Positions 1 to 64,000 of a DNA stretch of 64,000 bases are shown one piece after another. Both the position numbers and the translations under genes were made by a program. The number at the start of each line of letters is the position of its first letter. Positions within the stretch are counted from its first letter, which is position 1. The notes under the pieces are model-generated. The model did no database searches. It saw only the letters and a program-made list of their open reading frames with translations, and was not told the DNA's origin. The DNA comes from Methylosinus sp. H3A (GTDB taxonomy: Bacteria > Pseudomonadota > Alphaproteobacteria > Rhizobiales > Beijerinckiaceae), in the NCBI RefSeq assembly GCF_015709455.1, contig NZ_JADNQW010000005.1, forward strand, positions 3,864,001 through 3,928,000, written 5' to 3'.

Positions 1-801
1 GCGGCCCTTCACCGAGGCGCCGATCGCCGCCTCGTAATCGGGAACGGGCGCGTCGACGCTGGTCGTGTCCTTGGGATCATGGCCTGCCATGGAGCGCAAC
101 ATGATTGCCGCGTCGCGCACCGTGCGCGTGATCGGCCCGGCCTGATCGAGCGAGGAGGCGAAGGCGACAATGCCCCAGCGCGAGCAACGGCCATAGGTCG
201 GCTTTATGCCCACGGTGCCGGTGAAAGCCGCCGGCTGGCGAATGGAGCCGCCCGTGTCGGTCGCCGTGGCGCCCAGCGCGAGACGCGCCGCGACAGCGGC
301 GGAAGACCCGCCCGAGGAGCCGCCGGGAACGATCTTCGCGTCGTCGAAGCCGCCATCCTTCTTGCGTCGCCAGGGCGAGACGACGGGGCCGAAGGCGCTC
401 GTCTCATTGGACGAGCCCATCGCGAATTCGTCGAGGTTGAGCTTGCCCAGCATCACCGCGCCGTCGCGCCAGAGATTGGCGGACACGGTCGAGTCGTAAG
501 TAGGCGTGAAGCCGTCGAGGATGCGGCTCCCCGCCGTGGTGCGCACGCCCTTGGTGCAATAGAGATCCTTTATGCCGAGCGGCAGACCCTCGAGCGGGCG
601 CGCCTCGCCGCGGGCGAGGCGCACGTCGCTCTCGCGCGCCGCCTCCAGCGCGAGCTCCGGCGTCTCGGTGATGAAGGCGTTGAGCGCGCGCGCGGTCTCG
701 ATCGCCTCGACATGGGCGCGGGTCAGCTCGACCGCCGACAGTTTCTTCGAAACGAGCGCGTCGCGCGCCTCGGCGAGGGAGAAATGCGTAGGATCGGACA
801 T
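1..801 (-). CDS. gatA: Glu-tRNA(Gln)/Asp-tRNA(Asn) amidotransferase subunit A (3' part cut by window edge)
   Basis: This is the catalytic amidase subunit of GatCAB, which converts misacylated Glu-tRNA(Gln) or Asp-tRNA(Asn) to the amidated form in the cytoplasm. The 267 visible residues begin [14 protein letters not shown] and carry the amidase signature: a catalytic Lys in the [14 protein letters not shown] segment and the Gly/Ser-rich stretch [19 protein letters not shown] with its Ser triad residues. The reading frame stays open to base 1, so the C-terminal half lies outside the window. It follows gatC on the same strand after a gap of about 70 bases, the usual GatCA order. The identification is secure. 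Confidence 0.95.
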
Positions 802-872
802 GAATGCGTTCGCTCGTTCGGTCTTTGAGCCCGCGTCTCGCGCGGGCGCTCGCTCGTCGTTGCGGAAGGCGG

Positions 873-1160
873 TTATTCGATGACCTTGGGCACGACGAAA
901 TAATGGTCTTCCTTTTCCGGCGCATTGGCCAGAATGGCGTCGGCGAAGCCGCCGTCGGTGACGACGTCTTTCCGTTTCTTCATTTGCATGGGCAGGACGG
1001 ATGTCAAAGGCTCGACGCCTTCGACGTCGACGCCCGACAGCTCGGCGACGAAATCCAATATTGCGTTGAGCTCCGCGCCGAGGCGCTCGACCTCTTCATC
1101 CTCGACGGCGATGCGCGCGAGATGGGCGATGCGGCGGACAGTCGCCTGATCGACGGACAT
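873..1160 (-). CDS. gatC: Asp/Glu-tRNA amidotransferase subunit C
   Basis: GatC is the small scaffold subunit that stabilises GatA and GatB. The 95-residue protein starts [17 protein letters not shown], the classic GatC opening, and contains the conserved [11 protein letters not shown] helix and a central [10 protein letters not shown] stretch, ending in VPKVIE. The frame continues upstream of base 1160, but the conserved N-terminus begins exactly at this ATG, so the shorter form was chosen. It is the first gene of a gatC-gatA operon and is divergent from ruvX. Confidence 0.95.
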
Positions 1161-1312
1161 TTTGTGGAGCTCCGTTCCGACTTCGTCCCGCGCGCTATAC
1201 CACTCGCGGCTTCGACGGCGCAATGCGCACGTCTGCTTTCGGCCATGCAACGGCCGCGCCGGATTTCCCCGCCGGATTTCCCGAAGACGCCGCGCCGTGC
1301 TAGGCGGTTGCG

Positions 1313-1795
1313 ATGACCGCCGGACCAAAGACGCTCGAGGAGCTCGCCGCGCTGCTGCCGCAAAAGCGCCGGCTGATGGGGCTCGACATCGGCACGAAGA
1401 CGATCGGCCTGGGGCTGTCGGACGTCGAACGCCGGCTGGCGACGCCGCTCGAGACGATACGCCGCGTGAAATTCACCAAGGACGCCGAACGTCTCGCTGC
1501 GCTCCTCGCGCAATTCGAGATCGGCGCGCTGATCGTCGGCCTGCCGCTCAACATGGACGGGTCTGAAGGCCCGCGCGCGCAAGCGACACGGGCCTTCATG
1601 CGCAATTTCGACGCGACGCGACGAATGCCCTACGCCTTCTGGGACGAGCGGCTTTCGACGGCCGCAGTCACCAGAGAGCTGCTGGCGCAGGACGTTTCGC
1701 GCGCCAAACGGGCCGAGGTCGTGGATCGCATGGCCGCGGCCTATATTCTGCAAGGCGCCCTAGACAGGCTGGGGCGCCTCGCTACGGGAGGCTAG
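1313..1795 (+). CDS. ruvX: Putative pre-16S rRNA nuclease / Holliday junction resolvase-like protein RuvX (YqgF)
   Basis: This 160-residue RNase H-fold nuclease belongs to the YqgF/RuvX family, which is linked to 16S rRNA 5' end maturation. Visible family marks are the N-terminal [17 protein letters not shown] strand with its first acidic residue, [31 protein letters not shown] with a second acidic pair, and a C-terminal [14 protein letters not shown] with the last Asp. It is divergent from gatCA. The length is typical, with a slightly extended N-terminus ([19 protein letters not shown]) as seen in other alphaproteobacteria. Confidence 0.93.
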
Positions 1796-1805
1796 AACGA
1801 CCGGC

Positions 1806-2309
1806 TCACCACCAGCCGCGACGTCCCCAGCCGCCCCAGCCGCCACCCCAGCCGCCGCCCCAGCCGCCGCCGCCGAAGCCGATGTTCAGCGCGCCGCCGA
1901 GAAGGCCGGCGCCCGCGCCGATGATGCCGGGGCCGCCGCCATAGCCGTATCCATAGGAGGGATAGGCGTAGGTAGCCGCCACGACCGGCACGGCGACAGC
2001 CGTCGCCACCGGAGCCGCGACATAGGCCGTGCGACGCTCATACAAGGGATAGTAGGCGGTGCGGCGCTCGATGATGCGACGCACATAGACCGTGCGGTGC
2101 TCGATACGACGCGGCGGGCAGTAATGGGCGGAACGGCCTTCGCGATGACGACGGAAATGAACCTCGTCCGTCGCCGCCGGCAGCGACACGGACGCCACAT
2201 TCGCCATTCCGACCGGTCCGGCCAAAGCGGCGCCGCCGCCGATAGGCGCGGCGAAGCCGATCACGGCGCTCGCGGCGCCCAGTAGAGACAAATTCACAAC
2301 CTTGCTCAT
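1806..2309 (-). CDS. Secreted glycine-rich protein of unknown function
   Basis: This 167-residue protein has an N-terminal hydrophobic signal-like segment (residues about 5-32, ending AALAGP). An Arg/Tyr-rich middle follows with repeats of the ERRTAY type. The C-terminus is dominated by Gly and Trp, with repeated GGGWGG units ending GRRGWW. The start at 2309 is supported by an AGGAGG site 9 bases upstream. Such proteins occur in Rhizobiales, usually without known function; an envelope or surface role is only inferred. It converges with ruvX, leaving about 10 bases between the stops. Confidence 0.75.
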   Translation of the reverse strand: MSKVVNLSLLGAASAVIGFAAPIGGGAALAGPVGMANVASVSLPAATDEVHFRRHREGRSAHYCPPRRIEHRTVYVRRIIERRTAYYPLYERRTAYVAAPVATAVAVPVVAATYAYPSYGYGYGGGPGIIGAGAGLLGGALNIGFGGGGWGGGWGGGWGGWGRRGWW

Positions 2310-2905
2310 GACCCAAGCCTCCTCGTGGCTCTCGCCCCCCTTTCCCGCCGCCCGAACGAGGCGGCCGGAACCTTTCGTCACGGCGCGATCCGCGCGCCGG
2401 CTCGACGTCGGCTCGCGCCGGCGCGGACGATCATAGTGGTGATGGCAGTCGCGAAAGCGCGGACGACTGGCTGCGCAGGGAGGAGCGCTGTCGGTAAATG
2501 GAAGCCAACGCACATATCAGTCCCCAACTCATCAGTCGCTCGAGCGCGCCTCGACAAAAATTCCAATTACGCCGCCGCTCCGATGAGAACCGCGGTCCAG
2601 GTGAAGAGGGAACTAAGGCGCCCTTACCTTCCGTCCAGACCGTCGAGGATCAAAAAAAACCCTCCGTTAACGCTCCCGCCTCCGCAGCAGCGCCCGAAAT
2701 AGAAAAACTTTGAGTTGTATCGCGTCATATTTCGACGCGAACGGCGACCCGAGGTCCTCAGCTGCGACGACTTGAGCTCCCGTCGACGAACGACGCAAAA
2801 ACGACCTCCGACCGCGTTGACAAGTCAAAGGCCGAGAGGCATTTTACGACTATAGGTTGAAAGTTTGAATTGCCGGCGCTCCCTTCGCGCCGACGCGAGG
2901 AGCCG
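2310..2905. other. Divergent intergenic region, about 600 bases
   Basis: This gap lies between the divergently read Gly-rich gene (minus) and a 75-residue gene (plus). Reading frames inside it have no recognisable motifs, poor starts and are rich in Arg/Pro/Ala, so I treat it as non-coding. It holds a run of A residues near 2653-2659 and a perfect TTGACA at 2817-2822 that could serve the downstream gene. I see no RNA gene or inverted repeat of note. Confidence 0.5.
2817..2845 (+). promoter_or_regulatory. Possible sigma-70 promoter for the 75-residue gene
   Basis: A perfect TTGACA -35 box (2817-2822) is followed after 17 bases by CATTTT (2840-2845), a weak -10 box matching consensus at three positions. 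Transcription would start about 50 bases before the ATG at 2906. Assignment rests on sequence resemblance alone. Confidence 0.35.
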
Positions 2906-3133
2906 ATGCGAAATAGCCGAGACGCCCTTTCCGCCGAGACCGCCGCGAGCGATGCGAGGACGGCCTCTCTCGCCGATTATATTGCAGAAATGGCGGGGGA
3001 GCTGGCGACGATGGCGGATCGATCCGAGCTCACGATGCTCGCCTATTTCCTCAATCTCGCGCGTGTCGAGGCCGAGGCGAAATCGCGCGAGCTGACCGCT
3101 TCGGTCGCCGCCAGGGCGCGCGGCCGCGCCTGA
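2906..3133 (+). CDS. Small conserved hypothetical protein
   Basis: A 75-residue protein beginning MRNSRDALSAETAAS. Its centre, LADYIAEMAGELATMAD, and the following LTMLAYFLNLARVEAEAKSR form two amphipathic helices, a pattern I know from short Hyphomicrobiales proteins with no assigned function. A GAGGAG site sits five bases before the ATG at 2906; an in-frame ATG 36 bases earlier lacks such a site. It ends just before the convergent dprA gene. No enzymatic motif, signal peptide or membrane segment is visible. Confidence 0.7.
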   Translation: MRNSRDALSAETAASDARTASLADYIAEMAGELATMADRSELTMLAYFLNLARVEAEAKSRELTASVAARARGRA

Positions 3134-3145
3134 CAAATCGCTCGT

Positions 3146-4402
3146 TCACACCAAAGAGACGAGATTCGACCCGTGCCGCGCCAGGCGCCCGGCGAGATCG
3201 AGTTCCAATAGCGCGGCGTTGACCTCGCGCGCCGGAAGACCCGCCGCTCGCACGAGATCGTCGACGGCGACAGGCGCGGGGCCGAGCAGCGCCATGATCC
3301 GCGCGACCGGGTCGATCGCTTCCGTCTCGTCGTCGGCGGTTGCGAGCGCAATGCGCCGCGCGCTCGCCGGATAGTCTTCCTGCGCGAGCGGCGGAGGACG
3401 ATCATGCGCGAAATTCGTCGCCCGTTCCTGCAGGGAAAACAAATCGTCCATTTCTTCCCAGAACGGCTCCTCGGCGCGAACGCCCTCCCCTTCCCCGAAC
3501 AGATCGCCCTGTCGACCGGCGCTCGCGGCGAGCGCGCGCGTGACGTCGTCCGCCCCCGCGCAGAGCGTCGCGCCTTGGCGCAGGAGATCATTGGTCCCTT
3601 CGGCGCGCGGATCGAGCGGCGAGCCGGGGACGGCGAACACCTCGCGGCCCTGCTCCATCGCGAATCGCGCGGTGATGAGCGAGCCCGAGCGACGCGCCGC
3701 CTCGACGACGACGACGCCGCGCGACAGGCCCGACACGATGCGGTTGCGGCGTGGGAAATCGCGGCCGCGCGGCTCCCATTCGAGCGGCATTTCCGTCACC
3801 ACCGCGCCGCCCCGCGCGACGATCTCCTCGATGAGCGGCAGATGCTCGGACGGATAGGGTCGCGCATGGCCGCCGGCGAGGACGGCGATGGTTCCTGCGG
3901 CGAGACTCGCGCGATGGGCGGCGAGATCGACGCCCCGCGCGAGGCCCGAGACGATGATGTAATTTTCCCGCGCGAGCCCTTGCGCAAGACGCTCGGCGAA
4001 AGTGAGCCCGGCGGCCGAGGCGTTGCGCGAGCCGACGATGGCGACACAGGGCCGCGACAGAATTTCCGCCGAGCCGCGCAACGCGAGCAACGGCGGCGCC
4101 GCCTCGATCGCGCGCAGCGGCGCAGGATAATCGGCGTCGCCGAGCGCGACGAAACGCACGCCGAGCTTTTGCGCGCGCGCCATCTCGGCGCGCACGTCGT
4201 CCGGCTCGGCGATGCGGATCATCCGCCCATGAGCGGAGCGCGCGAGCAGATCGGGAAGCGCCTCCAGCGCCGCCTGCGCGCCGCCGAATTTGTTGACGAG
4301 CTGACGAAAAGTCCGCGGCCCGACATTCTCCGAACGTATCAGCCGCAGCCAGTGAAAGAGCTGCTCCTCCGACAAACGGCTCGCGGAGGGCGGCTCGCTC
4401 AT
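3146..4402 (-). CDS. dprA: DNA-processing protein DprA
   Basis: DprA (Smf) loads RecA on incoming single-stranded DNA during transformation. The 418-residue protein has an N-terminal SAM-like region (residues about 10-80, with [23 protein letters not shown]), a Rossmann-like DNA-binding core with [13 protein letters not shown] and [17 protein letters not shown], then [17 protein letters not shown] and [24 protein letters not shown] winged-helix C-terminal domain (about 360-418) follows. Length and motifs match full-length alphaproteobacterial DprA. Its start overlaps the plsY stop by four bases (ATGA type), so the two are translationally coupled. Confidence 0.95.
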
Positions 4403-5001
4403 GCCTTTTGCCCGATCCGGCTCTCGTTGCCGGCCAGCAGACGACGGATATTATCGCGATGCTTCCACCACAAGAGCGCCGCCATGGCCGCGAAGACGAA
4501 CGCCTCGCGTCCATGCCCATTCGCCGCGAGGACGAGCGGCGCGGCGAGGCTCGCGGCGAGCGCCGAGAGCGAGGAATAGCGGAACAGAGCGGCGGTCGAC
4601 AGCCACACGGCGGCGAAGGCGAGGCCCGCCGGCCAGCTCAGCCCGAACAATGCGCCGAGAAAGGTCGCGACGCCCTTGCCGCCGCGAAAACGCAGCCAGA
4701 TGGGAGCGATATGGCCGACGAAGGCCGCCGCAGCAGCGATGACGGCGCCGTCGGACGAAATCTGCGCGCCGATGATCGCTGCGGCGACGCCTTTGAGCGC
4801 GTCGAGCAGCAGCGTCGCCGCGGCGAGATCCTTGCGCCCGGTGCGCAGGACATTGGTCGCGCCGATATTGCCCGAGCCGATCGAGCGAATGTCGGTCGTC
4901 CCCGCGAGCCGCGTCAGCAGCAGGCCGAAGGGAATTGACCCGAGAAGATAGCCGACCGCCAGCGCGCCGAGCTCTGAAAGAGAAAAAAACGTCAAGGACA
5001 A
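4399..5001 (-). CDS. plsY: Glycerol-3-phosphate acyltransferase PlsY
   Basis: PlsY transfers an acyl group from acyl-phosphate to glycerol-3-phosphate, the first step of phospholipid synthesis, in the inner membrane. The 200-residue protein has the family's three conserved loops: [15 protein letters not shown], the [18 protein letters not shown] segment, and [18 protein letters not shown], with hydrophobic helices between them. A Trp-Trp-Lys-His C-terminal motif ([19 protein letters not shown]) is also typical. It is first in a plsY-dprA pair with a four-base overlap, an arrangement common in alphaproteobacteria. Confidence 0.95.
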
Positions 5002-5199
5002 AGACCCGAGCCGCGCGGACGACGCCTTTCGCCGAACGCGCGACCGAAGTTAGTCGAGCCCGCCGTTCCCTGCAAGACGAGGACGAAAACGAAGACGAGG
5101 AAAGGCCGACGATCGCGGCGGCATGGCGCGGAATGTGCTTCGAAACCGACCCGAGACCATATAAAGCAAATTCAGGGAAGTCGCGCACAGAGCCGATCG

Positions 5200-6297
5200 A
5201 TGGCCGAATTCGAGAATCTCGTCGATCTGATCTATCGCTCGGCCACGGACCCGGATTTATGGCCGCAGGCGATGCATGATCTCGCCGCCTGCGTGGATGC
5301 GGCGGGCGGCGTCATCCTCACTCGTCGGGCCGACGCATGGCTCGGATGGCGCTATTCGTCCGCTATGGCCGGGGTCGACGCTTATCTCCACTCGCCGGCC
5401 GTCGCGACGAGCCAGGCGACCGTCCGGCTGCTCGCCGCGGAAAGAGCCGGCTTCGTCGACGCCTATGATGTTTTTACGCCGGAGGAGTGGCTCGCCGATC
5501 CAGTGATGACGCATTGGGGAACCCCCGCCGGCCTGCGCCACGCCGCCGCCTTGGCCGCGCCCATGCCGACCGATGATTTCGTGGTGGTCCAGGTCAATCG
5601 CCGTATCGGCCAGCCTCCGTTCGAACCCGCCGACATCGCGCGTCTCGATGCGTTTCGTCCCCATCTCGCGCGGGCCGGATTCCTCGCGGCGCGTTGGCGC
5701 CTCGAGCGCCTGCGCGCGGCGACGGAGGCGCTCGCGCTGATCGGGCTTCCCGCCGCAGTCCTCGACACGCGCGGCAGAGCGCTCGCCGCCAACGACCTCG
5801 TCGAGAAGATGACGCGGCACGTCAAATGGCTGCCCGACGATCGCCTCGCGCTCGCCGATTCCACCGCCAATGGCATGCTTCGGCGCGCCTTGGCGGATAT
5901 TTCCGCTCCCGCCGCCGCGACGGTCCGCTCCTTTCCCGCGAGAGGACGCGCCGACGATACGGTGATCGTCCATCTCGTTCCGATGACCGGCCAGGCGCGC
6001 GATCTCTTCGACGGCGGATGCGCCCTGATGGTCGTCACGCCGGTCGCCGTGCGCCGCGCTCCCGATGCGGCGCTGATCCGCGGTCTCTTCGATCTCACCG
6101 CCGCCGAAGCGAATGTCGCGAGCGGAATCGTCGAAGGCCTGTCGCCGGAGCAGATCGCCGAGCGGCACGGAACCTCGCGGGCGACCGTGCGCTGCCAGCT
6201 CAAGGGCGTCTTCGCCAAGACCGGCGTCGGCCGCCAATCTCAGCTCGCCGCTCTGCTCGCGCGTCAGCTCGAGCTCCCCTATCCGCCGACGAAATAG
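5200..6297 (+). CDS. LuxR-family transcriptional regulator
   Basis: This 365-residue regulator has a C-terminal LuxR-type helix-turn-helix at about residues 298-358 (LTAAEANVASGIVEGLSPEQIAERHG then SRATVRCQLKGVFAKTGV). The N-terminal 290 residues have no domain I can name; a PAS-like stretch around residues 185-270 (AAVLDTRGRALAANDLV) is possible and would sense a small molecule or redox state. Proteins of this layout are frequent in Hyphomicrobiales and their targets are unknown. It is divergent from plsY-dprA and followed by a WYL regulator gene on the same strand. Confidence 0.85.
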   Translation: MAEFENLVDLIYRSATDPDLWPQAMHDLAACVDAAGGVILTRRADAWLGWRYSSAMAGVDAYLHSPAVATSQATVRLLAAERAGFVDAYDVFTPEEWLADPVMTHWGTPAGLRHAAALAAPMPTDDFVVVQVNRRIGQPPFEPADIARLDAFRPHLARAGFLAARWRLERLRAATEALALIGLPAAVLDTRGRALAANDLVEKMTRHVKWLPDDRLALADSTANGMLRRALADISAPAAATVRSFPARGRADDTVIVHLVPMTGQARDLFDGGCALMVVTPVAVRRAPDAALIRGLFDLTAAEANVASGIVEGLSPEQIAERHGTSRATVRCQLKGVFAKTGVGRQSQLAALLARQLELPYPPTK

Positions 6298-6369
6298 CGC
6301 TGCGCTCTGGTGGCGCGCAGCCGCCGCCTCTTGTGAAATTCTGCGGCAAATCGTGCTAAATTCGCGCTC

Positions 6370-7734
6370 ATGTCTCGCGCTGGCCGCCTCTTCGAATTGC
6401 TGCAGATTCTGCGCGGCCGCCGACGTCCCGTCAGCGGCGCAGAGCTCGCGCGCGAGGCCGGCGTCTCCTTGCGCACGCTCTATCGCGACATCGCCGCGCT
6501 GCAGACCATGGGCGCGGAGATCGAAGGCGAGCCGGGGGTCGGCTATGTTCTGCGTCCCGGCTTTCTGATGCCGCCGCTGATGTTCTCCGAGGAGGAGATC
6601 GAAGCGCTGGAGCTCGGCGCCAAATGGGTCGCGCAGCGCACCGACGACGGGCTCTCGCGCGCGGCGCGGAGCGCCATGGCGAAAATCGGCGCGGTTCTGC
6701 CGCAAGATCTACGGACGAGACCGGAGCATGACGCGCTCATCGTCGGCCCGGGATGGCGCAAGATCCAGCCTGTCGAGCTGAAGCTGCTGCGCCGCGCGCT
6801 GCGCGAGGAGCGCAAGCTCGCCATCTCCTACAGCGACGGGAAAGGCGCGCGCACGCGACGCAAGGTCTGGCCGGTGGCGCTCGGCTTTTTCGAATCCGCC
6901 CGCGTGCTCGTCGCCTGGTGCGAGCTGAGAGGCGACTTCCGCCATTTCCGCACCGACCGGATCGAGACGGCGGAGCTGTTGGACGAGCGCCCGCCGCGCC
7001 GCCGCCATGCGCTGCAAAAAGACTGGCGCAACTCTATGCTGACAGAATCTGACAGCGTCTCGGCCTATGGACGTCGCGCGTCTGCGCCGGCAAAAGGAGA
7101 TTCCATGTCCGAACTCGTTTTCTACACCAATCCGCAATCGCGCGGCATGATCGTCCATTGGCTCCTCGAGGAGATCGGCGCGCCCTATAGGGTCGAGGTC
7201 GAGGACTATGGGACCACGATCAAAGCGCCGGAATTTCTGGCGATCAATCCCATGGGCAAGGTGCCGGCGATCCGCCATGGCGATGCGATCGTGACCGAAG
7301 CCGCCGCGATCTGCGCCTATCTCGCCGACGCCTTTCCACAGGCCGCGCTCGCGCCGCCGCCCGCCGCGCGCGACGCCTATTATCGCTGGATGTTCTTCGC
7401 CGCCGGCTGCCTGGAGCCGGCGATGTCCAATCATTCCGTCGGCTGGGATCCTTCGGCGGATATGCAGCGCCGCTTCGGCTACGGCTGCTACGCCGCCGTC
7501 GTGGACACGCTGGCGACGGCGTTGGCGGGCAAGCGCTACATCGCCGGCGACGCCTTCAGCGCGGCCGATGTCTATGTCGGCTCGATGATCGGCTTCGGCA
7601 TGCGCTTCGGCGCGTTGGAGAAGCGGCCCGAGTTCGAAGCCTATTGGCGCGGCCTCGAGAACCGCCCGGCGCGGCTGCGCGCCGTCGAGCAGAATGAGAA
7701 GCTCGCTTCACGGCAGGCCTGGGCCCCGGCCTGA
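6370..7734 (+). CDS. WYL-domain (YafY-type) regulator reading in frame into a glutathione S-transferase
   Basis: Residues 1-60 are a DeoR/HTH-11 type winged helix (LFELLQILRGRRRPVSGAEL, SLRTLYRDIAALQTMGAEI). Residues about 130-235 are a WYL ligand-sensing domain (AISYSDGKG, VWPVALGFFESARVLVAWCELR, FRHFRTDRIE). YafY-type regulators usually stop soon after a segment like HALQKDWRNSM, near residue 235; here no stop occurs and the frame continues through a short linker into a complete GST (residues 246-454). The GST has its own ribosome site and ATG at 7105. So either a natural fusion or two cistrons with a lost stop codon is possible; the sequence alone does not decide. Confidence 0.7.
   Translation: MSRAGRLFELLQILRGRRRPVSGAELAREAGVSLRTLYRDIAALQTMGAEIEGEPGVGYVLRPGFLMPPLMFSEEEIEALELGAKWVAQRTDDGLSRAARSAMAKIGAVLPQDLRTRPEHDALIVGPGWRKIQPVELKLLRRALREERKLAISYSDGKGARTRRKVWPVALGFFESARVLVAWCELRGDFRHFRTDRIETAELLDERPPRRRHALQKDWRNSMLTESDSVSAYGRRASAPAKGDSMSELVFYTNPQSRGMIVHWLLEEIGAPYRVEVEDYGTTIKAPEFLAINPMGKVPAIRHGDAIVTEAAAICAYLADAFPQAALAPPPAARDAYYRWMFFAAGCLEPAMSNHSVGWDPSADMQRRFGYGCYAAVVDTLATALAGKRYIAGDAFSAADVYVGSMIGFGMRFGALEKRPEFEAYWRGLENRPARLRAVEQNEKLASRQAWAPA
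7039..7055 (+). promoter_or_regulatory. Direct repeat CTGACAG with 10-base period, possible operator for the GST
   Basis: CTGACAG occurs at 7039-7045 and again at 7049-7055, one helical turn apart, about 50 bases before the GST start codon. It lies inside the linker of the WYL-GST reading frame. Placement between a YafY-type regulator and its usual neighbour gene suggests the regulator's binding site; this is inference. Confidence 0.4.
7105..7734 (+). CDS. Glutathione S-transferase (internal start within the longer frame)
   Basis: Starting at the ATG at 7105, preceded by AAAAGGAGA, this gives a 209-residue GST. The N-terminal thioredoxin fold includes SELVFYTNPQSRGMIVHWLLEEIG, with Ser/Arg in place of a catalytic Tyr, the cis-Pro GKVPAIRHGD, and the glutathione-contacting VTEAAAICAYLAD. 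The C-terminal helical domain has the FSAADVYVGSMIGFG motif. This form is complete by itself, which supports independent translation even though the upstream regulator frame is open into it. The substrate is unknown. Confidence 0.7.
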   Translation: MSELVFYTNPQSRGMIVHWLLEEIGAPYRVEVEDYGTTIKAPEFLAINPMGKVPAIRHGDAIVTEAAAICAYLADAFPQAALAPPPAARDAYYRWMFFAAGCLEPAMSNHSVGWDPSADMQRRFGYGCYAAVVDTLATALAGKRYIAGDAFSAADVYVGSMIGFGMRFGALEKRPEFEAYWRGLENRPARLRAVEQNEKLASRQAWAPA

Positions 7735-7746
7735 CCGCCCCGCTCC

Positions 7747-7770
7747 GGGTGGGGCGAGAACGCCCCACCC
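7747..7770 (+). terminator. GC-rich hairpin after the GST gene
   Basis: A perfect 10-base-pair stem (GGGTGGGGCG / CGCCCCACCC, loop AGAA) lies 12 bases after the GST stop. There is no run of T after it, so intrinsic termination would be weak on either strand; a 3' stabilising role is possible. Confidence 0.5.
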
Positions 7771-7875
7771 GCATGATTTCTGTCGAGAGCTCGGCGCGAG
7801 CGGCAATTTTCCCGAGCGGGGCCGATCCCCATGCGCTAGAAAGCTGTGGGGCGAGAGCGCCTCGAAGCGACAGAG

Positions 7876-8949
7876 ATGACGGAATCAGAACGCAGACCGC
7901 GCCCGCGCGCCTTCCGCCTCGACGGCGAACAGATCGTCCCGCCCAGGAGCGCGAAGCCTCAGGAGGCGGACCGCGCCCAGGCGAGCGTTTTCGAGGCGCA
8001 AGTCGACGTCTTCGCGCTCGAGCTCGAGACGCCGCGCGACTTCGTCGAGGAAGAAAAGGCGATCGAGGCTGCGCAGAAGCGCGGCGTTCTGCGCAGCATG
8101 CTGGTCTCATGGGGCGGATTATTCGTCTCGGCGGTGACCGGACTGCTCTCGCTGGCCGGCGCCATGTGGCTCGCCAATCTCGTCGAGGATCTCTTCGCCC
8201 ATTCGGCGCTGCTCGGAACGGTCGGCCTGGTCCTCGCGGGCGCCGCGCTCGTCGCGCTTTTGGCGCTGCTCGCCAAGGAGTTCACCGCGATCGCGCGCCA
8301 GAATCGTATCGCCAAGCTGCATATCGCGCTCGCCGAGGCGCGCCTCGGCGACGATATAAAAGCCGCGCGCGAACATGTGAAAGAGCTGTGCAAACTCTAT
8401 GAGGACCGCCCCGAGACCGGCAGGGCGCGAGCGCTCGTGCTGGAATTCTCGCAGCAGATCATCGATGGGCGCGATCTCGTCGATCTCGCCGAGCGTCATC
8501 TCGCCCATCCGCTCGACGCGCAGGCGCGCCGCGAGATCGCCGACGCCTCCAAGCGCGTCTCCATCGTCACCACGGTCAGCCCGCGTGCGCTGCTCGACGT
8601 GCTGTTCGTCGCCGCGCAGGCGATAAGGTTGATGCGCCGCATCGCGGAAATCTATGGCGGACGGCCGGGGCTGCTGGGCTTTTTCAAGCTCGCGCGCTCG
8701 GTCGGCGCGCATCTCGCGATCACCGGCGGCCTCGCCATCGGCGATTCGCTGTTGCAGCAGGTGGTCGGCCACGGCATCGCCGCAAAACTCTCCGCGCGGC
8801 TCGGCGAGGGCGTGCTCAACGGGCTGATGACCGCGCGCGTCGGCCTCTCGGCGATGGCGGTCTGCCGACCCATGCCGTTCAGCGCCGAAAAGCCGCCCGG
8901 TGTCGCCGATGTGGCGCCTTTCTTGTTCGGCGACCGCGGCAATGGCTGA
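7876..8949 (+). CDS. YcjF-like (TIGR01620/DUF697) inner-membrane protein
   Basis: This 357-residue protein belongs to the YcjF family of alphaproteobacteria. After a charged 75-residue N-terminus come two transmembrane helices (about residues 83-105 and 115-140, including GLFVSAVTGLLSLAGAMWLANLV and the following hydrophobic block). A cytoplasmic helical section follows, then a C-terminal DUF697-like region (SPRALLDVLFVAAQAIRLMRRIAEIYGGRPG, ITGGLAIGDSLLQQVVGHGIAAKLSARLGEG). A GTG 30 bases upstream is also in frame; ATG at 7876 was preferred because the family starts near here. The partner ycjX is not adjacent, which is unusual. Function is unknown. Confidence 0.8.
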   Translation: MTESERRPRPRAFRLDGEQIVPPRSAKPQEADRAQASVFEAQVDVFALELETPRDFVEEEKAIEAAQKRGVLRSMLVSWGGLFVSAVTGLLSLAGAMWLANLVEDLFAHSALLGTVGLVLAGAALVALLALLAKEFTAIARQNRIAKLHIALAEARLGDDIKAAREHVKELCKLYEDRPETGRARALVLEFSQQIIDGRDLVDLAERHLAHPLDAQARREIADASKRVSIVTTVSPRALLDVLFVAAQAIRLMRRIAEIYGGRPGLLGFFKLARSVGAHLAITGGLAIGDSLLQQVVGHGIAAKLSARLGEGVLNGLMTARVGLSAMAVCRPMPFSAEKPPGVADVAPFLFGDRGNG

Positions 8950-8997
8950 CGTCGCCGGGCCGCGGCGATCCCTCCCTCTCGAGAAGACGACAAGCGG

Positions 8998-9798
8998 ATG
9001 AAGATCACCACCTGGAACATCAATTCCGTGCGCCTGCGCATGCCGATCGTCGCGCAATTCTTGAAAGAGCATGCGCCGGACATCCTCTGCCTGCAGGAGA
9101 CCAAGTGCCGCAACGCCGAATTCCCCTATTCGGATTTTCGCGCGCTCGGCTATGAGCATTTCGCCATCAATGGCCAAAAGGGCTATCATGGCGTCGCCAT
9201 CGTCTCGAAACATCCGCTCGAACTGTTGGAGACGCGCGACTTCTGCGAGAAGGGCGACGCGCGCCATGTCTCGGTCGCCTTCGCCAATGGCGGAACGCCG
9301 CTCAGAGTGCATAATTTCTACGTGCCGGCCGGCGGCGACGAGCCCAATCGCGAGATCAATCCGAAATTCGCCCATAAGCTCGATTTTCTGGACGAGATGG
9401 CCGAATGGATCGTGCGCGATCGCGTGACGGACGGCCGCGTCGTGCTCGTCGGCGATCTCAATATCGCGCCGCTGGAACAGGATGTCTGGAGCCACAAGGC
9501 GCTTCTCCAAGTGGTGAGCCACACGCCCATAGAGGTGGAGAAGCTCGGCCGCGTGATCGAGGCCGGCCGCTGGATCGACGCTATGCGCCGCTTCGTGCCG
9601 AAGGAGGAGAAGCTCTATACGTGGTGGAGCTATCGCGCCTCGGATTGGGAGAAATCCGACCGCGGCCGCAGGCTCGATCACATATGGGCGAGCGAGGCGC
9701 TGTCGGGAACGCTCGAAAACATGACCGTGCTGCGCGAGGCGCGCAATTGGACACGGCCGTCAGACCACGTGCCGGTGACGATTTCTCTTTCGATCTGA
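8998..9798 (+). CDS. xth: Exodeoxyribonuclease III
   Basis: This 266-residue AP endonuclease/3'-5' exonuclease of the EEP superfamily acts in base excision repair. Hallmarks in order: MKITTWNINSVRLR, LCLQETKC with the metal-binding Glu, YHGVAIVSK, VGDLNIAPLEQDVWSHK with the catalytic Asp/Asn, WWSYRASDWEKSDRGRRLDHIWAS, and the final SDHVPVTISL with the active-site Asp-His. Length and all catalytic residues fit. The stop is five bases from the convergent membrane-protein gene. Confidence 0.95.
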   Translation: MKITTWNINSVRLRMPIVAQFLKEHAPDILCLQETKCRNAEFPYSDFRALGYEHFAINGQKGYHGVAIVSKHPLELLETRDFCEKGDARHVSVAFANGGTPLRVHNFYVPAGGDEPNREINPKFAHKLDFLDEMAEWIVRDRVTDGRVVLVGDLNIAPLEQDVWSHKALLQVVSHTPIEVEKLGRVIEAGRWIDAMRRFVPKEEKLYTWWSYRASDWEKSDRGRRLDHIWASEALSGTLENMTVLREARNWTRPSDHVPVTISLSI

Positions 9799-9802
9799 GG
9801 CC

Positions 9803-10330
9803 TCAGGCGCTGACCTGCGCCCGAAGCTCCGAGAGCGAAGCGAAGCGCCGCACGCGCCCCTCGTCGCGAATCTCGACCGAGCCGTCCGAGAACATCACAT
9901 AGAGCGCGCCGCCGTTCTCATAGCGATCGACCTCGACCGGCGCTTCCGCGACCGGCGTTTCCTCGACATAGCGCTTCGGCGCATAGGCCTCGAAGCCGGG
10001 CGGCGGCGCCATGGCTGTCGGCGGCGCCATCGGCGGCGGAGCGGGAGAAGGAGCTGACGCGGGGTGCGCCGGCGCCTCTGCGGCGGCCGGGGCGATTCGC
10101 GGAGAGAGCGCCTGCAGCGCATGGTCGAGTCGCGACAGAACGGCGGCGATCGCCAGCGTCACGACGCCGCCGGACAGCGCCACGGCTCCGGAAATGAACA
10201 GGCTCCAGCCGCGCTCGATCTGGATCTTGTCCCAGCCCTCGAACATGGCCGCGACGCCCCAAGCCGCCAGCGCTGCGCCGAGCCCAAAGACGCCCCAACG
10301 CGTCAAACGAAAATACCAGACGCCCCGCAT
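9803..10330 (-). CDS. Membrane protein with Pro/Ala-rich linker, unknown function
   Basis: This 175-residue protein has two N-terminal transmembrane helices (residues about 12-30 and 43-66), then a Pro/Ala-rich linker (about 75-120). A small C-terminal soluble region follows (VDRYENGGALYVMFSDGSVEIRDE, RRFASLSELRAQVSA). That tail resembles short beta-strand modules of unknown role. I do not recognise the family. It converges with xth and is divergent from the PmoD-like gene. Confidence 0.7.
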   Translation of the reverse strand: MRGVWYFRLTRWGVFGLGAALAAWGVAAMFEGWDKIQIERGWSLFISGAVALSGGVVTLAIAAVLSRLDHALQALSPRIAPAAAEAPAHPASAPSPAPPPMAPPTAMAPPPGFEAYAPKRYVEETPVAEAPVEVDRYENGGALYVMFSDGSVEIRDEGRVRRFASLSELRAQVSA

Positions 10331-10655
10331 GTTCGCCCTCTTCGCTCTCGCATGGCGACCGAGATCACGCGACGGATTCGCGTCGCCCGCCGTCTGTTAG
10401 CACGCCCGCTCGCGCGCCGCTGCGACGGCTTTCGACCCGCATTCGGCGCGAGAATTCCGGCGCGATTGTGGTCGCCCGGAGTCCGACCCGACGCAATGGC
10501 GCTTCCACATAATATTCAATCCCCTAGAAAACAACATATCTGCGTCGTAACGCCACATGGAATTCAGCGGCGCCAATACAGACATCAAAAGTAGAGACGA
10601 ACGTCTCTAACACGAAACTCGGCAACGATCCGCCTATATCAGGGGAGTCGGACCA
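10331..10655. other. Divergent intergenic region with an 8-bp palindrome
   Basis: This 325-base gap separates a membrane-protein gene (minus) and the PmoD-like gene (plus). The last 160 bases are AT-richer than the surroundings, as expected for a promoter. They contain a palindrome at 10592-10609. I could not pick a convincing -35/-10 pair. No reading frame inside looks real. Confidence 0.5.
10592..10609. repeat. Palindrome TAGAGACG-AA-CGTCTCTA upstream of the PmoD-like gene
   Basis: Perfect 8-base arms around a 2-base centre, 47 bases before the ATG at 10656. The size and position fit a dimeric regulator's operator or a small 5'-UTR hairpin. No regulator is identified. Confidence 0.45.
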
Positions 10656-11348
10656 ATGGATGCGCGCTCGAAGAGGCGTAGTTTATTTACACTCACCTTT
10701 CTCTTCGCCTTGGCGACGGGAGGCTCTGCTTTTACGCCAAGTTCAGCTTTGGCGCATGGCGGCGTGAAGCTGGAACAGGACGAATGCGTGACGACGGTCG
10801 GGCCCGTCAAAGTGCATTTCATCGGCTATCAGCGCAAAGGCGAGCCGGAGGAATTCTGCGACGATATCGTCCGCACCGGCCCGACGGTGATCGCACTGAC
10901 AGCCATAGAGTCCGGCCGTCAGCCCGATTCCTACATGGCCCAGAATCAGGGGGCCGCCATCGCGCCGCGAGATACGGTCGTCGATTTGCGCGAGATCGCC
11001 ATCGGCGTGCGCATCGTCAAGGATGTCGGCGAGGAGAAGGAAAAGGCCGATATCGCCGCGGCGACGGAGTTCTACGCCCCGCCGAAAATCCATCGCAACG
11101 CCACCATGACCTTCGAGCACGACTTCAAGGAGGCGGGGAATTACGTGGCCATCATCACCGTCGCCGATCGCGACGGTCACGAGTGGAGTTCGCGCTTTCC
11201 CTTCCGCGTGGGTGTTTTCAGCCTCTGGAACACGATCGAATACGTCCTCTATGGGATCGGCTTCCTGGCGCTGAGCGCCGGCCTCTGGCTGGTGGCCTGG
11301 CGGCGCGGAGCCCCGCCGGCGGAAGCAGCGCTCCATCAGGCCGAGTGA
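10656..11348 (+). CDS. PmoD-like periplasmic protein with C-terminal membrane anchor
   Basis: This 230-residue protein has a signal peptide (residues about 8-33, ending SSALAHGG), a periplasmic beta-rich domain and one C-terminal transmembrane helix (about 193-215). It is a paralogue of the protein at 18639. Both have a C-x9-H-x13-C core (here C44, H54, C68), a later FEHDF/FEHKF strand, and the anchor. PmoD proteins bind copper in a dimeric CuA-like site and are tied to pMMO. Here the methionines that crowd the site in the other copy are absent (C-VTTVGPVKV-H), so metal binding may differ. It is followed by a terminator, so it is monocistronic. No close neighbour explains it except sodB. Confidence 0.75.
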   Translation: MDARSKRRSLFTLTFLFALATGGSAFTPSSALAHGGVKLEQDECVTTVGPVKVHFIGYQRKGEPEEFCDDIVRTGPTVIALTAIESGRQPDSYMAQNQGAAIAPRDTVVDLREIAIGVRIVKDVGEEKEKADIAAATEFYAPPKIHRNATMTFEHDFKEAGNYVAIITVADRDGHEWSSRFPFRVGVFSLWNTIEYVLYGIGFLALSAGLWLVAWRRGAPPAEAALHQAE

Positions 11349-11364
11349 GATCATCTCCTGCGAG

Positions 11365-11393
11365 CCCGCCCGATCCGATCGGGCGGGTTTTTT
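11365..11393 (+). terminator. Rho-independent terminator of the PmoD-like gene
   Basis: A 10-base-pair perfect stem (CCCGCCCGAT / ATCGGGCGGG, loop CCG) followed directly by six T residues, 16 bases after the stop codon. Confidence 0.9.
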
Positions 11394-11537
11394 GCGCTGC
11401 GCGCGGGCTTGTCGTCCGAGCTTTGCATGAAATTTGTTAGACTGCGGTCGTGCGAGATTGCTTGGAGCCCTGCCGGGTTCTAGGTAGAGGCGAGCGGAGA
11501 TTGCTGCGCTCGCGAACCCCAGTCAGGAGCAAGGATT

Positions 11538-12137
11538 ATGACCTTCACCCTTCCCGACCTTCCCTACGCTTATGATGCGCTGCAGCCCTATTTGTCGAAA
11601 GAATCCTTCGAGTATCATCACGACAAGCATCATGCGACCTATGTCACCAACGCCAATAATCTGATCAAAGGCACCGAGTTCGAAGGCAAGCCGATCGAGG
11701 AGATCATCGTCGCCTCCTACGGCAAGAACGTGCCGATCTTCAACAATGTGGCGCAGATCTACAACCACTCCGAATATTGGAAGTGGCTGAAGCCCAATGG
11801 CGGCGGCGCGATCCCCGCCAAGGTCGAGAAGGCGATCGTCGAGTCCTTCGGCTCGGTCGACAAGTTCAAGGAAGAGTTCCAGACCCAGGGTCTCGGCCAG
11901 TTCGGCTCGGGCTGGGTGTGGCTCGAGATCAAGGACGGCAAGCTCGCCGTGCGCAAGACCCCGAACGCCGAGAACCCGCTGGTGTTCGGCGCCAAGCCGC
12001 TGCTGGTCGCCGATGTGTGGGAGCACGCCTATTACATCGACTACCGCAATCGCCGCGCCGACTTCCTCAAGGCTTTCCTCGAGCATCTCGTGAACTGGGA
12101 ATATGTCGAGGAGCTCTACGAGGCCGCGACGAAGTAA
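11538..12137 (+). CDS. sodB: Superoxide dismutase [Fe]
   Basis: This 199-residue cytoplasmic dismutase of the Fe/Mn family removes superoxide. The metal ligands are visible: H27 in FEYHHDKHHATYV, a His in IYNHSEYWKWL, and Asp/His in VADVWEHAYYIDYRN. The GLGQFGSGWVWLEI stretch, with Gln placed as in iron-type enzymes, and NNVAQIYNHSEYW suggest Fe rather than Mn. A GGAGCAAGG site precedes the ATG. The gene stands alone between a terminator and the convergent 51-residue gene. Iron or copper stress control would be reasonable but no operator is visible. Confidence 0.93.
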   Translation: MTFTLPDLPYAYDALQPYLSKESFEYHHDKHHATYVTNANNLIKGTEFEGKPIEEIIVASYGKNVPIFNNVAQIYNHSEYWKWLKPNGGGAIPAKVEKAIVESFGSVDKFKEEFQTQGLGQFGSGWVWLEIKDGKLAVRKTPNAENPLVFGAKPLLVADVWEHAYYIDYRNRRADFLKAFLEHLVNWEYVEELYEAATK

Positions 12138-12212
12138 GACAGTTTCATACGGCGGCGGCGCGATGCGTCGCCGCCGTCAAATAATCTTCTCACTGTCCTC
12201 TCGTCGAGAAGT

Positions 12213-12368
12213 TCAGTGCGCGCGCGGCAAATGCGAAAGCGCCACGAGGATGATTGCGGTCGCGAAGATCGTCAGGCCGCCGAGCCTCGCGGTCACGCGC
12301 AATTCGAACGCGCGAAGGTCGGAGCGCAGGATCGATAGGTCGCGCTCGCGATTTGTCGCCTCGGCCAT
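12213..12368 (-). CDS. 51-residue single-pass membrane protein coupled to the aminotransferase gene
   Basis: The start ATG follows the aminotransferase TAA directly (TAAATG), so it is probably read by re-initiation. The predicted protein begins MAEATNRERDLSILRSDLRA, a charged amphipathic helix, followed by a hydrophobic helix (about residues 29-46, GGLTIFATAIILVALSHL). Short proteins of this coiled-coil-plus-membrane layout occur in alphaproteobacteria. It has no known function. It converges with sodB. Confidence 0.6.
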   Translation of the reverse strand: MAEATNRERDLSILRSDLRAFELRVTARLGGLTIFATAIILVALSHLPRAH

Positions 12369-14984
<2,616 letters not shown>

Positions 14985-15158
14985 AAGACCATAAAAACTT
15001 CACCTCGCGAAAAAAAAACGGCGCCGACTGCCCAAGGGATGAAACTTTTCGGGTCGGGCCGCCGTTTATTCTTCGCAGAGCGAGCGAACGTCCTTTGGGA
15101 GGATCGGTCGCGACGCGTCGGACGTTCTGGGGGAGAGCGTCGCGGGAGAGGGTGCGTC

Positions 15159-15398
15159 ATGTCGTTGGTGGATAAGTTCGAAGACCGGATGGAGCCGGCT
15201 TTTACGCGCAGCTTCGATCCGGAATCGGCGCGGCGTCAGTTCAGGGTTTCGCTTTTCCTCGTCGCCGCAATGGCGCTCGCGGCCTTTATCCTGGGCTTCG
15301 CGCTGCCGCTCAACGCGCCGCGCAGCACGCCGCCGACGCCGGCCGTCTCGTCGGATGCAGGCGATCTCTTCATCGGGCGTCTCGTCGGCGTCGACTGA
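15159..15398 (+). CDS. 79-residue single-pass membrane protein
   Basis: Begins MSLVDKFEDRMEPAFTRSFD, has one transmembrane helix (about residues 30-50, SLFLVAAMALAAFILGFALPL) and a Pro/Ser/Thr-rich tail. The ATG at 15159 has a GGGAGAGGG site nine bases upstream; a longer in-frame form lacks this. It converges with the PCuAC-like gene of the copper operon. The family is unknown to me. Confidence 0.6.
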   Translation: MSLVDKFEDRMEPAFTRSFDPESARRQFRVSLFLVAAMALAAFILGFALPLNAPRSTPPTPAVSSDAGDLFIGRLVGVD

Positions 15399-15453
15399 GT
15401 TCGCCGCTCGAGCCACGGAGCCGCGCTTTCACGCGGCCCCGCCGAGCTTGGCG

Positions 15454-16071
15454 TTACGGCTTCTTGGCGTCCGCAGGCTCTTCGTGGTGATGGTGATGCT
15501 CATGGCCGCCATGGTCATGCTCGGCGGCGGGCTTGGCGGGCTTGGCCTCGCTGCCGGCGGCATGAGCCTTTTCCCAGCGCTCCAACGCTTCCGCATCATG
15601 TGCATGTTTGGCGTCGGGCGCGTCGACAGCCGCGTCGACGGTGACTTCGCCGGCCTTCTCGAAAACGAGGACGAGCTCCATTCCCCAGCCGACGGGATTG
15701 ATCTTCTTGACCTCGGCCAGCACGACATGCGGTCCCTCGGGCGAGAGCGTCGTCGTCTTATTGGCGGCGACGGCGATGCCGCCTTCGGCGACGACATGGC
15801 TGGCGTCGGCGTGGAAGGTCGTCTTGCCGACATTCGGCGACTTCACCGCGATCAACTTGTCGGCGACCCCGCCCTTATTGTGGATGAATGCGTAGAAATA
15901 GGCCGTGGTCTCGCCGTCCTTCGGCGCGCGCACCCAGGGATGCTCGATGGTGAGCTTGCCGAGATCATATTCGTGAGCCTGCGCCGAGCGCATCGGAGTC
16001 AACGCGCCGAACGCCGCGCCGCCCAATAGAGCGCCGCCCGCCGCCAACAGATCACGCCGCTTGATCATCAT
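15454..16071 (-). CDS. PCuAC-like (DUF461) periplasmic copper protein with His-rich tail and altered ligands
   Basis: This 205-residue protein has a twin-arginine-like leader (KRRDLLAAGGALLGG), the PCuAC fold (residues about 35-145: IEHPWVRAP, TAYFYAFIHNKGG, DKLIAVKSP, FEKAGEVTVDA) and a C-terminal His-rich tail at 185-196. PCuAC chaperones normally bind Cu(I) through His and Met in an H-E-M ... M-x-M ... H-L-M-L-M pattern. Here the first His remains (TFHAD) but the Met positions read AD, HVV and HVVLA. It is last in the pmoD operon, so a copper role is likely, with the tail as a plausible site. The function is inferred. Confidence 0.8.
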   Translation of the reverse strand: MMIKRRDLLAAGGALLGGAAFGALTPMRSAQAHEYDLGKLTIEHPWVRAPKDGETTAYFYAFIHNKGGVADKLIAVKSPNVGKTTFHADASHVVAEGGIAVAANKTTTLSPEGPHVVLAEVKKINPVGWGMELVLVFEKAGEVTVDAAVDAPDAKHAHDAEALERWEKAHAAGSEAKPAKPAAEHDHGGHEHHHHHEEPADAKKP

Positions 16072-16208
16072 GTGCGTTCTCCCTTACTCGCCCGACGAAA
16101 GCCGTCGGGCTGTTGCATTCGTCGCTTCATTGTCAGCGAGGCTCTTTGGGCCTCGTTCCGCCGCACCGCGACCATGCGACGAATTGCGCGCCATTCCTCC
16201 CCCGCCGC

Positions 16209-18122
16209 TCAGTGCTGATGCGGCGAGACATAGACGACCGGCTCTTTCGCGGTCAGCGCGATTTGTGCCTTCAGCGAAGACAGATTGCCGTCGCCCGTCC
16301 CGAAATGGCGGAATCTCGCCCGGACGAAGCCGGAGCGATCGATGAGAAAATGTCCTTCCGGAATCTCGTTGACCACCGGCTCGTCGAGATAGTGGTTGAT
16401 GATCGAATAGGTGAGCTCCGTGGCGTCGGGATGGCTCGGCGTCAGCGCCTCCGCATCGGCGGGGCATTCGCCGAAATAGACGGTGACATGATGCGCGCCC
16501 ATCGCCTTCACCGTCTCGGCCGCCGCCTTCAGGCTCGCGACGCGATCGACGAATTCGGCGTCCTCCGGCTTGCAGCGCGCGAAGGAGACGAGCGTCGGCA
16601 CGCCGCGCAGCTTTTCGACGTCGACGATCTCGCCTTTGGGATCGTCGAGCGCGAAATTGGGCGCGACCAGCCATTGAATGACGCCCTTGGGGCTCAAGAA
16701 GCGCGACTGGTTGGAGTTGGACAGAACGGTGAGATAATTGATGAGATCCCAGCGTTCGTCCTCGGTGATCGCATCGGCGAATGGCGGCATCACTCCGCTC
16801 TGTCCGCCATAGGTCAGCCAATGGAAAATATCGCCGAGCGTATGCGTTGCGACATGCGGCGCAGTGAGATCGGCCGGCGGCACTTTGAGAGCCTTGGCCA
16901 TGGGGCCATTGCCCTCGCCAGTCACGCCATGACATGGGATGCAATTGGCCTGGAACGCCTCGAAGCCGCGCTTCACCGAAGCGTCCGTATAGGGGATGGG
17001 CGGATCGGTATAGGTCTCCGGATAGGACTGGACCGACAGCGAAACCGTTCCGCAAACGGCCGCCGCGACGCCCAGGATGGGCGTCGATAATTTGCGCCGC
17101 TCGCGCAGCTGCGGCAAAGGCGCGAACCAGGCCGCCGCGGCGATGAGCGCGAGAACCGCTCCGGCGACGCCCCATTGCCAGGTCGGATCGATCCAGGGCG
17201 TGACCTTCAGGCCCCAGGTGCCGGCATAGGTGACGCGGAAGGGAAGCGGCCAATAGACGTTGTTCTCATGCGCCGCGGGCGTGATGGTGGCGATCCAGCC
17301 GGCGACGAACAGGAGACCGAGCGCGCAAGCCGCTTCGAAGCCGCCAATCTTAGCATACCAGGCGATATCGAAATCCTTCTTGGAGGCGCCGAGCGTCAAA
17401 TAGCGCGCGAGCGAGAGGGCCAGCAGCAGCGCCGCGCAGAGCAGCGCCAGCTTCAAGGAGAGCAGCCGCCCATAGGGCGTCGCCAGAAGGAAGGGAAAGC
17501 TCCCGACCGTCTCCCACGCGAGGACCAGTCCGCTCAGCAGCACGACGAGCATCGCGCCCTTGGCGACGAGGGACCAACGCTCCGCGAGGCGCCAGGCGAC
17601 TTCCGGCGGCTTGCCGCGGCCGGTGAGCATCCAATAGACGAGGCCGAGCAGGCCGCCGATCCAAGTGAGGCCCGCCAGAGTATGGAAGGGGAAGCTCAGC
17701 TGCGTGTAGATCGGCAGGCTGTCGTCCACCGCATGGCCAGTGACCGAAACGACGGCGATCACAGCGAGGCCCAGTCCGAGCGTCGCGCGGTCGAGCCAGA
17801 CATTATCGACGCGCAGACGGATGAGCGTCGTCGCGGTGAAGATCGCGGCGAGAATTTGTGTCGCTACCCAGGCCTTGCCGATCACAGTGCCGGAGATGAA
17901 CTGCGTCAGCGTCGACCAGTCGAGCGGCCGCTCGGCGGGGATGATGTTGCGCGCAGAGGCCACGATCAGACCGAAGCCGAACAGCAGGCGCAGAACCGCC
18001 GCCGCGGCGATCGGCTTTTTGAAACGCGCGCCATCCTCCTCGAGGAGGCGGGGCAGCAGCAATAGACCGACGGCGAGAGCGGACAGAACGCTCTCCACGA
18101 AGCGAAGCGTCGCCAATTCCAT
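16209..18122 (-). CDS. CopD copper-resistance domain fused to cytochrome c and a SCO/thioredoxin-like domain
   Basis: This 637-residue protein shows three parts. Residues 1-360 are a CopD-type membrane domain with about nine helices, including VTGHAVDD and FPFHTLAGLTWIGGLLGLVYW with His residues expected for copper. Residues about 380-470 are a periplasmic class I cytochrome c with haem motif CIPCH (394-398) and axial Met at GVMPPFAD (445). Residues about 485-625 resemble a SCO/peroxiredoxin fold (GVPTLVSFARC, EGHFLIDRSGFVRARFRHFG) but keep only one Cys (517), so the CxxxC copper site is missing. CopD usually stands alone or is fused to CopC. It lies between copC and the PCuAC-like gene. Confidence 0.85.
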   Translation of the reverse strand: MELATLRFVESVLSALAVGLLLLPRLLEEDGARFKKPIAAAAVLRLLFGFGLIVASARNIIPAERPLDWSTLTQFISGTVIGKAWVATQILAAIFTATTLIRLRVDNVWLDRATLGLGLAVIAVVSVTGHAVDDSLPIYTQLSFPFHTLAGLTWIGGLLGLVYWMLTGRGKPPEVAWRLAERWSLVAKGAMLVVLLSGLVLAWETVGSFPFLLATPYGRLLSLKLALLCAALLLALSLARYLTLGASKKDFDIAWYAKIGGFEAACALGLLFVAGWIATITPAAHENNVYWPLPFRVTYAGTWGLKVTPWIDPTWQWGVAGAVLALIAAAAWFAPLPQLRERRKLSTPILGVAAAVCGTVSLSVQSYPETYTDPPIPYTDASVKRGFEAFQANCIPCHGVTGEGNGPMAKALKVPPADLTAPHVATHTLGDIFHWLTYGGQSGVMPPFADAITEDERWDLINYLTVLSNSNQSRFLSPKGVIQWLVAPNFALDDPKGEIVDVEKLRGVPTLVSFARCKPEDAEFVDRVASLKAAAETVKAMGAHHVTVYFGECPADAEALTPSHPDATELTYSIINHYLDEPVVNEIPEGHFLIDRSGFVRARFRHFGTGDGNLSSLKAQIALTAKEPVVYVSPHQH

Positions 18123-18210
18123 GGATTTCGACTTCCGTTACGCTCGCGAACGCGGCGCGGCGCCCCGCCGATCGGCGCCGCCCGCTTTCAAAGATGTTCG
18201 TGAGCCAGAC

Positions 18211-18576
18211 TCAGTGAGCGTCGACCGTGAACTCGTATTTCCCCTCGACTATGTGGCCGTCCGAGGAGAGAACGCGATATTTCACGACATATTTTCCCGC
18301 CGCGAGCTCGGGCGCGTCGAGCGTCAGCTCGCGCGGCTTGTCGGGCGCGCCCTTCGCCCCTTCGACGACGACCTTGCCGTTCGCATCGAGGATCGAGATC
18401 GTCGAATAGGCGGCCTCCACGCCGCCGCCAAAGCGCAGCTTCACGAATTTCGGCGAGGCGGCGACATGGTCCTTGGCCGACGGAGAGGCGTCGACCAGAA
18501 AGGAATGGGCGAACGCCGCGCCGGCGCTCATGAATAGCAAAGCCGCCACGAGGCCGGCTCCGAACTTCACCTTCAT
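18211..18576 (-). CDS. copC: Periplasmic copper-binding protein CopC
   Basis: This 121-residue protein has a signal peptide (residues 1-23, cleaved before AHSFLVDASP), giving the typical mature N-terminal Ala-His used to bind Cu(II). The beta-sandwich carries SPKFVKLRFGGGVEAAYS and ends YRVLSSDGHIVEGKYEFTV, with the second conserved Asp-Gly-His. The GGGAGGAG site 7 bases before the ATG at 18576 fixes the start; an ATG at 18591 lies inside that site. It is the second gene of the copper operon, between pmoD and the CopD fusion, and likely passes copper to CopD or pMMO. Confidence 0.93.
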   Translation of the reverse strand: MKVKFGAGLVAALLFMSAGAAFAHSFLVDASPSAKDHVAASPKFVKLRFGGGVEAAYSTISILDANGKVVVEGAKGAPDKPRELTLDAPELAAGKYVVKYRVLSSDGHIVEGKYEFTVDAH

Positions 18577-18638
18577 CGTCGCTCCTCCCATATTATTGGT
18601 TTATTCGCATCATGATCTGGGCGGTCGGCCACGCCTGT

Positions 18639-19253
18639 TCAAGACGACTTCAGCGCATCCACCGGATCCACGGTCTTCGGCTTCGATTGGCTGTGGCGCC
18701 AATAGACGCCGACCATCAACGCGATCAACACGGCCCCCAGAACCTGCGGCACATAGGACCACAGCGTCTGTCCGACCATGAATTTGAACTGCTGGGTCTC
18801 TTTCTCGCCATTGGGACGCGTGAGCGTCACATAGCCGATGAAATGGCCCTTGTCGGTGAATTTGTGCTCGAAGTTGAACGTGCCGGTCCTGTAGAGCTTG
18901 GGCGGCAGATGAATGAGCGTGAGCGGCTCGAGATCGGTGTCGGCCGAGACCGGCACGAGCGGATCGTGAATGATGCGCAGCTCGATCGGCAGATCGCGAA
19001 AATCCGGATTGGCGATATCGAAAGTGAAGATGATCCGGCCGACGATCGGAATATGCTCGCAATATTGATCGCGCGCGCCTTCGGCCTCATAGGCCGTGAT
19101 GTGGATCATGTCATAGCCGAACATGACCATGCACATATTGTCCATGACCATCGCTTCCGGACCGTCGCCACCGGCGCGAGCCGGAGTGACGGAAAAGGAC
19201 GCGAAGAGCAGCGCTAACGCCAATAGACAAGAGTTCACGGATCGAACGATCAT
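18639..19253 (-). CDS. pmoD: PmoD, pMMO-associated copper protein
   Basis: This 204-residue periplasmic protein has a signal peptide (residues 1-27) and a C-terminal membrane helix (about 167-185). Its copper region is Met- and Cys-rich: AMVMDNMCMVMFGYDMIH, then C65-E-H. The family forms a dimeric Cys/Met CuA-like site and is encoded near pmo operons, which fits this position 430 bases below pmoB. The ATG at 19253 has a GGGAGGAAGG site; an upstream start 21 bases away lies in front of it. It heads a four-gene copper operon. I name it from motif memory and context; an alignment to PmoD would settle it. Confidence 0.85.
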   Translation of the reverse strand: MIVRSVNSCLLALALLFASFSVTPARAGGDGPEAMVMDNMCMVMFGYDMIHITAYEAEGARDQYCEHIPIVGRIIFTFDIANPDFRDLPIELRIIHDPLVPVSADTDLEPLTLIHLPPKLYRTGTFNFEHKFTDKGHFIGYVTLTRPNGEKETQQFKFMVGQTLWSYVPQVLGAVLIALMVGVYWRHSQSKPKTVDPVDALKSS

Positions 19254-19685
19254 CGTTTCCTTCCTCCCGACCACGCGCGCCTTGCGGGCGGCGCGTCGCT
19301 TCGCATTTTTTGTCTCGAGCTGCGAGAGAGCGAAGCTGATCTCCGCCCTCGCCTATCCCGATTTTCTTAGTGCAAAAAGGAGCCGATTTGAAATCGCTAT
19401 TTCGTCGACGATACGGCGGAGATGCGCGTTCCGAGGCGATCACGCCAGCATGAGACTATCTGCAAAAACTCTATGCGTCTTCGGGCGCGGACGCGACAGT
19501 TTCTCCTGCGTCGAAACGCCGCGTTCATCGCATCCCGATATAATTGCCCAGTTCGGGCTCTCGGCGCCGAAGAGGCGCTGTCGCAAGGTCTCAGAAGCGC
19601 GATCGCGAAAGGCGCGAACGCAAAAAAGAACCGGCCGGGCGCAAGGCCCGGCCGGCGGATATTTCAGGGTCGAAACGCGGTTCGA
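19254..19685. other. Gap between pmoB and pmoD, with terminator and likely pmoD promoter region
   Basis: This 432-base region starts with the pmoB terminator (19621-19655). The section 19360-19480 is AT-richer and may carry the pmoD promoter; several TTG-containing hexamers exist, but none has a convincing -10 box at 16-18 bases. No gene is visible inside. Confidence 0.5.
19621..19655 (-). terminator. Strong rho-independent terminator of pmoCAB
   Basis: Read on the minus strand it is a perfect 10-base-pair stem (CCGGCCGGGC / GCCCGGCCGG, five-base loop) followed by TTCTTTTTTG, about 30 bases after the pmoB stop. It should separate pmoCAB from the pmoD operon. Confidence 0.92.
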
Positions 19686-20981
19686 TCAGGGCATGTCGCC
19701 GGCGACGAACTTCGGAATGACCGGGCCGCCGATTTCGGTGGCGTAGCGCTTGCCCGACGGGCCGAAGAACATCAGCAGACCGCCGATCTGGCTGTCCGTG
19801 TCATAGGCCAGATCCGAGAGACGCTCGATGTCCCAACGGGCGTCCTGAACCTTGATCTCGATCGTCTTCGTCTCGCCCGGCGCGATCGGCGTCGGATCGG
19901 TCGACAGACCGCGGTCGGCCAGCAAATAGTCCGGGAACTCGGGCTTCGTCGTGAACACGTCGGGGTTCAGGAAGCGAAGGCCGGCAGCCGTATATTCGCC
20001 GAGCTTCAGCGGCTCGTCCGTCTTGTTGGTGATCTTGACCTGGATCGTCAGCTCGCGGCCCGGAACCTTGTAGACGCCGCCCTTGAGGTCGGCGAGAACA
20101 ACCTTGGTTCCCACGCCGGCGGTGCCTTCCTCGATGATCGGCGTCAGCGGCTTCTGCAAGCCGGCCTGAAGCGGGATCGTGCGCGGGAAGGTGCTGTTCG
20201 TCACAGCATAGCCGATGATCGTCGCCAGGATCGTCACAGCGAGAACGATCGCGCCGACGCGACGGTCGTCGTCGCCGATCTGCTCATCGTCCTTGCCTTC
20301 GCTGATGCGCAGGTAGGAAGCGATGATGCCCTTCTTGAAGAACCAGTAGAGGATCCAGGCCGCAGCCGCGATCATCCACGGGAAGTGCCAGGCGTAGATG
20401 CGGTCGATGCCGTAGGTCTCGAGGTCCACGGTCGTGCCGTCCAGCAGCGTGACAGGGTCGCGGAAGTCCGCCATGTCGCCCTTGATCTCGATCCACTGGC
20501 CGGGTCCGATGATCGGGCCGCCGCCTTCGACGTTGATCTGCGCATGAACGTGCCAACGGCCCGCGCGGCGCGCCTTCAGATCGATCTGGAACGCATAGTC
20601 CTTGCCGACCTCCAGCGAAACCGAGCGCGGAGCGAACTGCTCGCCGATGAACTGCGCCGTGCGCACCAGAACCGGGCCCGGCTCGCCGGCGTTCAGGAAC
20701 GACGACTTCGGGTTCGCGACGGCCTGCGGCCAAGCCGAGAACACATGCACCTTGCCCGAAAGCACCATCGACTCGTTGACGTTCAGAGAGGTCTTCGACC
20801 ACTTCACGTCATACCAGTTCAGCGTGCGCATGCGCAGGAACGCCTGCTGCGACTTCTCGCCATGCGCCGACGCCGGAGCGACGGAGCCCATCGTTGCGAC
20901 GACCGCAGCCGCCATGCCCAGGCCGAAGAGCCGAGCGACCCGTCCGGTCGCCAGCACGGCCATTCTCTCCAACAGTTTCAT
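19686..20981 (-). CDS. pmoB: Particulate methane monooxygenase subunit B
   Basis: PmoB is the mainly periplasmic subunit of pMMO, which oxidises methane to methanol. The 431-residue protein has a signal peptide cleaved before H40-GEKSQQ. The N-terminal His and the H144/H146 pair in RWHVHAQINVEGGG are the known copper ligands. Two membrane helices (about 250-275 and 305-325) separate two cupredoxin-like domains. Length equals that of M. trichosporium PmoB. GGGAGG lies seven bases before the ATG at 20981; a longer frame exists upstream but runs through the pmoA-pmoB spacer and does not resemble PmoB. It is the last gene of pmoCAB. Confidence 0.98.
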   Translation of the reverse strand: MKLLERMAVLATGRVARLFGLGMAAAVVATMGSVAPASAHGEKSQQAFLRMRTLNWYDVKWSKTSLNVNESMVLSGKVHVFSAWPQAVANPKSSFLNAGEPGPVLVRTAQFIGEQFAPRSVSLEVGKDYAFQIDLKARRAGRWHVHAQINVEGGGPIIGPGQWIEIKGDMADFRDPVTLLDGTTVDLETYGIDRIYAWHFPWMIAAAAWILYWFFKKGIIASYLRISEGKDDEQIGDDDRRVGAIVLAVTILATIIGYAVTNSTFPRTIPLQAGLQKPLTPIIEEGTAGVGTKVVLADLKGGVYKVPGRELTIQVKITNKTDEPLKLGEYTAAGLRFLNPDVFTTKPEFPDYLLADRGLSTDPTPIAPGETKTIEIKVQDARWDIERLSDLAYDTDSQIGGLLMFFGPSGKRYATEIGGPVIPKFVAGDMP

Positions 20982-21142
20982 GGAACAACCTCCCAAGTTT
21001 CTCTTCGCGGACCAGCCCTGCGGGCCGATCGTCCGCTGTCGTCCTTGTCGGGAGCGGCTCGGTCCCGGACTCTCTTGCAGGAGCCCTTCGCAGCCGCCCC
21101 TCCTCGCGTGAGGGATCTCGTGATCCACGACCTCGCGGTCGA

Positions 21143-21901
21143 TCAGATCTTGGTGATCACCTTCGTGGTGGAGTACCACTTGCCGACGAACCACCACAGG
21201 AAGTACACGAGCATCGACACGAAGCCCGAGAAGAACGCGGCCACAGGCACGACGTCCTTACCGAAGGTGCGCAGCGTGCCGCGCTCGACCATGCGGATAT
21301 ATTCCGGCATCGAGGTGCGGACGAAGTGGAGGCCGATCAGATCGGCCAGCGACATAAGCTGACCATGCTGCTCCGTCGCCTGGTGGAAGGCGGCGATCGC
21401 CGGCCAGTTGTTCGGGTAGAACAGCAGACCCCAGCCCAGAGCGCCGACCACAGCCGTGATCACATAGGAGCCCGACAGCAGCAGGATGATGTCCAGCCAC
21501 AGAGCCGGAACGACCAGAGCCGACGGGAACACCAGGCTGATCGGGAAGTAGGTCCAGCCCCAGAAGTTCACATAGCGGTTGATCCACTCGCCGATCAGAA
21601 GGCCGAGCACCGCGAAGGTCGCGCCGAACGGGAGCTTGAAGTTCTCCCACAGGAACGCCTGCGCCGCAGCCGCGAAGGTCACGCCCAGGATCGGGATGAC
21701 AGTCGGCCACATACGACGGTCTTTCCAGTCGACCCAGAAGTCCCAGTCGCCAGCCGTCAGCATGAAGTGAATGTGATAGCCGCCCAGCACTGCCAGAAAC
21801 AGCAGCGTCAAAATCAGCCAGTCGGACGTCTTAACGCATCCCGCCGCTTCCGCGATGGAATGGAAAGGCCCGATAGCCCCCCCGCTCTTCGATGTAGACA
21901 T
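21143..21901 (-). CDS. pmoA: Particulate methane monooxygenase subunit A
   Basis: PmoA is the integral membrane subunit most used to classify methanotrophs. This 252-residue form begins MSTSKSGGAIGPFHSIAEAAG and contains AGDWDFWVDWKDRRMWP, the region of the usual PCR primer, and the final GKWYSTTKVITKI. It matches the pMMO1 type of Methylosinus/Methylocystis rather than the divergent pMMO2 or Pxm forms. The ATG at 21901 is preceded by AAGGAGA; a GTG at 21904 is in frame but unneeded. Spacers of about 260 and 160 bases separate it from pmoC and pmoB. Confidence 0.98.
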   Translation of the reverse strand: MSTSKSGGAIGPFHSIAEAAGCVKTSDWLILTLLFLAVLGGYHIHFMLTAGDWDFWVDWKDRRMWPTVIPILGVTFAAAAQAFLWENFKLPFGATFAVLGLLIGEWINRYVNFWGWTYFPISLVFPSALVVPALWLDIILLLSGSYVITAVVGALGWGLLFYPNNWPAIAAFHQATEQHGQLMSLADLIGLHFVRTSMPEYIRMVERGTLRTFGKDVVPVAAFFSGFVSMLVYFLWWFVGKWYSTTKVITKI

Positions 21902-21927
21902 CACTCTTCTCCTTGGTGTCTGTCCGT

Positions 21928-21945
21928 CCGGCGTCTCGACGCCGG
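21928..21945 (-). repeat. Seven-base-pair hairpin before pmoA
   Basis: CCGGCGT / ACGCCGG with loop CTCG lies about 27 bases before the pmoA start in the pmoC-pmoA spacer. It may be an mRNA processing or stability element. Confidence 0.4.
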
Positions 21946-22160
21946 CGTCTCGAGACCTGTCTCCGGCTCTCTCGCGCCGGATTGTCCTTTGGAATGCGTC
22001 TCTCCGGCTCTCCGCCCGGCGCGCCCTTCGCCCAAACCCCGCCCGAACCGCCGCGCAGCGCGGCCGTCCGGACGAAGTCTTTGTTCCGGGAGCATTCGGA
22101 AAAGTCGTCGCCGGAGGCGGCCGTCCGCGCAGCGCGCGGGCGGCCTCGTTCAGGCTCTTA

Positions 22161-22931
22161 TCAGCCGATCAGCGCCGCGACGCCGTCCTTGCCCAGCAGG
22201 CGCTTCACGCCGGCCAGGATCTGCAGCACCACGCCGAACACGCCGAGCGCCATCCAGCCGAAGAACACGAAGCCCCAATGCAGCGGAGCGACGAAAAGCT
22301 CTTCCATGAACCAGAAGGTGTGGCCCCACTCGTTGAGACCGACGTTCGGGATGATCATGAACGGGCCGATGGCGACGATCAGGAACGCCAGCGAGTAGCC
22401 GTGAGCGAAGAACGGGATGCGGGTCTTCGCATAGAAGAACGAGCCCACGCCCATGATCGAGTAGATCGGGTAGCTCAGATAGAACTCGATGATGTGCGAC
22501 GGCGTGAAGTCCGTGTCGCGAATCACCGTCATGTGCCAGGTGCCGTCCTGCTCCGTGAAGAAGCTCGCGCCCCAGTAGATCGCCACCGCATAGACCGTCA
22601 GCCACTGCAGCAGAACGACATGGCGGCGCAGCTCTTCGCGCGGAGCCACCGCGTCGACGTTGCGGTCGCGGGTCTTCCACAGATAGCCGGCGAGGCCGAG
22701 ACCGGCCACGAGCTCCAGCGGAATTTCCGTCCACAGCATCGTCAGCCAATAGGTCTGAAACTCCGGAGCGAACGAGTCGAGGCCCGCGCGCCAGCCGAAG
22801 ATCTGCTCATAAATGCGGATGAACAGATAAAAAACGTTGAGCACCGTGATCCCGATCCACATGCCCTTCAGGTCCACGATGGCATCTGAGCCGGCGGCTG
22901 CGCCGGCCGATGTCTCTGTCGTTACGCTCAT
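22161..22931 (-). CDS. pmoC: Particulate methane monooxygenase subunit C
   Basis: PmoC is an integral membrane subunit of pMMO that holds the CuC/CuD metal sites. The 256-residue protein has six or so helices. The conserved ligands align as D129 (EQDGTW), H133 and H146 (DFTPSHIIEFYLSYPIYS), matching the Asp-x3-His-x12-His pattern of the characterised enzyme. AGGAGG sits 8 bases before the ATG at 22931, so the longer open frame upstream, which crosses the promoter, was not used. It is the first gene of pmoCAB, with a leader of about 320 bases before it. Confidence 0.98.
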   Translation of the reverse strand: MSVTTETSAGAAAGSDAIVDLKGMWIGITVLNVFYLFIRIYEQIFGWRAGLDSFAPEFQTYWLTMLWTEIPLELVAGLGLAGYLWKTRDRNVDAVAPREELRRHVVLLQWLTVYAVAIYWGASFFTEQDGTWHMTVIRDTDFTPSHIIEFYLSYPIYSIMGVGSFFYAKTRIPFFAHGYSLAFLIVAIGPFMIIPNVGLNEWGHTFWFMEELFVAPLHWGFVFFGWMALGVFGVVLQILAGVKRLLGKDGVAALIG

Positions 22932-23516
22932 CTCAATTCCTCCTAAGTGCTCCCAGGGATTCTCGAAGCGATTTCGCCGCGTCCCGCCTCCCTGCTCGGC
23001 ACGCGCCTTCGTCTCCGCGGTTGATGTCGTCGCAGTCGCTTCTTCTCGTCGGACGAAGCGCCGTCCCGACCTCCCGTTCTCACCGTCGCGCCGAACCTCA
23101 AAAGGACCGACCGGCGGCTTTCTTCTTGTTTGCTCGGTGACGAATTCTTTCGAAATCGCCGCGCGAAACGAAAACCTCGAACGCCCGCGCCTCCCAGCGC
23201 CAAAACATCCGAAACGCCCCCGTTCGGCGAGCCGCAACCATTTCCGTTCCGCCCCATAATGACAATATCCAATAGGGTAGGTCAAAATAATCTATAGAGT
23301 AGTTACTGGTGATCTATCAGGTGGCTTATGTGGCGCCGCAATTTCGGGCGGTCCCACCCGCGCCAACGCCCGCCCGATTCCCAGGACGGGAATTGAAGCG
23401 GGCTTTATTCAGCATGATATGATGATCGATGCGCCTATTGTTTCGGCGCCGCAGCCATAAATTCGCCTGCCTGTCTGGGCTGTGACAGAATGGCTTAGGC
23501 TGCGGCGCGGCGCCGC
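22932..23516. other. Upstream region of pmoCAB: long leader and promoter
   Basis: This 585-base region holds the putative pmo promoter (23256-23285) and a leader of about 320 bases before pmoC. The segment 23255-23330 is strikingly AT-rich against the GC-rich surroundings. Codon-like structure is absent. The rest, up to the end of the phosphoesterase gene at 23517, contains AT-rich words such as GATATGATGATCGATG near 23418 but no clear site. Confidence 0.6.
23256..23285 (-). promoter_or_regulatory. Putative sigma-70 promoter of pmoCAB
   Basis: On the minus strand TTGACC (23285-23280) is separated by 18 bases from CATTAT (23261-23256), four of six matches to the -10 consensus, in the only AT-rich block upstream of pmoC. 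pmo operons of type II methanotrophs are known to use sigma-70-like promoters some 300 bases upstream; the exact start is not proven here. Confidence 0.55.
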
Positions 23517-24968
23517 TCAGCGGGTAGCGCTTCCCGGCGCCGTCACGGTCGTCTCCAGCGCATTGCGCAGATCCGCGGCGCCCTTGTCGCGCGCGGTGAG
23601 CGGCGCCAATGCGAAGCGAGTCTCGATCGTCGCCAGAATCGACGCCGTGTCATAGATCGTGCGGTCGACGAATCCCTTTTTCGCAAAGGGCGAAAGAATC
23701 AACGTCGGCACGCGCGCGCCGGGGCCGAAACGGTCGATCTTCGGCGGAGCGACATGATCCCAGGCGCCGCCATTCTCATCGGCGGTGACGATGATCAGCA
23801 TGTCTCGCCAATTGGGGCTGCGCCGCAGCCGCGCGACGACCTCCTCGAGATGCGCGTCGCCGGTCTTGAGATCGGCGTAGCTGGGATGCTCGTTGAATTT
23901 GCCGACCGGCTTGTAGAAGGACACGGCGGGCAGAGTCCCCGCCTCCGCGGCTGCGAAGAGATCATCGGCGTCCTTCAGATGCAGCTCCCGCTCCTGCGCG
24001 CCGGCCGCGAAATTCGCAAAATAGAGGAAGGGCTGATGATGCGTCTGGAAAAACTCCGGCGCCTCGCGCTGGCGAATGCGCCCGGCGCGCATGTCGTTCC
24101 AGCCGCCGGCGTACCATGCCCATGACACGCCCTTTTCCGTGAGCCGATCGCCGATCGTCGGCTGCGTCTGCGGCGGCAGGCCGAATCCCGCCGGCGTGGC
24201 GGAGTCGCGCGGCGAGAGCGGCGTCGGCGGCTGCAGTGTGCTCACCGCATAGCCGTCGCTCGTCACGGGTCCGGGCTTTCGATAGTGCGGCGGGCCGATA
24301 TGCGCGCTCTTGGGCGAATCCGCGGCGAGCGCGAGCAAGCCGGTCGCCTCGTCGACCTCCGCGATCAACGACGGCGGCGCCGAAGGAAAGGTCGGCGCGC
24401 AAGCGCAGACGAGGAACATATGATTGAGGAAGGAGCCGCCGAAGGCGCCGTGGAAGAAATGATCGGCGAGCGTGAACTCCTGGGCGAGGCGCCATTGCGC
24501 GAGCGAGCGGCCGTCATAATAGCCCATGACCAGCCCGCCCGCCCCGGAAACGGCGGCGAAGCGATCCATTTTTCCGCCGTTTATCTGCTCCTTCTCCTGG
24601 AAGAAGTCATGCGTCATATCCGGCGTCTTCTCCGCATTGGGCAGGAAGGCGTCGATCGGGAATGGCGCATTGGGGAGAATGGACGGAAAGCGGCTGTCGA
24701 CGCCCTTGTCGCCGCGGATCGGCGGCAATTCGCCGAAAGGCTTGCCGTCGAAATCGACCTGGGCGAAGCGATCTGCGCCTATGCCGAGTCCCTCGGCGCC
24801 TGGATAGAGGCCGAAGACATTATCGAAACTGCGGTTCTCCGTGTAGATGACGACGATATGGCCGATCGCGGCGAAAGGATTTGAGGCCTCTTGCGCGAGC
24901 GCGGAGCCGGTGAGGCCGAAAATCAGCGGCCAAGCGAACGCTTTGGCGAAAATCCGTGAGAGCGTCAT
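23517..24968 (-). CDS. Secreted PF04185-type phosphoesterase (acid phosphatase / phospholipase C-like)
   Basis: This 483-residue protein has a signal peptide (residues 1-25, ending ALAQE). The superfamily start IGHIVVIYTENRSFDNVFGLYPG supplies the metal-binding Glu-Asn. Later motifs include TLADHFFHGAFGGSFLNHMFLVCAC and LIIVTADENGGAWDHVAPP, with the conserved Asp-Glu and His. These enzymes hydrolyse phosphate esters of lipids or small molecules in the periplasm; acid phosphatase AcpA-type and phospholipase C-type members cannot be separated by eye. It reads toward pmoC on the same strand. The gene after it on the other side is a di-haem peroxidase. Confidence 0.85.
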   Translation of the reverse strand: MTLSRIFAKAFAWPLIFGLTGSALAQEASNPFAAIGHIVVIYTENRSFDNVFGLYPGAEGLGIGADRFAQVDFDGKPFGELPPIRGDKGVDSRFPSILPNAPFPIDAFLPNAEKTPDMTHDFFQEKEQINGGKMDRFAAVSGAGGLVMGYYDGRSLAQWRLAQEFTLADHFFHGAFGGSFLNHMFLVCACAPTFPSAPPSLIAEVDEATGLLALAADSPKSAHIGPPHYRKPGPVTSDGYAVSTLQPPTPLSPRDSATPAGFGLPPQTQPTIGDRLTEKGVSWAWYAGGWNDMRAGRIRQREAPEFFQTHHQPFLYFANFAAGAQERELHLKDADDLFAAAEAGTLPAVSFYKPVGKFNEHPSYADLKTGDAHLEEVVARLRRSPNWRDMLIIVTADENGGAWDHVAPPKIDRFGPGARVPTLILSPFAKKGFVDRTIYDTASILATIETRFALAPLTARDKGAADLRNALETTVTAPGSATR

Positions 24969-25048
24969 CCGCGGCTCCGTTTCGAAATGATCGTGTCGAA
25001 GGCTCAGAATACACTAGAAATGCAAAGGTACAATTTCGTGACTTGACG

Positions 25049-25077
25049 AAAAAGCCTCCGCGCACGGGCGCGGAGGC
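25049..25077 (-). terminator. Rho-independent terminator of the minus-strand di-haem peroxidase
   Basis: Minus-strand reading gives a perfect 10-base-pair stem (GCCTCCGCGC / GCGCGGAGGC, four-base loop) followed by TTTTT, about 27 bases after the peroxidase stop. Confidence 0.9.
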
Positions 25078-25103
25078 TCTGTCTATCGCTGGGGCGAAGC
25101 CGC

Positions 25104-26168
25104 TCAGTGGCCCTGCTTCGCGCCGACCTCCAGCTGCGGATGCGGCGTCGCATTGGTGCGCGCCGGCAGGATCGGATAGTCGACCTTCGGCTGCTCGCCG
25201 GTCAGCGCTCCGAGGAAGGCGACGATCGCCGTCGTCTCGTCGGGCGCGAGCTCGACGCCGAGCTGCGTTTTCGCCATGAGCGAGACCGCCTCCTCCAGCG
25301 TCCACACCTGGCCGGTATGGAAGTAGGGAGCGCGCAGCGCGACATTGCGCAGCGGCGCGACGCGGAAGGAGAACACATCCGCCGGGCTCTTGGTGACGGC
25401 GAAACGACCCTTGTCGCCCTCCGGCAGAACGGCCGGCGCCGGCTTCTCGACCGCGCCGAACTGAGTGTAGTTGCCGCCGCCGATATTCACGCCGTCGTGG
25501 CAACCGCTACACCCCTTGTCGAGGAAGAGGCGCAGGCCCTTCTTCTGCGTCGCGTCGAGCGCCGCCTCGTCGCCGCCGAGGAATTTGTCGAAGCGCGAGC
25601 CGGGTGTGACCAGCGTCGACTCGAAGGCCTCGATCGCCTTGGCGAAATTGTCGAAATTGGCGGCCTTGTTGTCACCGGGGAAGGCCTTTTGGAAGGAGGC
25701 GACATAGCCCGGAATGCTGTTCAGCGTCGCCTCGACATTGGCGGGCGTGTTGTTCATCTCGACGCCGGCCTGCACGGGGCCCTTGGCCTGCGCCTTCAGA
25801 TCCTCGGCGCGGCCGTCCCAGAACTGAGCGACGTTGAACACGGCGTTGAGAACGGTCGGCGCACGGCGCGGGCCTTTCTGCCAGCCATGTCCGACAGAGG
25901 TGGAGCCGGCGTCGACGCCGCCGAGGCTCAGATTATGGCACGAGTTGCAGCTGATGAGCTGGCTCGAGGAGATGCGCGGATCGAAGAACAGCTGCTTGCC
26001 GAGCTCGATCTTGGCAGGCGTGAGGTCGTTGTTCTTCACGGCCTTGGCGGCCGCCGCCGGGGTGATCGGCTTGAAGACGGCGTTGGCGTCGCTCCGCAGA
26101 TCGCCCGCGATAGCGGCGAACGGGAACAGCGCCATCACGCTCAGCGTGGCGATGAATGCACGTGACAT
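25104..26168 (-). CDS. Di-haem cytochrome c peroxidase
   Basis: This 354-residue periplasmic protein has a signal peptide (residues 1-21) and two haem c motifs, CNSCH (74-78) and CSGCH (220-224). Bacterial peroxidase marks include FFDPRISSSQLISC, NAVFNVAQFWDGRAEDL, and LRNVALRAPYFHTGQVWTLEEAV near the C-terminus. It should reduce hydrogen peroxide with electrons from small cytochromes or cupredoxins. GGAGGAG lies 10 bases before the ATG at 26168. It is divergent from a second di-haem protein of the MauG type; they share a 393-base promoter region. Confidence 0.9.
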   Translation of the reverse strand: MSRAFIATLSVMALFPFAAIAGDLRSDANAVFKPITPAAAAKAVKNNDLTPAKIELGKQLFFDPRISSSQLISCNSCHNLSLGGVDAGSTSVGHGWQKGPRRAPTVLNAVFNVAQFWDGRAEDLKAQAKGPVQAGVEMNNTPANVEATLNSIPGYVASFQKAFPGDNKAANFDNFAKAIEAFESTLVTPGSRFDKFLGGDEAALDATQKKGLRLFLDKGCSGCHDGVNIGGGNYTQFGAVEKPAPAVLPEGDKGRFAVTKSPADVFSFRVAPLRNVALRAPYFHTGQVWTLEEAVSLMAKTQLGVELAPDETTAIVAFLGALTGEQPKVDYPILPARTNATPHPQLEVGAKQGH

Positions 26169-26561
26169 TTTCCGAGGGCTCCTCCGATTGGGAAACGAGC
26201 GTGCGCTGCGAAACAGCCTCGGCCCGAACCGCCGCCCGCCTACCACAAGCTGGGCTCTCGGGCAAAGGCAATAATGCAGCAAATTACGAGAAATCATGTA
26301 ATTGCAACTATAGCGTGGCAATTTTCTCGATTATGTCGATTTGACGACATGATCGCATCCGCAGATATTGTTCTCGTCCCGGAACGCTGAAATATTTTTG
26401 CGCTGCACAGCTAGAGTTACTGGCGAGGCCGAAGACAAAAGCTCTGTGCAGACCATGAGAAGCCTTGCCGATTAGAAAAATTCCAGGCAGGATCGTGGCC
26501 CTCGCGCCGACGAAAAGAAGCGGGAGCATCCGACAGGGCGCGACGAGTCGGGGAGGAAGAC
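26169..26561. other. Divergent promoter region between two di-haem peroxidase genes
   Basis: This 393-base stretch is AT-rich at 26270-26410, the expected place for two back-to-back promoters. A plausible plus-strand promoter is at 26341. On the minus strand TTGCCA and CATGAT with a 17-base spacer are possible near 26325-26297. No reading frame inside is convincing. Confidence 0.55.
26341..26369 (+). promoter_or_regulatory. Putative sigma-70 promoter for the MauG-like operon
   Basis: TTGACG (26341-26346), 17-base spacer, GATATT (26364-26369; four of six matches). It lies in the AT-rich block and would give a leader of about 185 bases. Confidence 0.45.
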
Positions 26562-27716
26562 ATGGCCGTGCGCAAGCGCGCCGCGACACTGCTCGCGGCA
26601 ATGCTCAGTCTTTCAGGGCTCGGTCTCGCGGACGTCGCTCGCGCGGAGCCGCTGGGCCTTCCGCCTGTCCCTATTCCTCAGGACAATCCGCAGACAGCCG
26701 ACAAGATCGCGCTCGGCAATCGGCTGTTTCACGATCTGCGTTTTTCTTCCGATGGAACGGTCGCCTGCGCCACCTGCCACAAGGACGACCACGCCTTCAC
26801 CGACAGCCCGCTGCGCACCTCCGAGGGGATTCGCGCCGAGGGCGGAGTCGGCAAGAAGACCGGCACGCGCAATGCGCCGACGATCATCAACGCCGCCTAT
26901 TTCACGACGCTCTTCTGGGACGGACGCTCGGCCTCGCTGGAGGATCAGTCGCAGCATCCCTTTCTCAATCCCGTCGAGATGGGCCTCGCCACGCATGAGC
27001 CGATCCTCGCCATAGCGCGCTCCGATCCCTTCTATGTCGAGCTCTTCAAAAAAGCCTTCGGCAAGAGCGGCGCTGGCGTGACGATGGAGGAGGTGAAGAA
27101 AGCCATCGCCGCCTATGAGCGCACCATCGTCTCCGCCGATTCGCCTTTCGACCGCTGGCGCTTCGGCCATGAGGAGAATGCGATATCGGAAGGCGCGAAG
27201 CGCGGCTTCGAGGTGTTCATCGGCCAGGGCCGCTGTGTCTCCTGCCATGTGATCGAGCAGGATCAAGCGCTGTTCACCGACAATCGCTTCCACAATATCG
27301 GCGTCGGCATCAATCGGGCGCAGTTCGACGTCCCTCGACTCTCCGCCGAATTCCTGACCGCCAAGGCGAAGGGCGCCGACGTCGACAAGGCCGTGCTCAC
27401 CGACCCCAAGACGTCCGAGCTCGGCCGTTTCGCCGTCACCGATCAATTCGACGTGATCGGCGCCTTCAAGACGCCGACCTTGCGCAATGTCGCGGTCACC
27501 GCGCCCTATATGCACGACGGCTCGCTGAAGACGCTGAAAGACGTCGTCAAGCATTACAATAATGGCGGGCGCAGCGAAGGCGATCCGGCTAAGGTGAATG
27601 ATTATCTCTCCGGCGGCATTCGCCCGCTCAACCTCTCCGAGCAGCAGATGGACGATCTCGTCGCCTTCATGGAGACGCTCACCACGCCGGCCTATTTCGG
27701 CGCCAAAACCAGATGA
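26562..27716 (+). CDS. MauG/MbnH-type di-haem c enzyme (peroxidase superfamily)
   Basis: This 384-residue exported protein has a signal peptide (residues 1-28, ending ARAEP) and haem motifs CATCH (69-73) and CVSCH (225-229). Other marks are GNRLFHDLRFSSDG, TTLFWDGRSASLEDQ, FKTPTLRNVAVTAPYMHDGSLKTL and a C-terminal LVAFMETLTTP. This set is closer to the MauG/MbnH branch, which oxidises protein side chains, than to the neighbouring classic peroxidase, but plain peroxidase activity is not excluded. It starts an operon with a phosphoesterase, a cytochrome and a Cys-rich protein; a leaderless role in methanobactin biosynthesis is not indicated, since no mbn genes are present. Confidence 0.8.
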   Translation: MAVRKRAATLLAAMLSLSGLGLADVARAEPLGLPPVPIPQDNPQTADKIALGNRLFHDLRFSSDGTVACATCHKDDHAFTDSPLRTSEGIRAEGGVGKKTGTRNAPTIINAAYFTTLFWDGRSASLEDQSQHPFLNPVEMGLATHEPILAIARSDPFYVELFKKAFGKSGAGVTMEEVKKAIAAYERTIVSADSPFDRWRFGHEENAISEGAKRGFEVFIGQGRCVSCHVIEQDQALFTDNRFHNIGVGINRAQFDVPRLSAEFLTAKAKGADVDKAVLTDPKTSELGRFAVTDQFDVIGAFKTPTLRNVAVTAPYMHDGSLKTLKDVVKHYNNGGRSEGDPAKVNDYLSGGIRPLNLSEQQMDDLVAFMETLTTPAYFGAKTR

Positions 27717-27756
27717 GCTGAACGCCGCGCGCGATCGCGAAAAAGGAGCCGAGCAG

Positions 27757-28830
27757 ATGAGCGAATTCATCACCAGGCGGAGCGTGCTCGCGGGAGCCGG
27801 CGCCGGCGCGGCGCTGACCACTCTGCCGATCAGCATGGTCACACTGGCCTTCGGCGGGACGCGCGAGGATTTCACCTTCACCTATATTTCCGACGCGCAT
27901 ATCCAGCAGATCAAGGGCGCGAGCTTCGTGCGCAATTGGGATCAGGGGCTGAAACGCGCCGTCGCCGAAGCCAATCTGGTGAAGCCGGAATCCGATTTCG
28001 TCATCTTCGGCGGCGATCTCGCCCAGCTCGGCAAGCGCGAGGAGCTGGACCACGGCGCCGAAATGCTCTCCAAGCTCAAAGGCAAGCTGCACGTGGTCAT
28101 GGGCGAGCACGATTATTATCTCGATCTCGGCGATTATTGGAGCAAACTCTACGGCCCACATTACTACAGCTTCGACCATAAGGGCGTGCATTTCGTCGTG
28201 CTGAACTCGATTTTGACCAGCGAGCAATGGACCTTCCATCGCTGGCCGACGGCCGAGCAGCGCATGCTGGAGATGGCGGGGCTCGACAATCCCAATGGCT
28301 CGCCCTTCATGGTCGGCGACAAGCAGCGAAAATGGCTCGCCAATGATCTCGCCAAGCTGGACAAGAAGACGCCGCTCGTCGTCTTCTCCCATTCGCCGCT
28401 GCAGAAGATCTACAAGGGCTGGAACTTCTGGACCGACGACGCCGACGAGGTTCAGGCGCTGCTTCAACCCTTCGACAGCGTGAACGTCATCTACGGCCAT
28501 GTGCATCAGATTCAGTACAATCAGATCGGCAACATCAGCTTCAATTCGGTGATGGCGACGGCCTGGCCCTGGCCCTATCCGCAGAGCTATGCGCAGGCCG
28601 AGAGCCATCTGCCCGTGCTCACCATTCCGATGAACCGCGCCGATCCGTTTTTCGAGCGCGACGCCACCGGTTGGCAATTGATCGACATAGGCTCTGGCCG
28701 CGTCACCGCGCGCTATCAGCTCTGGGACAATGACCAGCGCACAGTCGCCTTCGACCACAAGGCCGGGCGTCCGGTCGATGTCGCCTATCAGGAGCCGACG
28801 CAGCGTCGTCTGCCGCAAACCCATTATTGA
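27757..28830 (+). CDS. Exported calcineurin-like metallophosphoesterase
   Basis: This 357-residue protein begins with a twin-arginine leader (FITRRSVLAGAGAGAALTTLP), so it is probably folded before export. Metallophosphoesterase motifs follow in order: YISDAHIQ, FVIFGGDLAQLG, VVMGEHDYY, LVVFSHSPLQ and VIYGHVHQIQYNQ, together supplying the Asp/His/Asn ligands of a di-metal site. The GEHD motif replaces the usual GNHD. It begins 40 bases after the MauG-like gene with an AAGGAGCC site, and ends 12 bases before the cytochrome gene, so all four belong to one transcript. The substrate is unknown. Confidence 0.85.
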   Translation: MSEFITRRSVLAGAGAGAALTTLPISMVTLAFGGTREDFTFTYISDAHIQQIKGASFVRNWDQGLKRAVAEANLVKPESDFVIFGGDLAQLGKREELDHGAEMLSKLKGKLHVVMGEHDYYLDLGDYWSKLYGPHYYSFDHKGVHFVVLNSILTSEQWTFHRWPTAEQRMLEMAGLDNPNGSPFMVGDKQRKWLANDLAKLDKKTPLVVFSHSPLQKIYKGWNFWTDDADEVQALLQPFDSVNVIYGHVHQIQYNQIGNISFNSVMATAWPWPYPQSYAQAESHLPVLTIPMNRADPFFERDATGWQLIDIGSGRVTARYQLWDNDQRTVAFDHKAGRPVDVAYQEPTQRRLPQTHY

Positions 28831-28842
28831 TCGGAGTTCGCC

Positions 28843-29244
28843 ATGCTTCGCTCGACTTTGCTTCTCGCTTTCGGTCTCGCCGCCTTCGGCGCGACGGCGG
28901 CGCGCGCCGATGAATTCACCAAGGCCGACGTCGAGCGCTATCAGAAGGAATTCGAGCTCGTGGCCGCGAAAGGTCGCGAATTATGGACGAGCGGCGCGGT
29001 CGGGACCAATGGCGTCGCCTGCGCGCAATGCCACCCCAACGCCGCCAACACGCACCCCGAGACCTATCCGAAGTTCCAGAAGCAGCTCGGCAAGGTGGCG
29101 CAGCTCTTCGAGATGGTGAACTGGTGCATTCGCAATCCGCTGCAGGGCGCAAATCTCGCGCCCGACGATCCGCGCATGACGGCGCTCGTCTCCTACATTA
29201 CATTCGAGCGGCGCGGCGTGAAGCTCGCGCCGGGCCAGCATTGA
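28843..29244 (+). CDS. SoxA-like mono-haem cytochrome c
   Basis: This 133-residue periplasmic cytochrome has a signal peptide (residues 1-22, ending ARADE) and one haem motif CAQCH (60-64). The following HPNAANTHPETYPKFQ and NWCIRNPLQG, with an additional Cys at 95, resemble the haem domain of SoxA and related thiosulphate-oxidising cytochromes, but no sox genes are nearby. D109-R-M111 supplies a possible axial Met. It may pass electrons to or from the MauG-like enzyme upstream; that link is inferred from gene order. Confidence 0.8.
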   Translation: MLRSTLLLAFGLAAFGATAARADEFTKADVERYQKEFELVAAKGRELWTSGAVGTNGVACAQCHPNAANTHPETYPKFQKQLGKVAQLFEMVNWCIRNPLQGANLAPDDPRMTALVSYITFERRGVKLAPGQH

Positions 29245-29270
29245 GCACGCCAAAATCGAGGACACGCGCT

Positions 29271-29528
29271 ATGCGAAAAACCTTTGCTCTCGCCCTGCCC
29301 GCCCTGCTGATCGCCGGCTCCGCTTTGGCCGCCGCGGGCGACCAGCCTCGCGACGCGCAGAACCTCACGGGCGCCTCCGCCCCGGCTCAGGCGGCGGCGG
29401 CTCTCTCCCCTTGCGCCGGCTGCGCGGGTCACGATTGCGCCAATTGTCCGATGGCTCTGGCCGCCGCCGCGCAGGCGGCGACCGGAACGGCGCAACCGCC
29501 GGCCCCGATCCGCTGCAGCGTCGACTGA
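29271..29528 (+). CDS. Small Cys-rich secreted protein
   Basis: This 85-residue protein has a signal peptide (residues 1-20, ending SALAA), an Ala/Gln-rich spacer, then a C-x2-C-x4-C-x2-C motif (C48, C51, C56, C59) with H54, D55 and M61 close by, and a last Cys at 82 in the C-terminal RCSVD. It is the last gene of the MauG-like operon, 26 bases after the cytochrome, with a GAGGA site. The motif could bind a metal, form disulfides, or be a target of side-chain oxidation. I do not recognise a family. Confidence 0.75.
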   Translation: MRKTFALALPALLIAGSALAAAGDQPRDAQNLTGASAPAQAAAALSPCAGCAGHDCANCPMALAAAAQAATGTAQPPAPIRCSVD

Positions 29529-29533
29529 GGCGG

Positions 29534-29809
29534 CTATTCGGACGGCGCCGCCGCCAATGCCGCTACGCCAACGAGGGGAATGCCGAAAAAGCTCTCCTCA
29601 TCCGAGCCGGCGGCCTTGTGCAGCTCGAAAGCGTCCGTCCAAACGGCCCTTTCTGTGTCATCGGCCGGGCGGTAGGTGCATTTGGCGTCGGAATTGCCCG
29701 CTTGGAGCCACTTCCTGCTGTTGCGCACGAAGCGATCGAGCGCTTTTTGATCGGTCGGGCGAATGACGCATCTGGGGACGCCATCGACCAGGACGACTTG
29801 CGGCAGCAT
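29534..29809 (-). CDS. Small hypothetical protein, 91 residues
   Basis: Begins MLPQVVLVDGVPRCVIRPTD and contains ALDRFVRNSRKWLQAG, two Cys and an acidic C-terminal half ending in a short hydrophobic stretch. A GGAG site lies about eight bases before the ATG at 29809. No domain is recognised. It converges with the Cys-rich gene with only five bases between the stops. The coding assignment rests on the start site and the fit to neighbouring stops. Confidence 0.5.
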   Translation of the reverse strand: MLPQVVLVDGVPRCVIRPTDQKALDRFVRNSRKWLQAGNSDAKCTYRPADDTERAVWTDAFELHKAAGSDEESFFGIPLVGVAALAAAPSE

Positions 29810-29933
29810 GTCCGATCTCCGACAAAGAGCCAGATCCCCATGAAAGGACCAAGACCCGTCTGATTGCTTGTCTCAGAATTAGATAGCAATCGACATGCCA
29901 CGCCCCGGCCGGCTCAGCCCAGACCCGTTCGGC

Positions 29934-30317
29934 TCAACCGATGTAATCCTGCACGACATCGCCCAGAATGCGGTTCACATCGTCGATGGTGGAGAGGTCG
30001 TAGCGGCTGGTTTTCTCGCCCGTCGCCTCGTCGTCGCGCTCGAACTTCGGATGGCCGAAACGGATCGTCGTTCCCTCGATCTCGAAGGGAATCGGCAGCG
30101 GCTCCTTCAGCGGACGCGAAACGAAGAGCAGGCCCATCGCCTTCTGCTCGACGGCGCTGGCCTTCAGCGCCAGCTCGACGCCGAACTTCGGGCCTATATC
30201 CTTTTTGATCGAATCGTCGAGAAAAGCGATCCAGCGGAAAAAGCTGTCGAAATTGCGCCGCGCGGCGGCGAGCACCTGTTCCTCCGCCTTGGCGAGGCTC
30301 GCGCTCGGATCGGTCAT
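29934..30317 (-). CDS. Conserved hypothetical protein, 127 residues
   Basis: Begins MTDPSASLAKAEEQVLAAARRNFDSFFRW and has a mixed charged/hydrophobic pattern with IPFEIEGTTIRFGHPKFERDD and STIDDVNRILGDVVQDYIG. No signal peptide, membrane segment or catalytic motif is visible. It lies downstream of panE on the same strand, separated by about 65 bases. I do not recognise the family. Confidence 0.6.
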   Translation of the reverse strand: MTDPSASLAKAEEQVLAAARRNFDSFFRWIAFLDDSIKKDIGPKFGVELALKASAVEQKAMGLLFVSRPLKEPLPIPFEIEGTTIRFGHPKFERDDEATGEKTSRYDLSTIDDVNRILGDVVQDYIG

Positions 30318-30383
30318 CTGTCTTGTCCCCGGTCTGCGGCGCCTTTCGCCGAAGAGGCCGAGAATTACGCGAATTTCGTGCCG

Positions 30384-31307
30384 TCAGCCCGAGCAGGACC
30401 GGCTCACCTCATAAGCCCTCACATGCGTCGTGGCGATCTCCAGCACCGGCGTCTCGACGCCAGCGCATCGGGCGCGCGCCAGCATGTCGCCCAAAATATG
30501 CGCGCCCTCGGTTGGGCCGCGGCGCTCGATATCGCGCAGCATAGAGGCTTTGAGCGACGAGCCGCGCACGAATAGGATTGACAGGAGTTCCGGGAATTCG
30601 GGAGAGGGCGTCCAGCCCTGTGCGCGGGCGACGCTCTCGCATTCCGCGAGCAGAAGCCGGATGAGACGCTGTCCCGAAGGAGTCGCCAGAATGTCTCCGA
30701 CACTCGCGCGCATCAGCGAGGTGATCCCCGCGAGCGTCGCGAGCAGCACGAATTTATCCCACATCTGCTTCTCGACGTCGCCGACGAGGTTCGCCGTGAC
30801 TGGAGTCCGCGCGTAAACGGCCGCCAGTTCCGCGAGCCGTTCATCCGCCCCGCCATCGCGCGCGCCGAAAATCAGACGGTTACGCTCGCCGAAATGCCGT
30901 ACGACGCCGTTTTCCACGAGCGTCGCGCTGATCTGCGCTACGCCGCCGAAAACGATCGCCTGGGGAAAGCGCGTCGCGATCCGGTCAAGATGAGCGAAAC
31001 CGTTGAGGAATGGCAAAACGCCGGTCCCCGGCCCCACCGCTCCCGCAATCGTCTCCATCGCCTCGTCGAGGTCGTAGGCCTTGCAAGTCAGGATCACGAG
31101 ATCGAAAGGCGCGAGCGCCTTCGGATCGCAGACCGCTTTCGCCGCGAGCCGCGCGCCGCCGAGGACGCTCTCGATCGTGAGCCCGTGATCGGCGAGGAGC
31201 CGCGCCCGCGCTTCCCGCACGAAAAAAGTCACATCCGCGCCCGCCTCGACGAGCCTTCCGCCGTAATAGCCGCCGACGGCCCCCGCGCCGAGGACGAGGA
31301 TGCGCAT
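30384..31307 (-). CDS. panE: Ketopantoate reductase-like (ApbA/PanE) oxidoreductase
   Basis: This 307-residue NADPH-dependent enzyme has the Rossmann start MRILVLGAGAVGGYYGGRL, VILTCKAYDLDEAM with the catalytic Lys, LPFLNGFAHLDRI, FGGVAQISATLVENG, and the second Lys in EKQMWDKFVLLATLAGITSLMR. PanE reduces 2-dehydropantoate in coenzyme A synthesis, but many genomes have several homologues, so the substrate is not certain. The ATG at 31307 starts directly below the guaB stop, so the two probably share a transcript. Confidence 0.82.
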   Translation of the reverse strand: MRILVLGAGAVGGYYGGRLVEAGADVTFFVREARARLLADHGLTIESVLGGARLAAKAVCDPKALAPFDLVILTCKAYDLDEAMETIAGAVGPGTGVLPFLNGFAHLDRIATRFPQAIVFGGVAQISATLVENGVVRHFGERNRLIFGARDGGADERLAELAAVYARTPVTANLVGDVEKQMWDKFVLLATLAGITSLMRASVGDILATPSGQRLIRLLLAECESVARAQGWTPSPEFPELLSILFVRGSSLKASMLRDIERRGPTEGAHILGDMLARARCAGVETPVLEIATTHVRAYEVSRSCSG

Positions 31308-31308
31308 G

Positions 31309-32931
<1,623 letters not shown>

Positions 32932-32996
32932 TCAATCGGTGGAAAACTCGATCGAAGCCGCGACGCGGCCTCCCTCTCCCGCGCAAGCGGTCGCGA

Positions 32997-34823
32997 TCAG
33001 GCCTCCTCCAGCGCGGCCGCCTCCGCGCTCGTGTCGAATTGGAGACGCGCGAGCCGGGCATAGAGGCCGCCTTCGGCGACGAGGCTCGCATGGGAGCCCT
33101 CCTCGACGATGCGCCCGCCGCTCATCACCAGAATGCGGGAGGCTTCGAGCACGGTGGCGAGGCGATGGGCGATGACCAGCGTGGTGCGGCCGCGCATCAC
33201 ATCATGCAGCGCCTCCTTCACCAAGGCCTCGTTTTCGGCGTCCAGCGCCGATGTCGCCTCGTCGAGTAGCAGGATCGGCGCATCGGCGAGAATGGCGCGC
33301 GCGATCGCGAGGCGCTGGCGCTGGCCGCCCGAGAGCGTGACTCCCCGCTCGCCGATCTCCGTGTCATAGCCTCGCGGCAGAGCGGCGATGAATTGCGCCG
33401 CTTGCGCGCGCTCGGCCGCCTCGACGATCGCGCCTCTCGAGACGCCCTCGCGGCCATAGGCGATATTCTCCGCGACCGTCATGCCGAAAACGACCGGATC
33501 CTGCGGCGCCAGCGCGATCGCTCCGCGCAGCTCGACCGGGTCGAGCGCGCGCAAATCGACGCCGTCGATGGTGATCGCGCCCGCCGACACGTCATAGAAT
33601 CGCTCGAGCAACTGGAACACCGTCGACTTGCCGGCGCCGGACGGGCCGACAATGGCGACGCGCTCGCCCGGCGCGACGGAAAAGCTCAGTCCCTCGACGG
33701 CGGCGGACCCCGAGCTCCCGGGATAAGAGAAGCTGACCTCGTCGAAGACGACGCGGCCGCTCACCGGCTTCGGCAGATGCAGCGGAACGGCCGGCGGCGC
33801 GACGGCTGGACTGACGGCCAGAATCTCGCCGATTCGGCCAGCGGCCCCAGCGGCCGCGGAGACCTCGCTCCAGACCTGCGACAATTCTCCGAGCGAGCTC
33901 GCCGCCAGCACGGCGTAGAGCACGAATTGCGAGAGAACGCCCGTGGTGATGCGCCCCGCCAGCACGTCCTGCGCGCCGAACCACAACATGGCGACGACGC
34001 TGCCGAAGGCGAGAAAGATCGTGACCGAGGTGACCAAGGCGCGCGTCTGCGTCGCGTCGCGCGCAGCCGCATAGGCGTCTTCCGCGGCCGCGCCGAATCG
34101 CTCGGCCGCGACATGCTGCGCATTGCAGGCCTGCATGGTGCGCACCGCCGCGAGATTTTCCGTGGCGTAGGCACTCGCCGAGGCCAGCTGATCCTGCGCA
34201 TGGCGCGACCGCCGCCGCATCACGCGCGCCGAGGCGATGAGCGGCAGAACGATGAAGGGAATCGCCGTCAGCGCCACGCCGGTGAGCTTGGGGCTGGTCA
34301 GAATCATCATCACGATCGCGCCGGCGAACATGAAGAGATTGCGTAGAGCGATCGACACAGAGGAGCCGAACACGGATTTCAGTTGCGTCGTATCGGCGGT
34401 CAGTCGCGAGGTCAGCTCGCCCGTTTTCGCGCTGTCGTAGAAGGACGCGTCGAGCAAAGTGAGATGACGGAAAAAATCGCCGCGCAGATCGGCGACGATT
34501 CGCTCGCCCAATGTCATCACGAGATAATATCGCGTCCCCGAGGCGAGCGCGAGAATCGCGACGACGCCGACCATCGCGCCGAAATAGACGTTCACGGCCA
34601 AAGGGTCGTCGGCGGAAAATCCGTGATCGATCATGCCGCGCACGGCGAGCGGCAAGGTGAGCGTCGAGATCGCCGCCACGCCCAGAGCGACGAGCGCGAG
34701 CGTAATTCGGACCTTGTAACGCCAAGCGTAGGGAAGAAGCGGCTCCAGCGCGTCGAAGGCGCGACGCCAGGAGCGAGCTTCGGGAGAGGAGCGAGGTTCG
34801 GGAGAGACGGTTTCGGCTGTCAT
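32997..34823 (-). CDS. ABC exporter, fused membrane and ATPase domains (MsbA/LmrA type)
   Basis: This 608-residue half-transporter has six transmembrane helices in residues about 40-330 and an ATPase domain from about 360. Walker A is [13 protein letters not shown], the signature is [17 protein letters not shown], Walker B is [14 protein letters not shown], and the switch His is IAHRLATV. It would work as a homodimer. Exporters of this class move lipids, drugs or peptides; nothing nearby indicates the substrate. It sits upstream of guaB on the same strand but is separated by about 200 bases, and it is divergent from the small gene at 35119. Confidence 0.92.
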
Positions 34824-35118
34824 ACGAGCCGATATAGGCGCGCTAGCGGGGTCATTCCAAGCCGGATCGCGCCGAGCCACCGATTTCGCGACGTCGCAGG
34901 CCTCAAGGGGCTCCACGCCAAGCAGTTGAATCGGTTCGACATAGGAAAAAGCGCCGTAAATTCTCGAAAATCCGATCTCGAAGCGATCTGGACAGTCGAC
35001 AAGGTTATGTTAGGCTCGTCATCGTCGAAAAGACAGCCCCGCAGAGAGGGGCAGGAGCGCACCCGTCACCACGCGAACGATAAGGCGGGACGTTCTGGAA
35101 ACCAAAGGAGTGACACCA

Positions 35119-35289
35119 ATGGCTGAACGCGAATTCGAAATCACCACCAATGTCTATATCTTCGCTGGCGTCGGCGCCCTGCTTCTCGGCGGCCTCGGCG
35201 CGGCAGGTCTCGGCGGCGTCGCGAATACGCTTTCCGCGGCCGTTGTCGGCGCCCTTGCCGGCGGCATTCTCGGCTTCTACTTCAAATAA
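35119..35289 (+). CDS. 56-residue Gly/Ala-rich membrane protein
   Basis: Begins MAEREFEITTNVYIFAGVGA and is almost entirely a Gly/Ala/Leu-rich hydrophobic hairpin or two short helices, ending ILGFYFK. AAAGGAG lies eight bases before the ATG and a terminator follows 80 bases after the stop, so this short gene is an independent transcript. It may be a small membrane protein; the family is unknown to me. Confidence 0.65.
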   Translation: MAEREFEITTNVYIFAGVGALLLGGLGAAGLGGVANTLSAAVVGALAGGILGFYFK

Positions 35290-35371
35290 GTCACAAGCCG
35301 TTCGATTCTCTCCCTTTGGACGCGACACCCGGGGGTCCGGTCCGCAGATTCTCTGACGACTCGTCCGAATT

Positions 35372-35410
35372 GTAACGCTGGCGACCGCCCGTCGCCGGCG
35401 TTACTTTTTT
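35372..35410 (+). terminator. Rho-independent terminator of the 56-residue gene
   Basis: A 13-base-pair stem with one G-U pair (GTAACGCTGGCGA / TCGCCGGCGTTAC, loop CCGCCCG) followed by six T residues. Confidence 0.9.
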
Positions 35411-35509
35411 GTCGGCCCCGTCTACGTCAGACGCCAGAAGCTCGATCTGCGCGCAGGTAATCACAGGGCGCCGCCTGCGGTAAATGCGCCAGATTGTCGC
35501 GCCCCCTCC

Positions 35510-36229
35510 TCAGTCGTCGAAGTCGACATTCTTGAGCCGGCCGAACACGCGGTCGGCGTCGAAATGATCCTCCTCCTCGACCGGCGGCGCGGGCGGACGT
35601 TTGCCGAAAACATCTTCCGTCGTCGTCGGCTCGTGATGGGGAGCGGTCGTGATCTCGGCCGGCTGCAGCGTCTGGCCCTGCTCCTCGTCGAGAGAGGCGG
35701 GACGATCCTTGGCCGCGCGATTGACCTCGAAATCGAGATCGATCTGCGAGCACAGCCCGAGCGTCACCGGGTCCATGGGCGCGAGCGCGGCGGAATTCCA
35801 ATGGGTGCGCTCGCGCACCGCCTTCAGCGTGCTCTTCGTCGTGCCGACGAGGCGCATGACCTGCGCATCCTTGAGCTCGGGATGGTTGCGCACCAGCCAC
35901 AGAATGGCGTTGGGACGGTCCTGACGCCGCGACAAAGGCGTATAGCGGGGCCCGCGCGCACGCTTGATCTCCGGGACTTTGACTTTGGAGACCAAGAGCG
36001 ACAGCCGATAGGCCGGGTCTCGCTCGCCGCGGGCGATCTCCTCGCGGGTGAGCTGGCCGGAGGTGATCGGATCGAGCCCGCGAATGCCGGCGGCCACCTC
36101 GCCGTCGGCGATGCCCTTCACCTCGAGAGGGTGCAGCTTGCAGAAATCGGCGATCTGGTCGAAGGCGAGCGACGTGTTCTCGACGAGCCAGACGGCGGTC
36201 GCCTTGGGCATGAGCGGAGCGTTGCTCAT
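35510..36229 (-). CDS. trcR: DUF1013 cell-cycle regulator TrcR
   Basis: This 239-residue protein matches the alphaproteobacterial DUF1013 family, named TrcR after a Caulobacter cell-cycle transcription factor. Conserved stretches: LMPKATAVWLVENTSLAFDQIADFC, EVKGIADGEVAAGIRGLDP, QLTREEIARGERDPAYRL, and RPNAILWLVRNHPELKDAQVMRLVGTTKSTL, which looks like a helix-turn-helix. The acidic C-terminus is typical. AAGGAG lies before the ATG at 36229. The regulator is cytoplasmic and binds RNA polymerase promoters; targets here are unknown. Confidence 0.88.
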   Translation of the reverse strand: MSNAPLMPKATAVWLVENTSLAFDQIADFCKLHPLEVKGIADGEVAAGIRGLDPITSGQLTREEIARGERDPAYRLSLLVSKVKVPEIKRARGPRYTPLSRRQDRPNAILWLVRNHPELKDAQVMRLVGTTKSTLKAVRERTHWNSAALAPMDPVTLGLCSQIDLDFEVNRAAKDRPASLDEEQGQTLQPAEITTAPHHEPTTTEDVFGKRPPAPPVEEEDHFDADRVFGRLKNVDFDD

Positions 36230-36401
36230 CGATCGATTCTCCTTCAGAGGGCCGTGCGCGCCAGAGGTCCGCGCGCGAGATAAGCCGCGCCCGCGCCGCG
36301 GGGCCGAAGCCGCGATATTTACGGATAACCATGCGGGGAATGTTCTCCATATAGACCGGCCGCCAGCGAAGCGCAATCGCCGATCGGCCCGCTCTGAGCG
36401 C

Positions 36402-37484
36402 TCAAGCCCCTTCCCGCGCATGGGCGGGCCGCAGCCCTCTGACATAATCGGGCAAAGCCGCGCCGACCGCCGCGCCGAGCCGCGGTCCGTGGCGATGAAA
36501 CAACAGGCCGGCGGCGATCACCGCGACGCCGATGCCCGACAAAGCGAAGGGAAAGAGAATCGAATCCTTGAACACCTCCGACGCCAGATGGCCGAGATAG
36601 AGCGAGACCCCGATAGCGCCGAACATGGCGTAGGCGCGGCGCATGAACACCAGCGACAGCAGCAGAAGGCAAAGATTGATCGCGCAATAGAGCGCCTTGC
36701 CGATCTCGTCGCCGCTGTGCTGCGCCGTCAGCCCGCCCCAAAAAGCCAGGAGCCCGGAAAGATGCAGCCAGAAGGCGAAGTCCCCTCCCCGCCAGCGCTT
36801 CAGATCGACGAGCCAGGCGGCGGCGATGACGAGCGCGCCGAAGGCGAGGCTCACATTGGCGCGCTGCTGATAGGTGAAATGCTCCTGGTCCAAGAGCCAG
36901 GGCGTCAGATCCATGGACATGAACCACAAAGCGAAGGCGATAATCATCGTGAGGAAAGGAAAGGGAAAAAAGACGAGGGCGAGGAGCGCCGCGGCGATGG
37001 TCCCGAGTTCTATGGGCAGCCAGCTCGACCGCACCCACACATAAAAATCATGATAGGGCGTAGCTTCGGTCGGATCATGGCCGCCGAGAAGCTGGAGCGC
37101 GAAGACGAAGAGAGGCGCCATGGAGACCGCGCAGGTCACCAGCAGCCCGGCGGGCGTGCGCAGGCCGCGACGCCGCCAGAGCCAGGCGCCCACCCCGGCA
37201 AAGCCCACGCCATAGGCGAGCGAGGTGAGCATGAGCGCGCGCGGGCCCCAGAGGCCGAAGGCGGTCGTGCTGAACAGGCTCATCGCGCCCATCACGATCA
37301 GCGCGCCCATATACCAGAGCACATTGACGATATCGAAGCGCGGCGCGCCCTCCGACGTCGATCCCTGCTCGGCCGCTCCCCGCTCGTCGAGGAATCGCGA
37401 CAGGCGCTCATGGGCGGCGGCGTCTATGATCCCGGCCTCGCGCGCCGCGCAAAGATCGTCGGTGGTGAATTTCGATCGGGTCAT
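36402..37484 (-). CDS. DUF2157 polytopic membrane protein
   Basis: This 360-residue protein has a soluble N-terminus (FTTDDLCAAREAGIIDAAAHERLSRFL) and about ten transmembrane helices, a pattern of the DUF2157 family. Internal motifs such as VLWYMGALIVMGAMSLFSTTAFGLWGP and DLTPWLLDQEHF are typical. No enzymatic residues are visible. It is divergent from topA. The function is unknown. Confidence 0.75.
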   Translation of the reverse strand: MTRSKFTTDDLCAAREAGIIDAAAHERLSRFLDERGAAEQGSTSEGAPRFDIVNVLWYMGALIVMGAMSLFSTTAFGLWGPRALMLTSLAYGVGFAGVGAWLWRRRGLRTPAGLLVTCAVSMAPLFVFALQLLGGHDPTEATPYHDFYVWVRSSWLPIELGTIAAALLALVFFPFPFLTMIIAFALWFMSMDLTPWLLDQEHFTYQQRANVSLAFGALVIAAAWLVDLKRWRGGDFAFWLHLSGLLAFWGGLTAQHSGDEIGKALYCAINLCLLLLSLVFMRRAYAMFGAIGVSLYLGHLASEVFKDSILFPFALSGIGVAVIAAGLLFHRHGPRLGAAVGAALPDYVRGLRPAHAREGA

Positions 37485-37789
37485 GGCGAATTCTTCCCGT
37501 CTTAGAAAAGCATTCGGGAGCGGGCGCGGCCTCGGCTGCGCTTTCTCGCGCGGACTATAGCCGTCCCGCCCCGAATTCGTCCCTGCATAGAGCGCGGATG
37601 GGGACGAAAATGTGTGCCGCCGCAACCGGCGATCGACGTCCGATCCGCCCGCAGCCGCGGGAGGGCCGTCTCACCCCCTATTTGACAGGACGCCCCCCTT
37701 TTGCCCATGTTCGCGCCCCAACCGCGGGCCGGGCCCCCGGCAACGCCCCAGGCGGGCCGCCCGCGACCGGATTTCTGAAGGACTGCTCG
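37485..37789. other. Divergent region between the DUF2157 gene and topA
   Basis: This 305-base gap has a perfect TTGACA at 37682-37687 that may drive topA. Reading frames that extend topA upstream are Pro/Arg/Gly-rich and not conserved-looking. No other feature is seen. Confidence 0.5.
37682..37711 (+). promoter_or_regulatory. Possible topA promoter
   Basis: TTGACA at 37682-37687, an 18-base spacer, and CATGTT at 37706-37711, a poor -10 box. The position, about 80 bases before the topA ATG, is suitable; the -10 match is weak. Confidence 0.35.
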
Positions 37790-40705
37790 ATGAACGTCGT
37801 CATCGTCGAATCGGCCGCCAAGGCCCAGACGATCAACAAATATCTCGGCCGCGATTTCAATGTGATCGCCTGCTACGGCCATGTGCGCGACCTGCCGCCC
37901 AAGGACGGCTCGGTCGATCCGGCCGAAGATTTCGCGATGAAATGGGAGAGCGACGCCAAATCGGCCAAGCGCATCTCGGCGATCGCCGAGGCCGTCAAAG
38001 GCGCCGACAAGGTCATTCTGGCGACCGACCCGGATCGCGAGGGCGAGGCCATCTCCTGGCATCTGCTCGACATATTGAAGAAGAAGAAAGCGCTCGGCGA
38101 CAAACGCATCGAGCGGGTCGTCTTCAACGCCGTCACCAAGGACGCCATCAAAGAGGCGATGGCGCATCCGCGCGAGATCGATCAGGCGCTGGTCGACGCC
38201 TATCTCGCCCGAAGGGCGCTCGACTATCTCGTCGGCTTCACCCTTTCGCCGGTGCTGTGGCGCAAGCTGCCCGGAGCGCGCTCGGCCGGCCGCGTGCAAT
38301 CGGTGGCGCTGCGGCTCGTCTGCGACCGCGAGCTGGAGATCGAGAAATTCGTCACCCGCGAATATTGGTCGCTGGTCGCGCATCTGAAAACCAAGGCCGG
38401 CGAGCCCTTCACCGCCCGGCTCTCGGGCGCGGACGGCAAGAAGATCACCCGTCTCGACATCGGCTCCGGCGCCGAGGCCGAGGATTTCAAAAAAGCGCTG
38501 GAGAGCGCCGCCTTCACCATTCGCTCGGTGGAGGCCAAGCCGGTCAAGCGGCACCCTTACGCGCCCTTCACCACCTCGACGCTGCAGCAGGAGGCCTCGC
38601 GCAAGCTCGGCCTCGCCCCGGCGCAGACGATGCGCATCGCCCAGCGGCTCTATGAGGGCGTCGACATAGGCGGCGAGACGGCCGGTCTCATCACTTATAT
38701 GCGAACCGACGGCGTCGACATGGCGCCGGAGGCCATCGCCTCGGCGCGGAAAGTCATCGCCAAGGAATATGGCGAGCGCTTCGTGCCCAAGGTTCCGCGC
38801 AAATATACGGTGAAGGCCAAGAACGCCCAAGAGGCGCATGAGGCGATCCGCCCGACCGATCTCTCGCGCCTGCCCAAGCATGTGGCCAAGCATCTCGAGC
38901 CGGAGCAGGCCAAGCTCTATGAGCTGATCTGGACCCGCACCATAGCGAGCCAGATGGAGTCCGCCGAACTCGAGCGAACCACAGTCGACATAGACGCCGC
39001 CGTCGGCAAGCGCGCGCTGGAGCTGCGCGCCTCCGGCCAGGTGGTGCGCTTCTCCGGCTTTCTCGAGCTCTATCAGGAAGGCCGCGACGACGAGGCGGAC
39101 GAGGATGGCGGCCGCCTGCCGCCGATGCAGCCCGGCGAGCCGGCGACGCGCGAGAAGATCGACGCGAGCCAGCATTTCACCGAGCCGCCGCCGCGCTTCA
39201 CCGAGGCGACGCTGGTCAAGCGCATGGAGGAGCTCGGCATCGGCCGCCCCTCCACCTACGCCTCGACGCTCGCCGTGCTGCGCGAGCGCGATTATGTGCG
39301 GCTCGACAAGAAGCGCCTCGTCCCCGAGGACAAGGGCCGCATCGTCACGGCCTTTCTGGAGAGCTTCTTCTCCCGCTATGTCGAGTTCGACTTCACCGCC
39401 GATCTCGAGGAGAAGCTCGACAAGGTCTCCAATAATGAGATCGACTGGAAAGAGGTCCTGCGCGACTTCTGGACCGATTTCTCAGGCGCTGTCGACGGCA
39501 CCAAGGAGCTGCGCACCACCCAGGTGCTCGACAGCCTCAATGATTTGCTCGGCCCGCATATCTTCCCGGCCAAGCCCGACGGCTCGAACGCCCGCGCCTG
39601 TCCGGCCTGCAGCGCCGGACAATTGTCGCTGAAGCTCGGCAAATTCGGCGCCTTCATCGGCTGCTCCAACTATCCCGAATGCCGCTTCACCCGCACGCTG
39701 TCGCCGCCGACCGGCGATGCGGCCGAGGGCGCGCGTCCGGGCGTGAGGGTTCTGGGCCAGGACCCGGAAAGCGGCGCCGAGATCACTCTGCGCGGCGGTC
39801 GCTTCGGCGATTATGTGCAGGAGGGCGAGGCGGAGGAAGGCGAGAAGCCCAAGCGCTCCTCCATCCCCAAGAGCATCAAGGCCGACGAGCTCACGCTCGA
39901 GCAGGCGATTCGCCTCTTGTCGCTGCCGCGCGAGGTGGCGAAGCATCCAGAGAGCGGCGAGCCGATCGTCGCCGGCATCGGGCGCTTCGGCCCCTATGTG
40001 CAGCATGGGAAGACCTACGCCAATATCGGCCGCGACGACGATATTCTCTCGATCGGCGGCAATCGCGCCATTGATCTGATCGTCACCAAGGAGAGCGGCG
40101 GCGGCGGCTCGCGCTTCGGCCGCTCCTCGGACCCGGGCCGCACGCTCGGCGACCATCCGCAAGGCGGCGCGATCAGCGTGAAGAGCGGGCGCTTCGGCCC
40201 CTATGTGAATTGGGGCAAGGTCAACGCCACTCTTCCCAAGGGAACCGATCCGGCGAGCCTGACGATCGAGCAGGCCGTCGAGCTCCTGGCCGCCAAGGCG
40301 AGCGGCGCCGGCTCCACCAGCGGCAAATCGCTCGGCGACCATCCGCAGGGCGGCGCCATCACCGTGCGCGAGGGCCGCTACGGTCCTTATGTGAATCACG
40401 GCAAGGTCAACGCCACTCTGCCCAAGGGCATGGGCGTCGAGGATGTGACGCTGGACGAAGCGATCCGTCTGATCGAGGAGAAGGGCGGCCCGGTGAAGGC
40501 GAAGAAGGCGCCGGCCAAGAAGGCCGCTCCCGCCTCCAAGGCCAAGGCGCCAGCGAAAAAAGCGACCGCCAAGAAAGACATAGAAGAGAGCGACGAGGTT
40601 CCCTTCGCCGATTCCAAGCCCACGGCGAAGGCTCCCACGAAAAAGGCCGCCGCGGCAAAGGCGCCGGCTAAGAAACCCGCAAAAAAGGCGGTCTCGGGGA
40701 AGTGA
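37790..40705 (+). CDS. topA: DNA topoisomerase I
   Basis: This 971-residue type IA topoisomerase relaxes negative supercoils. The Toprim domain opens MNVVIVESAAKAQTINKYLG with the catalytic Glu and has ATDPDREGEAISWHL; the active-site Tyr is in LITYMRTDGVDM. The family arch motif GRPSTYASTLAVLRERDY is present. One zinc-ribbon (CPACSAG ... CSNYPEC) is retained near residue 605-635. Three C-terminal repeats (GRFGPYVQHG, GRFGPYVNWGK, GRYGPYVNHGK) and a Lys/Ala-rich tail follow, as in other alphaproteobacteria. Confidence 0.97.
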   Translation: MNVVIVESAAKAQTINKYLGRDFNVIACYGHVRDLPPKDGSVDPAEDFAMKWESDAKSAKRISAIAEAVKGADKVILATDPDREGEAISWHLLDILKKKKALGDKRIERVVFNAVTKDAIKEAMAHPREIDQALVDAYLARRALDYLVGFTLSPVLWRKLPGARSAGRVQSVALRLVCDRELEIEKFVTREYWSLVAHLKTKAGEPFTARLSGADGKKITRLDIGSGAEAEDFKKALESAAFTIRSVEAKPVKRHPYAPFTTSTLQQEASRKLGLAPAQTMRIAQRLYEGVDIGGETAGLITYMRTDGVDMAPEAIASARKVIAKEYGERFVPKVPRKYTVKAKNAQEAHEAIRPTDLSRLPKHVAKHLEPEQAKLYELIWTRTIASQMESAELERTTVDIDAAVGKRALELRASGQVVRFSGFLELYQEGRDDEADEDGGRLPPMQPGEPATREKIDASQHFTEPPPRFTEATLVKRMEELGIGRPSTYASTLAVLRERDYVRLDKKRLVPEDKGRIVTAFLESFFSRYVEFDFTADLEEKLDKVSNNEIDWKEVLRDFWTDFSGAVDGTKELRTTQVLDSLNDLLGPHIFPAKPDGSNARACPACSAGQLSLKLGKFGAFIGCSNYPECRFTRTLSPPTGDAAEGARPGVRVLGQDPESGAEITLRGGRFGDYVQEGEAEEGEKPKRSSIPKSIKADELTLEQAIRLLSLPREVAKHPESGEPIVAGIGRFGPYVQHGKTYANIGRDDDILSIGGNRAIDLIVTKESGGGGSRFGRSSDPGRTLGDHPQGGAISVKSGRFGPYVNWGKVNATLPKGTDPASLTIEQAVELLAAKASGAGSTSGKSLGDHPQGGAITVREGRYGPYVNHGKVNATLPKGMGVEDVTLDEAIRLIEEKGGPVKAKKAPAKKAAPASKAKAPAKKATAKKDIEESDEVPFADSKPTAKAPTKKAAAAKAPAKKPAKKAVSGK

Positions 40706-40827
40706 TCGGAGGCGCGAAACCGCAATTTCGCGCCGCCTCTCGTTGCCTTGACGCATTTCACACGTCATATTCACGGAATGTCGACGAAAATCGCTCATAG
40801 ACTGCGCAACGGCTAAAGGACGATCCG

Positions 40828-42108
40828 ATGCTGCTGCGCTTTTCCGTCGCCAATTTCGGCTCGATCCGCGACGAGCAGCAATTGTCGATGATCGCCTCCG
40901 CGCTCAAGGACGAGCCCGGAGGTCTCATCGAGACGCCAGCGCTGCGCTCGGAAAAAATCCTGCCCTCGGCCGTGATCTATGGCGCCAACGCTTCCGGCAA
41001 GAGCAATCTCGTGCGGGCGCTGGCGCATATGCAGTTGCTGGTGCGCAACTCGCACCGCCAGGGCGAACCGGGCGCGCCCATCCCGCTGAAACCCTTTCTG
41101 CTCGACCCGACCTATGCGACGAAACCCAGCGTCTTCGCCATCGATTTCGTCTGGAACGGCGCGCGCTACGCCTATCGCTTCGAGGCGCTGGGGAATGAAT
41201 TCACGCAGGAGTCGCTGCATGTCTGGCGAGGCGGACCGGTCACCCTGCTGTTCGAGCGCGAACGGCAGGAATTCAAATTCGGACGCAGCTTGAAGGGAAG
41301 GAACAAAGTCATCGAGGATTTGACGCGGCCGAATAGTCTTTTTTTGTCAGCGGCAGCGCAGAACAATCATGAGGAGTTGAGCGAGGTCGCCGGCTTCGTC
41401 TCTTCCATTCATGTAGACGCAAATATCAAGTCGGACGAGATCGTCTCGGTACGACTCGCCGAACAAGGGCTGAATGCAAAATCAATTAACTTTCTGAAAT
41501 TGATTGGCTCTGGTATTTCATCTGCTCAAATCGAAGAAGTCGCCATCGGTCAAAAAGGTATCGAATTCCAAAGCGCTGTTGTTTCGGCGTTCGAAAAGCT
41601 CATTGGATATCCACCTCCTCCGGAAGTGACATTTGGAATGTCGGAACACATGCGAGAACTACGGTTAGGGCACCAGACGGTAGATGACCAAACGGTATTC
41701 TTGAGGATGTCTGACGAAAGCGCTGGCACGATCCAGATGCTGGCTATTCTGGAAGCAGTTTTTTCTGCGCTCGACGCTGGACATGTCATTGTCATCGACG
41801 AATTTGGTAGCTGCGTCCACACGCGCGCATCCGAACTCGTTCTCTCTCTCTTCTCGTCAAAAGAGTCGAATCCGAATGGCGCCCAACTTATAGTTGCGAC
41901 ACATGACACGAACCTATTAAATGCTGCAGGCCTAAGGCGGGATCAAATCTGGTTCACAGAGAAGGACGAGACCGGCGCGACGCATCTCTATCCCTTGAGC
42001 GACATAGAGACGCGTAAGGGCGACAATCTCGAGAAGGGCTATCTGCAAGGCCGTTTTGGCGCCATTCCCTTCGCGGGCGCCGCCGCCGATCTGCTGAAGA
42101 CGAACTGA
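40828..42108 (+). CDS. RloA-like AAA ATPase (AbiLi family), probable phage defence
   Basis: This 426-residue ATPase of the SMC/ABC-like AAA class shows Walker A GANASGKS (52-59), a later signature-like MSDESAGTIQML, Walker B HVIVIDEFGSCVHTR and an ATHDTNLL switch. With the following RloB-type gene it forms a pair known from RloAB and the AbiL abortive infection system. The segment 41340-41950 is much AT-richer (35% GC at 41461-41520) than the start of the gene (70% at 41041-41100), as if the middle had been exchanged. The overlap with the next gene is tight (three bases between stop and ATG). Confidence 0.82.
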   Translation: MLLRFSVANFGSIRDEQQLSMIASALKDEPGGLIETPALRSEKILPSAVIYGANASGKSNLVRALAHMQLLVRNSHRQGEPGAPIPLKPFLLDPTYATKPSVFAIDFVWNGARYAYRFEALGNEFTQESLHVWRGGPVTLLFERERQEFKFGRSLKGRNKVIEDLTRPNSLFLSAAAQNNHEELSEVAGFVSSIHVDANIKSDEIVSVRLAEQGLNAKSINFLKLIGSGISSAQIEEVAIGQKGIEFQSAVVSAFEKLIGYPPPPEVTFGMSEHMRELRLGHQTVDDQTVFLRMSDESAGTIQMLAILEAVFSALDAGHVIVIDEFGSCVHTRASELVLSLFSSKESNPNGAQLIVATHDTNLLNAAGLRRDQIWFTEKDETGATHLYPLSDIETRKGDNLEKGYLQGRFGAIPFAGAAADLLKTN

Positions 42109-42111
42109 CGC

Positions 42112-42768
42112 ATGGCGCGCGACCGCTGGGATCTCGCACGCGCGAAGGCCAAGCGGGAGCCGAAGCGTCGCATCATCATCTATTGCGAGGGCGAGAATAC
42201 CGAACCCGCCTATTTCCGAGCATTCGCGCGCCTCTACCGAGACACGCTCATCAAGGTCGAGCCAATCCCGGCCGGCGTGCCTATGAGCGTCGCCGAAAGC
42301 GCGGTCGCGAGAGCGAGGGCCGAAGGTCTCGCGAAAAGCTCGCGGAAAAAGCCGAAAAGCTCCTTCGAGGAGCACGATCAAATATGGGCCGCTTTCGATG
42401 TCGACGAGCATCCGAATTTCAACGAGGCCGTCGCGCTCTGCATCTCCGAAGGCGTCCGCGTCTGTCGTTCCAACCCTTGCTTCGAAATCTGGCTAATTCT
42501 CCACGAGACAGACTTCGACAGGCCCGACGGACACAAGGCCGTCTGCACGCATCTGCGGTCGCTGCGTCCTGAATATGATCCAGACGGAGCGAAGCTCTGT
42601 GATTTCGACGAGATGATCGCGCGCGTAGAGCGGGCCGAAACCCGCGCTAGGAAACTATTGACGCGACGCCAAGACCAACGGACGCCTTTCGGGCGCCCGT
42701 CCACCACCGCCGGCGAGTTGACTGCGGCAATCCGCGAAGCCGCCGAGCTTCACAGGCCCAAGCGCTGA
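42112..42768 (+). CDS. RloB-like protein (AbiLii family)
   Basis: This 218-residue protein begins MARDRWDLARAKAKREPK and contains IIIYCEGENTEPAYFRAF, which supplies a Toprim-like Glu. DQIWAAFDVDEHPNFNEAV supplies acidic residues, and SNPCFEIWLILHE is the RloB-family core. It is probably a nuclease effector partnered with the upstream ATPase. It starts three bases after the ATPase stop. Host-like GC contrasts with the centre of its partner. Confidence 0.82.
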   Translation: MARDRWDLARAKAKREPKRRIIIYCEGENTEPAYFRAFARLYRDTLIKVEPIPAGVPMSVAESAVARARAEGLAKSSRKKPKSSFEEHDQIWAAFDVDEHPNFNEAVALCISEGVRVCRSNPCFEIWLILHETDFDRPDGHKAVCTHLRSLRPEYDPDGAKLCDFDEMIARVERAETRARKLLTRRQDQRTPFGRPSTTAGELTAAIREAAELHRPKR

Positions 42769-42775
42769 CGTCCCC

Positions 42776-44557
42776 TCACTGCGTCAGCCGCAACGAGCCG
42801 AGCCCGGTACCGATCGTCGAAAAGGCGAGGTTGAGGCTGGCCGCGTCGGTCGCCGCAAAATAATGATCCTTGTTGGTGGCGCAGTTCTTCAGCAGCGTCA
42901 GTCCCTGATCGTCGATCGGATCGCTCGGGATCGAGAAGCCGATGGTGAAAATCTCGACTCCCGCGGCCTTGGCGTTGGCGCAGGATTCGAGCGTCAGCTC
43001 ATCCTGCATCTCGCGCGATTTGTCGTGATAATCCGACCAGCTGCCGGAGGCGGCGTTCAGCGCGGTCTGATAATCGATCTTATTGCCCGCTGTGCCGTCG
43101 GGGAAGCGCTTGTTCTTCGTCCCATTGTAGCTGTAGTAGCCCGCCGCCTCATAGCTCGAGCCGGTGACCGTGTCCGGCGCGCTCGACCAATTGTTGAAGC
43201 CGTCGGTCATGAACACGATCACTTTGTGGTTATTGGCCGTGGCATAGGCGCGTCCGGCCGAAAAAGGCGGATTGGGCGAGATGGTGCGCCAACCCCACAT
43301 GAAACCTTCATGGAGGTTGGTGTTGCCATTGGCGACGAGCTGACCGATCGTCGTCGTCACCGTCGTCTGAGTCGCATTCAGCTGCATGATCGTCTGCGTC
43401 GAGGAATCGGGGCAGAAGCTGTTCGGCCCGTCGCCGCCGCCCGCCGCGGCGGTCACCTTATATTTGCACACATGGGTGAGCTGGCTCCAATCACCGCTCG
43501 CCACATCCGAGCAGGTCGAGCTGGTGACGGTCGTCTTCTTGCCTTTGCCCTTCTTTCCGCTAGACGTCCTCGTCGTGGTCGTCGTCGAGCCGTCGTCGTC
43601 GATATAATCATTGTCATATCCCGTGTCCGGCTCGTCCGGCGCGAGATAGGGAACGAAGAGGGTCTCCGGGTCCAAGGTCGTCGGCGTGGTGTCGGCGACA
43701 TTCAACGGATAGACCGGCTGCTCGAAACATCCGCCCCAGTCCCAGGACGATTTGATCGCCTTGAGCTTGGTGAAAATGTCGAAGCGGTTGGTGAAGCCGG
43801 CGGCGGTGGCGTCGGTCCTGGCCTTGACCGGGTCGACATTTCCCTTGCCGTCGACTTCGCCGTTGCTGAACGCCACCCAATGCTGGGAATTGGCGCCCGC
43901 GAGATCGATCCAGGACAGCGCGCGATTCGACGTCACCGTCGGATCGACGGCGACGACGCCTGCGGCAAATGGCGTGATGGCGAACTTCACCCGGCTCGGC
44001 GCCTTCGTGAACATTGTGTTGACGAAGCTCGTCGCCGCGGTCCGCAGCGCCTCCATCTTCGTCGTGCCGCTGGTGCTTCGGCGCATCGAGCCGGAATTGT
44101 CCAGCACCAGAGCGATCTCGTAGGTGTCGGTCGGGCTGATGCCGCCCTGCAGCGCCGCGCAGGCGGTCACTTGCGTCGACATCGTGCTCGTCCGCGCGAT
44201 CTGCATGATGGTGGTCGCGACCTGCGCCTGCGCCGTGATGCAGAGCGACAGCCGATCCTTGGCGATCGTCGCCGACGCCACCGTCGCCGCGCCGTTGCGG
44301 TAATTGGTGGTGAGATAGACCTGCGCCTGGCTGCGCGCCTGCTGATCGGTGGTGGAGGCGACAATGCCCTTGGCCACTGCGAGCACGGCCGCGTCCGCCG
44401 CCTGCTGCAGCGAGCCGCGCGCCGCCGCTATGCGGCCGTAATCGACGCCCGCGCCGATCATCATGACGACCGGCGCGAAGCTCAGACCGAGTATGATCGC
44501 GATATTTCCGCTTCGATCTTGCGCGAAAGAGCGAGCCGATCCCGATACAGGCCGCAT
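42776..44557 (-). CDS. TadG-like pilus-associated protein with von Willebrand A domain
   Basis: This 593-residue protein starts with a TadE/TadG-type signal anchor (FAQDRSGNIAIILGLSFAPVVMMIGAGVDYGRI), then a vWA domain with the MIDAS start YEIALVLDNSGSM at about residues 147-158 and later VIVFMTDGFNNW. A low-complexity Thr/Ser/Lys insertion (TTTTTRTSSGKKGKGKK) lies near residue 325-345. It ends IGFSIPSD and GSLRLTQ. TadG proteins assist Tad pilus or surface assembly, but no tad genes are adjacent. It is convergent with rloB (seven bases between stops). Confidence 0.8.
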   Translation of the reverse strand: MRPVSGSARSFAQDRSGNIAIILGLSFAPVVMMIGAGVDYGRIAAARGSLQQAADAAVLAVAKGIVASTTDQQARSQAQVYLTTNYRNGAATVASATIAKDRLSLCITAQAQVATTIMQIARTSTMSTQVTACAALQGGISPTDTYEIALVLDNSGSMRRSTSGTTKMEALRTAATSFVNTMFTKAPSRVKFAITPFAAGVVAVDPTVTSNRALSWIDLAGANSQHWVAFSNGEVDGKGNVDPVKARTDATAAGFTNRFDIFTKLKAIKSSWDWGGCFEQPVYPLNVADTTPTTLDPETLFVPYLAPDEPDTGYDNDYIDDDGSTTTTTRTSSGKKGKGKKTTVTSSTCSDVASGDWSQLTHVCKYKVTAAAGGGDGPNSFCPDSSTQTIMQLNATQTTVTTTIGQLVANGNTNLHEGFMWGWRTISPNPPFSAGRAYATANNHKVIVFMTDGFNNWSSAPDTVTGSSYEAAGYYSYNGTKNKRFPDGTAGNKIDYQTALNAASGSWSDYHDKSREMQDELTLESCANAKAAGVEIFTIGFSIPSDPIDDQGLTLLKNCATNKDHYFAATDAASLNLAFSTIGTGLGSLRLTQ

Positions 44558-44716
44558 ATTTGGAACTCTCGAGGTTTGTGCAAATAGGATAGCTTACGCT
44601 TACTGCAAATTCGTCATCCGGCTCTAAATCGATCCGGGCAATTACCATTGACGTTCGATAACCTCGAGAAAGCGTAAACGGAGCGTAGATCGTCGGCGCG
44701 CGCTGGCCGGCGCGCG

Positions 44717-47086
44717 GTGTATATATCTTATGTCCCGGCGCCTGCCGGCGGGACGATTCCGCGGCCGACGAGACCGACTTTGACCAAACAACCTCGCGAG
44801 TTAGGCTCACCTCCTCCCGCCCTCCCCTCCCGAGAGGACATTCTCGCCTTCATCGCCCGCGAACGCGAGGCGATGAGTCGCGCCGGTCATGCGGGAAAAA
44901 TCGGAAAGCGCGAGATCGCCCGCGCTTTCGGCGTCAAAGGCGCCGACCGCATCGGACTGAAACGGCTCCTGGCCGAGCTCGAATCGGAAGGCGCGCTGGA
45001 GCGGCGCGGCAAGCGTCTGACGCGGCCTGGCGCGCTGCCCGCCGTCGTGCTGGCCGACATTGTGGGACGCGACCATGACGGCGAGCTGATCGCCGCGCCG
45101 GCCGAATGGGATGCCGATGAGCTCGGCCCCCCTCCCCGCATCCGCATCTCCGCGCCACGCCGGCCCAAGCCCGGCGAGCCTCTGCCCGGCGTCGGCGACC
45201 GCGCGCTCGTGCGCGCCGAGCCGGATCGCGACGCCGGCCCGAATGATCCGCCCTACGCCGGCCGCGTGGTAAAACTCCTGTCCAAGGCGCGCGCGCGCGT
45301 CATCGGCGTGCTGCGCGTCGCCGCCAATGGCGTCGCGCATATCGAGCCGGTCGAAAAGAAGCAAGCCGGCCGCGAGCTCGCCATAGCGGCGGAAGATTGC
45401 GGCGAGGCGAAGGACGGCGATCTCGTCTCCGTCGACCTCGTCGGCAAGACGCGGCTCGGCGCGCCGCGCGCCCGCGTACGCGAGACGCTGGGCGCGCTCG
45501 CCACGGAAAAGGCGATCAGCATGATCGCGCTGCGCGTCCACGGCATTCCGGACGAGTTCCGCGCCGAGGCGATCGCCGAGGCCGAGGCGGCGAAAGCCGC
45601 CCGCATAGAAGCGCATCGCGAGGATTGGCGCGAGCTGCCGCTGGTCACCATCGATCCGCCCGACGCCAAGGACCATGACGACGCCGTCTTCGCCGAGCCG
45701 GATACGGCGCCGGACAATGAAGGCGGCCATATCGTCACTGTCGCCATCGCCGATGTCGCCTATTACGTCCGCCCGCATTCGGCGCTCGACAAGGATGCGC
45801 TCGAGCGCGGCAATTCGGTCTATTTCCCCGATCGCGTCGTGCCCATGCTGCCGGAACGCATCTCCAACGATCTCTGCTCGCTGAAACCGCACGAGGATCG
45901 GCCGGCGCTCGCCGTCCGCATGCGCATCACCGAGAAAGGTCACAAGCTCGACCATTCCTTCCATCGCGTGATGATGCGGTCAAAGGCCAAGCTCAATTAC
46001 GCGCAGGCGCAGGAGGCGCTCGACGGACGCCCGGACGAGATTTGCGCGCCGCTGATGGAGCGCGTGCTGGAGCCGCTCTTTCGGGCCTATAAATCGGCCG
46101 ATCAGGCGCGCGAATTGCGCGCGCCGCTGGAGCTGGAGCTGCCGGAACGCAAAATTCTGCTGAAAGCCGACGGAACGGTCGACCGCGTCGTCGTGCCACC
46201 GCGTCTTTCCACGCATCGCTTGATCGAGGAATTCATGATCCTCGCCAATGTGGCGGCGGCGGAAGTGCTCGAGGAGAACCGGCAGAAGCTCATCTATCGC
46301 GCGCATGACGAGCCCTCGCGCGAGAAGGTCGCCGCGCTCTCGGAATTTCTATCGACGATCGGCGTGAAGCTCGCCAAGGGCCAGGTGCTGCGGCCCTCGC
46401 ATTTCAACGTCATTCTGGCGCGCGTGCGCGGCTTGGAGCACGAGAATATCGTCAATGAGATCATCCTGCGCACGCAGGCGCAGGCCGAATATACGCATGA
46501 GAACTACGGCCATTTCGGCCTCAATCTGCGTCGCTACGCGCATTTCACCTCGCCCATCCGCCGCTACGCAGATCTCGTCGTGCATCGCGCACTGATCCGC
46601 GCGCTGAATTTCGGGCCCGGCGCCATGCCGGATATTTCGGCCGGCGAGCTCGCCGAGGTGGCGGCGCGCATCTCCGGCGCCGAGCGGCGCGCCATGGCGG
46701 CCGAGCGCGAGACCGTCGATCGGCTCATCGCGGCCCATCTCGCCGCGCAGATCGGCGCACGTTTTCCGGCGCGCATCTCGGGCGTGACGCGCGCCGGGCT
46801 GTTCGTGCGGCTGCTCGACACCGGCGCAGACGGCTTCATTCCGGCGGCGACCCTCGGGCGCGAATATTTCCGCTACGACGAGGCCGGCCATGCGCTGACC
46901 AGCGGCTCGGGCGAGAGCTTCCGGCTCGGCGACATGATAGAGGCGCGGCTCGTCGAGGCGACGCCGATCGCCGGCGCGCTACGCTTCGAGGTGGCGGGCG
47001 GCGCGCGGAAATCAACGCCGATGAAGAGCGGCCGGCTCTCTGGACGCGGCCGCGTCGAGCGCGCGAAGCAGAAGCGGCGCAAATGA
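44717..47086 (+). CDS. rnr: Ribonuclease R
   Basis: This exoribonuclease of the RNB family degrades structured RNA 3'-5'. From GTG at 44717 it has 789 residues; a TTG at 44780 (MTKQPRELGSPPP) is an equally possible start and neither has a clear ribosome site. The N-terminal winged helix is LPSREDILAFIAREREAM. The catalytic core carries IDPPDAKDHDDAVFAEPD with four Asp ligands, SVYFPDRVVPMLPERISNDLCSL, YGHFGLNLRRYAHFTSPIRRYADLVVHR, and an S1 domain (ARISGVTRAGLFVRLLDTGADGFIP). It ends in a basic tail. Confidence 0.93.
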   Translation: MYISYVPAPAGGTIPRPTRPTLTKQPRELGSPPPALPSREDILAFIAREREAMSRAGHAGKIGKREIARAFGVKGADRIGLKRLLAELESEGALERRGKRLTRPGALPAVVLADIVGRDHDGELIAAPAEWDADELGPPPRIRISAPRRPKPGEPLPGVGDRALVRAEPDRDAGPNDPPYAGRVVKLLSKARARVIGVLRVAANGVAHIEPVEKKQAGRELAIAAEDCGEAKDGDLVSVDLVGKTRLGAPRARVRETLGALATEKAISMIALRVHGIPDEFRAEAIAEAEAAKAARIEAHREDWRELPLVTIDPPDAKDHDDAVFAEPDTAPDNEGGHIVTVAIADVAYYVRPHSALDKDALERGNSVYFPDRVVPMLPERISNDLCSLKPHEDRPALAVRMRITEKGHKLDHSFHRVMMRSKAKLNYAQAQEALDGRPDEICAPLMERVLEPLFRAYKSADQARELRAPLELELPERKILLKADGTVDRVVVPPRLSTHRLIEEFMILANVAAAEVLEENRQKLIYRAHDEPSREKVAALSEFLSTIGVKLAKGQVLRPSHFNVILARVRGLEHENIVNEIILRTQAQAEYTHENYGHFGLNLRRYAHFTSPIRRYADLVVHRALIRALNFGPGAMPDISAGELAEVAARISGAERRAMAAERETVDRLIAAHLAAQIGARFPARISGVTRAGLFVRLLDTGADGFIPAATLGREYFRYDEAGHALTSGSGESFRLGDMIEARLVEATPIAGALRFEVAGGARKSTPMKSGRLSGRGRVERAKQKRRK

Positions 47087-47211
47087 GACGGCCGGCGGTT
47101 TGACGAAACTTTCGCCCCGAGCGGCCTCACCAGCGGTCGCGGGGCCGTAGCGCCCGATATTTCATGCGAAGGACCGGCCGCAACGGCCGGTCGCCTCTCG
47201 CGAGGACGCGC

Positions 47212-49062
47212 ATGAAGTGGAAAACGGCAGCCGCTATCCTTCTCGCTCTGTTCTGGACTGCCGGCGTCGCCACGGCTCAGGCGCCGTCCGCGCGGTCCAT
47301 CGAGGTCGCCGCGGTGGATTTCATCCCCGCCTGGGGCGATCTCGACGGCAACATCCGCCGTCTCGCCGACGCGGTGGAACAGGTCGCGCGGCAGGGCGTG
47401 ACCTTCGCCGTTTTCCCGGAGACCGCCGTCAGCGGCTATTTGTTCAGCGATCCGTCGCAGATCGCGCCCTATCTCGACACGATTCCCGGCGACACGACGA
47501 AAGCTCTGCTGCCTATCCTCGCCCGGACCGGCATGTATATGAGCGTTGGAATTGCGGAACGGGATAGGGAGACCGGCCTCCCCTACAATACGGCCGTGCT
47601 GCTCGGGCCGAAGGGCGTCATCGGAAAATATCGCAAGATCGGGCTCAATCCGCAGGATCAGAAGGTCTTTGCGCCAGGCGACACCGGCGTCGAGGTCTTC
47701 GACACGCCGATCGGCCGCATCGCGCTGCTGATCTGCTATGACGACACTTATTGGCAATATGCGCGTCTGGCGGCGTTGCGAGGGGCGGAGATCATCGCCT
47801 GGCACTCGGTCTCCGACCGCGTGATGCCGGGGACGCCCGCCGCGCAATCCAAAGGCGATCACTCTACCGTCTCCAACGTTCAATACATGAGCGCGCAGAA
47901 CGGAGTGTTCGTGATCGGCGCGACCCGCAGCGGCGTCGAGACCAACCCCATCACCGGCGGCAAGCTCTATTATAATGGCGGCTCGAGCATATGGTCGCCC
48001 GAGGGGCATAGGCTCGTTCAGGCGCCCGTCGCGCCGCCGGAAGAGCTGCCGCCCGGGCTGAACGGCGTCTACAGCACGACGATCACGCCGACCGACGCCG
48101 ACAAGACCCGCGCCGAGCGACTGGCCCTGCGCCGGCCGGAGCTCTACACGCCCTGGCTCGCATTGCATCGCAGTCCGGTCGACCCCAACGCCGCCAAGAC
48201 ACGGCGCAAGGCGACGCTGGTCGCCGCACAGTGGCCGGAGGGGCCGTCGCTGATGGACAGGACGAAACCGCCGAAAGGCTCACTGACCGTTCTTCCCGAG
48301 CTGTCCGGCCTTCCCTCCGGCCTTTCGCCCGCGGAGATAAAATCCCGCGCCGAGGAGCAAGGCGGCTCCTTCGAGCGCGCCCTCGCCGCTCTCGCCCGCG
48401 GGCACAAGGCCTATGTGGCGGGGAGCTACCCCGAGCGGGCCGGCGAGCGCGTCTTTCATACGGTCACTCTCGCCGGGCCGGACGGCGCCATTCTCGGCCG
48501 CTATCGCGCGACGCATCCGGACGCAGCGCGCAGCTGGGCGACGCCGGGCGACGAGATCGCCGTCATCGAGACGCCGCTCGGCCGCGTCGGCCTCGCCACG
48601 GCGGGGGAGCTGGCGACGCCGGAGCTCGGCGGACTCTATGGCGTGCAGAGGACCGACATTCTCGCCGCCCCGGCCGGCGCGCCCTCGCCGCTGAAGGTCG
48701 AGATCGATTCGGCGCTGTTCGGCGTTCCCGATCCGCCGACCGGCCGCGCGGATTTCTTCCCTTATGCGGCGGCCAAGCAGAATCAGCTCTGGCTGGTGAG
48801 CGGCGGGCGCCGCGCCGGCGACGCCACGGCGGCGGGAATCTACGGGCCCGAGCCGGTCGTCTCCACCCCGACTCTCACCGCCGCGCAGGGCGACGACGCA
48901 GTCCGCTATCAGACCGTGATTCCCGCGGCGGGAACCTGGATCGATCAGAGCCAGCTGATCGACGGCCAGCAAGCGCGATGGTTCGCACCGCTCACTCTAC
49001 CCAATGACGACGCCTGCCTGAAACGCTGGCGCGAGGGCGGCGCCTGTCCGTCGCGGCGCTGA
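47212..49062 (+). CDS. Exported protein with two nitrilase/carbon-nitrogen hydrolase domains, the second inactive
   Basis: This 616-residue protein has a signal peptide (residues 1-23, ending ATAQA). The first nitrilase-superfamily domain has the full triad: E70 in VFPETAVSGY, K142 in GKYRKIGLNPQ, C175 in LLICYDD. The second, from about 330, keeps VLPELSGLP but has RYRATHP in place of the Lys segment and GLATAGE where the Cys should be, so it is a pseudo-domain. Such enzymes cleave amides or nitriles in the periplasm. A GCGAGG site precedes the ATG at 47212. The substrate is unknown. Confidence 0.8.
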   Translation: MKWKTAAAILLALFWTAGVATAQAPSARSIEVAAVDFIPAWGDLDGNIRRLADAVEQVARQGVTFAVFPETAVSGYLFSDPSQIAPYLDTIPGDTTKALLPILARTGMYMSVGIAERDRETGLPYNTAVLLGPKGVIGKYRKIGLNPQDQKVFAPGDTGVEVFDTPIGRIALLICYDDTYWQYARLAALRGAEIIAWHSVSDRVMPGTPAAQSKGDHSTVSNVQYMSAQNGVFVIGATRSGVETNPITGGKLYYNGGSSIWSPEGHRLVQAPVAPPEELPPGLNGVYSTTITPTDADKTRAERLALRRPELYTPWLALHRSPVDPNAAKTRRKATLVAAQWPEGPSLMDRTKPPKGSLTVLPELSGLPSGLSPAEIKSRAEEQGGSFERALAALARGHKAYVAGSYPERAGERVFHTVTLAGPDGAILGRYRATHPDAARSWATPGDEIAVIETPLGRVGLATAGELATPELGGLYGVQRTDILAAPAGAPSPLKVEIDSALFGVPDPPTGRADFFPYAAAKQNQLWLVSGGRRAGDATAAGIYGPEPVVSTPTLTAAQGDDAVRYQTVIPAAGTWIDQSQLIDGQQARWFAPLTLPNDDACLKRWREGGACPSRR

Positions 49063-49275
49063 CCCGCGCGGGCGGGCGAAACATCCGCGAATTTGGCCCG
49101 AAACGCGTCCAGAAGGGCGAATTCGGAGCGATTACGCGCCTTTGCCCGCCAGTCGCCTCGGCCTGCCTTGACAAAGACACGAGCACCCTTATGGTGCCGG
49201 CCAATTCGCAGCCGGGTTCGTGAAGGATCGGGACCGGAGCGAGAGTGTCCCCTCACGATTTCAGGACTGACGGCA

Positions 49276-49443
49276 ATGGCCAAATCCGCCATGATCAAGA
49301 TCAAGCTTCTGTCGACGGCCGACACGGGCACCTTCTACGTGACGAAGAAGAACGCCCGCACCAAGACCGAGAAGCTCGTGTTCAAGAAATACGATCCCGT
49401 CGTGCGCAAGCATGTCGAGTTCAAGGAAACCAAGATCAAGTGA
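49276..49443 (+). CDS. rpmG: 50S ribosomal protein L33
   Basis: This 55-residue protein begins [20 protein letters not shown] and continues [20 protein letters not shown], ending in VEFKETKIK. It matches the Cys-free (zinc-independent) L33 form found in Hyphomicrobiales. No other ribosomal protein gene is nearby. It is followed by a strong hairpin and a structured intergenic region. Confidence 0.95.
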
Positions 49444-49486
49444 GGCGAGGCGGGCCTCCCCGCCTCTTCCCTCTCAAAAACGACCC

Positions 49487-49770
49487 TTGAAACGAAACGA
49501 GCCCGGAACGGAAAAATCCGTTCCGGGCTCGTTTCGTTTCAAGCCGAGAGGAGAAGATTATTTCTTCTCCCTCGTCTCGCCTGCCTTCGTTTCCCCCGAA
49601 ACGAAGGCGGCCGACTGGCGCTGGCTTTAAGGAGGCCACTCCAACCAACGCCAGCCGGCCAACCCCACGGACCCAGGAGATGCGGCGGACCTGAGCACTC
49701 CGTAGGGTATTCGAAGTTGTTTGCCGATACGCATCGAACACAAAGCATGTCTAGGGGTTCTTTTTCTTCT
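49487..49770 (+). ncRNA. Candidate structured RNA: four consecutive hairpins plus terminator-like end
   Basis: Between rpmG and the lipoprotein gene lie four adjacent inverted repeats. The first (49487-49542) is a perfect 26-base-pair stem with an AAAA loop. The others are 49550-49570 (8 bp), 49583-49608 (perfect 11 bp, GCCTTCGTTTC / GAAACGAAGGC) and 49609-49660 (11 of 12 pairs). AACCCC at 49661 pairs with GGGGTT at 49754-49759, which is followed by CTTTTTCTTCTT, like a terminator. No reading frame fits. It may be an RNA gene or a processed rpmG 3' region; the family is unknown to me. Confidence 0.45.
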
Positions 49771-50073
49771 TGCCCCCCGACGCTGCCTGACGCGCATCAC
49801 GTTTTGGCATGGCTGAGGTTAGCTCAGCTGCATAAAAATGCAACCTTCTGGCAAGATTTTCTACAAATTTCGAGATATAAAGGCAAAAACAGCGTGTTGT
49901 GAAGCGACCCCCGGCCGTCGGGCCGCTCTGGAGCGGCCGAGCGACGGAGTTTTCCACGCCGCCTTTGCTCGGGATCGAGCTTTGTGGCAAACCCACCCGG
50001 CCGGGGATCTTCGAAAGCGACGGGCCGCCGGCCACAAAGCAGAGCGCCAGCGCCGGCGCGGGAGGAAATATCG
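49771..50073. other. Upstream region of the lipoprotein gene
   Basis: About 300 bases. It includes a TATAAA at 49876-49881 in an AT-rich block that may be a -10 box, without a good -35 partner. A long AT-rich to GC-rich transition follows, then a GGAGG site before the ATG at 50074. No gene is seen. Confidence 0.4.
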
Positions 50074-50481
50074 ATGAGGATGCGAGGTCTTGGATTGGCG
50101 CTTGTGAGCGCGGCGGCCCTGGCGCTCGTCGCCTGCAGCGGCGGCCGCGAGCCAAATGACGCGATCGGCGCCAAGGTGCTGCGCAATCTGCTCTCCAAGC
50201 AGGGCGTCAACGGCAAGCTGATCTCCTTCAAAAAGACCGACGGTCGCGCGCTGAAGACGCCGAGCGCCGAAGCCTATGAGCTCTGGTACGAGGCCGAGGT
50301 GCAATTCCCGGAAGCCTTCGAGGCCAATTGCGCCGATGAGCGCGCGCGCGGCCGCTGCGCCTATCTCGGCCTCGCGCAGAGCCAGAGCTTCCAGAAGGGA
50401 GAAGTGTTGAAGGCGGAAGGCACGCTGCATTTCGTGCGATCCGACAAGGGCTGGGTCGGCGAAGACCAGAACGCCTATTAG
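50074..50481 (+). CDS. Small lipoprotein of unknown function
   Basis: This 135-residue protein begins MRMRGLGLALVSAAALALVAC, giving a signal peptide with a lipobox (LVAC) at residues 18-21. The mature part has a charged start (SGGREPNDAIGAKVLRNLLSKQG) and two further Cys near the middle (ANCADERARGRCAYLG) that could form a disulfide. It has the conserved-looking YELWYEAEVQFPEAFEANC segment. A GGGAGGAAAT site precedes the ATG. A longer in-frame form upstream lacks signal-peptide features. It precedes kdsB. Confidence 0.75.
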   Translation: MRMRGLGLALVSAAALALVACSGGREPNDAIGAKVLRNLLSKQGVNGKLISFKKTDGRALKTPSAEAYELWYEAEVQFPEAFEANCADERARGRCAYLGLAQSQSFQKGEVLKAEGTLHFVRSDKGWVGEDQNAY

Positions 50482-50517
50482 ACCGATCCGCTCCGATGGG
50501 AACGGAGCGGACTGGTC
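50481..50517 (+). terminator. Hairpin after the lipoprotein gene
   Basis: A nine-base-pair stem (TCCGCTCCG / CGGAGCGGA, seven-base loop) with a further GACC/GGTC pairing lies directly after the stop, followed by TAAATTTCTCG. No long T run, so it may be a weak terminator. Confidence 0.55.
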
Positions 50518-50531
50518 TAAATTTCTCGTTT

Positions 50532-50552
50532 GGAGCGAATTCTGATCGCTCG
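50532..50552. repeat. Copy 1 of a short GGAGCGAATT...TCGCTC hairpin repeat
   Basis: A 21-base sequence with inverted ends GAGCGA / TCGCTC. It matches the copy at 62064 in 19 of 21 bases. It lies between the lipoprotein hairpin and kdsB. Confidence 0.4.
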
Positions 50553-50599
50553 AAAGCCGCCGCGAGAGCGGCGGTCCGAGGAAGGAGCACCGTTCATCC

Positions 50600-51346
50600 A
50601 TGATCCGTCCGCTCGTCGTCATCCCCGCCCGGATGGGCTCCTCCCGCCTTCCGGGCAAGGCGCTCGCGCCGATCGCCGGCCGGCCGATGATCCTGCATGT
50701 GCTGGAAAAGGCGCTGGCCGCCGCGATCGGCCCGGTCGCTGTCGCGACCGACTCGGACGAGATCGCACGCATCGTCGAGGCCGCCGGCGGGCGGGCCGTG
50801 ATCACCAGCGGCGATCACGCCTGCGGCAGCGACCGCATCGGCGAAGCGCTCGGCGGGCTCGATCCGGCGGGCGACCATGACGTGATCGTCAATCTTCAAG
50901 GGGACCAGCCCGACATAGAGCCCGGCGCGCTCGCGGTCGCGCTGGAGCCGCTCGCGGACCTTGCGGTCGATATCGCAACGCTCGCGACCCCCGCCGGCCC
51001 GAGCGAACGCGACGATCCCAACGCCGTCAAGCTGATCGGCGCCGAGGTCGCGCCGCGTCGGATGCGTGCGCTCTATTTCACCCGCGCCCCGGCGCCCCAC
51101 GGCGAGGGGCCGAACTATCACCATATCGGCGTCTACGCCTTTCGCCGCGCGGCGCTCGCGCGCTTTGCCGGCCTGCCGCCCTCCCCGCTCGAGATTCGCG
51201 AGCGGCTGGAGCAGTTGCGGGCGCTCGAGGCCGGCATGCGAATAGACGCCATGATCCTGGACAAAGCCGCCCGCGGGGTGGATACCAGCGCCGATCTTCA
51301 ACGCCTGCGCGAGGCGCAGGACCAAGTCGAACGGAGCCGTCGATGA
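50600..51346 (+). CDS. kdsB: 3-deoxy-manno-octulosonate cytidylyltransferase (CMP-KDO synthetase)
   Basis: KdsB activates KDO with CTP for lipopolysaccharide core synthesis. This 248-residue nucleotidyltransferase has the start IRPLVVIPARMGSSRLPGKAL, AVATDSDEIARIVEAAGGRAV, DHACGSDRIGEAL, VIVNLQGDQPDIEP with the catalytic Asp-rich loop, YHHIGVYAFRRAAL, and IRERLEQLRALEAG. Length and motifs fit. It overlaps pheA by four bases (ATGA). Confidence 0.95.
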   Translation: MIRPLVVIPARMGSSRLPGKALAPIAGRPMILHVLEKALAAAIGPVAVATDSDEIARIVEAAGGRAVITSGDHACGSDRIGEALGGLDPAGDHDVIVNLQGDQPDIEPGALAVALEPLADLAVDIATLATPAGPSERDDPNAVKLIGAEVAPRRMRALYFTRAPAPHGEGPNYHHIGVYAFRRAALARFAGLPPSPLEIRERLEQLRALEAGMRIDAMILDKAARGVDTSADLQRLREAQDQVERSRR

Positions 51347-52212
51347 GCGTGCGGCCGAAAATCGCCTATCAGGGCGAGCCCGGCGCCAATTCTGACATCG
51401 CCTGTCGGGACGCCTATCCGGGCTATGATCCCCTGCCCTGCGCGAGCTTCGAGGACGCTTTCGCGGCGGTCACCGAAGGCGTCGCGGCGCTGGGGATGAT
51501 CCCGATCGAGAATTCGATCGCCGGCCGCGTGGCGGATATTCATCATTTCCTGCCCAACGCCGGGCTCTACATCATCGGCGAATATTTTCTGCCCATCCAT
51601 TTTCAGCTGATGGCGCCGCGCGGCGCGACGCGCGAGACGCTTCGCGGCGTCTATAGCCATGTGCATGCGCTCGGCCAGTGCCGCCGGATCATCCGCGAGC
51701 TCGGCCTCGTCGCCCATACGGCCGGCGACACCGCCGGCGCCGCGCGCGAAGTGGCGGAATGGGGCGACGCGACCAAGGCGGCGCTGGCGCCGCGCCTCGC
51801 CGCCTCGATCTACGGTCTCGACATTCTCGCGGAAAATGTCGAGGACGCCGCGCATAACACGACGCGCTTCGTCGTGCTGTCGAAGACGCCGCAGCGGCCG
51901 GAGCCCAATAGCGGGCCGACGATGACGAGCTTCGTCTTTCGCGTGCGCAATGTGCCGGCGGCGCTCTACAAGGCGCTCGGCGGCTTCGCCACCAATGGCG
52001 TGAACATGACCAAGCTCGAGAGCTATATGGTCGACGGCGAATTCGCGGCGACGCGCTTCCTCGCCGATGTCGACGGCCATCCGGACGAGCCGCCGCTCGC
52101 CCGCGCGCTCGATGAATTACGCTTCTTCTCCAAGGAGCTCGAGATCATCGGCGTCTATCCGGCGCACGGATTCCGCATGGAGAACAAGCGTCCGTTCGAA
52201 TATGGCGATTAG
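51343..52212 (+). CDS. pheA: Prephenate dehydratase
   Basis: This 289-residue enzyme converts prephenate to phenylpyruvate for phenylalanine synthesis. It has the start IAYQGEPGANSDIA, MIPIENSIAGRVADIHHFL, the TRF motif (NTTRFVVLS) near residue 175, and a C-terminal ACT domain (FRVRNVPAALYKALGGFATNGVNMTKLESYM) for allosteric control. It overlaps kdsB by four bases, suggesting joint translation. This kdsB-pheA pair recurs in Hyphomicrobiales. Confidence 0.95.
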   Translation: MSVRPKIAYQGEPGANSDIACRDAYPGYDPLPCASFEDAFAAVTEGVAALGMIPIENSIAGRVADIHHFLPNAGLYIIGEYFLPIHFQLMAPRGATRETLRGVYSHVHALGQCRRIIRELGLVAHTAGDTAGAAREVAEWGDATKAALAPRLAASIYGLDILAENVEDAAHNTTRFVVLSKTPQRPEPNSGPTMTSFVFRVRNVPAALYKALGGFATNGVNMTKLESYMVDGEFAATRFLADVDGHPDEPPLARALDELRFFSKELEIIGVYPAHGFRMENKRPFEYGD

Positions 52213-52347
52213 TTTCAAACGCTAGGTAATCTTGCGAGCCTCGAATGGCGCGTCTCACCCTGCCCCTCGAGGGGGAGTTGAAAAACGCGATCTCTCGCGC
52301 GTCTCCAGCCTTCGCCCAATTCCCTGGTTTCAGATGGGAGAGAATCC

Positions 52348-52782
52348 ATGGCCGCAGCCTATGACAAGGACAATGTGTTCGCCAAAATCCTGCGCGGAGA
52401 AATCCCTGCGCATAAGGTCTATGAGGACGATGTCGCACTCGCCATGATGGACATCATGCCGCGCGCCGAGGGCCATGTGCTGGTGATCCCCAAGGTTCCC
52501 GCACGCGGTCTCTTGGACATAGACCCGGCCGCGCTCTCCGCGCTCGTCACCCGCGTGCAGCATGTCGCCAAGGCCGCCAAGGACGCTTTTTCGGCCGACG
52601 GTCTGACCTTGCAGCAATTCAACGAGAGCGCCGGCGGACAGGTGATCTTCCACCTGCATTTCCACATTCTGCCGCGCTTCGAGGGCGTCGCCCTGCGCCC
52701 GCCGGGAACCATGGCCGATGGCGAGAAGCTGAAGGCGCAGGCCGAGAAGATTAAAGCCGCGCTCGGCCCGTTCAAAGGCTGA
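52348..52782 (+). CDS. HIT family nucleotide-binding protein
   Basis: This 144-residue protein of the HIT superfamily hydrolyses or binds nucleotides. The N-terminal part has FAKILRGEIPAHKVYEDDVALAMMDI, GHVLVIPKVPARGLLDID, and the C-terminal HLHFHILPRF signature with the catalytic His triad. The substrate is probably a purine nucleoside phosphoramidate. It is convergent with the acyltransferase gene. Confidence 0.93.
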   Translation: MAAAYDKDNVFAKILRGEIPAHKVYEDDVALAMMDIMPRAEGHVLVIPKVPARGLLDIDPAALSALVTRVQHVAKAAKDAFSADGLTLQQFNESAGGQVIFHLHFHILPRFEGVALRPPGTMADGEKLKAQAEKIKAALGPFKG

Positions 52783-52788
52783 ATCGCG

Positions 52789-53949
52789 TCATCCGAGGAC
52801 CAGCGCGGCGAAGCGCCGGCTGGCGAAATGGGCGAAGCGCTCGATAGGCTGGAAAAGCACGGCAGCGACGATCGAGAGAAGGATCGTCGCCGCCGAAATC
52901 GCCAAGGCGAGCGGCAAAGTGAGCCTATCGCCGACAAAGGCGATCGCCGCCGACGTCGCCGTCACGATCACCACATAATGAATGAGATAGAGCGGGAAAG
53001 AGATTTTCGCTAGAAAGCGCGACAGGGCGTTTTCCGCGAGGAAGTCCGATAGCCCACGCGAGCGCAGCGCCAGAGCGACGACCGCCACGGCGAGGATCAC
53101 ATGCACATGGGCGACGGCGCCCGCCGTCATCGACCAGGCGGCGAGCACGTAGAGCGCCGCAGCGACGGCGATTTTCGCCGCGAGCGAATCTAGGAAGCCG
53201 AGACGCCCCGGCGCCGGCGCGTTCAACGCGCCCGTGAATTTCGCCTTTCCGATCAGCGCGCCGAAGAGAAAGGCAGCGAGGTAGGGAAAGAGCAGCATGA
53301 GAAAAGAAGCGCCGATGGCGATCGAGCGCTCGGGCCGCTTCATCGCCGGATAGCAGGAGAGCAGCAGGAAGAGCGCCAGCGAGCCGACCATTTCCCAGGG
53401 CATGGTCCATAGGAAAGGCAGCACCGGCCCCCATTCGGCGGGCTTGGTGTAGACGTTGCTGAGCGACCATTTCAGCGCTTGCGCAAAGCTCAGCCCCGTC
53501 TCGCCGGCGATGGCGGAAAGGCCCGGCGCGAATTGCCTGGCCTCCGCAAGCCGCGCAAAGCCGAAGCGCTCCGCGAGAATGAGGAGGAGAACCGTCGCGA
53601 CGATCGGCGTCGTCAGGCGGATGTAGCGTCGCAGAGCCGCGGAGAGGATATATTCGCCGCCGCCGCCCGCGAAGAAGGGCGCGCTCAGCGCCGCGCCGGA
53701 GACGACGAAGAAGACGCTCACATCGAGCGGGCCGTCGACGAGTCCCGCTGTCGAAGAATTGCGGAGAATAGCAAAATTCTCGCCGAAAATCTGCCACGTC
53801 GAATGGAAGAGCAGCACGGAGAAAGCCGCCCAGCCACGCAATCCGTCGAGCTCGCGAAGCCGCAGACGCGTGGGCGTAGCCTCGGCTCGGACGCGAGTGG
53901 ACGAGGAATAGGCGAGAACGTCGCCCGAACCCTGGAGAGTGTCCGACAT
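52789..53949 (-). CDS. Acyltransferase 3 family membrane protein
   Basis: This 386-residue protein has about ten transmembrane helices. The N-terminal catalytic loop RELDGLRGWAAFSVLLFHS with its conserved Arg and His opens the domain; PLDVSVFFVVSGAALSAPFF and YLIHYVVIVTATSAA follow. It belongs to the family that O-acetylates sugars or other surface molecules. No glycan genes are nearby, so the acceptor is unknown. It is convergent with the HIT gene and upstream of the DUF3175 gene. Confidence 0.88.
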   Translation of the reverse strand: MSDTLQGSGDVLAYSSSTRVRAEATPTRLRLRELDGLRGWAAFSVLLFHSTWQIFGENFAILRNSSTAGLVDGPLDVSVFFVVSGAALSAPFFAGGGGEYILSAALRRYIRLTTPIVATVLLLILAERFGFARLAEARQFAPGLSAIAGETGLSFAQALKWSLSNVYTKPAEWGPVLPFLWTMPWEMVGSLALFLLLSCYPAMKRPERSIAIGASFLMLLFPYLAAFLFGALIGKAKFTGALNAPAPGRLGFLDSLAAKIAVAAALYVLAAWSMTAGAVAHVHVILAVAVVALALRSRGLSDFLAENALSRFLAKISFPLYLIHYVVIVTATSAAIAFVGDRLTLPLALAISAATILLSIVAAVLFQPIERFAHFASRRFAALVLG

Positions 53950-54088
53950 GAGCTTTCCCGCCGCTGTTTCGGTCGATTCGGCAGGTTAGAGACGGCTGTC
54001 GCAGCCAGCAATGACTTTGCCGTTTCATGTATGACGTTTTTCTGCAATGTGTTTAACAGCTCGGGCGTGGCGACAATGCGGCGACGTT

Positions 54089-54373
54089 TCAGGCGCGCCC
54101 GAAAACTCTTCTGAGCTCGACCTTGGCCTGCTCCAATATGCGGCGACGCTCCGCCGGCAGGCCGCCGCCGGCGCGATTGATATAGAAATTCAGCATGGAC
54201 ATTGCGGATCGGAAGGGCGCGCTCTTGCGGCGCAGGCTCGACTCCGCCGATTGCTTCAGCGAGCGCGCGATGGCGCGCGGATCGTCGAGCGTGAAGACCT
54301 CCAGCTCGAGGTCCAGCGCATTGCTCTTGCGCCCGACCTCGGCCGACCAATAGGACGTTTTTTGTCCGCTCAC
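54089..54373 (-). CDS. DUF3175 family protein
   Basis: This 94-residue protein opens with a GTG, reading GQKTSYWSAEVGRKSNALDL. It continues with FTLDDPRAIARSLKQSAESS, PFRSAMSMLNFYINRAGGGL and PAERRRILEQAKVELRRVFG, the DUF3175 consensus. The GTG overlaps the last codon and stop of the CBS-protein gene (GTGA), so they are coupled. Its function is unknown. Confidence 0.82.
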   Translation of the reverse strand: MSGQKTSYWSAEVGRKSNALDLELEVFTLDDPRAIARSLKQSAESSLRRKSAPFRSAMSMLNFYINRAGGGLPAERRRILEQAKVELRRVFGRA

Positions 54374-54813
54374 GCGGCGCGCGCGCTCTGGCAATGATGG
54401 CCGCCGGGCTGCGAGACGCCGCGCAGCGCGGCGCCGCTGAGGCCGGCGTCGCGGTCCATGGCGAGATCGGCGAGCGAGACGATGCCGACGAGGCGCTTGC
54501 GGCGATCGAGCACGGGCAGACGGCGCAATTGCTGCTCGGCCATGTTCTGCGCGACGTCCTCGACGTCGTGATCCACATAGCAATAGCGAACGTCACGCGT
54601 CATGACGTCGCGAATCTTGGTCTCGGCGCCCTTGCCGGCGGCTATTGCGCGCAATGCGATGTCGCGGTCGCTGACCATGCCGACGAGGCGGTCGTTCTCG
54701 CCGACAGGCAGAAGGCCGACGTCGAGATCGGCCATGCGTCGCGCCGCGTCGCGAATCGTCTGATCGGGTTCGACGAGACAGACTTCGCGCGTCATGATGT
54801 CTTGAACTTTCAT
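54370..54813 (-). CDS. CBS-domain protein
   Basis: This 147-residue protein consists of two CBS motifs: residues about 1-60 (MTREVCLVEPDQTIRDAARRM, VGMVSDRDIALRAI) and 70-125 (DVMTRDVRYCYVDHDVEDVAQ, RRLPVLDRRKRLVGIVSLADL). Such pairs bind adenosine ligands and regulate partner proteins; a general stress role is frequent. AAGGAGG lies eight bases before the ATG at 54813. It is upstream of DUF3175 and downstream of an MgtC/DUF4010 gene. Confidence 0.88.
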   Translation of the reverse strand: MKVQDIMTREVCLVEPDQTIRDAARRMADLDVGLLPVGENDRLVGMVSDRDIALRAIAAGKGAETKIRDVMTRDVRYCYVDHDVEDVAQNMAEQQLRRLPVLDRRKRLVGIVSLADLAMDRDAGLSGAALRGVSQPGGHHCQSARAA

Positions 54814-54873
54814 CACTCGCCTCCTTGTGTTCACCGGAGGAAACGGGCGGGCCCGGCGAAGGTTCCGCGGCTA

Positions 54874-56139
54874 TCAGCGCGCCAGCAGCGCGATCGCGAG
54901 GCCGCAGGCGAGCGCCAGCGCCGAAGCGGCGGCGACGCGAAAGCCGATGCCCGAGCCGCCGATCCACCAGGTCAGCGCCGCCTTGGCGAGCGTGTTGACG
55001 GCGACGGCGAGGCCGATCGCCGCCGCTGCGACATCGAGCGCGAGCGTCGCGCGATCGAGCCGCGCCACCGACAAAGTGATGGGATCGACGTCGACGAGAC
55101 CCGAGATCGCCGCCACCGCGAGCACGCCGGCGCCGCCGGCCATGCGCGTCGCCAGCCGCGCCAGGACCGCGATGACGGTGAGCAGCGCGCCGAATTCGAG
55201 CACGGCCCCGAGATCGAGCGGATTCTTCGGCGCGAAGCCCGCGCCGGAGGGGACGGCGGCGGCGCTGCGCATGAAGAAAGCCGCGAAGAGGAGCATCACG
55301 GCCCCGCCAGCGGCGAAAGGCGGCGCGAGCGCGCCGAGCAGCTCGGCGTCGATCAAAGTGACGACGGCCAGCACGCGGAACACCATAGTGGCGTTGGCGA
55401 AGAGCGCGCCTGCGGCGAAGAGCGACGCAGCGCCGCCCTGCTCGCGAGAAAGGCGCGCCATCGTCATCGTCGCCGCGGTGGAGGAGACGAGACCGCCCGC
55501 GATCCCCGTCAGCGCCACGCCGCGCGCGCCGCCCGTCGCTTTCATGACGACATAGCCGAGAAAGGAAATGACCGCGATCAGCACGGTCATCAGCCAGATC
55601 TCATGCGGATTGACCGCCTGCCAGGGATCGACGGCGCGGTCTGGCAGCAGCGGCAGCAGAATGACCGTCATGGCGGCGAGCGTCAGGCCGGAGCGCAGCT
55701 CCTCCCAGCTCAGGCGCCGCAGCCAGCCATGGGCGGCGGACTTCAGCGCCAGCAATCCCGCCGTGGCGACGCCGGCCGCCGCCGCAGCCTCGACATCGCC
55801 CACGACAGCGAAGGCGCCGAGCGCGAAGGCCAGCATCGACGCGACGACCGTCGTCGCGCCGAAGGTGGCGTCGTGAACGATCTCGCGATAGCGAAACAGG
55901 CTGATCGCAGCGGCGAAGACCGCGAAGGCGAGGCCGAGCGACACGGCGCCGCCTATGCCTGTCTGATTGGAGATCGCGCCCCAGACGGCGCCGAGCAGCG
56001 CCGCCAGCGCATGGGTGCGGAAGCCGGCGGCGCGCTCGCCCTCCTCGTCCTCGCGCGCTTGCCAACCGCGCTCGAGGCCGATCAGCAGGCCGATCGCCAG
56101 CGCCACCGTCATGCGGCGGAACAATTCGGTCGTCTCCAT
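54874..56139 (-). CDS. MgtC/SapB-DUF4010 membrane protein
   Basis: This 421-residue protein has an N-terminal MgtC-like part (residues about 1-140, LLIGLERGWQAREDEEG, AGFRTHALAALLGAV, FRYREIVHDATFGATTVVASML) and a DUF4010 C-terminal part. About twelve helices are predicted by hydrophobicity. The family includes proteins tied to magnesium or envelope stress, but transport has not been shown. It lies downstream of the end-joining genes on the same strand, after a 30-base gap. Confidence 0.85.
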   Translation of the reverse strand: METTELFRRMTVALAIGLLIGLERGWQAREDEEGERAAGFRTHALAALLGAVWGAISNQTGIGGAVSLGLAFAVFAAAISLFRYREIVHDATFGATTVVASMLAFALGAFAVVGDVEAAAAAGVATAGLLALKSAAHGWLRRLSWEELRSGLTLAAMTVILLPLLPDRAVDPWQAVNPHEIWLMTVLIAVISFLGYVVMKATGGARGVALTGIAGGLVSSTAATMTMARLSREQGGAASLFAAGALFANATMVFRVLAVVTLIDAELLGALAPPFAAGGAVMLLFAAFFMRSAAAVPSGAGFAPKNPLDLGAVLEFGALLTVIAVLARLATRMAGGAGVLAVAAISGLVDVDPITLSVARLDRATLALDVAAAAIGLAVAVNTLAKAALTWWIGGSGIGFRVAAASALALACGLAIALLAR

Positions 56140-56172
56140 GCGCCGGCCTTTCGAGAAACAGCACCGTCGAAA

Positions 56173-57048
56173 TTATAGCCTCGCTCCGGCGAACATGCGC
56201 AACGCCGCCGGCGAGACGCCTTGTCGCAGATCGAAATAGCCGGGCCATGGATCGGCGCGTAGCGCGGCGAGGCGGCGCTCCACCTTGTCCAGACAATAGA
56301 AATCGGCGCGCTCGATCCGGGCGAGTTCCTCCCACGAGACGGGCGTCGCCACTGCGGGCGTCTCCCGCGCGCGCGGCGAGAAAGGCGCGACCGCGCTTGC
56401 GCCGCGCTCATTGCGTCGATAGTCGATGTAGATTCGGCCGACGCGTCGCGCCTTGGTCGCCATAGCGGTGAAGCGTCCCGGATCATCCGCCGAAAGACGC
56501 GTCGCCACGCCTTTCGCAAAAGCCGTGAAGGTCGGCCAATCGAGCGCCGCGTCGAGCGGGGCGACGACATGCATTCCCTTGCCGCCGGTAAGCAGCGCGA
56601 AGCTCGCGAGCCCCGCCGCCTCGAGCAGAGCGCGGAAATCGCGGGCGGCGCGCTTCACCTCGTCGAAGGAGACGGAAGGGTCCGGATCGAGATCGAAGAC
56701 GAGGCGATCGGGGCGCTCGAGAGCGTCGACATGGACGCCCCGAATGTGCAGCTCCAGCGCGTCCATCTGCGCCGCGCCTTCGAGGCCGGAGACATCGTCG
56801 ATGACGAGAAATTCTTCGGTCCCGATCAGCGCCGGACGCAGGCCGGGCGGCAGGCCGCGCCGATGATGGCGCTGGAAGAAGCAGCCTTGCGCGGCGCCAT
56901 TGGGACAGCGCAGCAGCGACAGAGGGCGCGCCGCTATATGCGGCAGAGCGAAAGGCGCGACGCGGCGCCAATAGTCGACGAGCCGCTGCTTGGTGACATG
57001 GACAGCGGCCGGATAGAGCGGCTTGTCCGGATTGGTGAGACGGATCAT
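56173..57048 (-). CDS. ligD: LigD-type polymerase/primase domain protein (split from the ligase)
   Basis: This 291-residue archaeo-eukaryotic primase-like enzyme fills gaps in non-homologous end joining. It begins MIRLTNPDKPLYPAAVHVTK and has VFDLDPDPSVSFDEVKRAAR, with the catalytic Asp-x-Asp, LTGGKGMHVVAPLD, RRVGRIYIDYRRNERGASAVAPFSPRAR. The ATG overlaps the stop of the upstream ligase by four bases (ATGA). In most bacteria this domain is fused to the ligase in a single LigD; here the two are separate genes, possibly by a frameshift or natural split. Confidence 0.9.
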   Translation of the reverse strand: MIRLTNPDKPLYPAAVHVTKQRLVDYWRRVAPFALPHIAARPLSLLRCPNGAAQGCFFQRHHRRGLPPGLRPALIGTEEFLVIDDVSGLEGAAQMDALELHIRGVHVDALERPDRLVFDLDPDPSVSFDEVKRAARDFRALLEAAGLASFALLTGGKGMHVVAPLDAALDWPTFTAFAKGVATRLSADDPGRFTAMATKARRVGRIYIDYRRNERGASAVAPFSPRARETPAVATPVSWEELARIERADFYCLDKVERRLAALRADPWPGYFDLRQGVSPAALRMFAGARL

Positions 57049-58595
57049 CCCCCGCCTCCGGGCGTGCGCCGCGGGTCACTGTTTTTCGCTCCACTCTTCA
57101 CCTCGCGCGCGGGCTTGTCCTCGCGCAAGCCGACGAAAACCGGATGACGCAGCAGCCCCTCCTTCGTGCGCTCCGTATAATCGATCTCGACCACGAGTCG
57201 TGGCGCGACATAATGCGCCTGACGCGCGATCTCCGCAGGCAGAGCCACAAAAGGCGACGTCTTGCGTGTGAGCCCACGCAACGCTGCGCCGATCTCAGCG
57301 AGATCGCCATCGGAAAAGCCGGCGCCGACGCGGCCACGATAATGCAAAGCGCCATCGACGAATTCGCCGAGCAGCAGAGAGGCGAAGTCGCGGCCCTTCT
57401 TCGTCGAAGGGCGATAGCCGCCGACGACGAATTCGTCGCGGCCGAGACATTTGACCTTGATCCAGGCGCGCGTGCGCCGCGAGAGATAGGGCCGATCGAT
57501 ACGCTTGGAGACCACGCCCTCCAGCCCCATGCGCCTGCATTCGGCGAGAAAGCGCGCGCCGGCGCCGATCACATGGCCGCTATAGCGTATGGCGGAAGGC
57601 GCCTCCTCCAATAGCGCGGCGAGGCGGGCCTTGCGCTCGATCAGCGGCTCTCGCGAAATGTCCTTTCCGTCCAGCTCCAGCAGATCGAAGGCGTAGAAGA
57701 CGAGCGCGCGCGGGCGCTTCTCCAGCATCTTCTGCAGCAGGCCGAAATCGCTACGGCCGTTTTCGTCCAGCGCGACGATCTCGCCGTCGAGCAGCGCGCT
57801 TCGCATCGGCAATTGCGCGGCGGCTTCGGCGACGCCCGAGAATTTCTTCGTCCAATCGAGGCCGGAGCGCGTAGAAACGCGGCTTCGGCCGCCAGATGTC
57901 GCGACGAGCGCGCGATAGCCGTCGAATTTGATCTCATGCAGCCAATCATCGCCAGCGGGCGGCTCGGCGGCCTGCGTCGCGAGCTGCGGCGCGCGGAATT
58001 TCGGCAAAGGCGGCGGGCGGGCGGCTTTGCCTTCCGCGATCTCCTCGAAGCTGCGGCCGGTCGCGACGCTGCGCATCCATTCATGCGTCGGATCGAGATC
58101 GGCCTCGGCTCGCCCATCCTTCATTTTGACGAGCAGCCAATTGTCCTTCGTCTCGCCGCGCCGGCGGGGCAAGCGCACGAGCGCAAAACCGCCTCGGAGC
58201 CGCTCGCCTTCCAGCGTGAATTCGAGACGCCCCTCCTCGAGGCCGCGGCGCGGATCACCCTTGGGCGTCCAGCGCCCGCGATCCCACAGCATCACCTCTC
58301 CGCCGCCATATTGGCCCTTGGGGATCGTCCCCTCGAAACGCCCATAGTCGAGCGGATGATCCTCCGTGCGCACGGCGAGGCGCTTATCGGCGGGATCGAG
58401 GCTGGGGCCGCGCGTGACGGCCCAGCTTTTCAGCACGCCGTCGAGCTCGAGACGAAAATCGAAATGCAGCCGACGCGCGCGATGCTTCTGCACGACATAG
58501 GCGCCCTGCTCCTTCGTCGGCGCGTCGCCTTCGGGCTCGGTCGTGCGGCGGAAGTCGCGCTTGGCCCGATAGGCCGCGAGCGTCTCGCTCCTCAT
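57045..58595 (-). CDS. ligD: ATP-dependent DNA ligase with phosphoesterase domain (LigD ligase part)
   Basis: This 516-residue protein has an N-terminal phosphoesterase module (residues about 25-165, KHRARRLHFDFRLELDGVLKSWAV, VRTEDHPLDYGRFEGTIP). The adenylation domain carries the active-site Lys in EIKFDGYRALVA (about residue 225), then LLDGEIVALDENG, EGVVSKRIDRPY and an OB-fold (IKVKCLGRDEFVVGGYRPS). It seals double-strand breaks during NHEJ. It lies between ku and the polymerase-domain gene; the ligase and polymerase genes overlap by four bases. Confidence 0.93.
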   Translation of the reverse strand: MRSETLAAYRAKRDFRRTTEPEGDAPTKEQGAYVVQKHRARRLHFDFRLELDGVLKSWAVTRGPSLDPADKRLAVRTEDHPLDYGRFEGTIPKGQYGGGEVMLWDRGRWTPKGDPRRGLEEGRLEFTLEGERLRGGFALVRLPRRRGETKDNWLLVKMKDGRAEADLDPTHEWMRSVATGRSFEEIAEGKAARPPPLPKFRAPQLATQAAEPPAGDDWLHEIKFDGYRALVATSGGRSRVSTRSGLDWTKKFSGVAEAAAQLPMRSALLDGEIVALDENGRSDFGLLQKMLEKRPRALVFYAFDLLELDGKDISREPLIERKARLAALLEEAPSAIRYSGHVIGAGARFLAECRRMGLEGVVSKRIDRPYLSRRTRAWIKVKCLGRDEFVVGGYRPSTKKGRDFASLLLGEFVDGALHYRGRVGAGFSDGDLAEIGAALRGLTRKTSPFVALPAEIARQAHYVAPRLVVEIDYTERTKEGLLRHPVFVGLREDKPAREVKSGAKNSDPRRTPGGGG

Positions 58596-58613
58596 TGCGC
58601 TCCCCCGCGCCGG

Positions 58614-59507
58614 TCAGGCGCGCTTTTTGGCCGCTCCCGTCTTGGTCTCGCTCGTCTTCTTGGCCGGCTTGGCGGCGGGCGAAGCGGCGGCGCGCGCCTT
58701 GCCGCGCGCGGGTCGCGGCGCGCTCTCGCCGACGCTACGCTTCAGAGCCTCGATCAGATCGATGACCTTGCCAGGGCCGCGACGCTCCTCCTCGCCCGTG
58801 GTGACGATCGCGTGGCCTTCGCGCTTGCGCTCGACCAGCGCGCGCAGCGCCTCGGCGTAGGAATCCTTGAACGCCTTGGGATCGAAGGGCGCGGTCTTGC
58901 GCTCGATGAGCTCTGTCGCCAGCGCGACCATTTCGGGGTCGCTCTCGCCTTCGCCGATCTCGGCGAAATAGGGCTCATAGCCGCGAAGCTCATTGGCGTA
59001 GCGCAAAGTCTCGACGAGCAGGCCCTTGCCGAGCGGCGTCACCGCGACGATGCTCTCACGTCCGCGCATGGTGAGACGGCCTATGCCGATCTTATCCGCA
59101 CGGCGCAGCGCCTCGTGTATCACGGCATAGCCCTCGGTCGAGACATCGCCCTCCGGCGCGAGATAATAGGGCTTGTCGAAATAGCGCGGATCGATCTCCT
59201 CGCGTCCGACGAATTGCACCAGCTCGATCGCCTTGCCGCTGTCGAGCTTGATCTCGTCGAGCTCGTCCGGCTCCAGCACGACATAAGAATCGTCGCCGAT
59301 CTCGAAGCCTTTGACGATATCGGCGGAGTCGATCGGACCGACGCCGGGCACGACCTTCTCATAGCGCACGCGCTTGCCCGAGGGCTTGTGGATCTGATGC
59401 AGCGCCATGGTCTGGGCGCTCGACGTCGCCGCATAGAGCTCGACGCCGATAGAGACGAGAGAGAGCCGCAGATAGCCCTGCCAATAAGCGCGCGCGCGAG
59501 GAGCCAT
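58614..59507 (-). CDS. ku: Non-homologous end-joining protein Ku
   Basis: This 297-residue protein has the bacterial Ku core: YWQGYLRLSLVSIGVELYAAT, ALHQIHKPSGKRVRYEKVVPG, VLEPDELDEIKLDSGKAIELVQFV, YFDKPYYLAPEG, REGHAIVTTGEEERRGPG-like C-terminal arm, and a Lys/Ala-rich tail. It forms a ring on DNA ends and recruits LigD. The ATG at 59507 was chosen because upstream in-frame sequence is not Ku-like. It is the first of a ku-ligD-ligD set, 18 bases from the ligase. Confidence 0.95.
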   Translation of the reverse strand: MAPRARAYWQGYLRLSLVSIGVELYAATSSAQTMALHQIHKPSGKRVRYEKVVPGVGPIDSADIVKGFEIGDDSYVVLEPDELDEIKLDSGKAIELVQFVGREEIDPRYFDKPYYLAPEGDVSTEGYAVIHEALRRADKIGIGRLTMRGRESIVAVTPLGKGLLVETLRYANELRGYEPYFAEIGEGESDPEMVALATELIERKTAPFDPKAFKDSYAEALRALVERKREGHAIVTTGEEERRGPGKVIDLIEALKRSVGESAPRPARGKARAAASPAAKPAKKTSETKTGAAKKRA

Positions 59508-59535
59508 GAGGGGAGACCTTTGTTCGTTCTCCCTT

Positions 59536-60435
59536 TCATCTAGCGCCGCGTCGCGCGCGGACGATGGCGGCGTTGAGCTCGCCGCCATAGATGAAGATGA
59601 CGCCAGAGAAATAGAGGAAGACGAGCGCGATCATCGCCGAGGCGAGGCCCGCGTAAGTGAGCGCATAGCGATCCGAGAAGGCCGCGAGATAGCGGCCGAA
59701 GGCGGCGCCGGCGACGAGCCACAGCAAAAGCGTCGCCAACACGCCCGGCGCTATGTCGCGAAAGCGCCGCCGCCCCGCCGGCAGCCAAATGTGAATGGCC
59801 AAGAGCGTGAGCGCCAGAATCAGAGTGGCGAGGCCGTAGCGCGCCAGCGTCACCATCGTCTCGAAGGGCTCGAACCAGTCGAGATAGCGCGCCGCCGCAT
59901 CGGTGATGAGCGGGCCGAGCACGACCAGAACCGAGAGCGCGAGCAGAGCCACGGCGCTGCCGACCACATAGAGGATCGACTCGAGCCGCAGCAGCCACCA
60001 GCTGCGCGTCTCTTCCGTCTCATAGGCGCGATTGAGGCCGATGCGCAGGCTCTCGAGGCCGCTGGAGGCGAAATAGACGGCAAAGAGCGCGCCGAAGGTG
60101 AGCGTGCCGCCCCGCGGCGTCGTCGCGACGCGCCGGATTTCCCCTGCGATGGGCTCCGCGACCTCGGGCGGCCAGGCGTCGAGCAGCAGCCGGCCGGCCT
60201 CGTCGGCGAGGCTCTTGGAGCCGATGAGGCCGGCGAGCGCCGTCACCACGATGAGAAAGGGAAACAGCGACATCAGCGTCGACAGGGCGATATGGCTCGC
60301 TATTGCGAAGCCGTCGCGTTCGACGAAATGCAGAAAGGCGTCGAGCGGAATGCGCAATAGCGCGGGCAGGCGCTCGGCCCGCGGGGCCAGCGGCCCGAGG
60401 GCGCGCCGGAAAACGTCTTTCTCGACTTCGTCCAA
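59536..60435 (-). CDS. YihY/BrkB family membrane protein
   Basis: This 299-residue protein of the YihY family has six or so helices and marks such as RDGFAIASHIALSTLMSLFPFLIV, RGGTLTFGALFAVYFASSGLESLRIGLNRAYE, LIGSKSLADEAGRLLLDAWP, and LASAMIALVFLYFSGVIFIYGGELNAAI. The start is TTG at 60435 with a GGGGAAG site; a much longer upstream frame is rejected. Earlier claims of RNase activity for the family (RNase BN) are considered wrong. It precedes ku on the same strand. Confidence 0.85.
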   Translation of the reverse strand: MDEVEKDVFRRALGPLAPRAERLPALLRIPLDAFLHFVERDGFAIASHIALSTLMSLFPFLIVVTALAGLIGSKSLADEAGRLLLDAWPPEVAEPIAGEIRRVATTPRGGTLTFGALFAVYFASSGLESLRIGLNRAYETEETRSWWLLRLESILYVVGSAVALLALSVLVVLGPLITDAAARYLDWFEPFETMVTLARYGLATLILALTLLAIHIWLPAGRRRFRDIAPGVLATLLLWLVAGAAFGRYLAAFSDRYALTYAGLASAMIALVFLYFSGVIFIYGGELNAAIVRARRGAR

Positions 60436-60571
60436 GGCGCTGCTTCCCCGCGCTGTCCGCCCGAGGGAATATAGCGCCGCGCGGCGCCGGATGGGCAGCA
60501 ACTTTCGCCGCCCGACGACGTTGACGACAATATGCGGCGGCGACGCTCCCGCGCCGTCGCCGCCAGCTTCC

Positions 60572-60748
60572 TCAGACGCCGCGACGCAGCACGCCGCCGA
60601 CGAGGGCGACGATGAAGAGCACGACGGCCACCCAGAACAATATGCGCGCGGCCTCCACCGCCGTGCCGGCGACGCCGCCGAAGCCGAAGAAGGCCGCAAT
60701 CAGACCGACCACCAAAAAGACGATGGCCCAGCGCAGAAGATCACTCAT
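60572..60748 (-). CDS. DUF1328 (YtjA-like) small membrane protein
   Basis: This 58-residue protein has two transmembrane helices: residues 6-30 (WAIVFLVVGLIAAFFGFGGVAG) and 34-53 (ARILFWVAVVLFIVALVGG), with a C-terminal RRGV. The family is widespread in proteobacteria, often stress-induced, and of unknown function. GGGGAG lies before the ATG. It is divergent from nuoD. Confidence 0.88.
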   Translation of the reverse strand: MSDLLRWAIVFLVVGLIAAFFGFGGVAGTAVEAARILFWVAVVLFIVALVGGVLRRGV

Positions 60749-60826
60749 CTCTTTCTCCCCTGATCGAGGATCGACCAGGGATAACGTCGGCGCGTCGATC
60801 CGGTTTCCGTCCCTGAGGGCGCGCAG

Positions 60827-62041
60827 ATGAGCCTCGGCCACAGAACGCAGTCCAGCCTTCGCTCGGAACGCAGCTTCACCCTGAACTTCGGCCCGGTGCA
60901 TCCGGCCGCGCATGGCGTGCTGCGGCTGGTGCTGGAGCTCGACGGCGAGGTCGTCTCCCATGTCGATCCGCATGTCGGCTTCCTGCATCGCGGCACCGAG
61001 AAGCTCATAGAGGATAAGACCTATCTGCAGGCCCTGCCCTATTTCGACCGGCTCGATTATGTCGCGCCGATCAATCAAGAGCACGCCTTCTGCCTCGCCG
61101 CCGAGCGCCTGCTCGGCCTCGAGATTCCAAAGCGCGCGCAACTCATACGCGTCCTCTATTGCGAGATCGGACGGCTGCTCTCGCATCTGCTCAACATCAC
61201 GACGCAGGCCTCCGATTGCGGCGCGCTGACGCCCAATCTCTGGGGCTTCGAGGAGCGCGAGAAACTGATGGGCTTCTATGAGCGCGCATCCGGCGCGCGC
61301 ATGCACGCCTGCTATTTCCGCATCGGCGGCGTGCATCAGGATCTTCCCACCGCGCTCCTCGACGATATCGAGGCTTTTTGCGCACCCTTCCTCGCGGTCT
61401 GCGACGATCTCGAAGGGCTGCTCACCGACAATCGCATCTTCAAGCAGCGCAACGCCGACATAGGCGTGGTGACGCTGGAGGAGGCCTGGAGTCTCGGCTT
61501 TTCCGGCGTGTTCCTGCGGGCCTGCGGCGCGCAATGGGACTTACGCAAGGCGCAGCCCTACGAATGCTACGAGGAGCTGGATTTCGCCATTCCGGTCGGG
61601 CGCCACGGCGATTGCTACGATCGCTATTGCGTGCGCATGGCCGAGATGCGCCAGTCCGCGCATCTGATGCGGCAGTGCGTCGCCCTGCTGCGCGCGCCGG
61701 AAGGCCGCACCCCGATCGCCGTCGACGATCACAAAGTCACACCGCCGGCGCGCGGCGTCATGAAGCGCTCGATGGAGGCGACGATCGAGCATTTCAAACT
61801 CTTCAGCGAAGGGATTCACGTTCCGCCGGGCGAAGTCTACGCCGCCGTGGAGGCGCCCAAGGGCGAGTTCGGCGTCTATCTCGTCGCCGACGGATCGAAC
61901 CGCCCCTATCGCTGCAAGATCCGTGCGCCCTCTTTCGCTCATCTCGCGGCGACGGACCGTCTCTCGACGGGCCATATGCTCGCCGATGTCGCGGCCATAG
62001 TCGGCTCGCTCGATATCGTGTTCGGCGAGATCGATCGCTAG
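60827..62041 (+). CDS. nuoD: NADH-quinone oxidoreductase subunit D (solitary copy)
   Basis: This 404-residue 49-kDa type subunit of complex I sits near the quinone site. Conserved stretches: [95 protein letters not shown], and the C-terminal [25 protein letters not shown]. The protein looks complete. Complex I genes normally form a nuoA-N operon; here it stands alone between DUF1328 and a pterin dehydratase, so it may be a second copy or one part of a scattered set. Confidence 0.9.
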
Positions 62042-62063
62042 ACGCGTCTCGATTTTTTCGGTG

Positions 62064-62084
62064 GGAGCGAATTTTGGTCGCTCG
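62064..62084. repeat. Copy 2 of the short GGAGCGAATT...TCGCTC hairpin repeat
   Basis: A 21-base sequence with inverted ends, 19 of 21 bases like that at 50532, here between nuoD and the pterin dehydratase. Such short intergenic palindromes can occur in families within a genome. Confidence 0.4.
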
Positions 62085-62101
62085 TCGAAAGGAGGCTCCA
62101 A

Positions 62102-62467
62102 ATGCCGACGACGCTCGCAGAAAAGACCTGCACACCCTGCCGCGGCGGCGTTCCGCCCCTGGAGCGCGCCGAGGCCGAGGCGTTGCTCGCACAGGCGCCG
62201 GACTGGGCGCTGCTCGACGAGGCGCGCCGCATAGAGCGCGGCTTCCGCTTCGGCAATTTCCGCGAGGCGGCGGAATTCGTGCGGCAAATCGGCGAATTGG
62301 CCGAGGCGGAGGGCCATCATCCCGACATCGCCTTCGGCTGGGGCTATGCGACGATCTCGCTGCAGACGAAGAAGATCAGAGGTTTGCACGAGAACGACGT
62401 CATCATGGCGACAAAGATCGACCGCATCTTCTCGCACTGGCGCGGTCTGCCGGCGGGCCGCATGTGA
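62102..62467 (+). CDS. Pterin-4-alpha-carbinolamine dehydratase
   Basis: This 121-residue enzyme dehydrates 4a-hydroxytetrahydropterin, supporting pterin-dependent hydroxylases, and in bacteria may also serve other roles. The family core AEAEGHHPDIAFGWGYATISLQTK has the catalytic His pair; the front has ALLAQAPDWALLDEARRIERGFRFGNFREAAEFV. AAAGGAGG sits before the ATG. No phenylalanine hydroxylase gene is close. Confidence 0.92.
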   Translation: MPTTLAEKTCTPCRGGVPPLERAEAEALLAQAPDWALLDEARRIERGFRFGNFREAAEFVRQIGELAEAEGHHPDIAFGWGYATISLQTKKIRGLHENDVIMATKIDRIFSHWRGLPAGRM

Positions 62468-62530
62468 CGATGCAGGAGACGCGCGACGCCTTTTCAAACG
62501 CTCCCCGCTCTAGTAGACGTCCGTGACGCG

Positions 62531-62575
<45 letters not shown>

Positions 62576-62666
62576 GGTCTTGAAACGGAAAGGCGATTCG
62601 GATCATAAGCTTAAGCGCCGTCCGGCTCGGCCGAGCACCGGATAGGCACCGAGAACGAGGCAGATT

Positions 62667-62743
62667 GTCCCGGTAGCTCAGCAGGATAGAGCACAGGTTT
62701 CCTAAACCTGGGGTCAGGGGTTCGACTCCCTTCCGGGACGCCA
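62667..62743 (+). tRNA. tRNA-Arg (anticodon CCU), with encoded CCA
   Basis: The cloverleaf is clear: acceptor GTCCCGG pairs with CCGGGAC, D arm GCTC...GAGC, anticodon stem CAGGT / ACCTG around loop TTCCTAA (anticodon CCT at 62701-62703), T arm with GGGGTTCGACTCCC, discriminator G and CCA at 62741-62743. It reads AGG codons. tRNA genes are common integration sites, and the DNA after this one differs in base composition from that before it. Confidence 0.96.
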
Positions 62744-62961
62744 TAATCCTCGTTCGCTCTCCTCAGAGACCGCTCCTTTTCCGTGGGAACCGCTGTAATG
62801 CATATGCTTGAGAGCCTGCCTCTCGGTATCCTGAGCTTATGGGGCTCGGTCGCATTCTGATTCGGCTGGCCGCCGTTGCAACAAAGGTAACGCTACGATC
62901 CGGCACCCGAACGACCTGGACTAGAGTATGGGCGAGAGAACAAAGATAGAAGGGTGCAAGC

Positions 62962-64000
62962 ATGCCAGCCGATGCGGCAAATTTGTTCGACAACTCATCG
63001 TTGTTTCCCGATGAAACCCTCCCCGGAAAGCCTCGCGCCAATTCGAATCTCGGGCTCACGTTCCGTGACAGCAAGAGATTACCGGTTCACGGCTGGTATC
63101 CTTACGTCGAGGGGTTCTCAGCACGTTACATCGAAGATCTTGTGCGTGCGCATAACAGCGACGGCATCGTGTATGACCCATTCGGAGGGAGCGGGACGGT
63201 AAACTTGATTTCATCTCTTATGGGCGTTCCGAGCGCATTCTCGGAAGCTAACCCCTTCATGCGTTTCGTTGCCGAAACGAAAGTGAATGCTCGCCATATT
63301 GCACGTCTCCGGTTCGCTGAATTTGAGCGATGCGCCTCCGCTTTTAGAACCTGGGCCTACAGTCCAGATTTTCATCGTTCGGTGCGCGAACAGAGCCTTT
63401 CCGACTATTTCACAGCTTTCGAGGGCAGAGACTTCTTTGCGGAAAAGGACATCCGCGAACTCCAGGTGCTGCGTGACGCAGCGCGCGTGATCGGTTCCGA
63501 CAACGCAGCTTTTCGTGACCTGTTACTGCTCGCGGTTGCCTCAGTGACTGTAGCCTGCTCTCACATGACTCGACGCGCCGACCTGCGACGACGCAGAGTG
63601 GACGAATACAAAGGGCGCGTTGTAGATGTTCGCGGCGCAGTTATAGAAAAACTCGCTTCGATCGAGCGAGACATACGTGTCACGCCCGCCCACTATGCGC
63701 CAGCTCTTTTCGCTTCCGCAGATTGTCGTCAATCGGTCGAGCAACTACGTGGCGAAGCGGGACTGATCCTCACGTCACCCCCTTATCTGAATGGCACCAG
63801 CTACATTCGTAACACCAAACTTGAGCTTTGGTTGACCGGCTTCATTCGTTCTGAACGCGAGCTTTCCCAGCTCAATAAGACATGCATGGTTTGCGGCATC
63901 AGCAATGTTGTCAAAGGACGCCCGGCCGAGCACCGATTTGGCGCTGTAGAGGCGGTCGCTATCGAGCTCGATCGGGTCAGCCCCGACCTACGCATTCCAG
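62962..64000 (+). CDS. DNA methyltransferase, C-terminus outside the window
   Basis: A frame begins at the ATG at 62962 (AAGGG nine bases upstream) and stays open to the end, 346 codons. Motif I of amino-methyltransferases is DPFGGSGTV at residues 72-80, preceded by GWYPYVEGFSARYIEDL. Motif IV is TSPPYLNGTSYIRNTKLEL at 271. The order motif I, long insert, motif IV suggests an alpha-type N6/N4 enzyme; the recognition site is unknown. Base composition is lower in GC (48% at 63241-63300) and codon use is unlike upstream genes, so it is probably acquired, likely part of a restriction-modification or defence island. Confidence 0.85.
   Translation, partial: MPADAANLFDNSSLFPDETLPGKPRANSNLGLTFRDSKRLPVHGWYPYVEGFSARYIEDLVRAHNSDGIVYDPFGGSGTVNLISSLMGVPSAFSEANPFMRFVAETKVNARHIARLRFAEFERCASAFRTWAYSPDFHRSVREQSLSDYFTAFEGRDFFAEKDIRELQVLRDAARVIGSDNAAFRDLLLLAVASVTVACSHMTRRADLRRRRVDEYKGRVVDVRGAVIEKLASIERDIRVTPAHYAPALFASADCRQSVEQLRGEAGLILTSPPYLNGTSYIRNTKLELWLTGFIRSERELSQLNKTCMVCGISNVVKGRPAEHRFGAVEAVAIELDRVSPDLRIP

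Follow-up and report, generated by a model that had tools for sequence, protein, structure and literature searches.

The window, i.e. the whole stretch of 64,000 nucleotides that was analysed, contains four adjacent genes on the plus strand, whose positions and orientation, as given in a first-pass annotation, were confirmed from the sequence. The first gene (26562–27716) encodes DIHEM, an exported di-haem enzyme of 384 residues with the haem motifs CATCH and CVSCH (PF03150). It is followed by the gene for MPE (27757–28830; 357 residues; PF00149), a Tat-type exported calcineurin-fold protein with the N-terminus MSEFITRRSVLAGAG, and by the gene for CYT (28843–29244; 133 residues; PF21342), an exported mono-haem cytochrome of the SoxA/TsdA type with a single CAQCH. 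The last gene (29271–29528) codes for CYSR, an exported Cys-rich accessory protein of 85 residues that contains CAGCAGHDCANC, corresponding to C-x2-C-x4-C-x2-C, and one further Cys near the C-terminus. According to a direct reading of the sequence, the genes are separated by 40, 12 and 26 bases.

An inverted repeat, CTTGCC-N16-GGCAgG (26463–26491, plus strand), was located by eye some 70–100 bases 5' of the DIHEM start; it is recognisable, again by eye, in five aligned Methylosinus-type loci and is possibly an operator or a hairpin. Consensus matching yielded three sigma-70-like matches in the region (0.7 expected), among them one directed toward DIHEM (26341–26369, plus strand, 9/12) and one in the opposite direction (26321–26293, minus strand). 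A scan of the region found no terminator-like site. The minus strand carries the genes for DIHEM2 (25104–26168), a divergent second di-haem protein with a Met at the place typical of ordinary bacterial cytochrome c peroxidases, and, downstream of it, for ACPA (23517–24968), an exported acid phosphatase (PF04185; TIGR03397 above cut-off). The pmoCAB genes were assigned by eye to 19686–23285.

Classification of the di-haem enzyme

DIHEM matches the CCP_MauG family (PF03150) with an E-value of 3.2e-54. Tyr332 occupies the axial place in 77 of 77 cassette sequences, which agrees with the initial assignment to the MauG/MbnH type. In the alignment, MbnH also has a Tyr at this place and DIHEM2 a Met; Tyr332 is the presumed axial ligand of the six-coordinate haem; the distal residue is Glu139. 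A plain Met-type cytochrome c peroxidase is ruled out on the axial residue only, which is Tyr where plain peroxidases have Met.

Equally, DIHEM is not MbnH. On the MbnH model TIGR04039 it scores about 260 bits (259.9–260.1), below the cut-off of 362.85, whereas the genome's own MbnH reaches 481.8 bits and adjoins an MbnP. The two MbnP matches of the genome (C5:2455870 and C5:1110869) lie away from the cassette. The earlier statement that no known target is present is thus true for the window, but the genome holds an MbnH beside an MbnP elsewhere; DIHEM is therefore a separate paralogue and has another partner. The score for the TTQ-forming MauG model TIGR03791 (217.5 bits) is likewise below the cut-off (443.85). 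At the place of what we take to be Trp199 in MauG numbering, DIHEM has a Gly, and the MbnH of the genome also lacks a Trp there. The best solved relative is 6e1c ("Di-heme enzyme"; E 5.4e-48, 167 bits), presumably MbnH; the BthA structure 6nx0 is a distant relative with 61 bits.

Conservation of the three-gene cassette

DIHEM, MPE and CYT occur in the same order and on the same strand in 77 of 80 loci, a set that was picked by MPE and comprises the 80 top-scoring loci among 215. The median gaps in the 77 loci are 13 and 26 bases, and DIHEM is cut by the contig start in three of them (L060, L074, L089). Of the three exceptions, L037 and L068 stop at contig ends; L059, which was left out of the tree, has no CYT match, and its MPE frame continues into a repeat domain. 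The DIHEM alignment comprised 76 of the 80 loci plus the window and the CYT alignment 77 of the 80, sequences with a coverage below 75% being omitted. According to record titles, the cassette loci among these best 80 of 215 span 12 phyla, where all non-Pseudomonadota titles say MAG and stray contigs are possible. This distribution does not fit the methanotroph and copper context in which the group had been placed.

Because the 80 loci are the best-scoring ones and were picked by MPE, they are biased to near relatives and blind to DIHEM genes without MPE. Such genes can show up in a draw of 121 genomes of one order. Here, DIHEM was found in 25 genomes (E ≤ 1e-110), MPE in 25 (E ≤ 1e-60) and both in 24, in which the two genes are 20–89 bases apart. 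Gene order is thus conserved in other genomes. Of the two findings that, by the first-pass annotation, would have refuted the unit, namely loss of gene order in related genomes and clustering of DIHEM with plain cytochrome c peroxidases, neither applies, the axial Tyr being the evidence on the second.

CYSR does not share this conservation. A family profile search gave no match, and a protein search gave 14 relatives; the seven with an organism name are all from Methylosinus. Blast found no CYSR match at E 1e-4 in loci L035–L110, nor in the near-identical locus L031. The dN/dS values of 0.25–0.39 (six workable comparisons out of eight loci tried; dS near saturation in two) indicate that CYSR is a real gene under purifying selection. 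Because 77 of 80 loci preserve the order of the three genes and CYSR is under purifying selection, the grouping is more than chance. However, the conserved unit consists of the three genes DIHEM, MPE and CYT, and not of four as originally proposed: CYSR is an accessory gene of Methylosinus-type loci outside this core, and its few relatives and the lack of a match in loci L035–L110 and L031 speak against it as the target of DIHEM. The suggestion that the unit is undescribed stands: it is conserved, and a literature search, whose reach excluded most subscription journals and all preprints, found no description of a DIHEM-MPE-CYT cassette.

Features of MPE and CYT

MPE belongs to the Metallophos family by its score (PF00149, E 7.7e-12) and by its calcineurin fold; its score for the Tat-signal family is just under the cut-off (18.0 versus 22.7 bits). 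Calcineurin-like metallophosphoesterases carry the metal motif GNH[DE]. MPE has G-E-H-D instead of GNHD in 81 of 81 sequences, while GNHD is kept in five of the six weaker relatives examined. Ten Trp and five Tyr residues are invariant in all 81 sequences, and MPE contains no Cys. Outside the Methylocystis/Methylosinus loci, its identity to the window protein is 69–75%, compared to 54–68% for DIHEM; MPE is thus the better conserved of the two large proteins. A Foldseek search identified GpdQ and Rv0805 as the closest structural relatives, with SoxB at rank 38 (E 3.5e-3). The model had a pLDDT of 71.9, with values below 50 for residues 269–288, which include several invariant Trp; a second model (pLDDT 69.6) brought no improvement and was excluded from the results. 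Among 8000 proteins scored, 4210 were MPE relatives at E ≤ 1e-5 (120 listed), counted irrespective of GEHD, and most of them are unnamed. The phosphoesterase, which had been noted as having no obvious place in known systems, is the close partner of DIHEM, beside 24 of 25 strong DIHEMs in the draw of 121 genomes.

CYT matches PF21342 (SoxA-TsdA_cyt-c) with an E-value of 8.4e-14 and 51.8 bits, above the cut-off of 27. Its Cys95, present in 78 of 78 sequences, is aligned with the Cys of SoxA and TsdA, and a C-terminal His is invariant. The score for the SoxA model TIGR04484 (45.4 bits) is under the cut-off of 110.

Relatives in other contexts

Divergent GEHD-containing MPEs are accompanied in 14 of 14 loci by an ECF sigma gene and by an electron carrier, which is a cupredoxin in 13 loci and a cytochrome c in one; the cupredoxin matches of L016, L114 and L115 fall in over-long frames. 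The accessible part of a paper on a ROS-inducible sigma factor of Bradyrhizobium (PMC3420878) does not mention copper, phosph- or plastocyanin, and that of a transcriptome study of M. capsulatus (PMC4831470) reports MauG-family genes and mentions no phosphoesterase.

Within a single family, 4 out of 149 genomes showed a third context, in which relatives of MPE and CYT occur with a CcoN-like oxidase and SCO1 (all four genes in 4/4). These genomes contain no DIHEM-like match above 137.9 bits, whereas cassette DIHEMs score at least 421 bits. The oxidase subunits are of the haem-copper oxidase type and score under the cbb3 cut-offs. Eight aromatic residues of MPE (Y121, W128, W225, Y254, W270, W272, Y274, W306) are common to all CYT-linked MPEs but not to the wider family. 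Since they are retained where DIHEM is absent, DIHEM is dispensable for them. In contrast, W61, W158, W163, Y246 and Y278 do not vary among DIHEM-linked MPEs but are replaced or missing in the DIHEM-free ones, a comparison with four sequences of 37–40% identity.

Regulators

Genes of the Fur/PerR, OxyR or LysR type adjoin DIHEM in 22 of 54 loci, namely those of L050–L110 in which the three genes are complete and preceded by 600 bases of sequence; the other 32 showed no regulator, and none of these types adjoins the cassette of the window. Not counted among the 22 are L059, with a Fur-type gene 155 bases upstream, and L052 and L065, with Fur-type genes downstream of CYT. The Fur seed gave 14 matches in the loci, every one at a flank of the cassette: 12 lie upstream, and the other two follow CYT. 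The regulators appear to be of the peroxide type, although their best matches are below cut-off. For five Fur-type proteins scanned, PerR models came first at sub-cut-off scores, with a Fur model close behind; the best solved structure for one of them was 2fe3, Peroxide operon regulator (E 1.9e-21). Three OxyR-type proteins scored 219.8–275.3 bits (cut-off 329), and one of them matched the OxyR structure 4x6g with an E-value of 2.1e-68.

Proposed function and alternatives

It is tentatively proposed that DIHEM, MPE and CYT act together as a single redox unit of the periplasm with H2O2 as the oxidant, in which MPE is redox-coupled via CYT to DIHEM. The proposal builds on the observed gene order, the haem and metal motifs, the changed neighbours and the apparently peroxide-type regulators next to some of the copies. 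MPE would be a dimetal calcineurin-fold protein turned redox-coupled, and electrons would be exchanged between it and the His/Cys-type haem in CYT. CYT would pass electrons to DIHEM, which would reduce H2O2 at its Tyr-ligated di-haem centre. In the relatives, the acceptor side would be swapped for a cupredoxin, a cytochrome c, or a CYT relative together with a haem-copper oxidase. The role of H2O2, the direction of electron flow, the binding of two metals by MPE and the redox activity of these metals or of aromatic residues are presumed. A bolder reading, which we consider rather doubtful, is that GEHD proteins represent a novel redox enzyme class that uses the calcineurin phosphoesterase fold. 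Their exported dimetal centre would exchange electrons with small carriers, namely a SoxA-type cytochrome, a cupredoxin or a cytochrome c, and the final acceptor would be H2O2 (via DIHEM) or O2 (via haem-copper oxidase); on this view, the cassette would be the variant that respires or disposes of peroxide.

The main rival, somewhat unlikely in our judgement, is a maturation reaction: a MauG-like DIHEM would use H2O2 to oxidise Trp or Tyr residues of MPE once, giving a protein-derived cofactor or metal ligand, while CYT feeds or drains electrons. A Tyr-bearing di-haem enzyme next to a protein so rich in invariant Trp and Tyr is consistent with this idea, as are the five residues that are invariant only alongside DIHEM; that contrast, however, is drawn from the four divergent sequences, and the eight other aromatic residues persist without DIHEM. 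The Gly at the Trp199 place also argues against it, although the MbnH of the genome lacks the Trp as well. Precedents are MauG with methylamine dehydrogenase and mtoX-SCO1-mauG (accessible part of PMC5739008), and BthA, whose neighbour is a putative purple acid phosphatase that it may oxidise according to a suggestion of the authors (accessible part of PMC6405878).

An ordinary peroxide defence is improbable. DIHEM would then be a peroxidase that draws on CYT as its electron donor, whereas MPE, a phosphatase or phosphodiesterase of the envelope, would have no link to them beyond induction by the same stress. The better conservation of MPE than of DIHEM, its position beside 24 of 25 strong DIHEMs in the unbiased draw and the electron carriers that adjoin its divergent relatives, too, all argue against an unlinked MPE. 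The Fur/PerR and OxyR neighbours would nevertheless suit a defence role, as would the hydrolase fold with its conserved metal residues and the fact that Tyr-ligated BthA also turns over H2O2 well (accessible part of PMC6405878).

A Sox-like sulfur unit, in which the SoxA-type CYT and the calcineurin-fold MPE act on a conjugate of sulfur or a thiol and H2O2 serves as the oxidant, is very improbable: CYT does belong to the SoxA/TsdA family with its Cys, the SoxB fold belongs to the calcineurin superfamily of MPE, SoxB is among the Foldseek matches and exported rhodanese-type genes occur near CYT (below), but the SoxB match is weak and ranks far behind GpdQ and Rv0805, MPE lacks Cys, the cassette encodes no SoxYZ-like carrier and CYT stays under the SoxA cut-off.

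Comparison with known systems

MbnH-MbnP, the pair of di-haem enzyme and copper protein encoded by methanobactin-type loci, resembles the cassette in having a Tyr-bearing MauG-type di-haem enzyme and one adjoining exported partner, but the partners of DIHEM are a calcineurin-fold protein and CYT instead of MbnP. MauG shares with DIHEM the CCP_MauG fold, the Tyr at the axial place and, presumably, H2O2 chemistry; DIHEM, however, is below the cut-off of the MauG model, and the cassette contains no mau genes. In Burkholderia, the Tyr-His di-haem protein BthA always adjoins a putative exported phosphatase of the purple-acid type, phosA (accessible part of PMC6405878). Yet phosA lies upstream of the di-haem gene and MPE downstream, no CYT is mentioned in that part of the paper, and BthA is distant from DIHEM (61 versus 167 bits for 6e1c). 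In mtoX-SCO1-mauG, the genes of methanethiol oxidase (MTO), a conserved MauG-like gene likewise adjoins that of a metalloenzyme (accessible part of PMC5739008), and SCO1 is also found at the DIHEM-free MPE-CYT loci; MTO, however, belongs to SBP56, another protein family than MPE.

SoxB is Tat-exported. SoxA/SoxB and TsdA share with the cassette a SoxA/TsdA-type haem domain with its Cys and an enzyme of the calcineurin superfamily; differences are the single haem and sub-cut-off SoxA score of CYT, the proximity of MPE to GpdQ/Rv0805 and the lack of SoxYZ. From GpdQ, Rv0805 and purple acid phosphatases MPE differs by GEHD in place of GNHD, an extra Trp-rich region and its redox neighbours.

To our knowledge, few partner proteins of MauG-type di-haem enzymes are known. 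The cassette provides such an enzyme with a clear, very widespread and expressible partner set, and may be an undescribed coupling of hydrogen peroxide to a two-metal protein. If GEHD proteins are redox-coupled, many database names such as "3',5'-cyclic AMP phosphodiesterase" or "metallophosphoesterase" are misleading. The cassette also bears on BthA-phosA, a haem enzyme beside a phosphatase that so far is without explanation (accessible part of PMC6405878).

Flanking genes

Exported rhodanese-type genes lie directly 3' of CYT in six loci, assigned above the Pfam cut-off in L057 and by eye, from a CxxGxR loop, in L055, L058, L066, L078 and L080. Two more distant ones with CSTGxR are just under the rhodanese cut-off (L074) or were assigned by eye (L076). 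Neighbours of single cassette copies are a peroxiredoxin (L050), a ferritin (L051), an encapsulin-type ferritin (L110) and the rhodanese of L057. A ferritin-like gene was also seen by eye at L108. A divergent di-haem gene stands beside only one (L148) of the six ACPA relatives fetched besides that of the window (L144–L149); the DIHEM2-ACPA pair is therefore claimed not in general but for loci L031–L049 alone, where DIHEM2 adjoins the cassette in 19 of 19 cases.

A conserved three-gene unit

Four exported proteins are encoded in succession on the + strand of the window: the di-haem enzyme DIHEM (26562-27716), the calcineurin-fold protein MPE (27757-28830), the mono-haem cytochrome CYT (28843-29244) and the Cys-rich protein CYSR (29271-29528). 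The gaps of 40, 12 and 26 bases in the window sequence confirm the layout described by the first-pass annotation. Its proposal of an undescribed four-gene unit, with CYSR as a possible target, holds for the first three genes. Searching species genomes with MPE turned up 215 stretches encoding a relative, and in 77 of the best 80 (loci L031-L110) DIHEM, MPE and CYT follow each other in this order on one strand, with median gaps of 13 and 26 bases. This count includes L060, L074 and L089, where the contig start cuts DIHEM; of the three exceptions, two stop at a contig end and one (L059) is without CYT. The proposal fails for CYSR, which BLAST detected in none of the loci L035-L110. A protein search found 14 CYSR relatives, all with the C-x2-C-x4-C-x2-C motif; seven carry an organism name, in every case Methylosinus. 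All six comparisons made indicate purifying selection on CYSR. As a gene accessory to Methylosinus-type loci, it stands outside the conserved unit.

The nearest relatives of the window's cassette (DIHEM-MPE-CYT) are from Methylosinus, with an MPE 97% identical to that of L031 (M. sporium DSM 17706). Among the best 80 of the 215 stretches, MPE identity to the window is 69-75% outside Methylocystis/Methylosinus loci, and cassette loci span 12 phyla, as taken from record titles. Because these loci had been selected via MPE, a second sample of 121 genomes was drawn from the order of Methylobacter tundripaludum SV96 (thresholds E <= 1e-110 for DIHEM and E <= 1e-60 for MPE). DIHEM and MPE were each found in 25 genomes; in all 24 genomes with both, they lie on the same strand at a spacing of 20-89 bases. 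In the MPE-only genome a contig end cuts the locus, a DIHEM fragment preceding MPE and CYT following it. The DIHEM-only genome carries a 51% paralogue, with neither MPE nor CYT in the 6 kb around it. DIHEM matches of at least 421 bits occur once per genome in the 44 genomes searched, the next best reaching 346 bits. The distribution is patchy: among 299 genomes from the window's phylum, 2 contain a close MPE and 1 a divergent one (230.8 bits). DIHEM-MPE-CYT is a real and widely conserved three-gene unit, of which no description was found in the literature searched.

Properties of the three proteins

DIHEM belongs to the CCP_MauG family; its closest solved protein is 6e1c. Tyr332 aligns with a Met of DIHEM2, the divergently encoded peroxidase, and with a Tyr of the genome's MbnH, and is present in all 77 cassette sequences. 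All 37 aligned sequences have Glu139, in the distal Glu position, and Trp119 of FWDGR is nearly invariant. Given the Tyr at the axial place and the conserved Glu139 and Trp119, DIHEM is of the MauG type, as had been assumed. It nevertheless scores under the MauG cut-off, and also below that of MbnH; the genome's own MbnH lies elsewhere, adjoining MbnP. The cassette appears to behave like a MauG-type partner system, but by the tests applied it belongs to none of the MbnH, MauG and plain peroxidase families. The genome also contains a second MbnP-family gene (265.8 bits; contig C5, 1110869-1111768), apart from the MbnH-MbnP pair.

MPE has a Tat-type N-terminus and a predicted GpdQ/Rv0805/purple acid phosphatase fold, modelled with middling confidence (pLDDT 71.9). 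D46, H48, D87, H118, H212, H248 and H250, which make up the standard metal motifs, are invariant. In all 81 sequences, GEHD replaces the usual GNHD, and Trp is invariant at ten positions; the window's MPE contains no Cys. In L059 (7995-13181), from an Omnitrophota bin, the MPE frame continues through a lengthy repeat domain and there is no CYT, which may reflect a fusion or an assembly error.

CYT consists of one SoxA/TsdA-type haem domain. Cys95, invariant in 78 of 78 sequences, matches in position the haem-ligating Cys of SoxA and TsdA, and the C-terminal residue is His in all 78.

Electron relay or maturation as possible mechanisms

Genes, motifs, gene order and neighbours are directly observed. 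For the mechanism, we propose that H2O2 would serve as oxidant and that electrons would pass from MPE via CYT to DIHEM. We prefer such a relay to a one-off maturation mainly because GEHD-type MPEs usually keep a small electron carrier while the acceptor changes. In the window's genome and related ones, divergent GEHD MPEs of about 315 residues adjoin a cupredoxin (13) or cytochrome c (1), and each of these 14 loci also has an ECF sigma factor gene; together they form a separate conserved group (L025, 715-2800, and 13 like loci). Within one family, 4 of 149 genomes encode another divergent MPE, 37-40% identical, and in all four it is accompanied by genes for a CYT relative, a CcoN-like oxidase subunit, SCO1 and an exported protein of the carboxypeptidase-regulatory type (for example L126, 7124-13682). 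These four loci have no DIHEM, the best DIHEM-like match in their genomes reaching 137.9 bits. The oxidase subunits of L126 score far below the cbb3 cut-offs, and the CcoN-like enzyme may be a distinct oxidase or an NO reductase. One of the four, L152, has an OxyR-type gene (263.9 bits; cut-off 329). From these varied neighbours it follows that a small electron carrier is the usual companion and the acceptor the changing part. Five of six weaker MPE relatives examined contain GNHD and have no adjoining cupredoxin, ECF or cytochrome seed match and no CxxCH frame; the sixth, L021, contains GEHD, yet likewise is without such a partner.

If DIHEM instead modified MPE once, MPE residues should be retained only alongside DIHEM. 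W61, W158, W163, Y246 and Y278 conform to this expectation, being present in 81 of 81 DIHEM-linked versus 0 of 4 DIHEM-free sequences, but eight other aromatic residues are retained in the absence of DIHEM. Maturation also has precedents: mtoX-SCO1-mauG (PMC5739008) and BthA-phosA, whose authors suggest that BthA may oxidise its phosphatase phosA (PMC6405878).

Genomic surroundings of the cassette

Upstream of DIHEM, the Met-type di-haem protein DIHEM2 and, behind it, the exported acid phosphatase ACPA are encoded divergently from the cassette on the - strand (23517-26168). All 19 loci L031-L049 contain DIHEM2, and 15 of them ACPA. The DIHEM/DIHEM2 intergenic region contains promoter-like matches facing opposite ways, back to back. 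An inverted repeat in the DIHEM leader (CTTGCC-N16-GGCAgG, 26463-26491) is recognisable in five aligned Methylosinus-type loci.

Genes beside part of the cassette copies suggest a link to peroxide. The window's own cassette has no peroxide-type regulator and no peroxiredoxin, ferritin or rhodanese neighbour. Among L050-L110, a Fur/PerR-type gene lies upstream of the cassette in 12 loci and 3' of CYT in two; all 14 Fur-seed matches flank the cassette and none occurs elsewhere in these loci. Four loci encode a LysR protein closest to OxyR with both redox Cys, identified by their spacing, and seven a LysR protein with the HTH only. By a strict count, a regulator gene (Fur/PerR, OxyR or LysR type) adjoins DIHEM in 22 of the 54 loci with 600 bases of upstream sequence. 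The HTH-only frames (91-169 residues, without sensor domain) lie 5' of DIHEM in L055, L057, L058, L066, L078, L080 and L093, and in six of these frames [DE]INC stands a few residues before the C-terminus. Such stand-alone LysR DNA-binding domains may be a minimal regulator. In some loci, CYT is followed by a gene for a peroxiredoxin (L050), a ferritin (L051), a rhodanese (L057; further ones assigned by eye) or, in L110 from Methylobacter, an encapsulin-type ferritin-like protein (PF22277; TIGR04535 above its cut-off). By eye, an encapsulin-type ferritin-like gene also lies 3' of CYT in L108, likewise from Methylobacter.
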